From assembly GCA_018396775.1 (NCBI GenBank), contig JAGTRF010000014.1, positions 1 to 38,981 on the forward strand: a stretch of 38,981 bases of DNA, written 5' to 3'. Every line of letters begins with the position of its first letter. Position 1 is the stretch's first letter. Shown here one piece after another: positions 1 through 38,981 of this stretch. The notes beneath the pieces are model-generated. The model was not told where the DNA came from and searched no databases. It saw only the letters and a list, made by a program, of their open reading frames with translations. Source of the stretch: Candidatus Bathyarchaeota archaeon. Lineage in GTDB: Archaea; Thermoproteota; Bathyarchaeia; 40CM-2-53-6; DTDX01. The translations under genes were made by a program, and so were the position numbers.

Positions 1-957
1 CGACGTCCCCGCTGTCCCCGCCCGGGGCCCGGCGAACCCACATAACTTGGACGAACAGTCCAGGGTCTCCCAGCGGGGCGAGAAGTCCCCGTGGAGTTTT
101 ACTGCAGTCTGTCGCTGGGGTGCGGTTGTGGGTACAGAGCGTAGGTGGGAGCCGTCGAAGCCAGCTTCTCCGGGAGCTGGTGGAGGCAACAATGGAACAC
201 CACCTACCTATGGCTGTATCCCTAACCAAGCGAAAGCTTGGGACAACGGCAGGTGGGCAGTTTGGCTGGGGCGGCACCCCCTTGAAAAGATATCAAGGGG
301 GCCCTAAGCTCAGCTCATCCGGGACAGAAACCCGGAGTAGAGGGCAAGGCCAAAAGCTGGGCTGACTGGATCCTCCATAGCAAGGGATCCAGAGGCGAAA
401 GCCGGGCCTAGCGATCATTCATGTCCCCATTGTTGGGGGCTGGATGTGACAGAAAAATTACCCCGGGAGTAATTGGCTCGTCTCCCCCGAGAGTCCCCAT
501 CGACGGGGAGGATTGGTACTCCGCCGTCGTCCGTTCCCATCCTGGGTCTGCAGCAGGACCCAAGGGTGCGGCTGTTCGCCGATTAAAGGGGAATCCGAGA
601 TGGGTTTAGTCCGTCGCGAGACAGGACGGATTCTACCTGCTGGGAGTGCTGGCCGCCTGAGGGGAAGGCGCCCCTAGTACGAGAGGAACGGGGCGTCGCA
701 GCCTCTAGTTTACCGGTTGTCCGACAGGGCACTGCCGGGCAGCCACGCTGTTGGGGATAAGAGCTGAAAGCATCTAAGCTCGAAACCCCTCCCGAAAATA
801 GGCGGCCGTTCCAGCTTTAATCTAGACCTGGCAACAGGCCTAGAAAGCTGGAGGAGGGCACCCATAGAAGATGGGGTTGATGGAGCAGGGGTGTACGCGC
901 CAAGGCTTCGGCCGAGGCGTTTAGCCCGCTGCCCCCAATAGCCCGACACGCCAAGCT
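1..957 (+). rRNA. 23S ribosomal RNA, 3' part (5' end outside window)
   Basis: Domains V and VI of archaeal 23S rRNA can be read directly. The peptidyl-transferase ring strands lie near 80-90, 461-477 and 515-530. The P-loop segment (ctggggcggc) is near 265. The A-loop (ggctgttcgcc) is near 570-580. The GTTTAG segment containing U2584-U2586 is near 604. The sarcin-ricin loop (agtacgagaggaacg) is at 676-690. The 3' end is placed near 957, after the last GC-rich helix and before AT-rich sequence, and is uncertain by about 15 bases. GC is far above the flanking DNA, as is usual for stable RNA in a thermophile. Several ring positions differ from near-universal bases (see findings). No 5S gene follows. 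ORFs in this interval are shadows of the rRNA. Confidence 0.97.
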
Positions 958-1007
958 GAAAAAGGAATCCATATTCGAGCGAAATTTAAAAGCTTATGCG
1001 CGGCTAG

Positions 1008-1040
1008 CAAAACTTTTAAATTCCTATTCTTATAACTTTT
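1008..1040 (+). promoter_or_regulatory. Possible TATA-type promoter of the RNase P RNA gene
   Basis: The 90-base spacer between the 23S 3' end and the RNase P RNA is AT-rich. It holds TATA-like stretches (cttttaaatt around 1012-1021 and cttataactttt around 1028-1039) upstream of the first base of helix P1 at 1048. The first lies at the usual archaeal distance of about 25-35 bases from an RNA 5' end. Co-transcription with the rRNA followed by processing is the alternative. This is inference from position and composition only. Confidence 0.3.
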
Positions 1041-1047
1041 AATTTAA

Positions 1048-1382
1048 GGGTTGGCGAGCCGGTGGGCGGCTTTCAAGCCCTATAAACCCTATTTCACGCT
1101 TTATATTAGGGAGTAGGGCTTGGGGAAACTCCACCCACATTGCGGAAGCGCATGCTTGCAAGAGCTAGGGCGAGAGCCCTAAAGCCGAGAGCAGAAACGA
1201 AACTTTGAATCATTAAGCGATGAAACGGAAACGTTGAGCTGTGATCGATTCAAGGGTGAAACGGCTCGGCTGCGCTGTGAAAGGGGAAATAGGCGCCTAT
1301 GAGGTCCGCAGGAGGCGTGGGTACCCCGATTAGATAAATGCCGCTTAAAACAGAAGGTGGGTTACGGCCGGCACGCCAATCC
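1048..1382 (+). ncRNA. rnpB: RNase P RNA (archaeal)
   Basis: This is the catalytic RNA that removes tRNA 5' leaders. The ends are fixed by a long P1 helix: gggttggcg...gccgg at 1048-1062 pairs with ccggc...cgccaatcc at 1368-1382. The conserved core is present. A 5' P4-type block (ggggaaactccacccac) lies at 1122-1138. The downstream universal block has agataaatg near 1332-1340, acagaa at 1350-1355 and gtgggtta. The strand acccac (1133-1138) pairs with gtgggt (1357-1362) as P4. The length of about 335 nt fits archaeal RNase P RNAs. Protein partners are not in the window. It sits only about 90 bases after the 23S rRNA on the same strand. Confidence 0.88.
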
Positions 1383-1420
1383 ACTAAGCTACCAAAGACA
1401 AAAATTATTAATGAACTCTA

Positions 1421-1435
1421 ATTTTTATCTTCTTT
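1421..1435 (+). terminator. T-rich possible terminator after RNase P RNA
   Basis: The run atttttatcttcttt lies about 40 bases beyond the 3' strand of helix P1. Archaeal transcription commonly ends at oligo-T tracts. The rest of 1383-1637 is AT-rich with no ORF or RNA-like structure that I can see. Confidence 0.3.
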
Positions 1436-1637
1436 AGAAACAAAATGATTTTAACTTAAGCAAAACTAGCGTTAATTAATTCTTTATAAAATATGGAGTA
1501 AATAACGAATAAAGCAGAAAAATTAATTTATTAAATTCTTTTTTCTGTCAAATATATTATATTAAGTTAATAATACTAATTTTCCATAAATCCATAAATA
1601 ATTTAGAAATCAAATCTCATCTAAATTTTCCTTAATC

Positions 1638-2543
1638 CTATTCATAAGGCTTCCTTTCAGGCATTAATCCAGCTTTTTTGAGAGTTTCCCTTAATTTTGT
1701 TTTTTCTTGTTTGTTTAAGGACTCTGCAGGTGGTAGCGTGTAACCACCAGGTAAATCAAGCATATTCATAGCTTCCTTAATGGAAACAGGGAAAGTTCCA
1801 TAACTAATTACTGGTGATAAAGCAACCAATTTAAAATGCAATTCTCTAGCTTTATCAAAATCCCCTTTTAAATAACTTTTATATATTTCAACTAAGATTT
1901 TAGCTGCTATATTTGCTTCTCCACATAAAGTTGTTTTCCCGCCTAAAATAAGGCTTGGAAGAAAGAGGGAGCCATAGCCTTGAATTACATCAAAATCCTT
2001 TGGAGCTTGATTTAAAAGCGTTTGATAATAAAGCATATTAGCGCTGCTATCTTTTATTCCCATAATGTTATCAATTTTTGCTGCTTCAATTACAACTTCA
2101 ATAGGGATAGAATAACCTACAAAGGATGGAAGATTGTAAAGGATTATAGGAAAATCTACCGCCTCAGCTATAGCCTTATAATGGTTTAATAAAGCTTTAG
2201 GGCTTGGATGAAAATACCAGGGCGGATGAATAACAGCTGCATGTGCTCCCAAATTCTTTGCATCTTTAGTATAGATTATAGCATCTCTTGTAGTTATTCC
2301 CCCAGTTCCAGGTATAACTGGAATACTGCCTTTCGCTTCATTTAAAACCGCTTCTAATACTTTTCTTCTTTCCTCTCTATTAAGCTTTGGTCCTTCTCCT
2401 ATGCTTCCTAAAGGAAAAAGGCCATCCACTTCACATGCTATAAGCCAATTGGTAAGCTTTCTTAATCCTTCAAAATCTACCTTTCCATTTTTAGTAAAAG
2501 GCGTAACCATCGCAGGAATAACTCCTTTAACCTTCCACCTCAT
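1638..2543 (-). CDS. DapA/N-acetylneuraminate lyase family class I aldolase
   Basis: A 301-residue TIM-barrel Schiff-base aldolase of the dihydrodipicolinate synthase family. The family signature is visible: N-terminal GVIPAMVTPF, the active-site Tyr in IILYNLPS (Tyr136) and the Schiff-base Lys in MGIKDSS (Lys164). The usual GTTGE loop is replaced by GSIGE (46-50). Length is typical for the family. True DapA is not expected to be needed beside a LysW (aminoadipate) lysine pathway. A sugar-acid aldolase role, such as 2-keto-3-deoxygluconate or a related 2-oxo acid, is therefore at least as likely as dihydrodipicolinate synthesis. It starts at ATG and is followed by AT-rich DNA. It is transcribed toward the rRNA and stands about 110 bases downstream of a ferritin-like gene on the same strand. 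Substrate is undetermined. Confidence 0.88.
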   Translation of the reverse strand: MRWKVKGVIPAMVTPFTKNGKVDFEGLRKLTNWLIACEVDGLFPLGSIGEGPKLNREERRKVLEAVLNEAKGSIPVIPGTGGITTRDAIIYTKDAKNLGAHAAVIHPPWYFHPSPKALLNHYKAIAEAVDFPIILYNLPSFVGYSIPIEVVIEAAKIDNIMGIKDSSANMLYYQTLLNQAPKDFDVIQGYGSLFLPSLILGGKTTLCGEANIAAKILVEIYKSYLKGDFDKARELHFKLVALSPVISYGTFPVSIKEAMNMLDLPGGYTLPPAESLNKQEKTKLRETLKKAGLMPERKPYE

Positions 2544-2653
2544 TATAAACGCCTCATTTAACTCATTTCCAAACTATACTTAAATCTTTAATCTTTTCTT
2601 GTTAACCTGCAGAAACCCATTTAACGTTTTACCATGCTTATTTTTAAATTAAT

Positions 2654-3145
2654 TTACACCTTTTTAAATAATTTGCATGAAAGTTTAAGCAAATGTATGT
2701 GTCTTCTCTCATCATCAGCAATATACTTAACTATTTCTTTTACAACTGGATCGCTTTCTGAACGCTTTAAAACTTTTCCATGAATCATAATTAAATATTC
2801 CTCGCTTACAGATTCTTCAAAATCAATAAGTTTCTTCATTACATCTATGATTGAACCGCCTTGCTCAATTTGCATTTTTAAAAACTGAATATTTTTTAAC
2901 GACTCTTTAATTAAATAACCCGCTTCCTTTCCGCACTCTTCAACATCAGACAATTGAAGTCTCTTATTTTTTAAATTTGCAATTTGAAATAAAAGCTCCT
3001 TATGTTTTCTTGTTTCATAAAGAATATTAAGCAGAAAAAGTTTAAGTAAATTTTCTTCGCATCGATCTATGAGTTTTTCATAAAGTTTAGCTGTTTCATC
3101 TTCAAGCAAAGCGAGACAAGCATAATATTTACTTGAAAAATCCAA
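2654..3145 (-). CDS. Ferritin-like four-helix protein
   Basis: A 163-residue all-helical protein. Candidate metal ligands are spaced as in ferritin/rubrerythrin-type di-iron proteins: Glu17 in the first helix, Glu44/His48 in the second, Glu111 and Glu115/116 in the third, and Glu146-x2-His149 in DDERRHIH in the fourth. The first ExxH motif is imperfect (TRKH, with Glu44 one residue too early), so the metal site may be altered. No rubredoxin domain is attached. Start TTG is preceded by a purine-rich AGGGAAAA. Likely roles are oxidative stress or iron handling, but these are inferred from fold only. It is unlinked in function to the neighbouring aldolase and TtuA genes. Confidence 0.65.
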   Translation of the reverse strand: MDFSSKYYACLALLEDETAKLYEKLIDRCEENLLKLFLLNILYETRKHKELLFQIANLKNKRLQLSDVEECGKEAGYLIKESLKNIQFLKMQIEQGGSIIDVMKKLIDFEESVSEEYLIMIHGKVLKRSESDPVVKEIVKYIADDERRHIHLLKLSCKLFKKV

Positions 3146-3235
3146 ATTTTTTCCCTTTAAAATTCAATTCTTTAATCTGAAATATAAACATTTAAAAAGA
3201 TTTTAATGAATTTAACAATGTTTTCATTATTGGCT

Positions 3236-4156
3236 TTATTGTTGCAATGGTTTAATTATTTTTGTTAACCTGCAAAATGCGCATTTATTTTTTGAGGTTG
3301 GCATACCGCAGATTTCGCACTCAAAAATTTTTTCAGGAGGAAGCTTAAGGTAGGGAGCTATTCTTTTAACATATGATTTAAAAAGCATATGCTTAAAAGT
3401 TGGCGTTTCCTTCATTATAACTGTGTTAATAAACCTCTTGTTTTTTAGGCTTCTATTTCCCTTCGATAATGGACATGAGAGGCTTCTAAAGGGGAGCTCA
3501 GCATAAGAAGCGTAAAGCAAATCTTCCATTTCAGTTATCATGCATAAAGGTTTTATTCTAGCAATAAGTTTCGGGTGATTTCCTGGAAGCACAGGGTTAA
3601 CTCTAGATAATTGAACAGCATCTCCTTGAATATAACAATTAAAAATAACTTCTACTATATCATCTAAATTATGGCCTGTAGCTAATTTATCCAGCTTATT
3701 TTCATAAGCAATTTTATTCAGCAAGTAACGCTTTATTGTTCCGCAAATAGAGCATATTTTTCTTCCATGCCTTGTTTTTTCAAAGTTATGAATTGAAAAA
3801 CCAAGTTGCTCAATTAAATTAAACTCTATTAATGGAACATTAAGTTTTTTAATGAAGCTTCGTAAAACTTCATTGCAATGATTTGAATATTCCTTAACGC
3901 CCAAATTTAAGTGGATCGCCATTAAATTTAATGATGGATAAAGCTTTTTAAGCATATAAAGAAGCGTTGTGCTATCTTTTCCTCCTGAAACTGCTACACC
4001 AACCTTTTCATTAGGCTTAATCATTCTATAGGCTTCAATGGTTCTTTTAACTTTTCTTTCATAATAGTTTAAAAAGCAATTTATGCAAAGCCATCTTCTC
4101 GAGTAATCTATAAATATTTCTGCAGGTTCCTTTGAGCATGCGTAGCATAAACGCAT
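3236..4156 (-). CDS. ttuA: TtuA/Ncs6-family tRNA 2-thiouridine synthetase
   Basis: A PP-loop ATPase of 306 residues that thiolates tRNA uridine. The N-terminal zinc finger is C4-x2-C7 ... C24-x2-C27. The P-loop SGGKDS lies at 57-62. Cys135 and Cys138 (CSIC) with Cys228 (SCPL) match the three cysteines that hold the [4Fe-4S] cluster in TtuA-type enzymes. The C-terminal zinc finger is C280-x2-C283 ... C292-x2-C295. TtuA makes 5-methyl-2-thiouridine54, important for tRNA stability in thermophiles. NcsA-type paralogues act on wobble U34, and sequence reading alone does not separate the two. The sulfur-donor protein (TtuB/SAMP-like) is not nearby. It starts at ATG and is divergent from the gene at 4249. 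Confidence 0.9.
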   Translation of the reverse strand: MRLCYACSKEPAEIFIDYSRRWLCINCFLNYYERKVKRTIEAYRMIKPNEKVGVAVSGGKDSTTLLYMLKKLYPSLNLMAIHLNLGVKEYSNHCNEVLRSFIKKLNVPLIEFNLIEQLGFSIHNFEKTRHGRKICSICGTIKRYLLNKIAYENKLDKLATGHNLDDIVEVIFNCYIQGDAVQLSRVNPVLPGNHPKLIARIKPLCMITEMEDLLYASYAELPFRSLSCPLSKGNRSLKNKRFINTVIMKETPTFKHMLFKSYVKRIAPYLKLPPEKIFECEICGMPTSKNKCAFCRLTKIIKPLQQ

Positions 4157-4248
4157 AAGATTTTCCTCTCTTTAAAACTTAAATTTCACTTGATTAAAAA
4201 TAAACCTTTATTTAAATTTAAATAAAAAAGAAGGAGTTTGAGGAGTTT

Positions 4249-5148
4249 TTGCTTCAAATAGCTGAATCTCACGGTGTAAAGATCTACGTGAATAAAGATA
4301 ATTTTCTCTCTTTCACTAATAGCCCTTATTATGCTCATAAAAAATTATCCGCCATAGATATTTATCCACCTAGAGGTTGCAGAGAAGCTTTAAGTCCAAT
4401 TGAAGGTAAAACAAGCTTAATTAAAGTTCTTAAAGAAGATTACGTTATAATAATTAAAGTTAATGAAGAAGCATGCATTAAAATTCTTCATGTTAAACCA
4501 AAATTAAAAGTTGGAGATAAAGTTTATCCAGGAGATTTTATAGGAGAAATAATTTGGAGTCCATTTTATAATTTTTGGACAGATTATCATGCGCATATTG
4601 AAGTTAGACCTATTAAAGACCCTTTAAGAGCTAAAGGTGGTTACGAATTAAACATTTCACCTTTACTTTCTAAGACGAAAATTAATGAAAGCTTCAACAG
4701 GTTTTTTAGAGTTGAAGAAGTTAATAAAAGGTATATTCTTTTGAAAAATCAATGTGCTCAAAATTTTTTCGCGTCTTCTCTTTCAATTAAAATTTTTGAA
4801 GGTTGTTTAGAAGGAGGATTTTTTCATTATGGTCATGGCGCATTAATAACTTTAAAAACCTTAAACTTTTTAACATTTAAAGAAGGAAATTCAACAAAAT
4901 TAACCTTTAATTCTTTCGAGGCGATTGTTGACTATATTAAAGATACGTATATTCACTTTATTTTTGAGAAAAAACCATTCTTAATTAATAATGAAAAATA
5001 TAAAGGGTTAAGCGTTTACATTAACGATAAGTTTTTAAAACTCATCCCCATTAAGCCGGGTGAAACTAAAATTAAGGAAGGAGATGAAATCTCATTACCT
5101 TTTCTTAATAATTTAATAAACTGTTTCAGCAAATTAAATAAAACTTAA
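4249..5148 (+). CDS. M23-like / duplicated hybrid motif protein, function unknown
   Basis: A 299-residue protein whose first 120 residues resemble the duplicated hybrid motif fold of M23 peptidases. It has AIDIYP (35-40), SPIEGK, a lipoyl-like VGDKVYPGDFIGE (88-100) and WTDYHAHIEVR (110-120). The His/Asp pattern is reminiscent of the M23 zinc site, but a complete set of M23 ligands is not certain. The C-terminal half has no recognisable domain. There is no signal peptide, so a cytoplasmic role is more likely than wall cleavage. Start TTG at 4249 follows a GAGGAG site (4240-4245). The gene ends just before the arginine decarboxylase on the same strand (38 bases to its preferred start), which suggests co-transcription. 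Confidence 0.6.
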   Translation: MLQIAESHGVKIYVNKDNFLSFTNSPYYAHKKLSAIDIYPPRGCREALSPIEGKTSLIKVLKEDYVIIIKVNEEACIKILHVKPKLKVGDKVYPGDFIGEIIWSPFYNFWTDYHAHIEVRPIKDPLRAKGGYELNISPLLSKTKINESFNRFFRVEEVNKRYILLKNQCAQNFFASSLSIKIFEGCLEGGFFHYGHGALITLKTLNFLTFKEGNSTKLTFNSFEAIVDYIKDTYIHFIFEKKPFLINNEKYKGLSVYINDKFLKLIPIKPGETKIKEGDEISLPFLNNLINCFSKLNKT

Positions 5149-5185
5149 ATTGCTTCAATTACAATTAATTATTGTTGAGTTTAAA

Positions 5186-5668
5186 ATGATTCCTAAAGAA
5201 TTTTTTGTTACTTGCGGGAAAGCTGTAAGCAAAGTTTCTCAACTTAATGCATTTGATTTAGCTTTAGTTAAAGCTGGAATAGCTCAATGCAATTTAGTAA
5301 ACGTCTCATCCATTCTTCCTCCTAAATGCAAAGAAACTAAAAGAAGAAAAATTCCTATAGGAGCGATTACCCACGCCGTTTTAGCTAGAATGGATGGTAA
5401 TGAGGGAGAAACTATTGGTGCTGGTGTAGCTTGGGCTTGGAAAAAAGATGGGGAATACGGATTGGTGGCTGAAGCTCATGGATATATGGATCGAAAAGCT
5501 TTACTAGAAATTTTAGAGTGGAAAATAAATGAAATGGCTCAAAATCGAGGAATTGAATTAACTAAAATTAAGCATAAAATAGATGTTTTATGGATTCCTA
5601 TGGATCATTATGGATCTGTTATAAGCGCTTTAGTTTATGTTCCAATGAAAGAAAACAAGCGAATTTAA
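5186..5668 (+). CDS. pdaD: Pyruvoyl-dependent arginine decarboxylase
   Basis: Converts arginine to agmatine, the first step of archaeal polyamine synthesis and the source of agmatine for agmatidine in tRNA-Ile2. The self-cleavage site is visible as NVSSILPP: the family splits between the two serines and the second becomes the pyruvoyl group. Other family landmarks are LNAFDLALVKAGI and PIGA near the site. I place the start at ATG 5186 (160 aa). An upstream in-frame TTG at 5150 would add 12 residues that do not look conserved. Length matches characterised enzymes (about 160-165 aa). Crenarchaeal relatives instead use an AdoMet-decarboxylase-like arginine decarboxylase, so this form is a useful lineage trait. 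It follows the M23-like gene closely. Confidence 0.9.
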   Translation: MIPKEFFVTCGKAVSKVSQLNAFDLALVKAGIAQCNLVNVSSILPPKCKETKRRKIPIGAITHAVLARMDGNEGETIGAGVAWAWKKDGEYGLVAEAHGYMDRKALLEILEWKINEMAQNRGIELTKIKHKIDVLWIPMDHYGSVISALVYVPMKENKRI

Positions 5669-5672
5669 CTTT

Positions 5673-6659
5673 TCAATATTTTTTTGAGGATTCAAAAATT
5701 TTTGCTCCAACTTTAGTTAATGGAAAAACTCCTAAAACATCCTCTAAAATTAACAAGAATCTAGCGAGAATAGCGAAAGCTAAAGCTGAATCCATTGAGA
5801 ATCCAAGCAAATAAAGAATGCCTACAGCTGCTCCTTCTTGAAAACCTAAACCTGAAGGTGTTAAAGGAACAAAAGAGAGGGCTGTTATTAATGGGTGAAG
5901 AAGAAAAAAATCTAAGAAGCTAAGCTGCTTTATGCTTAAGGCTAATCCTATGAAAAACCACTCAAGGCCTTTAATAATCCATGAAATTAAAGTTAAAACA
6001 GCTACGATTGGAATTGCAGATTTAAATTTTTCAGCTTCAGATTGAAAGCTTAAAGTTTTACTTAACAAATACGAAATTATTTTTCCAATTAAAGGTTTAC
6101 AGCTAAAAGCCTTTATTACGCCATAAAGCCTTTTTGACCACATGCTTAAAGCTATAGCTAACCCTCCAAGAAACATTAACGCTATGCCTAAAATAGATAA
6201 GGCTAAAAGCTCCTTAGCTAAATACACTTTAGAAGCCAAATAGAAAGCCGCCATCAACCCTCCAATCATTTTAATCAAAAACTCTATGGATTGACATCCT
6301 AAAATACAGGAAAACCCCGCTTCTATAGGGACTCCATCCGCATTAAGAATTAATGGAACCGTTAAGTATCCTGATCTTGCGGGGGTAAAATCGCTTGCAA
6401 GCATGCCGCCATATTGAGCCATTAAAGCCTTAAAGAAGCTTAGATTCCTTCCTAAGCTACGAATAACATATTTAATTCTATAAGCAAAAATCAAGTTCAT
6501 TAAGAAGTAGGCGAGCAAGGCTAAACTTAAAAAAACATAATTTGCCTTACTTAACACAAAAAATAAATTCTTTGCATTAATATACCAAACTAAAGCAAGA
6601 ATGATTAAAACTCCAAAAATCAATTGAATCATTAAAGCCAGTTTTTTATTAAGATTCAA
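5673..6659 (-). CDS. Flippase-like integral membrane protein (LPG synthase TM / UPF0104 family)
   Basis: A 328-residue polytopic membrane protein with about eight hydrophobic segments (roughly residues 10-28, 38-58, 75-95, 115-150, 150-170, 210-245, 245-275, 280-310). The pattern matches the lysylphosphatidylglycerol synthase transmembrane region family, including motifs around FTPARSGYLTVP and LTPSGLGFQEGAAVG. There is no catalytic aminoacyl-transfer domain, so it is not an LPG synthase proper. Archaeal members are often tied to glycan or lipid export (AglD/flippase-like), but no glycosyltransferase lies nearby. Start TTG at 6659 has a G-rich site (GGGGGT) upstream. It is convergent with pdaD (4 bases apart) and divergent from the synthase at 6880. 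Confidence 0.78.
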   Translation of the reverse strand: MNLNKKLALMIQLIFGVLIILALVWYINAKNLFFVLSKANYVFLSLALLAYFLMNLIFAYRIKYVIRSLGRNLSFFKALMAQYGGMLASDFTPARSGYLTVPLILNADGVPIEAGFSCILGCQSIEFLIKMIGGLMAAFYLASKVYLAKELLALSILGIALMFLGGLAIALSMWSKRLYGVIKAFSCKPLIGKIISYLLSKTLSFQSEAEKFKSAIPIVAVLTLISWIIKGLEWFFIGLALSIKQLSFLDFFLLHPLITALSFVPLTPSGLGFQEGAAVGILYLLGFSMDSALAFAILARFLLILEDVLGVFPLTKVGAKIFESSKKY

Positions 6660-6879
6660 AGTTTACCCCCTATTTAATTCAGATATAACTTTTATAAGAT
6701 TTTGAGTTTAATATATAAGGATAGTTAAAATAGTAAACCATAAATAACTCTTTTATTATTAAGCTTGAATTTAGGGGAGGTTGCATAAACTGAGGAGAAA
6801 TAGGAGAGATAATCTTCTTTAAGGTTAACATCATTTTAACTCAATTTTACTTTAACGTTTTTATAAAGGAGGTTTTAAA
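6660..6879. promoter_or_regulatory. Divergent promoter region of the flippase and leuA-type genes
   Basis: The 220-base AT-rich spacer between divergent genes has TATA-like boxes. For the minus-strand gene, cttataaaag lies around 6690-6700. For the plus strand, tttaatatataagg lies around 6708-6721 and tttttataaa at 6857-6866. A strong ribosome binding site AAGGAGG at 6866-6872 fixes the TTG start at 6880. A purine-rich stretch (gaggagaaataggagag, 6792-6808) has no ORF attached. No riboswitch-like structure was recognised. Confidence 0.45.
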
Positions 6880-8415
6880 TTGGCTTGGAGGCTTCTTATA
6901 GAGAGAGAGTGCGCTCTTCCGGAGAGAGTTAAGTTTCTTGATACTACTTTAAGGGATGGAGAGCAAACTCCAGGTGTTGCGCTTTTACCTGAAGAAAAGC
7001 TTCAAATAGCTAGACAGCTTGATGCTTTAAGCGTAGACTATATAGAAGCTGGTTTTCCAGCAACTTCTGAGGGCGAAAAGGAAGCTGTAAAAGCGATAGC
7101 TAATGGCGGTCTTAAAGCTGAAATTGTCGGTTTAGCTAGAGCTGTTAAGCAAGATATAGATTTAGCTATTTCATGCGATGTAGATGCGATTCACACTTTT
7201 ATAGCCACATCTGAAATTCATATGAAAAAGAAATTAAATATGAATAGAGAAGAGGTTTTATCTAAAGCTGTTAAAGCTGTGGAGTACGCTAAAAGCTTCG
7301 GCGTGAAAGTCGAGTTTTCAGCTGAAGATGCTACTAGAAGCGATTTAAATTTTTTAATTAAAGTTTATAAAGCTGTTGTTGAAGCTGGAGCTGATAGAAT
7401 TGACATACCTGATACTGTTGGTGTAGCAATCCCAAAGGGAATGTATAATTTAGTTAAAGCTATTAAAGCTCAAGTTAAGGTTCCTATAGCTTTGCATTGT
7501 CATAATGATATGGGTTTAGCTGTTGCCAACTCACTAGCTGGAGTTGAAGCTGGAGCTGAAGAAATTCATGTAACAATAAATGGTTTAGGTGAAAGAGCTG
7601 GAAACGCAAGTTTAGAAGAGGTTGCTTTAAGCCTTCACGCACTTTACGGCATTAAAACAAACTTAAATTTAAAAGAAATTTATAAAACTTCAATTTTAGT
7701 TTCAAAGCTTACTGGAATTTCAATACCTATAAATAAACCTATAGTTGGCGATAATGCTTTTGCTCATGAAAGTGGAATTCATACAGCTGGAATAGTTTCA
7801 TCCCCAGATACATATGAACCTCTTCCACCAGAAATAGTTGGTAGAGAAAGGAGAATTGTAGCTGGAAAACATGCTGGAAAACATGGAATTGAAGCTATGC
7901 TCGAAGAATTAGGCTTTGAGTTAACTAAAGAACAGCTTATGGAAGTTGTTTTTAGAGTTAAACAGCTTGGAGATAAAGGAAGATTAGTTACAGAAGCGGA
8001 TTTAAAAAATATAGCTGAAGCCATATCTGGAAGCTTAACTCCAAGCAAAAGAAAAATAAACCTTGAAGATTTGCTTGTAGTTACAGGAAATAAAGTTACA
8101 CCTACAGCCACCGTTAGGCTTACCATAAATGGTAGAGAATATAAAAATTCAGAGTATGGTGTTGGACCAATAGACGCTGTTTTAAAAGCTATTCAAGGAA
8201 TTGTAAGCGACGTAATGAATTTTAAACTTGTTGAATTTAGGCTTGAAGCTACATCCGGTGGAAGCGACGCTTTAGCTAACGTTATGGTTAAAGTCATGGA
8301 TAAAGCTGGAAGAATGGTTAGCGGAAGAGGTGTTAGAGAAGACATAGTGATGGCTGGCGTTGAAGCTATAATTAACGCAGCTAACCGGCTTATTAGATTA
8401 TACGAGAAACATTAA
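6880..8415 (+). CDS. leuA: 2-isopropylmalate/citramalate/homocitrate synthase family protein (LeuA-type)
   Basis: A Claisen-type condensing enzyme that adds acetyl-CoA to a 2-oxo acid. The catalytic TIM barrel begins with LDTTLRDGEQTPG (Arg24, Asp25). Metal ligands are His206 and His208 in ALHCHNDMG, and GNASLEEV and HESGIHTAG follow. Residues from about 375 to 510 form a LeuA-type allosteric dimerisation domain. The 511-aa length fits isopropylmalate or citramalate synthase. Homocitrate synthases of LysW clusters usually lack this domain, yet the gene sits 126 bases before lysW. Substrate (2-oxoisovalerate, pyruvate or 2-oxoglutarate) is therefore open. Start TTG follows AAGGAGG at 6866-6872. 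Feedback by an amino acid is expected from the regulatory domain. Confidence 0.88.
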   Translation: MAWRLLIERECALPERVKFLDTTLRDGEQTPGVALLPEEKLQIARQLDALSVDYIEAGFPATSEGEKEAVKAIANGGLKAEIVGLARAVKQDIDLAISCDVDAIHTFIATSEIHMKKKLNMNREEVLSKAVKAVEYAKSFGVKVEFSAEDATRSDLNFLIKVYKAVVEAGADRIDIPDTVGVAIPKGMYNLVKAIKAQVKVPIALHCHNDMGLAVANSLAGVEAGAEEIHVTINGLGERAGNASLEEVALSLHALYGIKTNLNLKEIYKTSILVSKLTGISIPINKPIVGDNAFAHESGIHTAGIVSSPDTYEPLPPEIVGRERRIVAGKHAGKHGIEAMLEELGFELTKEQLMEVVFRVKQLGDKGRLVTEADLKNIAEAISGSLTPSKRKINLEDLLVVTGNKVTPTATVRLTINGREYKNSEYGVGPIDAVLKAIQGIVSDVMNFKLVEFRLEATSGGSDALANVMVKVMDKAGRMVSGRGVREDIVMAGVEAIINAANRLIRLYEKH

Positions 8416-8541
8416 AAATTTAAGCTATTCAATATTGAAAATTTACTTAAAATATTTTCTAATTCTTTTTTCTTTAAAAAAGCGTAAAGTTTATTAATGA
8501 TTTTTTATAGGGCTAAATGATAAAACTGGAGGAGGCTTTTA

Positions 8542-8718
8542 ATGAAGAAGATTAAATGCCCAGATTGCGGAGCAGATATAGATGTTCCAGATGACGTTAT
8601 GGTAAATGAGATTATAGCTTGTCCAGATTGCGGTTTAGAGCTTGAAATAACAAAAATTGAAGGCGATAAATTAAGCTATCAAAGGGTTGTAGTAGAGAAG
8701 GAGGATTGGGGTGAATAA
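8542..8718 (+). CDS. lysW: LysW amino-group carrier protein
   Basis: A 58-residue acidic carrier that protects the amino group of aminoadipate (lysine) and/or glutamate (arginine) during biosynthesis. Two CPDCG zinc knuckles (Cys6/Cys9 and Cys27/Cys30) hold one zinc, and the protein ends in the diagnostic EDWGE whose final Glu is the attachment point. ATG start with GGAGGAGG at 8528-8535. Its stop overlaps the GTG of lysX by 8 bases, so translation is probably coupled and the two proteins act together. The gene is short and easily missed. Confidence 0.97.
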   Translation: MKKIKCPDCGADIDVPDDVMVNEIIACPDCGLELEITKIEGDKLSYQRVVVEKEDWGE

Positions 8719-9562
8719 AGCTAGCTTAGGAATGGTTTGCGATCATATTAGGCTTGATGAAAAATTAATTATTGAAGCTGCTAAAAAAATGGATGTTCCG
8801 CTTAATATTTATAATGCAGATGAACTTTTTTTAGGGGTTAATGAAGAACCAAGCTTTGAACCTGTAATTCTTCAAAGAAGCATAAGCTACTTTAGAAACC
8901 TTCATATAACTGCTCTGCTTGAAAAAATGGGCATTCAAGTAGTAAACTCTTTTCATTCAGCTTTAATTTGCGGGAATAAAGCTTTATCTTCTTTAACTCT
9001 TTCTAAAGCAGGTGTTCCAACTCCAAAAACTTTTATAGCTTTTTCTAAAGAAGGTGCATTAAAAGCTTTAGAGAAGCTTGGTTACCCCGCGATTCTAAAG
9101 CCTGTTATTGGAAGCTGGGGCAGGCTTATAGCGCTTTTAAAAGATTCTGAATCTGCTAAAGCCATTCTTGAATCTAGAGAATATATGTTTCCAATCTACC
9201 AAATATTCTATCTTCAAGAAATGATTAAAAAACCAAATAGAGATATAAGATGTTTTGTTATAGGAGATCAAGCTGTAGCCGCTATCTATAGATATTCTCC
9301 TCCAGGAGAATTTAAAACCAATGTTTATATTGGTGGAGAAGCTGAAGCTTGCAAAATAACATGTGAACTTGAAGAGTTAAGCGTTAAAGCTGCTAAAGCT
9401 GTTGGAGGAGGAATATTTGGAGTAGACTTAATGGAAAGCCCTGAAGGCTTAATTGTTCATGAAGTAAATTATGCAACTGAATTTAAAAAAACAGTTGAAG
9501 TATCTAAAGTTGATATTCCAAAATTAATTATAGAATATTTAATTGAAAAATTGAAAAGGTGA
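8711..9562 (+). CDS. lysX: LysX/ArgX-type ATP-grasp ligase (LysW-aminoadipate/glutamate ligase)
   Basis: Ligates the amino group of 2-aminoadipate or glutamate to the C-terminal Glu of LysW using ATP. The 283-residue ATP-grasp fold shows the KPVIGSWGR loop (130-138), FGVDLMES with Asp239, and the Mg-binding HEVN (Glu251, Asn253). It is followed by TEFKKTV, similar to the EFKN region of aminoadipate-type LysX. GTG start, overlapping lysW by 8 bases. Only one such ligase is present here, so the enzyme may be bifunctional as in Thermococcus, or an ArgX may lie elsewhere. Substrate choice cannot be settled by eye. Confidence 0.92.
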   Translation: MNKASLGMVCDHIRLDEKLIIEAAKKMDVPLNIYNADELFLGVNEEPSFEPVILQRSISYFRNLHITALLEKMGIQVVNSFHSALICGNKALSSLTLSKAGVPTPKTFIAFSKEGALKALEKLGYPAILKPVIGSWGRLIALLKDSESAKAILESREYMFPIYQIFYLQEMIKKPNRDIRCFVIGDQAVAAIYRYSPPGEFKTNVYIGGEAEACKITCELEELSVKAAKAVGGGIFGVDLMESPEGLIVHEVNYATEFKKTVEVSKVDIPKLIIEYLIEKLKR

Positions 9563-9568
9563 ATTATA

Positions 9569-10621
9569 TTGAAGATTGGCGTAGTTGGAGGAGCAGGATA
9601 CGTTGGAGGAGAGCTTTTAAGAATTTTGTTAAATCATCCAAAAGCTGAAATTCAAACTGTCACATCTAGGCAGCACGCTGGAAAATATGTTTTTAAAGCG
9701 CATCCTAATCTTCGAGGTTTAACTCAACTTAAATTTTCTCCTTTAAACGAGGAAATATTAAGTAAAGAATGCGATATAGTTTTTTTAGCTGTTCCTCACG
9801 GGAGCTCAATGAAGTTAACTCCTAAACTTTTAAATCAAGGCTTAAAAGTTATTGATTTAAGCGCTGATTACAGGCTTAAAAACCCTGAAGACTACCAAGC
9901 TTGGTATAATTGGAAACATGAAAACCCAGAGTTGTTAAAGGAAGCTGTATATGGATTACCTGAGCTTTATAGAGAGCTTATAAAAAATGCTAAGCTGATC
10001 GCTTGTCCAGGTTGCATGGCTTCAGCTTCAATCTTAGGGTTAGCACCTTTAATTAAAAATGAAGTTGTAGAATTTAATAGAATAGTTATAGATGTTAAAA
10101 TCGGCTCTTCAGGGGCTGGAAATCAACCAACATTAGCTTCTCATCATCCTGAAAGATTTGGAGGCGTTAGACCATATAAACCTGTAAGTCACAGGCATAT
10201 AGCTGAAATAGAGCAAGAGCTTTCAATTTTATCTGGAAAAAAAGTTAATGTAGCTTTTACGCCTCATGCAGTAAACATGGTTAGAGGAATTTTAGCTACA
10301 ATCCATTGTTTTTTAACAAAATCTCTTTTAATACCTGATATATGGCGGATTTACCGAGAATTCTATAAAAATGAACCTTTTATACGCTTTGTTAAAGATA
10401 GAGAAGGTTTATATAATTTACCTAACCCGAAGACCCTTAATGGAGTAAACATATGCGATTTAGGCTTTGAATTAGATGAAAGAATTGGAAGAATCATAGT
10501 TTTCTCCGCTATTGACAACTTGGTTAAAGGTGCAGCTGGTCAAGCTGTTCAATGCTTTAACATTATGATTGGTATAGATGAAAAAACTGGGCTTGAAGCT
10601 TTAAGCATACACCCAGTTTAA
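9569..10621 (+). CDS. lysY: LysY: LysW-aminoadipyl/glutamyl-phosphate reductase (ArgC-like)
   Basis: NADPH-dependent reductase that turns the LysW-bound acyl phosphate into the semialdehyde. The N-terminal Rossmann motif is GVVGGAGYVGGELL (4-17). The catalytic Cys149 lies in ACPGCMAS, and SHRHIAEIEQEL supplies the partner His. The 350-residue length fits the ArgC/LysY family. Start TTG at 9569 is 6 bases after lysX. The gene precedes the kinase in the operon although it acts after it. It has the same GSSGAG and HPERFGGVRPYKP segments as other LysY proteins. Confidence 0.93.
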   Translation: MKIGVVGGAGYVGGELLRILLNHPKAEIQTVTSRQHAGKYVFKAHPNLRGLTQLKFSPLNEEILSKECDIVFLAVPHGSSMKLTPKLLNQGLKVIDLSADYRLKNPEDYQAWYNWKHENPELLKEAVYGLPELYRELIKNAKLIACPGCMASASILGLAPLIKNEVVEFNRIVIDVKIGSSGAGNQPTLASHHPERFGGVRPYKPVSHRHIAEIEQELSILSGKKVNVAFTPHAVNMVRGILATIHCFLTKSLLIPDIWRIYREFYKNEPFIRFVKDREGLYNLPNPKTLNGVNICDLGFELDERIGRIIVFSAIDNLVKGAAGQAVQCFNIMIGIDEKTGLEALSIHPV

Positions 10622-10631
10622 TGAATGGTGA

Positions 10632-11438
10632 ATGAAATTGATTGTTGTTAAGCTTGGTGGAAGCGTTTTAGAAGCAGGTCTTCCAGAAAACTTTATTAAG
10701 GATTTAAAAAACTGCTTATCAAACGATAAATTTGCTTTAGTTCATGGTGGAGGAAAAATAGTTAATGATGTAGCTGAAAAAATGGGGAAACAACAGAAAT
10801 TTATTGTTTCCCCTGAAGGTTTCAGAAGTAGATACACCGATAAAGAAACTATGGAAATTTTCATGATGGTTATGGCTGGAAGAATAAACAAGGAAATAAC
10901 TTTAACTTTATTAAAAGCAGGAGTTAAAGCTGTTGGACTTTCAGGAGTTGATGGAGCTTTAATTAAAGCTGAAAGAAAAAAGAGGCTTATTCAAATCGAT
11001 GAAAGAGGAAGAAAAAGAGTTATAGATGGTGGTTATACAGGGAAAATCACTGAAGTGGATGCAGTTCTTCTTAAAAGCTTAATTAATATTGGTTATACGC
11101 CTGTAATAGCTCCAATAGCTTTAAGCGAAGAATATGAAGCGCTAAATATTGATGGTGATAGAGCTGCTGCCTATATAGCTGGAGGCTTAGAAGCAGACTT
11201 GTTAATTCTATTTACTGATGTGTCTGGAGTTATGATTAATGGAAAAATTATCCAAAAGTTAACTTTAAGCGAAGCTGAAGAAACCTTAACTAAAGTCGGT
11301 CATGGAATGATAACGAAGATTTTCGCTGCTACAGAAGCCTTAAAAAAAGGCGTTAAAAAAGTTATTATAGGGTCAGGCATTATTGAAACTCCAATTTCAT
11401 CAGCTTTAAAAGGTTTAGGAACAATTATAGTGAAATAA
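10632..11438 (+). CDS. lysZ: LysZ: LysW-aminoadipate/glutamate kinase (ArgB-like)
   Basis: Amino acid kinase of 268 residues that phosphorylates the side-chain carboxylate of the LysW-bound substrate. Motifs: KLGGSVLE (7-14) and VHGGGKIVND in the N-domain, and NIDGDRAAAYIA and TDVSGV in the nucleotide domain. Start ATG at 10632, 10 bases after lysY. No N-terminal extension of the arginine-sensitive bacterial ArgB type is seen, so classical arginine feedback is unlikely to act here. It would act between LysX and LysY. Confidence 0.93.
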   Translation: MKLIVVKLGGSVLEAGLPENFIKDLKNCLSNDKFALVHGGGKIVNDVAEKMGKQQKFIVSPEGFRSRYTDKETMEIFMMVMAGRINKEITLTLLKAGVKAVGLSGVDGALIKAERKKRLIQIDERGRKRVIDGGYTGKITEVDAVLLKSLINIGYTPVIAPIALSEEYEALNIDGDRAAAYIAGGLEADLLILFTDVSGVMINGKIIQKLTLSEAEETLTKVGHGMITKIFAATEALKKGVKKVIIGSGIIETPISSALKGLGTIIVK

Positions 11439-11441
11439 CAT

Positions 11442-12632
11442 TTGAATAAAGAAGAAATTATTTTAGCTGAACAAAAATTTATGGCTAAAGTTTACGCTAA
11501 AAAACCCTTAATTTTAGTTAAAGGTAAGGGAGATTTAGTTTGGGATATTAATGGAAAACAATATATTGATTGCTCAGGAAGTTATGGAGCGGCTGTAATT
11601 GGATATTGCCATCCAAAAGTTATTGAAGCTATTAAAAATCAAGTTGAAAATTTAACTTCATGCCATGGCTTTGCTTATAATGAAGCTAGATCAATGCTTT
11701 TAGAAAAGCTAGCTAAACTTTTCCCGGAAGGCTTTAAATTCTTTTTATCTAATAGCGGAACCGAAGCTGTTGAATGCGCTTTAAAACTTGCTAGGAAATT
11801 CACTGGAAAAATGGAGATAATTGCTATGAAAGGAGGTTATCATGGAAAAACTTTAGGCGCTTTATCAGCTACATGGAATAAAAAGTATAGAAATAATTTT
11901 GAACCTTTGCTTAAAAGCGTTAAGCATGTTCCTTATGGAGACTCTGAAGCTATTAAAAACTCTATAACTGAAGAAACAGCTGCTGTAATTGTTGAACCTA
12001 TTCAAGGAGAAAGCGGCGTTAAAGTTCCACCTAAAGAATTCCTAAAAGAATTAAGAGAAATATGCTATGAAAAAAACATTATTTTAATTTTAGATGAAAT
12101 TCAAACTGGATTCGGTAGAACAGGAAAAATATTCTGTTTTCAACATTACGATATAACTCCAGATATTATTTGTTTAGCTAAAGGTTTGGCTGGAGGTTTA
12201 CCAATAGGTGTAACAGCTGCTAAATCTGAAATAATGGATGTTTTTCAAGTTGGAGAGCATACAAGCACCTATGGTGGAAATCCTATAGTTTCAGCGGCTG
12301 CATGTGCTGCTATAGATGTTCTTTTAGAAGAAAATCTTCCAGAAAAAGCTTGGAACTCGGGAAACTATTTTATAAACAAGCTTAAAGAAATAGCTTTAAA
12401 ACACAAGATATTAAGGGATGTTAGAGGGTTAGGGTTAATGATTGGAGTTGAGTTTAGGTTTGAAGTTTATGATTTGCTGCTTAACTTGATTAATAAAGGC
12501 GTTTTAGCGTTAGATGCTGGAAGAACCGTTTTAAGATTTTTACCACCTTTAGTTATTTCTAAAGAACATATAAACCAAGTGGTAAAGGTTTTAAATGAAG
12601 TTGTTGAAGAAAAAGAAAGTTTACTCGCTTAA
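11442..12632 (+). CDS. lysJ: LysJ: LysW-lysine/ornithine aminotransferase (ArgD-like)
   Basis: Class III PLP aminotransferase, 396 residues, converting LysW-bound semialdehyde to LysW-lysine or LysW-ornithine with glutamate as donor. PLP-site features: SNSGTEA (103-109), GGYHGKT (131-137), LDEIQTGFGR with Asp218, and the Schiff-base Lys247 in CLAKGLAGGLP. Start TTG at 11442, 3 bases after lysZ. It overlaps lysK by 38 bases if the first ATG of lysK is used. A general acetylornithine/GABA-type aminotransferase is excluded mainly by operon context. Confidence 0.92.
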   Translation: MNKEEIILAEQKFMAKVYAKKPLILVKGKGDLVWDINGKQYIDCSGSYGAAVIGYCHPKVIEAIKNQVENLTSCHGFAYNEARSMLLEKLAKLFPEGFKFFLSNSGTEAVECALKLARKFTGKMEIIAMKGGYHGKTLGALSATWNKKYRNNFEPLLKSVKHVPYGDSEAIKNSITEETAAVIVEPIQGESGVKVPPKEFLKELREICYEKNIILILDEIQTGFGRTGKIFCFQHYDITPDIICLAKGLAGGLPIGVTAAKSEIMDVFQVGEHTSTYGGNPIVSAAACAAIDVLLEENLPEKAWNSGNYFINKLKEIALKHKILRDVRGLGLMIGVEFRFEVYDLLLNLINKGVLALDAGRTVLRFLPPLVISKEHINQVVKVLNEVVEEKESLLA

Positions 12633-13710
12633 TTTTCTTAAATCTCTTCTTGAGATTTATAGTCCTTCAGGACTTGAAGATGAGATCTCTAAGTTTCTTA
12701 AAGAAGAATTAATTAGTTTAGGATTTAAAACTGAAAGAGATAATGTTGGAAATGTTATAGCAGAGTCGAGTGAAGGTGAACCAGTAATTCTCCTATGCAG
12801 TCACATGGATACAGTACCAGGAAGAATTCAAGTTAAACTTGAAAATGAAAAGCTTTATGGAAGAGGAGCTGTAGATGCTAAAGGCCCTTTAGCAGCGATG
12901 ATAATTTCTTCAGCTAATTTAATTCAAGAAAATTTTCCTGCAAAAATAATTTTAGCAGCAGTTGTAGATGAGGAGGGTTCAGGGAAAGGAATAAAAAATT
13001 TAATTAATCGTAAACTTAATAAACTTAAAGTTGACTACGCTGTTTTTGGAGAACCAAGTGGCACAAGAGGTGTAATAATAGGATATAAAGGAAGCTTAAA
13101 GCTTAAAGTTTTTTGTGAAACAATTACTGGGCACTCTTCTGCACCATGGATGTTTGAAAATGCTATAGAAAAAGCTTTTAAAGCTTGGGATATAATTAAA
13201 AATTTTAGGCATGAAAAGGAAAATTTAAACTCTAAATTCTACGCTATAACCAGCTGCTTAACAAAAATTAATGGCGGCTCAAGCTTTAGCATCGTTCCAA
13301 ACCAGTGCGAAATGGAAGTTGATTTAAGAATTCCCCCTCAAATATCTCCTAAAGAAATATTTAAATTATTAAAAGAAAAATTAAACTTTACAAAAATTAA
13401 AGCTTTAGGTTATGCTAAAGGTTATGAAGTTGACTTGAATTCTCCCTTAGTTAAATCATTCATTAAAGCAATTAAAAAAATTGAAGGAGGTCAAGTGACT
13501 TTATTAAAGAAAACTGGAACATCCGATATGAATGTTTTAGCTGAAACCTTAAAGATTCCTATGGTGGCTTATGGACCAGGCGATTCGAAACTTGATCATA
13601 CACAAAATGAGTTTATAGAAATAAAAGATTTCTTAAATAGCATAAAGATTTATGAAGAAGCATTAAAGCTTTTAGGTAAAGACTGTTATTATTTAAATTT
13701 TGATTATTAA
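12595..13710 (+). CDS. lysK: LysK: LysW-lysine/ornithine carboxypeptidase (M20 family)
   Basis: Zinc hydrolase that releases lysine or ornithine from LysW, regenerating the carrier. M20 metallopeptidase landmarks are present: LCSHMDTVPG with His70 and catalytic Asp72, AVDAKG with bridging Asp94, VDEEGSG with Glu126/Glu127, and FGEPSG with Glu153. The C-terminal metal His is in DHTQNEF. Start is the ATG at 12595, inside the end of lysJ. TTG codons at 12601 and 12604 are equally possible and would trim the lysine-rich N-terminus. The 371-aa length is close to known LysK proteins. It is the last enzyme of the operon. Confidence 0.92.
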   Translation: MKLLKKKKVYSLNFLKSLLEIYSPSGLEDEISKFLKEELISLGFKTERDNVGNVIAESSEGEPVILLCSHMDTVPGRIQVKLENEKLYGRGAVDAKGPLAAMIISSANLIQENFPAKIILAAVVDEEGSGKGIKNLINRKLNKLKVDYAVFGEPSGTRGVIIGYKGSLKLKVFCETITGHSSAPWMFENAIEKAFKAWDIIKNFRHEKENLNSKFYAITSCLTKINGGSSFSIVPNQCEMEVDLRIPPQISPKEIFKLLKEKLNFTKIKALGYAKGYEVDLNSPLVKSFIKAIKKIEGGQVTLLKKTGTSDMNVLAETLKIPMVAYGPGDSKLDHTQNEFIEIKDFLNSIKIYEEALKLLGKDCYYLNFDY

Positions 13711-13756
13711 AGTATTACTATAATTATTTATTTTATATTTGAGAAGAGGAAAACAA

Positions 13757-14260
13757 ATGATAGATGAAGAGTTAATGCTTGAGCTATGGCCTTTTATTCT
13801 TCCTCTTCCAAAAAACAAGTGGATGCAATATAAAATTCTTTTATCGGCGTTCGGTTCTAAAATTGCTTTTTCAATTTTAAAAAATCTTAAGCTTGAAGGA
13901 AAAACTTACCAAAAGGATCTGCTTAAAAAATTAATTGAACATTCAAGCAAATCTATTCTTACATATTTGAAATTGTTTGTTGAAGCTAAAGTTTTGGAAG
14001 AAGGTATGGAGCAAACCAAAGTTAATGGTAAAACTGCTTGGATAAAATGGTATAAACCAACTTTCCTTGGAAAATGGCTTATTCTTCTTTTAATTTCACC
14101 AAAAAAACTTTCCAAGGAAGAGATTAAAGAAATGATTAGAGAATTCCTAAAGTTTTATGCTAAAAGCGTAGCTAAATTCTGCAGCAGTTATGAAATTAAT
14201 CCAAAAGAGTTTAAAAAGGAATTTGAAAAAGCTTTAAAAGAACAAGCTGTAGAGGAATAA
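13757..14260 (+). CDS. Winged-helix DNA-binding protein, possible regulator of the lysW cluster
   Basis: A 167-residue protein. Residues about 25-75 read as a winged helix: FSILKNLKLEG, YQKDLLKKL and SSKSILTYLKLFVEAKVLEE, followed by a beta-wing segment AWIKWYKPT. The C-terminal half is a Lys/Glu-rich helix. Start ATG at 13757 is preferred over the in-frame TTG at 13739 because GAGGA sits at 13746-13750. It lies 46 bases after lysK on the same strand, so a role in regulating lysine/arginine genes is plausible but inferred. No effector-binding domain of Lrp/RAM type is present, so amino acid sensing would have to be indirect. Confidence 0.65.
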   Translation: MIDEELMLELWPFILPLPKNKWMQYKILLSAFGSKIAFSILKNLKLEGKTYQKDLLKKLIEHSSKSILTYLKLFVEAKVLEEGMEQTKVNGKTAWIKWYKPTFLGKWLILLLISPKKLSKEEIKEMIREFLKFYAKSVAKFCSSYEINPKEFKKEFEKALKEQAVEE

Positions 14261-14348
14261 TATTATTTCTTGCTTAATTATTTGCTTAAAAACGCATTAA
14301 AGCTTTTTCTATTAGTTTTTATATTTTACTTTTAAATGGAGATTTAAA

Positions 14349-14513
14349 GTGAAAAAGATTAAATGTTCCGATTGCAATAAGGAAATGAAAGAATATTATG
14401 TAGGATTAATTCCTATTGGAATGTTTCTAACGCTCGGAAGAATCGCTACATATATTTGCGAGAACTGCGGGCGAATAACTTTTTATTTAAAAGATTTACT
14501 TGAAAAAACTTGA
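14349..14513 (+). CDS. Small zinc-ribbon protein
   Basis: A 54-residue protein with two CxxC pairs: Cys6/Cys9 (CSDC) near the start and Cys37/Cys40 (CENC) near the end, expected to bind one zinc. A hydrophobic stretch (about 18-36) lies between them. GTG start, with a weak AG-rich stretch (ggagattta) upstream. It stands 88 bases after the winged-helix gene. Function is not recognisable. The start resembles LysW (MKKIKC.DC) but it lacks the C-terminal EDWGE, so it is not a carrier protein. Confidence 0.6.
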   Translation: MKKIKCSDCNKEMKEYYVGLIPIGMFLTLGRIATYICENCGRITFYLKDLLEKT

Positions 14514-14531
14514 TTTAAAATATTTATCGCC

Positions 14532-14900
14532 TCATATGCAAATGAATTTTGGAAAACTCCAAAGCGAAAGCTTAAACAAAATCGATATAAGCCAAGATAA
14601 AATAATGTAAACAATTAAGGTAACTATGGCTATTCCTAAAGCACCTAACCAACCTGTATCAAAGAAATGATGAATTAAGACTAACCATAAAATTAAGGCT
14701 ATTAAAAACCCTAGTAATGGAATAAATCTAGTAACTAAGCTTCCTATAATTAATCCTAAAAAAGCTATCCATAATGCATCGGTGAATTTAGCCTTTTTTT
14801 TACCTACAGTGCTTCTTCCCACAATCCAAAGTGCAAATGCAACCACTAGAAAGTTTATTAAAAAGAAAATTAGCCATTCAATGCTTCGTGAAATAATCAT
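14532..14900 (-). CDS. Small four-helix membrane protein
   Basis: A 122-residue protein, almost entirely hydrophobic, with about four transmembrane segments (roughly 8-28, 41-60, 61-80 and 85-112). A short basic loop (GKKKAKF) lies between the first and second. No known family was recognised; similar small proteins are common in archaeal genomes. ATG start at 14900 with a GGGTGA site. It is convergent with the zinc-ribbon gene and divergent from the homocysteine operon. Confidence 0.6.
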   Translation of the reverse strand: MIISRSIEWLIFFLINFLVVAFALWIVGRSTVGKKKAKFTDALWIAFLGLIIGSLVTRFIPLLGFLIALILWLVLIHHFFDTGWLGALGIAIVTLIVYIILSWLISILFKLSLWSFPKFICI

Positions 14901-15037
14901 TTTTTCACCCTAACCTTATTTTTGAGTTTTAGTTTTTAAATCTAGCTTTTTATTCCTATTGGAATTTATTTTCCAGAAAAATATTAATATTGGAATTTAA
15001 AATATTTCATCGCGTTAAAAACTTGGAGGCTTTTGCT

Positions 15038-16549
15038 TTGAAACAGCTAAAAACAATAGAGGAAATAAATAAAAAAATAGAAAGAGGCGATATTGTAGTT
15101 CTAACAGCTGAAGAGATGAAGGAGCTTATAAAAACTAAAGGCGTTAAAGTAGCTGCAAAAGAAGTTGATGTAGTAACAACTGGGACTTTTGGAGCAATGT
15201 GCAGCTCAGGGGCTTTCCTAAATTTTGGTCACTCCGATCCACCAATTAAAATAGAACGATTAACAATTAATGGTGTAGAAGCTTACCATGGTGGAGCAGC
15301 TGTTGATTGTTATATTGGAGCGACTAAAATGGATCCTAATAGGCCTTTTGAGTATGGTGGAGGACATGTAATAGAAGATTTAGTGAGCGGAAAAGAAGTT
15401 GAAGTTGAAGCTAGAGGCTACGGAACAGATTGTTACCCAAGGAAATACATAAAAACTGAGGTAACAATTCATGATTTAAATCAAGCAATTCTTTGTAATC
15501 CAAGAAACTGTTATCAAAGATATAACGCTGCTACTAATGGGCGAAATGAAGTTATATACACTTATATGGGAAAACTTTTACCAAATTATGGAAATGCATC
15601 TTATGCTGGAGCAGGATGCCTTAACCCATTAACGAATGATCCTGATTATGAAACTATAGGAGTGGGAACAAGGATTTTTCTAGGAGGGGGAATAGGCTAT
15701 GTTATAGGAGAAGGAACCCAGCATGACCCTAAAAATGGTTTTGGAACATTAATGGTGAAAGGCGACTTAAAACAAATGAGTCCTAAACTCCTTAAAGGTG
15801 CAAGTTTCACTAGATATGGAACAACCTTATATGTGGGAGTTGGAATTCCAATTCCAATTTTGAATGAAGGATTAGCTAGAAAAACTGGGATTACAGATGA
15901 TGAAATAGAAATAAACCTTTTAGATTATGGGATTCCAAAAATGGAACGACCAGTTTTAAAGAAGGTTAAGTATAGCGAACTTAAATCTGGTAAGATAGAG
16001 TTAAATGAAAAAGAAATTCCTGCAGCTCCTCTCTCAAGTTTAAAAAAAGCTAGAGAAATCACTTATATTCTTAAAAAATGGATTGAAAAAGGGGAATTCT
16101 TTTTAACGGCGCCTGTTGAGCGTTTGCCTAAAGATACGGTTTTTAAACCTATGAAAATGACTAGAGGGGTTCCTTTAGCTAGGTTTATAATGGAGGAAGC
16201 TGTAACTTGTAAAGTTTATGAAAATATTAAGGATGTAGCTAAAAAAATAGTTGAAAAAGAAGTTAATCATATAATAATTGTTGATGAAGAAAATAGGATT
16301 GTTGGGCTTGTTACAAGCTTTGATATAACTAAAGCTGTAGCTGAAGGCGCAAAAACCCTACCTGAAATAATGGTTAAACAAGTTATTACAACTTTACCAG
16401 ATGAATCAATCTATTCATGCGCAAGAAAACTGGAAAAACATAAAATTTCAGCTTTACCTGTAATTGATGCGAATGGAAAAGTTTTAGGAATGGTTACTAG
16501 CGAAAGGATAAGCGCTTTAATTGGGAAAGGTGAAAATATTGAAGGCTGA
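15038..16549 (+). CDS. L-aspartate semialdehyde sulfurtransferase (DUF39) with C-terminal CBS pair
   Basis: Makes homocysteine from aspartate semialdehyde and sulfide, the route shown in methanogens for the DUF39/COG1900 protein with its NIL-ferredoxin. The 503-residue protein has the DUF39 core (about 1-360) with FGAMCSSGAFLNFGH, a candidate active-site Cys, and CNPRNCYQRYNAATNGR. A CBS-domain pair follows (about 375-500; IIVDEENRIVGLVTSFD and LPVIDANGKVLGMVTSE). I place the start at TTG 15038 because TTGGAGG lies at 15023-15029. An in-frame TTG at 14990 has no such site. The stop overlaps the ferredoxin start. The CBS pair suggests control by an adenosyl ligand such as AMP or S-adenosylmethionine. 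Confidence 0.9.
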   Translation: MKQLKTIEEINKKIERGDIVVLTAEEMKELIKTKGVKVAAKEVDVVTTGTFGAMCSSGAFLNFGHSDPPIKIERLTINGVEAYHGGAAVDCYIGATKMDPNRPFEYGGGHVIEDLVSGKEVEVEARGYGTDCYPRKYIKTEVTIHDLNQAILCNPRNCYQRYNAATNGRNEVIYTYMGKLLPNYGNASYAGAGCLNPLTNDPDYETIGVGTRIFLGGGIGYVIGEGTQHDPKNGFGTLMVKGDLKQMSPKLLKGASFTRYGTTLYVGVGIPIPILNEGLARKTGITDDEIEINLLDYGIPKMERPVLKKVKYSELKSGKIELNEKEIPAAPLSSLKKAREITYILKKWIEKGEFFLTAPVERLPKDTVFKPMKMTRGVPLARFIMEEAVTCKVYENIKDVAKKIVEKEVNHIIIVDEENRIVGLVTSFDITKAVAEGAKTLPEIMVKQVITTLPDESIYSCARKLEKHKISALPVIDANGKVLGMVTSERISALIGKGENIEG

Positions 16550-16922
16550 ATTAAAATTTAACAATAAGCGGATTGCTGAACCTATAATTTCAACAGTTGT
16601 TTTGAAAGAACAAGCAACCATAAATATTCTTAAGGCTCATGTGGATGAAACTGGAGGAAAAGTTTTTGTAGAAATTCCTGACGATAAAGCTGAGCATGTT
16701 ATTAAAGCCTTTAAAGATTTGGGTGTAGAGGTTAAGCTAGAAATTTTAGCTGAAATAACTGAAGATTGCATTCATTGTGGATACTGCGTAACCCTTTGCC
16801 CAGTTGAAGCAATAATATACGATAAAGAGAGTTTATCAGTGAAAATGATTGGTGAAAAATGCATTCAATGCGGAAGATGCGTAGATGCATGCCCTACTAA
16901 AGCAATTAAAATATGGAGATAA
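16539..16922 (+). CDS. NIL-domain ferredoxin of homocysteine biosynthesis
   Basis: A 127-residue protein. An N-terminal NIL domain (about 1-70, IISTVVLKEQATINILKAHV) precedes two [4Fe-4S] motifs, CIHCGYCVTLCP and CIQCGRCVDACP. It is the MA1822-type partner that supplies electrons or sulfur for the DUF39 sulfurtransferase. I choose TTG 16539 as start, because it follows GGTGA and gives the family-like N-terminus MKAELKF. This overlaps the upstream gene by 11 bases, consistent with coupled translation. Earlier in-frame TTG (16521) and GTG (16530) are less likely. Confidence 0.9.
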   Translation: MKAELKFNNKRIAEPIISTVVLKEQATINILKAHVDETGGKVFVEIPDDKAEHVIKAFKDLGVEVKLEILAEITEDCIHCGYCVTLCPVEAIIYDKESLSVKMIGEKCIQCGRCVDACPTKAIKIWR

Positions 16923-16925
16923 ACA

Positions 16926-17630
16926 TTGAAGATCTTTAGAAAAATTATTGAGGAAACCGATGTTTTAATAAAATCTGATAATGAAAAAGCTATAAAAAAA
17001 GCTTTAAAATCAATTGAAGAAAATAGAAGATTACTTAAAATATACTTAAAGACTCACCCTTTAATTCTTTATTCTTTAACGCCTGTTTCTATAGAGTCTA
17101 ATGCACCAGAAATAGTTAAAAGAATGGTTGAAGCATCAAATAAAGCTTATGTCGGTCCAATGGCTAGCGTAGCTGGAGCTTTAGCAGATTTAGCTCTTAA
17201 AGAAATGGTTAAAGAAGGCGCTGAAGTAGCCTTAATCGAGAATGGAGGAGAAATAGCTGTCAATTCAAAAATTGATATCAATATAAGTATTTATGCAGCT
17301 AACTCTCCTTTATCAAAAAAATTCGGTTTTAAAATTTCTCAAAAAGATTGTCCTTTAGGAATTGGAACAAGCTCATCGAAATCAACTAGAGCTTTAAGTT
17401 TCGGCGATGCTGATGCCGTAACAGTAATAGCTGAAAATGCTGCTGTTGCTGATGCATCGGCAACAGCTATATGCAATATTGTTAAAGGTGAACCTGAAGA
17501 AGCTATTCAAAAAGGTTTAAATTTAGCTAAAAAAATTAATACTGTTAAAGGCGCTATAATTATTAAAGGGAATCATATAGGTTTATGGGGAAAGCTTCCA
17601 AAACTTTTAGAAATTAATGAACTCTTTTAA
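16926..17630 (+). CDS. UPF0280 (COG2122) family protein, homocysteine pathway partner
   Basis: A 234-residue protein with the UPF0280 signature (VGPMASVAGALAD, GGEIA, and DADAVTVIAENAAVADASATA). It resembles the ApbE-like/FMN-transferase fold family. In methanogens the COG2122 gene clusters with the DUF39 and NIL genes and is reported to help sulfide-dependent homocysteine synthesis. TTG start 3 bases after the ferredoxin, so this is one operon. Its 3' end overlaps the convergent hydrolase gene by 17 bases. The exact biochemical activity is not known to me. Confidence 0.88.
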   Translation: MKIFRKIIEETDVLIKSDNEKAIKKALKSIEENRRLLKIYLKTHPLILYSLTPVSIESNAPEIVKRMVEASNKAYVGPMASVAGALADLALKEMVKEGAEVALIENGGEIAVNSKIDINISIYAANSPLSKKFGFKISQKDCPLGIGTSSSKSTRALSFGDADAVTVIAENAAVADASATAICNIVKGEPEEAIQKGLNLAKKINTVKGAIIIKGNHIGLWGKLPKLLEINELF

Positions 17631-19689
17631 CTCTTTTTAATAGTAAGATTGTGGCCGCTCCAAAAATCAAACCTAATAAAATAGAGAGGGATTGAAATCC
17701 TGGAATTAAAGACGCATTCAATTGAATTTCTTTTTCAACTTTTAAACCATCAATGCTTCCTATAAGCTTATATACGCCTGGGGGAACTTGCCCTCCATCA
17801 TTATAAATTTGACTCCAAGTAAACACGTATATTAATGTTTGTTTCGGGTCTATAAACTCATAAATGTTTTTTGAAGGTTCAGAAGCTAAATAAACTATTT
17901 CTCCTTTAGAGTTAACAATCTTAAACATTACAGAGCTTCTTTCATAGGTTACACGTTGTTGACCAGTATTTGTTGCTTTAAGTTTAAAAGAAATTTTTTC
18001 ACCAATAAGAAATTGAGTTTTCTCAATTTCAATACTTAAGTTTAAGCTTATTTTTTGCTTTAAATATTTAATTTCAAATTTTTGTTGATTAAAACTCGCA
18101 TTAATAGCTTCTTCAGGCAGTTTAATCACTAAAATATTTAGGCTTGAAGGGCCAAAAATTTTGCTTTCATCCTTAATGTTATAAAAATTGAATGCCTCAT
18201 CTGTTTGATTCAAACTCCAACCTTTAAAAGAATGCAATTTTATAACATATGAATCTTCCTCCTCTTTAGAAAAGTTTTCAATGATGAAAGCTAGGTAAGC
18301 TTCCTTCTTTATTTTATCAAAAACTAAGTTTATTGTTGAATCGTTTACTTTCCAATTTATTTTTTTAAAGTTTAAAGTTAAATTTTCCTTATATTTTTCA
18401 TAACCTTCCTCTAAATAAAAGTATCTTTGAGAAGCAAAATCTTCTTTAAAAAATGAAGCTTTACAAAAACCTTTTTCACCAACAACTTTAACTTCAAGTT
18501 TTGCTAAAGCTTCTCCACCTTTAATATTAAACCATAAGCTTCTTGCTTTCTCTATGAACTTAACAGTTAAATTATATGCTTTTCCATTGTAATGCGCGCC
18601 ATTCTCTTCCTTAACCCAAACTTCATGGCTTGAATCTGGAATTAAATTCCATTCCTTAAAATACCATGGCATATCAGTTTTTTCTGGGGCATTATCGTAA
18701 AATTCTTTTCCTTGAGGCCAAAGATCATCACTCCAAACTTTACCATAAATTAATTGAATGTTAGCTTTTATACTGTTTGCATAAGAAACTGAATCTAACA
18801 AGCCTTTTATACCTTTTAATGGCGCACTTATTATTATTGCTCCATTTGGAGCTACCCAATTTTCTGGATCTCTAATAGCAACCTCATATCCTACTGCCAC
18901 TCCCCCTGTTGAATAACCAATTAAATAAGTGAAGTTACATCCCTTTTTTAAAATCCAATCACGAATATTTTTTAAAAATTCACTGTTTGGATAATAGCTT
19001 AATGCATAAAATTCTTGTGTGGTAAATGGAACTAAAATCCTATTCACTCCTTTTCTTAAAGCTAAAACATTATATTCTTTAGCTAAATCATTTATATACA
19101 TCATCGCGCTGAAAGTCTCCATCTCATAAGGATTTATAGTTACATGATCTTTATATGCGTGTCCACCACTTAACCATATTATACATGAATCACTAAAATT
19201 ATTACTCCAATAATACCATTCAACTCCATCAATATTCACTATTAATGGTTTTTGCTCAATATAACTTTCCCCCTCGTTTAAGCTATAAACTTCTATAGAA
19301 AATTCTGCAATACATTTTCGATCAGTAATCCAAAAGTTTTGATACCAATATCTAGTAACCACTTTTAGATTTAAATTCATGGGCTTCAATGGGGCAGTAA
19401 CAGTTAAATCAAAAGTTTTAACAGCTGTACCGGTTAGATAGTATTTAATACAATCAAATACTGTAGTGAAATTTTCATGAAAAACTCCTAATTCTGCTAT
19501 TGTCCAGCTATCATAAGAATAGCTTATGAAGACTTTTATATTAAAAGCTTCCCCAGCAGCAACTTGCTTAGGATATTCAACTTTAAGTATTTCAATGTTT
19601 GGGGAAGCTTTGCAAGCGATAGAAAAAATCGTTAATGAAATTATTATTGTTATAAAAGTTAATTGAAAACATGTTTTATTAAACTTCAT
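17614..19689 (-). CDS. Secreted alpha/beta hydrolase with BsuPI-like domain and C-terminal membrane anchor
   Basis: A 691-residue extracellular protein. Residues 1-28 are a signal peptide. About 30-135 form a beta-sandwich domain. About 145-390 read as an alpha/beta hydrolase, with IIWLSGGH (170-177) and nucleophile elbow GYSTGG (Ser260). About 410-540 have no recognised domain. About 555-660 resemble a BsuPI domain (FKLKATNTGQQRVTY and QVPPGVYKL). The end is a PGF-type tail: IPGF, a hydrophobic stretch and KRVKR, as in archaeosortase or sorting-signal proteins. The true substrate is unknown; esterase or peptidase activity is possible. ATG start. It is convergent with the UPF0280 gene. No sortase gene is in the window. 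Confidence 0.72.
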   Translation of the reverse strand: MKFNKTCFQLTFITIIISLTIFSIACKASPNIEILKVEYPKQVAAGEAFNIKVFISYSYDSWTIAELGVFHENFTTVFDCIKYYLTGTAVKTFDLTVTAPLKPMNLNLKVVTRYWYQNFWITDRKCIAEFSIEVYSLNEGESYIEQKPLIVNIDGVEWYYWSNNFSDSCIIWLSGGHAYKDHVTINPYEMETFSAMMYINDLAKEYNVLALRKGVNRILVPFTTQEFYALSYYPNSEFLKNIRDWILKKGCNFTYLIGYSTGGVAVGYEVAIRDPENWVAPNGAIIISAPLKGIKGLLDSVSYANSIKANIQLIYGKVWSDDLWPQGKEFYDNAPEKTDMPWYFKEWNLIPDSSHEVWVKEENGAHYNGKAYNLTVKFIEKARSLWFNIKGGEALAKLEVKVVGEKGFCKASFFKEDFASQRYFYLEEGYEKYKENLTLNFKKINWKVNDSTINLVFDKIKKEAYLAFIIENFSKEEEDSYVIKLHSFKGWSLNQTDEAFNFYNIKDESKIFGPSSLNILVIKLPEEAINASFNQQKFEIKYLKQKISLNLSIEIEKTQFLIGEKISFKLKATNTGQQRVTYERSSVMFKIVNSKGEIVYLASEPSKNIYEFIDPKQTLIYVFTWSQIYNDGGQVPPGVYKLIGSIDGLKVEKEIQLNASLIPGFQSLSILLGLIFGAATILLLKRVKRVH

Positions 19690-20380
19690 TTTTAATCTTA
19701 ACCTATAAATTAATTAAGAAATATTTTAAGCTATACTTAAGCTAATAAATTAAATCAATTATTGTAAACTCAACATAAAGTATATGAATGCTTCAGGAAA
19801 ATTCTTGTTTTCCCTTAAAAAATCTAGGGGATTATGTAAATTGATAAAAATTGAGCATTATTTAAGATAAACGCAAACAATTCAGAAACAGGATATAGAA
19901 ATAAAAATATTTAACAAAAATTTAGAAATTTTTCAAGTTTATTATTAGTTAAAGCATTACTTTTTCTTCTTCTTCTTTTCTTCCTTCTTTTCCTCTGACA
20001 AGGTTTTCGCCTCCCGCTTAGTAATTATGAATTATGTGAGATGGCACATCTATTTAACCTTTACTAAACATTTTTTAAGTGAAAAACAGCCACTCCTTAT
20101 AAACCATCTTGATATCGCTTTTTACATAAAGAGGTTAAATTTAGAAGGGAGTCATCACTATTTAAAGTTTCAGCTGAAAATAAAATTAACTAAAAATAAA
20201 CGTTAATTCATAAAATTATTAAAAAATACTTTTTAACTGAGTAAAGTAATTAAATTAATAAACTTTGAGCCTAAATTAACTTTAAAATAAAGGTTAATTA
20301 GATTTTAAACGTTTTTCCTAATTATTTCATTAATTTATTCACTAAAATACAACGTGTTAATTAAAATAGGAAAAGGAAAT
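19690..20380. other. Long AT-rich intergenic region with one possible micro-ORF
   Basis: This 690-base stretch lies between two minus-strand genes. Apart from the micro-ORF at 19957-20001 it holds no ORF of recognisable protein and no RNA gene I can identify. The part nearest 19690 should hold the promoter of the secreted hydrolase. Around 20045-20060 a minus-strand TATA-like ggttaaatag lies about 50 bases ahead of the micro-ORF start. The stretch 20160-20380 is very AT-rich without visible structure. Confidence 0.5.
19957..20001 (-). CDS. Possible 14-residue Lys/Glu-rich micro-ORF
   Basis: A TTG-started reading frame encodes MSEEKKEEKKKKKK and then stops. It is preceded by a strong ribosome binding site (GGGAGG, about 7 bases from the TTG), and a TATA-like box lies about 50 bases upstream. 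In a genome that often uses TTG this arrangement resembles a real expressed unit. The product is too short and simple to assign, and the K/E run could also be chance in purine-rich DNA. It may be a short basic peptide, a leader, or the end of a decayed gene. Confidence 0.3.
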   Translation of the reverse strand: MSEEKKEEKKKKKK

Positions 20381-21445
20381 CTATTTTTCCTCTAAAGCTT
20401 TCTGTTCTGAGCTTTCAATAAATTGCTCCATCTCTCTTACTGCTCTATCAATAGCAACTTCAGCTATGCCAACAGCTATTTCACCAACTCTATGCAGATT
20501 CCCTATTATTCGCCTCAAAAGTAAAGCTTCAAAAAGCATTTCAGGATACAAGTTTTCTTCAATTATTTTGTAGGCTTCCGGCTCCAAAACTTTTTTAAAA
20601 CTGTTTGCTACTGAATTCGCTAAGTTTGCATCAGTATTTATTACGCTTTTAACTGCTTTTTCAGTTAAATCTCTTATTTTTTTAGCGTATTCCTCTATTA
20701 TATTCTTTGTTTTTTCACTTACTCCTATGCCTTTTTCTTCTACTTTTTCAATTTCTTCAGCTATTTTCTCCGCCCAATCAGCCATCCTTTCTAGGATATT
20801 CGCAATAATATTCATTGTTAAGATATCTTCAACATCATTTAAGCCTATTTTTTGAGCCATGCTAGGGTTTTTTTGCGCTTCATTTAAAAGCCTTAAAATT
20901 AATAGATAAATTCTATTAGCTTCTTTTTCCCTTCGTCTAGCATCTTCAGCCAGCTCTAAATTTGCTTCTTTTAAAGCTTGAATCGCCTCCTCTAACATTA
21001 TTAGGAATAAAGTATAAAGCCGGCGAAGAGTAACATCAATTGGAAACATAAGAGGATTTATAGAGCATTGCAATATTACATAAGAACTTGTCTCCTCAAC
21101 TATATTTAATCCAATTAGTTTAAATTCCGCCTCTCTAATCGCTTCAATAATATTGCTTTTAAGCCGTCCACTGGAAAAAACCTTGATAACATCAAAACCG
21201 TTAATGTAACCTGCTACTATAAGCCTTTCAATGCTTTCCCCTTCTTGATACAAATCAGCTTTAATAACGCAAGCTTTTTGAGTTTCTGTAGAGGCTTCGC
21301 CTTTAAAAATTCTTAAGGATCCATCTCTTTCTGGAGTTATCGTTATCACTTCCCCCTTCTTTAAACCAGTTTTCTTCACCCAACTATTTGGTAAAGAAAC
21401 TGTTAACGTTGATCTGCCGACAAGCTGGATTTTACGTTTTTCCAA
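20381..21445 (-). CDS. PhoU-domain protein with N-terminal AbrB-like DNA-binding domain
   Basis: A 354-residue regulator. Residues 1-50 are an AbrB/SpoVT-type swapped-hairpin (KIQLVGRSTLTVSLPNSWVKKTGLKKGEVI in outline). About 120-340 form a PhoU-type helical bundle with acidic helices (ILERMADWAEKIAEEI and NLHRVGEIAVGIAEVAIDRA) that bind metal clusters in PhoU proteins. This archaeal architecture is usually annotated as a phosphate uptake regulator. No pst genes are adjacent, so the regulated target is unknown. TTG start at 21445. About 690 bases of non-coding DNA follow it. Confidence 0.82.
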   Translation of the reverse strand: MEKRKIQLVGRSTLTVSLPNSWVKKTGLKKGEVITITPERDGSLRIFKGEASTETQKACVIKADLYQEGESIERLIVAGYINGFDVIKVFSSGRLKSNIIEAIREAEFKLIGLNIVEETSSYVILQCSINPLMFPIDVTLRRLYTLFLIMLEEAIQALKEANLELAEDARRREKEANRIYLLILRLLNEAQKNPSMAQKIGLNDVEDILTMNIIANILERMADWAEKIAEEIEKVEEKGIGVSEKTKNIIEEYAKKIRDLTEKAVKSVINTDANLANSVANSFKKVLEPEAYKIIEENLYPEMLFEALLLRRIIGNLHRVGEIAVGIAEVAIDRAVREMEQFIESSEQKALEEK

Positions 21446-22018
21446 GTTTTATCACTCTCTGATAATTACTAAATATTTACCAAAATTTATTGTATACCGA
21501 AAATATTTAAATTCTTTTTTCTATAAGCAATTACCAAAATGGAAAGAAATAAAAATAATAATCCCAGTTAAAAAATAACCATAATTACGCTTATCCACAA
21601 TGAAAAACCCTCTTACTCATTTAGGTAAATTAGGATTTAGCTCAATTAAAAAAAGCTTAGTAAAAAAGAATTTATAGGATTTAAGGAGTTATTCCCCAAA
21701 GAGTTAAGAGAGTATGAGTTGCTGTATGATCGTTTACAAACTTTAAAAAACGCTAGTTAAGAAGCCTAAAAACTTAAAGAAAGATCTTCCTATTTAAAGG
21801 AAAAGGTTAAGACAACTTTAGAAAAGTTAAAGCTGTTTTAGGGATGCTAAATCGATTCTTCAAATAATTTAAGCTTTAAATTAATTGGTTCTTAAAGTAT
21901 AGGTGAATTTGACTATATATTCACTAAAGCTGGAATAGCTAAAATAAATTTATAAACAAAAAAGTTATAATTGCTCAATTTGATCATTTTAAAAGAATAG
22001 AGTGCTTTAATAATGAAA
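21446..22018. other. AT-rich intergenic region with a decayed coding remnant
   Basis: The 573-base gap separates the PhoU-like gene from the DRTGG-protein gene, both on the minus strand. The part at 21446-21560 is the likely PhoU-gene promoter region. A broken plus-strand frame is described separately at 21650-21841. The rest (21842-22018) has no feature that I can support. Confidence 0.45.
21650..21841 (+). pseudogene. Remnant of a coiled-coil protein gene, interrupted by stops
   Basis: One plus-strand frame reads like a charged helical protein (FKELFPKELREYELLYDRL, then KERSSYLKEKVKTTLEKL). It is interrupted by TAA at 21758-21760, TAA at 21767-21769 and TAG at 21839-21841. There is no ATG/GTG start; an in-frame TTG occurs only at 21719. 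Codon choice between the stops looks coding-like. I read it as a degenerate fragment of unknown parentage. Chance similarity in AT-rich DNA cannot be excluded. Confidence 0.28.
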
Positions 22019-23092
22019 TTATACTTCTTCAAGTATTCGTTTCCAGCTTATATTTTCTTCAAAAATCTGCTTTGCAATTTTTATTCTTTCTTCATCTATT
22101 AATTTAGTTTTTCCAATTATTTTTTGAAGTAATTGAAGTGTTGTAAATGTATCATAAGAAACAAGAATTAATGGTATTTTTAGTTCATCAGCTTTTGGAA
22201 AAACTTTAATACTTGGGTAAAGGTTTCCCGTTAGAATTATACCTGAAGCTTTGGTTTCTAAGGCTGCAAGAATTAAATCGGTTCTATCGCCTCCTGTAAT
22301 AATTAGTTTATTTGTGGTTTTTCTAAAATATTTCATGGAGCTTTCAACGCTCATGGCTCCTACGAGAAAAGTTTGAACAAGATTATTTATTCCCTCTTCT
22401 CCAGCCAAAATTTTTCCATCAATTTTCTCATAAATCTCCTTTACAGTTAATGAATTTAATATCGAATTCTCAGGGATAACACCTAGAAGTTCTAGATCAT
22501 GCATGTTAAGAAAATTTTTTATTACAGTATTAGCAAAGTCTATTTTCTCCTGAGGAACTTTGTTAAGGATTATCCCATATGGTTTCAGGCCCCATTTTAA
22601 ACAATAATCTTTGGCTTGAACAGCTTCATCTATTAAAAAATCTCCCTTAAACTGATGAACTAAAATAAATTTCGATGAAAACGCTTTTGCAAGTTTTGGT
22701 GCACATAAATTTATAAATGCTCCTGTAGAAAGCGTATGGCCCCCTTCTATTAAAATAACGTCTTTTTCTATCGAAATTTCTTTAAAAGAAGCATAAATTT
22801 TTTCCTCATATTCTTTAAGGTTTCTTCCAATAAAACTTTTTAGGAAATCTGCTTCTGAAAGAACTATAGGGCATATAATTTTATTTTCTTCTTTAAGGTT
22901 AAGAAGCTTCTTCATAAATTCAACATCCTCATCCATTGGAAATCTTTGAGAGTTTACTAATGAAGCTGAACCTATGGGTTTAAAATACCCAACTTTTCTT
23001 CCCTCTTCCCTAGCTTTTAGTGCTAAAGGAATTGCAACAAAGCTTTTTCCAGCCGACTCTTCAATTGAAGCTATATAAATCGTTTTATTCAG
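22019..23092 (-). CDS. DRTGG-domain P-loop protein (phosphotransacetylase N-terminal domain family)
   Basis: A BioD/CobB-like P-loop protein followed by a DRTGG domain, like the N-terminal regulatory half of bacterial Pta but without the transacetylase domain. The P-loop lies in SIEESAGKS (residues 9-17) and KPIGS follows. ILIEGG-type and PYGIILNKVP segments belong to the NTPase core. The DRTGG part has TGGDRTDLI. The first ATG (at 22936) would delete the P-loop. Conserved coding runs 52 codons further to a CTG (23090-23092) or ATT just upstream, right after GGGAGGGG and an in-frame TAG. The 357-aa length fits the family. It sits 42 bases downstream of ADP-forming acetyl-CoA synthetase on the same strand, suggesting a joint acetate/acetyl-CoA role. 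Confidence 0.82.
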   Translation of the reverse strand: MNKTIYIASIEESAGKSFVAIPLALKAREEGRKVGYFKPIGSASLVNSQRFPMDEDVEFMKKLLNLKEENKIICPIVLSEADFLKSFIGRNLKEYEEKIYASFKEISIEKDVILIEGGHTLSTGAFINLCAPKLAKAFSSKFILVHQFKGDFLIDEAVQAKDYCLKWGLKPYGIILNKVPQEKIDFANTVIKNFLNMHDLELLGVIPENSILNSLTVKEIYEKIDGKILAGEEGINNLVQTFLVGAMSVESSMKYFRKTTNKLIITGGDRTDLILAALETKASGIILTGNLYPSIKVFPKADELKIPLILVSYDTFTTLQLLQKIIGKTKLIDEERIKIAKQIFEENISWKRILEEV

Positions 23093-23134
23093 AATTTTCC
23101 CCTCCCACTATTTTCTTTCTTCTTCATCCAATAT

Positions 23135-25237
23135 TTATATTTTAACGGTTACTTTTACGTCTAATCCGATACATCCTTTTTCTTCCTCATAAACTACTAA
23201 AGGATTAACTTCTATCTCCATTATTTCCTCGAATTCGCTTATAAGATAAGAAACTCTTAGAATAGCGTCGATAAGAGCATTTATATCAGCAGGTTTTTCT
23301 CCTCGAACACCTTTTAAAAGAATATAAGCTTTTGTTTCCTCTATCATTTCTTTAGCTTCTAATCTTGTTAATGGACATAGCCTATAAGAAACATCTCTAA
23401 GAAAGTTTACATAAATTCCTCCAAGACCAAACATTAAAAGTGGGCCGAAAACATGGTCTCTAACTGCCCCTATAATAACTTCTTTTCCGGGGGGCATCAT
23501 TTTTTGTAGAAAAACTCCTAAGATTTTAGCTTGGGGCATAAATAATTTGCTTTGCCTTATAATTTTTTCATATGCAGCTTTTGTTTCTTCAGGAGTTTTA
23601 ACATTAAGGATAACTCCACCCACGTCAGTTTTATGAATAATTTCTGGGGAAACAATTTTTATGGCTAAAGGATAACCTATTTCTGAAGCTATTTTTACAG
23701 CTTCCTCCAAGCTTCTGGCTACAGCAGCTTTAGGTGTAGGTATGTTAGAAGCTTTAGCAACTCCTATAGCTTCATCAATGGTTAAAACTGGTCTCCCTTC
23801 TTGTTGCGCTTTACTTATTATGTTTTTAATAACTTCACGTTTCAGATCAAGAATTTCCACAGGTTCTTCTTTTGGTGCATTAAGAATAAGATAATAATCG
23901 TACATAGCTTTTAAAACGTATGCTGCGGTTTCTGGAAAATGATAATTAGGGACATCATTCTCTTTTAGTATTCTTAACGGGTTTGAATCGCTTTTAAAAC
24001 CCATAAAAGAAGTTAATATAGGCTTTTCAAAATATTGGGTCTTAATTTTAGCTATAACTTCAGCGATTTTTTCAGCCGGTGTCATGGCTTGAGGTGTCAC
24101 TATAACTATTAGGGCGTTTATTTTTTCGCTTTTAAGGCCTGCTTGAAGAGCAAGAAGATATCTTTTTTCATCAGCATCTCCTAACACATCAAGTGGGTTG
24201 CCAAAGCTTGCATGAGGTGGAAGATTTTCCCTAAGAGTTTTTATAGATGCATCTTCTAGAGGAGGAAGCTTTAATCCGTTTTTTTCACATGCATCTGCCA
24301 CTAATATCCCTGGGCCTCCACCATTAGTTATTATTAATACGTTATCACCTTTTGGGATTGGTTGCGCTTCAAAAGCTAATATAAGGTTAAAAAGTTCTTC
24401 TAAACTCCAAACTCTAAGTATTCCTGCTTTTTTAAAAGCTGCTGAAAAAGCAGTTTCAGAGCCTGCAAGAGAGCCTGTATGCGATGCTACAGCTTTTACT
24501 CCCACTTCTGTTACTCCAGCTTTAAGAGCTAATATAGGTTTTTTCCTTGAGACTTCCTCAGCCACTTTTATAATTTTTCTTCCATTTTTTACGCCTTCTA
24601 TATAAAGCGCAATAACTTTTGTTTCTTCATCTTCGCCAAAAGCTTCAATAAAATCGGCTGCCTCTAAATCTGCTTCATTTCCAAGACTTATAAAACTTGT
24701 AAACCCTACTTTATTCTCAAGAGCCCAATTTAATATTGCGCTTCCAAGAGCTCCGCTTTGAGAAATAAAAGCTATAGTTCCTAAGGTTGGTGTTGCACTA
24801 GCGAAAGAAGCGTTTATATTCATTCGAGTATTTATTATTCCAAGACAGTTAGGACCTTGCAATCTCATTCCATATTTTCTACAAATATTTACAAGCTGTT
24901 TTTCAAGAGATACCCCTTCTTTCCCAACTTCGCTAAAGCCTGCTGAAATAATTACTAATCCTTTCACACCTTTTTTTCCGCATTCCTCTGCAACTTGTAA
25001 AACAATTTTCGCTGGAACCGCTATAACAGCAAGATCTATGTTTTCAGGGACTTCTAAAATGCTTTTGTAACATTTTAAACCCATTAATTCAGGTGCTTGA
25101 GGGTTAATAGGGTAAATTCTCCCTTTATAACCTGCTTCAATAAGGTTTTTTAAAATTTTATAGCCTACTTTTTCAGGTTCACGGCTAGCTCCAATAACTG
25201 CTATAGCATTAGGTTTAAAGAATGCTTCAAGCTTCAA
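23135..25237 (-). CDS. acdAB: ADP-forming acetyl/acyl-CoA synthetase, fused alpha and beta subunits
   Basis: A 700-residue enzyme that conserves energy by converting acyl-CoA, ADP and phosphate to acid, ATP and CoA. Domain order: CoA-binding Rossmann (about 1-130, VIGASREPEKVGYKIL), succinyl-CoA ligase-like flavodoxin domains (about 130-450) with the phospho-histidine site ASHTGSLAG, and an ATP-grasp domain (about 475-700; KIVSPEIIHKTDVGGV). This fused form is common in archaea. Acetate is the usual substrate, but branched or aryl acyl-CoA are possible. TTG start at 25237. It is divergent from a CoA-transferase gene 110 bases away, so two acyl-CoA/acid interconverting enzymes share a promoter region. 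Confidence 0.93.
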   Translation of the reverse strand: MKLEAFFKPNAIAVIGASREPEKVGYKILKNLIEAGYKGRIYPINPQAPELMGLKCYKSILEVPENIDLAVIAVPAKIVLQVAEECGKKGVKGLVIISAGFSEVGKEGVSLEKQLVNICRKYGMRLQGPNCLGIINTRMNINASFASATPTLGTIAFISQSGALGSAILNWALENKVGFTSFISLGNEADLEAADFIEAFGEDEETKVIALYIEGVKNGRKIIKVAEEVSRKKPILALKAGVTEVGVKAVASHTGSLAGSETAFSAAFKKAGILRVWSLEELFNLILAFEAQPIPKGDNVLIITNGGGPGILVADACEKNGLKLPPLEDASIKTLRENLPPHASFGNPLDVLGDADEKRYLLALQAGLKSEKINALIVIVTPQAMTPAEKIAEVIAKIKTQYFEKPILTSFMGFKSDSNPLRILKENDVPNYHFPETAAYVLKAMYDYYLILNAPKEEPVEILDLKREVIKNIISKAQQEGRPVLTIDEAIGVAKASNIPTPKAAVARSLEEAVKIASEIGYPLAIKIVSPEIIHKTDVGGVILNVKTPEETKAAYEKIIRQSKLFMPQAKILGVFLQKMMPPGKEVIIGAVRDHVFGPLLMFGLGGIYVNFLRDVSYRLCPLTRLEAKEMIEETKAYILLKGVRGEKPADINALIDAILRVSYLISEFEEIMEIEVNPLVVYEEEKGCIGLDVKVTVKI

Positions 25238-25347
25238 ATTCTTACTTTCCCTTTTTAAACTTTTTCTTCGAGTAAAGAAATAATTTACTTAAATACTTTA
25301 ATTTTTACTTCAATCTAATAATTATATTGTTGGAGGTAAGGAAAATT

Positions 25348-27228
25348 TTGAGCATTAACCATAGGATGCTTCGCTGCAGATCGTATGATGAAAAAAAGAT
25401 GAGTTTAAAAGAAGCGCTTAGTTTTATAAAAACTGGAGATCACATATTTATAGGTTCTGCTTGTGGTGAACCTCAATACTTGGTTAAAGGACTTGTGGAG
25501 ATGGCTAACCATTTAGCTGATAACGAAATTCTTCACGTTCACACTTTAGGGGTAGCCCCTTATACCCAATCTATTTATTCAAATCGTTTTCGCCTTAACG
25601 CTTTCTTCGTTGGTATTAATGCACGAGAAGCTGTAGTTGAAGGTCGTGCTGATTACACGCCCGTCTTCCTTTCTGATCTTCCTAATCTTATATCAAATAA
25701 TATAGTTCCAATAGATGTTGCATTAATTCAAGTAACACCTCCTGATAAACATGGATTTTGTAGTTTAGGTGTTTCAGTTGAAATAACCAAAACTGCTGCT
25801 AAGAAAGCGAAACTTGTTATTGCTCAAGTAAATAAATATATGCCAAGAGTTTTTGGAGATAGTTTTATTCATGTGAACAATATCGATATAGTAGTTGAAT
25901 ATGATGAACCAATTCTTGAATCGCCCATTCCAGAAAAAGATATAGTTTCTGAAAGAATCGCTAAATATGTTTCACAGCTTATAGAGGACGAATCAACTCT
26001 TCAAATAGGTATAGGAACAATCCCTGACGCTATTCTTGACACATTAAAGGATAAGAAAGATTTAGGCATTCATACCGAGCTTCTTACAGAAGGCGTTGTG
26101 GATTTAGTTGAAGATGGCGTAATTACTTGTGAGAAAAAAACGATAAATAAAGGTAAAATTGTGGCTTCTTTTGCTATGGGAACAAGAAAGCTTTACAACT
26201 TTATAGATAATAACCCTATGGTTGAATTTTACGAATCAAATTATGTAAATAACCCTTTCATAATAAGCCAGCATAATAAAATGGTTGCAATAAATCAAGC
26301 TTTAGAAATAGATCTTACAGGTCAAGTTTGCTCAGATTCTTTAGGTTACATATTTTACAGCGGTCTCGGCGGTCAAGCAGATTTTATGAGAGGCGCTAGA
26401 GTTTCTGAAGGTGGAAAAGCTATAATTGTGATTCCTTCAACAGCTCAAGAAGGGAGCATATCTAGGATTAAATCTGTTTTAAGCGAGGGCGCTGGTGTTA
26501 CTTTAACAAGAGGAGATGTAGATTATATAGTAACAGAGTATGGAATTGCATGTTTAAGAGGGAAAACTATTAGAGAAAGAGCTTTATCATTAATGAGTAT
26601 TGCTCATCCAAAGTTTAGAAATGAGCTTTTAGAATGGGCTAAAAGCCACAATTATGTGCCTAAAGAAATTTTACCTTTCCCAACCGTAGAATATCCAGAA
26701 GAACTTGAAAAGTTCATAACCCTTAAAGATGGAAGCCAAATTTTATTAAGGCCTATTAAGCCTTCAGATGCTACTATGAAACAGCATTTCTTTTATTCTC
26801 TCTCCAAAGAAACCATATATAAACGTTATTTTGGACAATTAAAAGCTATGCCTATAAAACGCATATGGCCCTACGTAATAATAGACTATGAAAATGAAAT
26901 GGTTATAGTGGCTTCAGCTATGGAAAACGGATTGGAAACAATCGTTGGTATTGGAAGTTACGTAAAGATACCTGGAACAAAAACAGCTGAGGTTGCTCTA
27001 GTTGTTAGAGATGATTGGCAAAATAAAGGTTTAGGAACAGTATTACTAAACTATTTAATAGAGATAGGGAAAAATAAAGAGATAGAAAACTTCACAGCAT
27101 GGGTTTTTACAGAAAACATGAAAATGCTTCATATTTTCAAGAAGCTTCCTTACAAAACGGAATTTAGAGTAGAGGGGGATCTTTACCATATAACAGTAAA
27201 ATTAACTGAAAATTCAGGTTGTAAGTAA
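25348..27228 (+). CDS. Acetyl-CoA hydrolase/CoA-transferase fused to a GNAT domain
   Basis: A 626-residue fusion. Residues about 10-430 are a family I acetyl-CoA hydrolase/CoA-transferase, with GIGTIPDAIL, HTELLTEGVVDL, SGLGGQADFMRGA and VTEYGIACLRGK; a catalytic glutamate is expected in the second half. Residues about 455-620 are a GNAT acetyltransferase with acetyl-CoA loop VVRDDWQNKGLGTVLL. Start TTG 25348 is chosen because GGAGG lies at 25333-25337. The earlier TTG at 25327 would precede that site. It likely moves CoA between acids, and the GNAT half may acetylate proteins or the enzyme itself (inference). It is divergent from the ADP-forming acyl-CoA synthetase. Confidence 0.88.
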   Translation: MSINHRMLRCRSYDEKKMSLKEALSFIKTGDHIFIGSACGEPQYLVKGLVEMANHLADNEILHVHTLGVAPYTQSIYSNRFRLNAFFVGINAREAVVEGRADYTPVFLSDLPNLISNNIVPIDVALIQVTPPDKHGFCSLGVSVEITKTAAKKAKLVIAQVNKYMPRVFGDSFIHVNNIDIVVEYDEPILESPIPEKDIVSERIAKYVSQLIEDESTLQIGIGTIPDAILDTLKDKKDLGIHTELLTEGVVDLVEDGVITCEKKTINKGKIVASFAMGTRKLYNFIDNNPMVEFYESNYVNNPFIISQHNKMVAINQALEIDLTGQVCSDSLGYIFYSGLGGQADFMRGARVSEGGKAIIVIPSTAQEGSISRIKSVLSEGAGVTLTRGDVDYIVTEYGIACLRGKTIRERALSLMSIAHPKFRNELLEWAKSHNYVPKEILPFPTVEYPEELEKFITLKDGSQILLRPIKPSDATMKQHFFYSLSKETIYKRYFGQLKAMPIKRIWPYVIIDYENEMVIVASAMENGLETIVGIGSYVKIPGTKTAEVALVVRDDWQNKGLGTVLLNYLIEIGKNKEIENFTAWVFTENMKMLHIFKKLPYKTEFRVEGDLYHITVKLTENSGCK

Positions 27229-27497
27229 ATTGTTACATTAAAATGTGAGTTTACAAAAACATTATCTTAATTATTTTATTTTTTAATTTATTTTGTTTTT
27301 CTTTAAATTGTTTTATTTTAATATAATTACTGTGCAAGAGCTTAACATGATATAAATAAATTAGAAATTCATCTTCTTTCTAATTCTTTCAAAATTTTAT
27401 TTGCGTTTGAATAATTACTTGATATATATCGGTATATTTTATAAACAGATAACATTTAAATTTCATTCCAAATAATTACTTTCCAAAGGGGAATTTT
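27229..27497 (+). promoter_or_regulatory. Promoter region of the hydrogenase operon
   Basis: This AT-rich spacer precedes the GAF gene. It contains ttttataaac at 27437-27446, a good archaeal TATA box about 50 bases before the ATG. The ribosome binding site AAAGGGG lies at 27484-27490. A second TATA-like gatatatatc is at 27421-27430. No operator repeat stands out. Confidence 0.45.
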
Positions 27498-28055
27498 ATG
27501 ATTCAAATTTGTAATTGGAAACTTTGCCAGAAAGAGTGTCCTAAAGCTAGAATGTGGGCAACTTTAGCTACCATTAATAAGGAACTGCATTCTCTTGACA
27601 GAAGAAAAATCCTTACAATTGCTCTTAATTGGTTAAGTGACACTTTAAAACTTGCTGGATGTGCTGCTAAACTCTTTGAGAATGAAGAAGAATTAAGTTT
27701 AATCACTATTGGTGCAATTAAAAAAAGTGATCTTAATGGATTACCTGAATTTAACATAAAAGATGCTTTAAGAGAGCCGTTAACTTTAAAATTAAAATCT
27801 TCCACAGTAATGGCGTTTCCTATAATTTATAAAACCAAGGTTTTTGGCATCATTTATGTAGAGTCTAAAGAGGCATTTGCAAGCGAAGAATTGGATTTAA
27901 TTAAAGAATTAAGCGAATGCATTGGTGTTGCTTTAGAGAATGAAATAAAATACAAAATAGCTATGAAGAATTGGTATGAGGCTATTGAAGAGCTTTGGTC
28001 TAAACTGAATGTTTGGGGAACTTGTGAAGAACAACAAGAAAGAAAAATCCTTTAG
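27498..28055 (+). CDS. GAF-domain protein leading the hydrogenase operon
   Basis: A 185-residue protein with a central GAF fold (about 30-155; VMAFPIIYKTKVFGIIYVES and the closing helix LDLIKELSECIGVALENE). A Cys cluster lies at the N-terminus (Cys5, Cys10, Cys14 in ICNWKLCQKECP), which could bind an Fe-S cluster or metal and sense redox state. No DNA-binding or kinase domain is present. ATG start with a strong site. The next gene begins 26 bases later, so it is co-transcribed with the hydrogenase and probably tunes or senses its activity (inference). Confidence 0.75.
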   Translation: MIQICNWKLCQKECPKARMWATLATINKELHSLDRRKILTIALNWLSDTLKLAGCAAKLFENEEELSLITIGAIKKSDLNGLPEFNIKDALREPLTLKLKSSTVMAFPIIYKTKVFGIIYVESKEAFASEELDLIKELSECIGVALENEIKYKIAMKNWYEAIEELWSKLNVWGTCEEQQERKIL

Positions 28056-28081
28056 CAACTTCTTTACCAGGTGTGATTTAT

Positions 28082-28591
28082 ATGTCTCATAAAAAAGATT
28101 TTTCCTCAAAAATTGAAGTCTCTCTCAACTTGAAGGTAATAGAAACATCAAAAAGATTAGAAGAAATAATCAATAGTTACGCGCATAAACCAGGTTCATT
28201 AATAATGAGCATGCGAAAAATTCAAGATTTATTTGGTTACGTGCCCATTTCAGCATTAAAAAATCTTTCAGAAAAATCTAAAATTTCTCCAAGCGAGTTG
28301 ATGGGTATAGTAAGCTTTTATCACTTCTTCTCAACCACCCCTAAAGGTTGCTACACGATTAAAGTTTGTATGGGAACGTCTTGCTATGTAAGAGGTGGCG
28401 AACGAATATTAAATTTTCTTAAAAAGGAACTTAAATTGGAACCTGGCAAAACAAGTGAAAATGGCAAATTCTCACTAGAAGTTGTACGTTGTTTAGGATG
28501 TTGCGGTCTTTCACCAGTTGTAGCTATTGATGAAAAAACTTACACGCGAATGAGTGTAAATAAAATGAAGGAGGTTTTGAAACAGTATTGA
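28082..28591 (+). CDS. hydC: NuoE/HoxE/HydC-like [2Fe-2S] subunit of the hydrogenase
   Basis: A 169-residue thioredoxin-like [2Fe-2S] protein of the 24 kDa NADH dehydrogenase family. The cluster cysteines are in CMGTSC (C-x4-C) and RCLGCC (C-x3-C). The N-terminal helical domain has GSLIMSMRKIQDLFGYVP. I choose ATG 28082 because GGTGA precedes it; GTG at 28073 is in frame but lies in that site. Its TGA overlaps the ATG of the next gene (TGATG). It should pass electrons between the FMN subunit and the remaining Fe-S chain. Confidence 0.93.
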   Translation: MSHKKDFSSKIEVSLNLKVIETSKRLEEIINSYAHKPGSLIMSMRKIQDLFGYVPISALKNLSEKSKISPSELMGIVSFYHFFSTTPKGCYTIKVCMGTSCYVRGGERILNFLKKELKLEPGKTSENGKFSLEVVRCLGCCGLSPVVAIDEKTYTRMSVNKMKEVLKQY

Positions 28592-31500
28592 TGGTAACTA
28601 CTTATCGGAAACTGCATTCTATAGAAGATTTTAATAATCTTAGAAAAAAAATTCTTACTCAAGCAGCTCTTGATAAAAGATTAAAAGTAAAAGTTCATTT
28701 AGGAACATGTGGTCTTTCTGCAGGTGCATTAGATGTATGGAAAAAATTTTATGAAGAAATAACCTTTAGAAAACTTGAAAAGAAAGTTGCTCTTTCAAAA
28801 GCTGGTTGTGCAGGATTTTGTAGTTTAGAACCGAATGTAACAATATATGATCCACTTACAAATAAAAATGTAATTTATAAGGAGGTAACACCAGAAAAAG
28901 TTCAAGAAATAATAGATGAGCATATATCAAATGGTCATCCTATCGAAAGGTATACTATAAGCGAGTCGGATCCTTATTTAAAACTTCAAGTGAGAAGAGT
29001 TCTTAGAAATCAAGATATTAATCCGATGAGTATTGAAGATTATATTGCTCGAGATGGATACTTAGCTCTTATAAAAGCTTTAACCAAGATGCCTCCTGAA
29101 GATGTAATAAGTGAGGTGGAAAGATCAGGGCTCAGAGGGAGAGGTGGAGCAGGTTTTAAAACAGGTTTAAAATGGAAGTTTGCAAGAGCTGCTAAAGGAT
29201 ATGAAAAATATGTAGTTTGCAATGCGGATGAAGGTGATCCAGGCGCATATATGAATCGTGCTGTTTTAGAAGGAAACCCCCATTCAGTAATAGAGGGGTT
29301 AACTATAGCAGGATATGCTATTGGAGCGAAACAAGGCTATATATATGTTAGGGCTGAATATCCTTTAGCTGTGGAAACTTTAGAGCATGCTATAAAACAA
29401 GCTAGGGAATATGGTTTACTAGGAAAAAACATACTTGGGACAAATTTTGATTTTGATATAGATATTTGCCTTGGGGCAGGAGCATTTGTTTGCGGTGAAG
29501 AAACAGCTTTAATAGCTTCATTAATGGGTAAAAGAGGCTCTCCTAGACCAAGACCTCCTTTCCCAGCAGAAAAAGGACTTTTAAATAAACCTACCGTAAT
29601 CAATAATGTTGAAACTTTATCGATAGTGCCTTCTATTTTGCTTTATGGAGCGGATTGGTTTAAAGAAGTTGGAAGCGAAAGAAGCCCTGGAACTAAAACC
29701 TTCTGTTTAGTTGGTAAAATTCAAAATAGCGGTGTAGTTGAAGTACCATTAGGAACTCCTCTTGGAAAAATAGTATTTGACATCGGTGGAGGACCAAAAA
29801 ACAAAAAAAAGTTTAAAGCAGTATTGATTGGAGGGCCATCTGGCGGTTGCCTCTCAGCTGAGCATTTAAACGTGTCAGTTGAATATGACACTGTAGATAT
29901 GTTTGGTGCAATAATGGGTTCTGGCGGCCTCGTTGTTTTAGATGAAGATGATTGCATGGTTGACATTGCAAGATTCTTTCTTGAGTTTACTAAAGATGAA
30001 TCATGCGGTAAATGCACACCATGCAGAGCTGGAATACCTCAAATGCTTGAACTTTTAGATAAAATTCGGCGTGGAGAGGGAACTATAGAAGATTTAAATC
30101 GTTTAGAAGAATTAGCAATAATGATTAAAACAACTTCACTTTGCGGTCTCGGTCAAACAGCACCAAATCCAGTTTTAACAACTTTACGTTACTTTAGAAA
30201 TGAGTATGAAGCTCATATAAAAGAGAAAAAATGCCCTGCCGTAGTTTGCCAAGCCTTATTTAAATCTCCCTGTCAACATACATGCCCAGTAAACCTTAAC
30301 ATACCAGGGTATATTTCTTTAATAAAAGAAGGAAGAATTGAAGATGCTTATAAATTAATAAAGCAACGTTTGCCGTTTCCCTCGATTTGTGGAAGAGTTT
30401 GTCATGCTCCTTGCGAAAAGAAATGTCGACGCAGCCAAATAGATGAAGCTATGGCTATAAAATATCTAAAGAAGTTTGTGGCTGATTGGGCTATGGAAAA
30501 AGGCTTAAGTTACACACCTCCAACTTCGAAAAAGAAAACTGCAAAAGTGGCTGTTGTAGGAGCAGGGCCTGCTGGATTAAGTTGCGCTTACTATCTTGCA
30601 ACTTATGGATACAGCGTTGTAGTATTTGAAGCTTCAAATGCTGCTGGTGGACTATTAAGATGGGGTATTCCAGAATACCGTTTACCTAAAAAAATTCTTC
30701 AAAAGGAAATTCAGGAAATAGAAAAGCTTGGCGTTAAAATAAGGTTTAATTCGCGAGTGGAAAGCCTTGATAAATTATTTTCAGAAGGTTTTAAGGCTAT
30801 TTTCATCGCTACAGGTGCATCCAGAAGCATAAAACTTAATTTACCTGGAGAAAACTTAGAAGGAGTTTACGATGCTATTGAATTTCTTAAAAAAGTAAAT
30901 TCTAATGAGGAGGTTGCATTAGGAAAAAGAGTTGCTATAATAGGTGGAGGAAACGCAGCAATAGATTCAGCTAGAGTAGCCCTTAGAAAAGGTGCAGAAG
31001 CTCATTTATTCTATAGACGTGAAAGAAAGGATATGCCTGCAATTGAAGAAGAAATAGAAGCTGCAGAAAAAGAAGGAGTGAAAATTCACTGTTTAACAAC
31101 CCCTATCGAAATAATTGGGGAGAATGGAAAAGTAAAAGCTGTTAAATTAACTCGTATGAGTTTAGGGGAATTTGATAAATCTGCAAGAAAAACAGCTCAC
31201 CCAATTCCAGGTTCAGAATTCATATTTGAAGTAGATAATGTTATTAAGGCTGTGGGTCAAGCACCAGACACATCATTTCTACAAGAACAAAACTTAAAGT
31301 TAACGAAGGAAGGTTGGGTTTTAGTAGATCCTCAAACAATGATGACCAGCCGCATAGGAGTATTTGCAGGCGGCGATATTGTGACTGGACCTGCTACAGT
31401 TATAGAAGCGATAGCAGCAGGTATAAAAGCTGCAAACTCTATTAAAAAGTTTCTTGAGGGCGAAGAACCAAAAATTGAGCAATTCGAAACTATTAAAATA

Positions 31501-31674
31501 CCTTCTACACTACCTTCAGATGAGGAAATGATTGAAAAACCTAGAATTGAACCAATAAAGTTACCTTTGGCTGAAGCTGTAAAAAGCTTTAATGAAGTTG
31601 TTAAAAATTACACTTTTGATATGACTGTGAAAGAATCAAAAAGATGTTTAAGATGCGATCTTGAAGTGGAATAA
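28591..31674 (+). CDS. hydB: NuoF/HydB-type diaphorase fused to a GltD/NfnB-like FAD-NADPH module
   Basis: A 1027-residue fusion. About 30-125: thioredoxin-like domain with three visible cysteines (near 40, 73, 77). About 150-450: NuoF FMN/NAD domain (GLRGRGGAGF, CNADEGDPGAY, GEETALIASL) plus an SLBB region. About 470-520: [4Fe-4S] site SCGKCTPCRAG with Cys near 518. About 548-640: Fer4_20-type Fe-S domain (CQHTCPVN, CGRVCHAPCEKKC). About 655-960: GltD/NfnB-like oxidoreductase with FAD motif GAGPAG, second dinucleotide motif GGGNAA and YRRERK suggesting NADPH. No stop or frameshift occurs at the junction. ATG 28591 overlaps the previous stop; TTG 28588 is an alternative. It probably joins NAD(H), NADP(H), and hydrogenase electrons in one chain. 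Confidence 0.92.
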   Translation: MVTTYRKLHSIEDFNNLRKKILTQAALDKRLKVKVHLGTCGLSAGALDVWKKFYEEITFRKLEKKVALSKAGCAGFCSLEPNVTIYDPLTNKNVIYKEVTPEKVQEIIDEHISNGHPIERYTISESDPYLKLQVRRVLRNQDINPMSIEDYIARDGYLALIKALTKMPPEDVISEVERSGLRGRGGAGFKTGLKWKFARAAKGYEKYVVCNADEGDPGAYMNRAVLEGNPHSVIEGLTIAGYAIGAKQGYIYVRAEYPLAVETLEHAIKQAREYGLLGKNILGTNFDFDIDICLGAGAFVCGEETALIASLMGKRGSPRPRPPFPAEKGLLNKPTVINNVETLSIVPSILLYGADWFKEVGSERSPGTKTFCLVGKIQNSGVVEVPLGTPLGKIVFDIGGGPKNKKKFKAVLIGGPSGGCLSAEHLNVSVEYDTVDMFGAIMGSGGLVVLDEDDCMVDIARFFLEFTKDESCGKCTPCRAGIPQMLELLDKIRRGEGTIEDLNRLEELAIMIKTTSLCGLGQTAPNPVLTTLRYFRNEYEAHIKEKKCPAVVCQALFKSPCQHTCPVNLNIPGYISLIKEGRIEDAYKLIKQRLPFPSICGRVCHAPCEKKCRRSQIDEAMAIKYLKKFVADWAMEKGLSYTPPTSKKKTAKVAVVGAGPAGLSCAYYLATYGYSVVVFEASNAAGGLLRWGIPEYRLPKKILQKEIQEIEKLGVKIRFNSRVESLDKLFSEGFKAIFIATGASRSIKLNLPGENLEGVYDAIEFLKKVNSNEEVALGKRVAIIGGGNAAIDSARVALRKGAEAHLFYRRERKDMPAIEEEIEAAEKEGVKIHCLTTPIEIIGENGKVKAVKLTRMSLGEFDKSARKTAHPIPGSEFIFEVDNVIKAVGQAPDTSFLQEQNLKLTKEGWVLVDPQTMMTSRIGVFAGGDIVTGPATVIEAIAAGIKAANSIKKFLEGEEPKIEQFETIKIPSTLPSDEEMIEKPRIEPIKLPLAEAVKSFNEVVKNYTFDMTVKESKRCLRCDLEVE

Positions 31675-31698
31675 AAGTTTATGGAGGAGAATTAAAAC

Positions 31699-33585
31699 AT
31701 GAAAGAAATAACTTTAAAAATTGATGGAAAAGAAGTTAAAGGAAAAGAAGGCGACACAATTCTTGAAGTATGTAAAGCAAATGATATTTATATTCCGACT
31801 TTATGCCATTTAGAAGGTTTAACACCCTATGGTGGATGCAGACTTTGCATAGTTGAAATTGAGGGAGAAAAAAAGCTGCATACAGCTTGCACTTACCCAG
31901 CTAAAGATGGGTTAATTGTTAAAACTAATACTGAAAATCTTAACAACTATCGCAAAAAAATAATTGAGCTTTTATTTGCTGAAAAAAATCATTATTGCAT
32001 GTTTTGCGAGAAAAGTGGTAATTGCGAATTACAAGAATTAACGTATAAATTTCAGTTGTATAACCTTTCATTACCGATGCTTAATCCAAAATTACCTATA
32101 GATGCAAGCGGTAAATATTTTGCCATAGATCATAATCGTTGCGTGCTTTGCAGTCGATGCATAAGAGCATGCGATGAAATAGTTGAATTGCATGTTTTAG
32201 ATTTTTCTGAAAGAGGAAATAGAACTTTTGTTGCAGCAGATTTTAAGGATCCTATTGGTAATTCTACCTGTATTGAATGCGGATTATGCATGCAGGTATG
32301 CCCTACAGGAGCTATATTTGATAAGGCTTCATCTTATAAGTTTAATGCTAAAGAATACCAAAAAATTGTTACAATCTGCCAGCAATGCAGCGTAGGTTGT
32401 CCTATTGCACTTTTCATTAAAGATGAAAAAATAGTGAAGTGCGAAGGCGTTGATTTAAAGAATCCTAAAGTTCAATTATGCAGAATTGGGCGTTTCGATA
32501 TATTGTATCGAGATAACATTAGAATCTTAACTCCTATGGTTAGAAAAAATAAAAAGCTTGAAAAATGCTCTATAGAGGAAGCGTTAGAGTTAATTGCGGA
32601 AAAAATTAACTCTTTAAAAGATAAAAAAAATGTTTTATGCTTAATTTCAGGAATTTATCCTGATCATGTTATTGAAGCTTTTAGAAAATTTGCAGCTGAA
32701 ACTTTAGATTCACCTTATATAGATTTAACAGATGGTTACTGGTGTAGAGTTATTTCTCAAAGCTTAAGGAAATCCTTTAAAAATGTGGAATGCCAACTTG
32801 AAGATATTCAAAAAGCTGATTGTTTATTAATTGTTGGGGTTGACTTTAAGGTTCAAAATCCAATTCATTCATTGGTTAGGAAGGCAATCCGCTTTAATAA
32901 TGCTAAATTGATTCTCATTAATTCTGTTGAAAACTCTTTTGTAAATATGGCGGATGTATGGCTTAAACCTGGTTTTTCAACTGAAAGCTTTTTGCTTGAA
33001 GTATTGTTAAATGCGGTTAATGGTTATGAAAAAGAGCTTGCTGCAAAAACTGTTTATGAGAAAACAGAGGATTTACGTTTGGCAGCTGATTTAATTAATA
33101 AGGCTAACCATTGCATAATTGTTTATGGCGAAAATTTAGTTAAATCAGGTGGAGTAAAAACTGTAAATTTAATATATGAAACTGCTAAAAAATATGGTAA
33201 GTTTAATGTTGTTCCTTTAGGACCATATTTAAATAGCGTGAATGCGCAACGCTTAAAAATCGCAAATACTATGGGATTCAATAATCTTAACGAGTTGGAA
33301 ATTGCGTATTTACTGCTTGGAGATGATGATTCCTTCAGTTTAACAAAGTTTATAAAACCACGTTTCTTAATAGTTCAAAGCGCCTACTACTCTCAAATAA
33401 CCTCGATGGCTGATGTTATTATTCCAGCAACCACATGGCTTGAAAGAGATGAGAAAGTAATTGAAAGCTTAGGAAAACCATGTGAAGTTATAGATGAAAA
33501 ATCATTTATTAATAAGCTTTCAATAAAGTTAACTGAAGGTATCCTCTCTAAACCTAAGACTAAAATTGAAGGCAAGAGAGGTTGA
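31699..33585 (+). CDS. hydA: NuoG/HoxU/HydA-like iron-sulfur subunit with molybdopterin-oxidoreductase-like C-terminus
   Basis: A 628-residue Fe-S relay. [2Fe-2S]: Cys36, Cys47, Cys50, Cys64. His98-x-Cys100-x2-Cys103-x5-Cys109 cluster in the HoxU form (HYCMFCEKSGNC). Two [4Fe-4S]: Cys148/151/154/158 and Cys191/194/197/201. A further 4Fe4S-Mop motif is at CQQCSVGC (227-234). Residues 260-628 resemble the NuoG/formate dehydrogenase catalytic fold, but I see no clear molybdenum ligand, so this part is probably structural. ATG start with GGAGGAG at 31683-31689. It would bridge the diaphorase and the small subunit. Confidence 0.92.
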   Translation: MKEITLKIDGKEVKGKEGDTILEVCKANDIYIPTLCHLEGLTPYGGCRLCIVEIEGEKKLHTACTYPAKDGLIVKTNTENLNNYRKKIIELLFAEKNHYCMFCEKSGNCELQELTYKFQLYNLSLPMLNPKLPIDASGKYFAIDHNRCVLCSRCIRACDEIVELHVLDFSERGNRTFVAADFKDPIGNSTCIECGLCMQVCPTGAIFDKASSYKFNAKEYQKIVTICQQCSVGCPIALFIKDEKIVKCEGVDLKNPKVQLCRIGRFDILYRDNIRILTPMVRKNKKLEKCSIEEALELIAEKINSLKDKKNVLCLISGIYPDHVIEAFRKFAAETLDSPYIDLTDGYWCRVISQSLRKSFKNVECQLEDIQKADCLLIVGVDFKVQNPIHSLVRKAIRFNNAKLILINSVENSFVNMADVWLKPGFSTESFLLEVLLNAVNGYEKELAAKTVYEKTEDLRLAADLINKANHCIIVYGENLVKSGGVKTVNLIYETAKKYGKFNVVPLGPYLNSVNAQRLKIANTMGFNNLNELEIAYLLLGDDDSFSLTKFIKPRFLIVQSAYYSQITSMADVIIPATTWLERDEKVIESLGKPCEVIDEKSFINKLSIKLTEGILSKPKTKIEGKRG

Positions 33586-33588
33586 AAA

Positions 33589-34122
33589 ATGAAGAAAATT
33601 TCAACTATATGGTTAGGTGGCTGCTCCGGCTGTCACATGTCTTTGTTAGATATAGATGAAAAATTAATTGAAGTAATTAAGAATGCGCGAATAGTGAAAT
33701 CGACGCCTATAGTTGATGTAAAAGATTTTCCTCAAGCAGATGTAGGCATTGTGGAGGGCGCTGTAGCTACAAAAGAAGATGAGGAAAATTTAAAGAAAAT
33801 GCGGGGAAGCTGCAAAATTTTGGTTGCTATCGGGGATTGCGCTTGCTTTGGAGGGATAACTTCTTATCGTAATCTTTTTGAAAAGGAGGAAGTTTTGTCT
33901 AGGGTTTTTATTGAAAGCGAAAGCGTTGAGAAAGGTAAAATTCCTCAATCCAATTTTATTCCCCCTCTTTTAGAAAAAGTTAAGCCTGTTAATGCTGTAG
34001 TTAATATTGATTGTTATATTCCAGGTTGTCCTCCAAACGCTAATGTAATACTTTATGCTCTTAAAGAATTGCTGGCTGGAAGAATACCTATTTTACCTAG
34101 CGAGATGGCGAGTTTCGAGTAG
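33589..34122 (+). CDS. hydS: [NiFe]-hydrogenase small subunit (HoxY/HydS-like)
   Basis: A 177-residue small subunit carrying the single proximal [4Fe-4S] cluster: GGCSGCHMSLLD (Cys12, Cys15), IGDCACFGG (Cys84) and IPGCPPN near residue 145. There is no twin-arginine signal, so the enzyme is cytoplasmic, as expected for group 3. It starts 3 bases after hydA and ends 18 bases before the large subunit gene. Absence of the C-terminal ferredoxin-like half matches HoxY-type rather than group 1 subunits. Confidence 0.94.
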   Translation: MKKISTIWLGGCSGCHMSLLDIDEKLIEVIKNARIVKSTPIVDVKDFPQADVGIVEGAVATKEDEENLKKMRGSCKILVAIGDCACFGGITSYRNLFEKEEVLSRVFIESESVEKGKIPQSNFIPPLLEKVKPVNAVVNIDCYIPGCPPNANVILYALKELLAGRIPILPSEMASFE

Positions 34123-34140
34123 AGAAAAGGTGAAGCTTAA

Positions 34141-35601
34141 ATGGAAAAGAAGGTAATTGAAAATGAAAAATCATATGAGTCATTAATGCTTAAAAAAGAG
34201 ATGGAAGTTCCTGTAACTAGGATTGAGGGGCATGGTAAAATAGTTGTTACGTTAAATGAAAATGGAAGCGTTGCAGATGCGAAATTTATTGTTACTCAGT
34301 TAAGAGGTTTTGAAAAGTTTTGTGAAGGTCGATTAATGTGGGAAATGCCTGTAATAACCTCTAGAATCTGCGGTATATGCCCTGTAAGCCATCATTTAGC
34401 ATCAGCAAAGGCTGTGGATGCAATTTTAGGTGTAGAAATTCCTATTCCAGCGAAAAAATTACGTTTACTGCTTCATATGGGTCAAATAATTCAATCGCAT
34501 GCTTTAAGCTTATTTTATCTTTCATTTCCAGATTTAATTCTTGGATATGATTATGATATTGAAAAAAGAAATATAATTGGGTTGCTTGAAAAAAAACCTG
34601 AATTAGCAAAGAAGGGGATTGAGCTTAGAAAATTTGGTCAAACCATAATTGAAATTTTAGCTGGAAGAAGAGTTCATCCAAAATATGCTATACCTGGGGG
34701 AGTTAGTAAAGCGCTTAAAATTGAGGACCGAGAAGATTTAAGAAAACAGATAGATGAAAAAATCAACGATATAGAATCTTGCCTTGAAATTGTTAAATCT
34801 TTATGCTTAAATCAAGAAGATATTCCAATATCAACCTACTTTATGGGTTTGGTAAATAGAAATAATGAGTTAGAACTTTATGATGGTAACATTAGAGTAA
34901 AGAATCAAAAGGGCGAGATTGTTGAGGAAAAGCTTAACCCAATTAATTACCTATCCATTATAGGTGAGAGGGTTGAAGATTGGTCTTATTTAAAGTTTCC
35001 ATACTATAAAAAAGCAGGTTTCCCTGATGGTTCATTAAGAGTTGGGCCTCTTGCAAGGCTTAATGTTGCAGATAAAATTTCAACACCTTTAGCTGAAGAA
35101 GAATTTAAGGAATTTCAAAAGCTTAAAGAAAATGGTGTGGTTAATGGCGTTATTTACTATCATTACGCTAGAATTATAGAAATGCTTTATGCAGCTGAAA
35201 ACGTAAAAAATCTTTTAGAGGATGATGATATATGCTCAAAAGACATATGGGTTAACTCGATTGAAATTAAAAATTCTGAAGGAATCGGCGTTATAGAAGC
35301 TCCAAGAGGAACGCTTATCCATCACTATTGGGTAAATGAGAATGGGGTTATAACTAAAGTAAATCTTATAGTTTCAACAGTTTTTAACAATATGGGAATG
35401 AATCTAGCCATTAAGGAAATAGCGGTTAAAAACATTAAAAACCTTAAAGTTAATGAAGGAATATTGAATCGTATGGAAGCTGCTATAAGATGCTTTGATC
35501 CTTGCTTATCTTGTTCAACACATGCCATTGGTCAAATGCCATTAACAATTCAAATTGTATCTGTAGATGGAAAAATTGTTAAGGAAATTACTCGAAGTTA
35601 A
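34141..35601 (+). CDS. hydL: [NiFe]-hydrogenase large subunit (HoxH/HydL-like)
   Basis: A 486-residue catalytic subunit. The Ni-Fe ligands are in L1 [11 protein letters not shown] (Cys77, Cys80) and L2 DPCLSCSTH (Cys455, Cys458). VTRIEGHGK (25-33) and the motifs around them are of group 3c/3d type. A 25-residue extension follows His461 of L2, as expected for a precursor trimmed by a maturation endopeptidase after metal insertion. Neither that protease nor the hypABCDEF genes are in this window. Last gene of the operon. It oxidises or makes H2 in the cytoplasm. Confidence 0.95.
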
Positions 35602-35952
35602 AACAACTTAATCCATTTTACTTTTTTAACCTTTATGTTTTATAAAAGTTTAGGCGTTAATAGCTTCTTTTATAATCAAGTTGGTTAACGAAATTAGGTT
35701 TAATCAAGAAAGCGTATTCAAGAATTTCGGCCTAAAACTCTTCCAGTCATAAAAATTCTACTTATATAAACGTTTTCAAAAACCTTTATCAACTTTTAAA
35801 AATGAAAGCTCAAGCCTTAAACGTTAGTATTCCAAAATTAATCTAAGGTGCCTTTAATTAATAAAACAATCAACAACCTTGATTATAAAAAAAGATTTAT
35901 ATGCTTTGAAAGAATATTAAAGTGGTTGGATGTTTTATTTCTGGATGAGAAC
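35602..35952. other. Intergenic region after the hydrogenase operon
   Basis: About 350 AT-rich bases. T-rich runs just after the hydrogenase stop (around 35618-35630, tttactttttt) may end transcription. TATA-like tttataaaag lies at 35639-35648. No gene is supported. A frame reading into the next CDS from 35848 has AT-rich, non-conserved sequence and is treated as non-coding. Confidence 0.4.
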
Positions 35953-36426
35953 ATGAGACTCGGCAAAAAGTCAATTTTAGCTGTTATCCTTTTGTTGCTT
36001 GCTGGAATTGTAACCGTCAGGTGGCTTTTTCTCAGTGAGAAGCTGCAAAGAGGTTTTGGAATATATCTTTCGAAGAGCAATGAACTTGTGATATCGGACG
36101 AGGACATTATATCATACAATAAGACTTCTCATGAAATCAGACTTGCTGCTGGAGGAGTTGAGAAAATTAAAGCATTAAAGGTGCCTGTGGCAGGCAGCCC
36201 CTTCGTGGTAAAGATAGATGGCAAAGAGATTTATGCTGGATCATTTTGGGCATCAACTTCCTCTTTGAGTTATTCAGGAATAGTGATAGATATTCTAAAG
36301 ATTCAAGACAATACCATAAAAATTGAAAAAGGCTACCCATCTCCAGATTTCTTTAAAGGCGTAGATCCGAGAAACAATTCTGAAATATTTGACTACTTTC
36401 AGAAAAAAGGAAAGCTGATTCAATAA
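35953..36426 (+). CDS. Hypothetical protein with N-terminal membrane anchor
   Basis: A 157-residue protein. Residues about 5-27 form a signal-anchor (KKSILAVILLLLAGIVTV), followed by a beta-rich extracytoplasmic domain (ISYNKTSHEIRL, YAGSFWASTSSLSYSG). I prefer ATG 35953, preceded by GGATGAG; an in-frame ATT/TTG-region extension to 35848 adds 35 residues of unlike composition. GC content and codon choice are clearly higher than in all neighbours, suggesting import from another archaeon. The family looks like one of the small membrane-anchored archaeal proteins of unknown role. Confidence 0.6.
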   Translation: MRLGKKSILAVILLLLAGIVTVRWLFLSEKLQRGFGIYLSKSNELVISDEDIISYNKTSHEIRLAAGGVEKIKALKVPVAGSPFVVKIDGKEIYAGSFWASTSSLSYSGIVIDILKIQDNTIKIEKGYPSPDFFKGVDPRNNSEIFDYFQKKGKLIQ

Positions 36427-36504
36427 CAAGCATCTACGTCTTAAATGCGCGAGGAAAATGCAAGCTTGAAAATTGGTAAGATTTTTACTTCAAAATAATT
36501 TATT

Positions 36505-37225
36505 TTAACATGATCCTTCTTTTCTTCCTTCATGAACCAATAATCCTTCTTTAACGTCAAAGCTTTTCATGAAATTCAACAAATTTTTTGTTTCTACGGA
36601 TAACTTAACTTCACCAGGAATCATTTTTTCATTCTTTATTAAAAAATCTATTTCCTTAGCTCCTTTTCTCCAATAAAATTTAGCGTCAATCAAGGAAGCT
36701 ACAACTGCTTCTAAAAGCTTTCCTTTTTCTACTTCTCTGTGAAATCCAAAAATCAGAGACCAATGATAGGGATAAATTTTTTGTAGCTTTCTGCTAGCCA
36801 ATAAAACTGAAACTCTGAAATTTTTTACAATTCTTATCAAATAAGAAAATTTCAAGTAGAACAAATGTTTTACTAACGTCTTCTTAGAAATTTAAGTTCC
36901 TGCTTAACTCATCAAGGTTTAAAATCATACCAGGATTTTGATAGAAACTTTCAACTAACCCGAATAAAAGTTCTTCGTTTACATCTTTAAATTTTATTGG
37001 TAAATCTCTGTAAATTATTTTACCTACAACATTCTCTCTCAAGTACTCTATTATTCTTCTTTCATTCACTTCTTTCACAATCTCTGGGAAAGGTTTTTTA
37101 ATATATTCTGGAAAAGATAAAAATAATTCTTCTTCCCAAATCTTAAAATTCTTCACTTTTCTTCCATTTCCATAAGTATACTTTAGGAAACGTATATTTA
37201 GTTTCCTCAAGGAAACTAAAAACAA
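36505..37225 (-). pseudogene. Frameshifted, N-terminally truncated AAA ATPase (DUF4143 family) remnant
   Basis: Two consecutive minus-strand pieces form one protein of the archaeal ATPase/DUF4143 group. The upstream piece (36884-37225) matches its middle (FPEYIKKPFPEIVKE, KIIYRDLP, PGMILNLDELSRNL). The downstream piece (36505 to about 36890) matches the C-terminus (KKTLVKHLFYL, EKGKLLEAVVA, KEIDFLIKN, DVKEGLLVHEG). The frame changes at about 36886: the expected reading NL-N-x-SKKTL is broken by what looks like a 2-base loss, creating TAA. The whole N-terminal P-loop domain is missing. So the gene is dead, though a separate DUF4143 fragment might still be translated. Confidence 0.72.
37197..37220. 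repeat. Perfect 10-bp inverted repeat (hairpin)
   Basis: tttagtttcc at 37197-37206 is the exact reverse complement of ggaaactaaa at 37211-37220, with a 4-base loop (tcaa). It lies at the truncated 5' end of the ATPase remnant and about 40 bases from the tRNA-like fragment. It could be a terminator, a transposon or recombination scar, or chance; nothing else is known. Confidence 0.6.
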
Positions 37226-37258
37226 AGTTGCTTACTTTTCTGTACTCAAAAAATTAAG

Positions 37259-37301
37259 TGGGCCGGGCCGGATTCATACTCAAATGGGTTTAAGTCCATT
37301 A
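37259..37301 (-). pseudogene. tRNA 3'-end-like fragment (possibly tRNA-Leu UAA)
   Basis: On the minus strand the sequence reads as an anticodon arm (aatggacttaaacccatt) whose loop CTTAAAC would give anticodon TAA. A degenerate T-arm follows, then ccggc and acceptor 3' strand ccggccc plus discriminator A, and then an oligo-T stretch. The matching 5' half (an acceptor strand ggccgg-like and D-arm) is absent upstream, and the T-stem 5' strand does not pair. GC is far above the surroundings. It is best read as the 3' piece of a tRNA gene left by integration or deletion. An intron-split tRNA is not supported by the flanking sequence. Confidence 0.42.
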
Positions 37302-37433
37302 TTTAGAAAGTTGTAGAAATTTAGATTTAATAAAAAATATGTCTAAACTACCTTATAATTAGATTTAGATAGAAAGGTTAAGCGAAGCTCGGATGAATTT
37401 TATAAAGGTTTAAGAGAATGTTTCTTCTCCGCT

Positions 37434-38141
37434 TCAAAAACTACCTTGCTTAACTAATTTTATCACTTTGTTTAACCATATTCTTGTTTTAAGCCAGTTG
37501 TATTCATCAATTAATTTCGTTAATGGCTTTCCTCCATATTTTCTTGATAAAGCTTCTTCTGGTTTTTCGTTTAAATATTTTTCAGAGTATTGCTTTAGTA
37601 GCGTGTTGATTGCATCCTTCATTTCTGTAAGAAAGTTGAAGTAACCTTCCATTGTCATATCACATTCATAATATTTTGCTATTGCTCTGTCCCACATTAC
37701 AAAAAAGCTTGGTTTAAGCAGATGAAGTATTTTTGAAGCGGATGTTGGTCCAACATATTTTATTGAGCTGAAGCTTTCAAAAGCATATTCAATCTTAGTT
37801 TTAACTTCATTTAAATTAGTATAGATTAATGAAGTTTCTAGCTCGTTTAAAATAGGCTTAAACTCGATTATTTTTCTGCAGAGCTCTTGCGGATTCAGCT
37901 TTATTGCCGATTGCCTAACACCCCAAAGCTCAAGAAAGCGTATTATATACCTATAAGTTGCGATAGAATCTAAAGAATCTAGATTAAGCTCTAAAAGTAT
38001 TTTAAAGTAAAAAGAATCGTCAAGAGTAAACAATACTTTCCATAATTCTAGGAGATCCTCAAACTCCTTTAAATTTACCTTACTCAAATACCTTTCCCTA
38101 ACAGAATTCTTATGTAAAGAACGTTTAAAACTAACTCGCAT
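37434..38141 (-). CDS. Hypothetical helical protein with HhH-like motif
   Basis: A 235-residue, mostly helical protein. Residues about 130-160 (YVGPTSASKILHLLKPSFFVMWD) resemble the helix-hairpin-helix segment of DNA-glycosylase-fold proteins, with an Asp after the hairpin as in catalytic positions. No Fe-S loop or other domain is present, and no catalytic Lys is obvious. ATG start at 38141. The gene is alone, with about 200 bases of non-coding DNA on each side. Other possible assignments are few; I do not recognise the family with certainty. Confidence 0.55.
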   Translation of the reverse strand: MRVSFKRSLHKNSVRERYLSKVNLKEFEDLLELWKVLFTLDDSFYFKILLELNLDSLDSIATYRYIIRFLELWGVRQSAIKLNPQELCRKIIEFKPILNELETSLIYTNLNEVKTKIEYAFESFSSIKYVGPTSASKILHLLKPSFFVMWDRAIAKYYECDMTMEGYFNFLTEMKDAINTLLKQYSEKYLNEKPEEALSRKYGGKPLTKLIDEYNWLKTRIWLNKVIKLVKQGSF

Positions 38142-38399
38142 AATGAATTTAAAGATTTCAATCGGCTTAAAAACTGAAAAGCATTTAGGCTTCCTTTCTA
38201 ATTAGCTTATATGTCAACTAAGCTTCATTTATAGCTTAAAATAGGTTTGAGGGCTTAAATAAACCACGCCTTAAGCTTTAAGCGTGAATAGATAAGCGTT
38301 GCTTATAAGCTAAATTAATGTTAACCAAATAACTCCTCCTTCTTTAAAAGAAGAGTGCAGTAAGCTTAAATCCAACGAAGAGAAAACAAAAAATCTATT

Positions 38400-38888
38400 A
38401 TGAAATTTCTTAAGATAAAGAAAAGCATATCAAGCTTTCTTACACAAGAGGAAGGAGGAATAACAAAGAAAGCTTTAATTGGTTTAGGAATTGCATTGAG
38501 TGGAATAGCAATTCAAACAGCTCAAGCTAGACATTCAAGCTCAACAAATATTTGGTATGATAAGCCAAATGTAATTGCTAGACATTCAAGCCATGCTGAC
38601 CATCATAGTTGTAGCTGCCAAAATGTTTGTAAAGGCCATTGTGCAACACAAGGTTGTAATCCTGTGCAATTGCAATGTGGTGTTGTGACTGTCAGTTGTT
38701 CTTATCAAGAATCATGTAAGAAAGTACAAAGTTGTCCAATTGATTGTAGTGATGTTTGTGAATGTCAAATTGTTAGGAAAGCCTGTACTTCTCAATGCTC
38801 AGATCATACAACGTGTTCTTATCAAACAACATGCAAGTCTTATGATGGTTGTACTTCACATGGAAATTGTCCCGGCGTTGTTAAGTAA
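38400..38888 (+). CDS. Secreted cysteine-rich protein with long leader
   Basis: A 162-residue protein. Residues 1-20 end in QEEGG, followed by a hydrophobic segment (ITKKALIGLGIALSGIAIQ, 21-39) and TAQA, which fits signal peptidase cleavage near residue 43. The mature part starts with His/Ser-rich RHSSS and ARHSSHADHHS, then has 18 cysteines in about 90 residues. There is an internal repeat: CSYQ-x2-CK-x4-C occurs twice (SCSYQESCKKVQSC, TCSYQTTCKSYDGC). The EEGG leader resembles leaders seen on some peptide-modification substrates, but no radical-SAM or other maturase is in the window. ATG start; ribosome site is weak. It overlaps the convergent partial gene by 8 bases. Confidence 0.68.
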   Translation: MKFLKIKKSISSFLTQEEGGITKKALIGLGIALSGIAIQTAQARHSSSTNIWYDKPNVIARHSSHADHHSCSCQNVCKGHCATQGCNPVQLQCGVVTVSCSYQESCKKVQSCPIDCSDVCECQIVRKACTSQCSDHTTCSYQTTCKSYDGCTSHGNCPGVVK

Positions 38889-38981
38889 GAATTTTCCTTG
38901 CTCTAAACAATAATGCTAATGCTAATGAAATAGCTCCTAGCATAAAGTTAGGATAAGGGAATTCATCAATTGGTTGATTTT
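38881..38981 (-). CDS. C-terminus of a protein with EFP-type membrane-anchor tail (partial)
   Basis: The frame enters from the right window edge and stops with TAA at 38881-38883. The 32 visible residues are a sorting-type tail: polar NQPIDEFPYP, a hydrophobic stretch NFMLGAISLALALLF, then basic RARK. This resembles archaeal PEF/PGF-CTERM-like signals that mark extracellular proteins for anchoring. The body of the protein is outside the window. It converges on the Cys-rich gene, with an 8-base overlap of the ends. Confidence 0.6.
   Translation of the reverse strand, partial: NQPIDEFPYPNFMLGAISLALALLFRARKILT

Follow-up and report, generated by a model that had tools for sequence, protein, structure and literature searches.

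What is the cysteine-rich protein encoded at the right end of this archaeal contig, and is it the substrate of a peptide-modifying enzyme? The window analyzed here (38,981 nucleotides) is the whole of contig C14 from a 1.33-Mb genome (G000; 24 contigs, 98.5% complete). The 3' part of an archaeal 23S rRNA (positions 1 to 958) and an archaeal RNase P RNA (positions 1054 to 1376) at its left end demonstrate that the contig is archaeal. An earlier note on this DNA had described an open reading frame (ORF) at 38400 to 38888 with 18 Cys residues, an EEGG leader, a secretion signal, HSS and HHS motifs, and two CSYQ-x2-CK-x4-C units, all of which were found in place. The features at the right end of the window are as follows.

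37256 to 38391 (no strand): block common to the window and G025, a genome of the same genus; 94% identity over 37373 to 38391, with homology stopping 8 bases before the ATG
37434 to 38141, minus strand: 235-residue ORF, not a maturase, 95% identical in G025; family searches gave no functional assignment
38400 to 38888, plus strand: complete ORF of 162 residues with an ATG start, HxsA3-type leader, and Cys-rich core
38400 to 38471, plus strand: leader, residues 1 to 24 (KIKKxIxxFLxxEEGxITKK), common to HxsA-type precursors by 33-locus profile (51.1 bits) and alignment
38472 to 38528, plus strand: hydrophobic export segment, residues 25 to 43, with an AQA end, from the sequence and from homologues with the same layout
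38529 to 38609, plus strand: residues 44 to 70, with which the presumed mature part opens, RHSSSTNIWYDKPNVIARHSSHADHHS, from blastp against the L181 protein
38610 to 38870, plus strand: 18-Cys array, residues 71 to 157, from the Cys count; no Pfam match at E ≤ 1
38697 to 38735, plus strand: repeat unit 1, CSYQESCKKVQSC, from the motif and the DNA direct repeat
38814 to 38852, plus strand: repeat unit 2, CSYQTTCKSYDGC, from the motif and the DNA direct repeat
38881 to 38979, minus strand: convergent gene, 3' end only, NQPIDEFPYPNFMLGAISLALALLFRARKILT, truncated at the contig edge, with a stop that overlaps the last bases of the ORF

The ORF has a third-position G+C content of 18.5%, in line with that of other genes. 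EEGG occupies residues 17 to 20 and is followed by KK, the hydrophobic stretch, and AQA. A double-Gly cleavage site at EEGG was considered and rejected, as the second Gly is variable in homologues (mostly EEGK); the conserved KK and hydrophobic segment come after EEG in those proteins. The site of signal peptidase cleavage is probably before R44, after the AQA at residues 41 to 43. HSS motifs lie at residues 45 and 62, with HHS at residue 68. The protein contains 8 His and 18 Cys residues; all of the Cys residues lie within residues 71 to 157, and the last five (C133, C139, C145, C151, and C157) are spaced by exactly six residues. The CSYQ-x2-CK-x4-C units start at residues 100 and 139, and they are visible in the DNA as a direct repeat (83%) at a distance of 117 nt. 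Tandem His-Xaa-Ser repeats were absent; the core has only one H-x-S/N-H unit and three scattered His-x-Ser motifs, a number not beyond chance (p = 0.09 by shuffling). A structure predicted for the protein by itself gave no usable information (mean pLDDT, 41.5).

The only NCBIfam match of the window protein was HxsA3 (NF038309), at 23.5 bits (E = 3.5e-5), below the curated cutoff of 65 bits. Two homologues linked to the radical-SAM maturase HxsB (see below), L155 (40.8 bits) and L181 (28.1 bits), likewise fell under this cutoff, and a leader peptide from G026, another genome of the same order, matched the same model at 25.1 bits. A degenerate DNA pattern was built from the part common to the window and G026 leaders (FLxxEEGxI[ST]KK), and one genome per species was scanned across 84,980 species. 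Seventy-two stretches were returned, 33 of which were the start of small ORFs with an HxsA-type leader, from Patescibacteria, Elusimicrobia, Omnitrophota, and other bacteria and from Nano-, Aenigma-, and Woesearchaeota; most of these ORFs run on into HGSHGSH-type repeats. A profile of the 33 leaders, with the window left out, gave 51.1 bits for the window protein and 53.7 bits for the G026 peptide; none of 4,000 shuffles scored above 8.3 bits. The window protein has the EEGxI[ST]KK motif and the hydrophobic segment of these leaders. Judged from these sequence comparisons, its first ∼65 residues are the leader region of an HxsA3-type precursor. The earlier note knew of no described archaeal family like this protein; the leader family, however, is described (NCBIfam HxsA3 and HxsA4) and is present in DPANN archaea. 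HxsA3 and HxsA4 (NF038313) are His-Xaa-Ser repeat precursors that share with the window protein the FLxxEEGxI[ST]KK leader, the hydrophobic export segment, and a presumed mature part that opens with His-x-Ser. The window protein differs from them in its score under the cutoff and its 18-Cys core without a tandem His-Xaa-Ser repeat, and HxsB and HxsC were not found with it.

HxsB (TIGR03978) was encoded upstream, on the same strand and within 1.4 kb, at 28 of the 33 leader loci and at none of the 39 background loci, which are chance matches to the DNA pattern. Among the five leader loci without HxsB, three have short upstream sequence (0.2 to 1.1 kb), and one (L168) is a second copy whose counterpart on the same contig has HxsB. 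NCBIfam searches of the tested leader loci identified HxsB at 439 and 341 bits (the latter at L181), plus HxsD. This linkage indicates that the leader is that of the precursor of a peptide-modifying system; in complete systems, residues 1 to 24 would presumably carry the peptide to HxsB. To our knowledge, no product has yet been characterized for the His-Xaa-Ser system. The suggestion that the window protein is the substrate of a peptide-modifying enzyme is thus supported by the homology of its leader and by HxsB at the homologous loci, but HxsB was not found in the assembled G000 genome.

The closest relative of the window protein was an Aenigmatarchaeota protein at L181, with 37 of 60 residues identical (62%, blastp, window residues 5 to 64). 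The likeness goes past the leader (HSSSTNIWYDKPN against HTSSTNINYAKPN); both proteins have HxSSTNIxYxKPN there, and both carry another cargo without the repeat. In the L181 protein (L181:4058-5365, minus strand), the place of the repeat is taken by a tandem pair of Hint (intein-like) domains. This cargo sets it apart from the window protein, as does the presence upstream of HxsB (L181:6178-7638), which is separated from the leader protein by a methyltransferase-like gene. Because L181 keeps HxsB despite its Hint cargo, the cargo behind the leader can change.

In the window protein, a Cys array takes the place of the usual His-Xaa-Ser repeat. Cys accounts for 15.3% of the residues after the export segment, compared with ≤6.9% in other members of the family. 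No homologue of the Cys core was found. The Pfam search of the window protein gave no match at E ≤ 1, tblastn of genome contigs and searches of plasmids and phages found no whole-protein relatives, and matches to the Cys part within the class were weak (E ≥ 5e-5, ≤22.9 bits). SCIFF/ranthipeptide and other Cys-rich radical-SAM precursors resemble the window protein in being small proteins with many evenly spaced Cys residues. However, the window leader differs from theirs, the models of SCIFF and other described precursors of this kind gave no NCBIfam match at E ≤ 1, and a SPASM peptide maturase was not found in G000.

The search of all 24 contigs of G000 gave no HxsB above the cutoff of 370, the best score being 48 bits. 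This 48-bit gene, which encodes the only SPASM protein in G000, most closely resembles heme b synthase AhbD. HxsB was found neither in the 38 kb upstream of the window ORF nor on the other 23 contigs. G000 has 21 radical-SAM places, from which 20 ORFs were extracted and compared with HxsB; against a local HxsB model built from the homologous loci, they scored ≤53 bits, compared with ≥209 bits for true HxsB genes and fragments. Among ten G000 radical-SAM proteins scanned with NCBIfam, several were MoaA, TYW1, LipS1, NifB-like, and AmmeMemoRadiSam-like enzymes, and neither HxsB nor HxsC was found. Window positions 35500 to 38981 held no significant relative of the Hxs-locus neighbor ORFs apart from the peptides.

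The earlier note had suggested that the enzyme could lie beyond the right edge of the window. This suggestion finds no support: the enzyme of this family lies upstream, HxsB was found neither upstream of the ORF nor elsewhere in the assembled genome, and the right-edge gene is convergent. The right-edge gene looks like it encodes a C-terminal membrane anchor. The contig ends 93 bases beyond the stop codon of the window ORF, and the ends of other G000 contigs, read in search of the remainder of the right-edge gene, offered several open frames, none of which could be joined with certainty.

The position of the ORF is lineage specific: beyond the common block, G025 has different sequence without such a peptide. 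In G025, a TIGR04084 radical SAM/SPASM gene (L227:5164-6294; 352 bits) adjoins the block, and its counterpart was not found in G000. Two ORF fragments in the window (36505 to 37225, minus strand) resemble the pieces of a disrupted archaeal ATPase gene within rearranged DNA; one of them contains the C-terminal portion of a DUF4143 ATPase (E = 4e-5, below the cutoff). Elsewhere in the window, a hydrogenase gene cluster includes a 1,028-residue ORF (28588 to 31674) that reads, by translation only, as a fusion of a NuoF-type hydrogenase/dehydrogenase subunit and a glutamate-synthase-type FAD domain.

Among 257 genomes of the class, a clear copy of the leader peptide was present in two, G000 and G026; a third listed match was weak (E = 0.007). 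The G026 locus (L061:2790-4062) contains a frameshifted HxsA-type peptide after a radical-SAM/SPASM gene that is split among three frames, and an M23 peptidase gene lies farther on, on the other strand. The radical-SAM relic is not clearly HxsB; its best Hxs-locus relative was an accessory radical-SAM protein (15.5 bits), and such a leader peptide was not found in the flanks of its intact relatives elsewhere in the class. A search of the phylum with a two-sequence leader profile gave weak fragments only, and a search with 17 leaders (a sample without G026) gave nothing above 24 bits apart from the window. Viral contigs yielded two pattern matches, neither of which was a leader. In a further genome (G085; L122:677-2439), a radical-SAM gene is directly preceded by the gene for a 112-residue protein, possibly a separate archaeal RiPP, whose leader is Nif11-like and which has a WPGPIYYP core.

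Taken as a whole, the window protein is probably a variant of an HxsA3-type precursor that has exchanged its cargo for the 18-Cys array and is an orphan of HxsB. Residues 25 to 43 would serve as a Sec-type hydrophobic segment for export, with a cut after AQA suggested by the layout, and the 119-residue remainder would then be released outside the cell. Since the leader and export part are intact, a protein of ∼119 residues is expected to leave the cell, where the Cys array may form disulfides or bind metal. Given an assembled genome without HxsB, the most likely outcome would be disulfide or metal-dependent folding without HxsB modification, or else the protein would be the leftover of a cassette whose enzyme has been lost. 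HxsB-type modification of the window protein, as presumed for other genomes, appears unlikely. The enzyme may have been lost and the peptide kept, or the leader may have been captured by a new cargo; both histories fit.

Three other readings were weighed against this orphan variant. The most serious is that an Hxs cassette, acquired horizontally, is decaying and that the window ORF is a remnant of it without present function. The presence of a clear copy in only two genomes of the class, the frameshifted G026 copy beside a radical-SAM gene in three frames, and the rearranged surroundings of the window ORF, with their DUF4143 ATPase fragments, all point that way. The ORF itself does not: all 162 codons are intact and in one frame, its Cys pattern is orderly, and its third-position G+C content fits other genes. 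A remnant is thus a possible but distinctly less probable reading.

It is harder to sustain a working RiPP precursor, in which HxsB or another SPASM maturase would crosslink the Cys array, for example through thioether bonds, before export. Such a maturase could be encoded in unassembled DNA because the assembly lacks ∼1.5% of the genome and the contig stops just past the gene. Periodic Cys residues and Cys-x5-Cys spacing resemble the targets of SPASM thioether enzymes. This periodicity, the HxsB linkage in homologues, the contig end so close to the ORF, and the G025 radical SAM/SPASM gene beside the common block are consistent with a working precursor. Against it, HxsB in this family lies upstream on the same strand, where 38 kb, like the other 23 contigs, holds none; the right-hand neighbor is a convergent gene; and G025, which owns the SPASM gene, lacks such a peptide. 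We consider this reading unlikely. An unrelated secreted Cys-rich surface protein whose N terminus is HxsA-like by chance would account for a Cys core without a family match, but the leader scores (51.1 bits versus ≤8.3 bits for shuffles) and the identity with L181, which extends past the leader, refute chance likeness for the N-terminal ∼65 residues and make this reading very improbable.

The orphan variant reading extends the HxsA-type leader family, which reaches DPANN archaea and this archaeal order. The leader and the first mature residues are kept, and the His-Xaa-Ser repeat gives way to other cargo, either a Cys array or Hint domains. More tentatively, the HxsA-type leader might be a portable maturation and export tag on unrelated archaeal cargoes (a Cys scaffold here and tandem Hint domains in Aenigmatarchaeota), and the window protein might represent a new class of Cys-rich cargo, crosslinked in trans or self-folding; we hold this broader proposal to be doubtful. 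As the leader is kept while the cargo changes, the part that would be recognized is separated from the cargo, and natural test substrates are gained. Whether HxsB needs the repeat thereby becomes directly testable, with the HxsB of L181 and the window leader.
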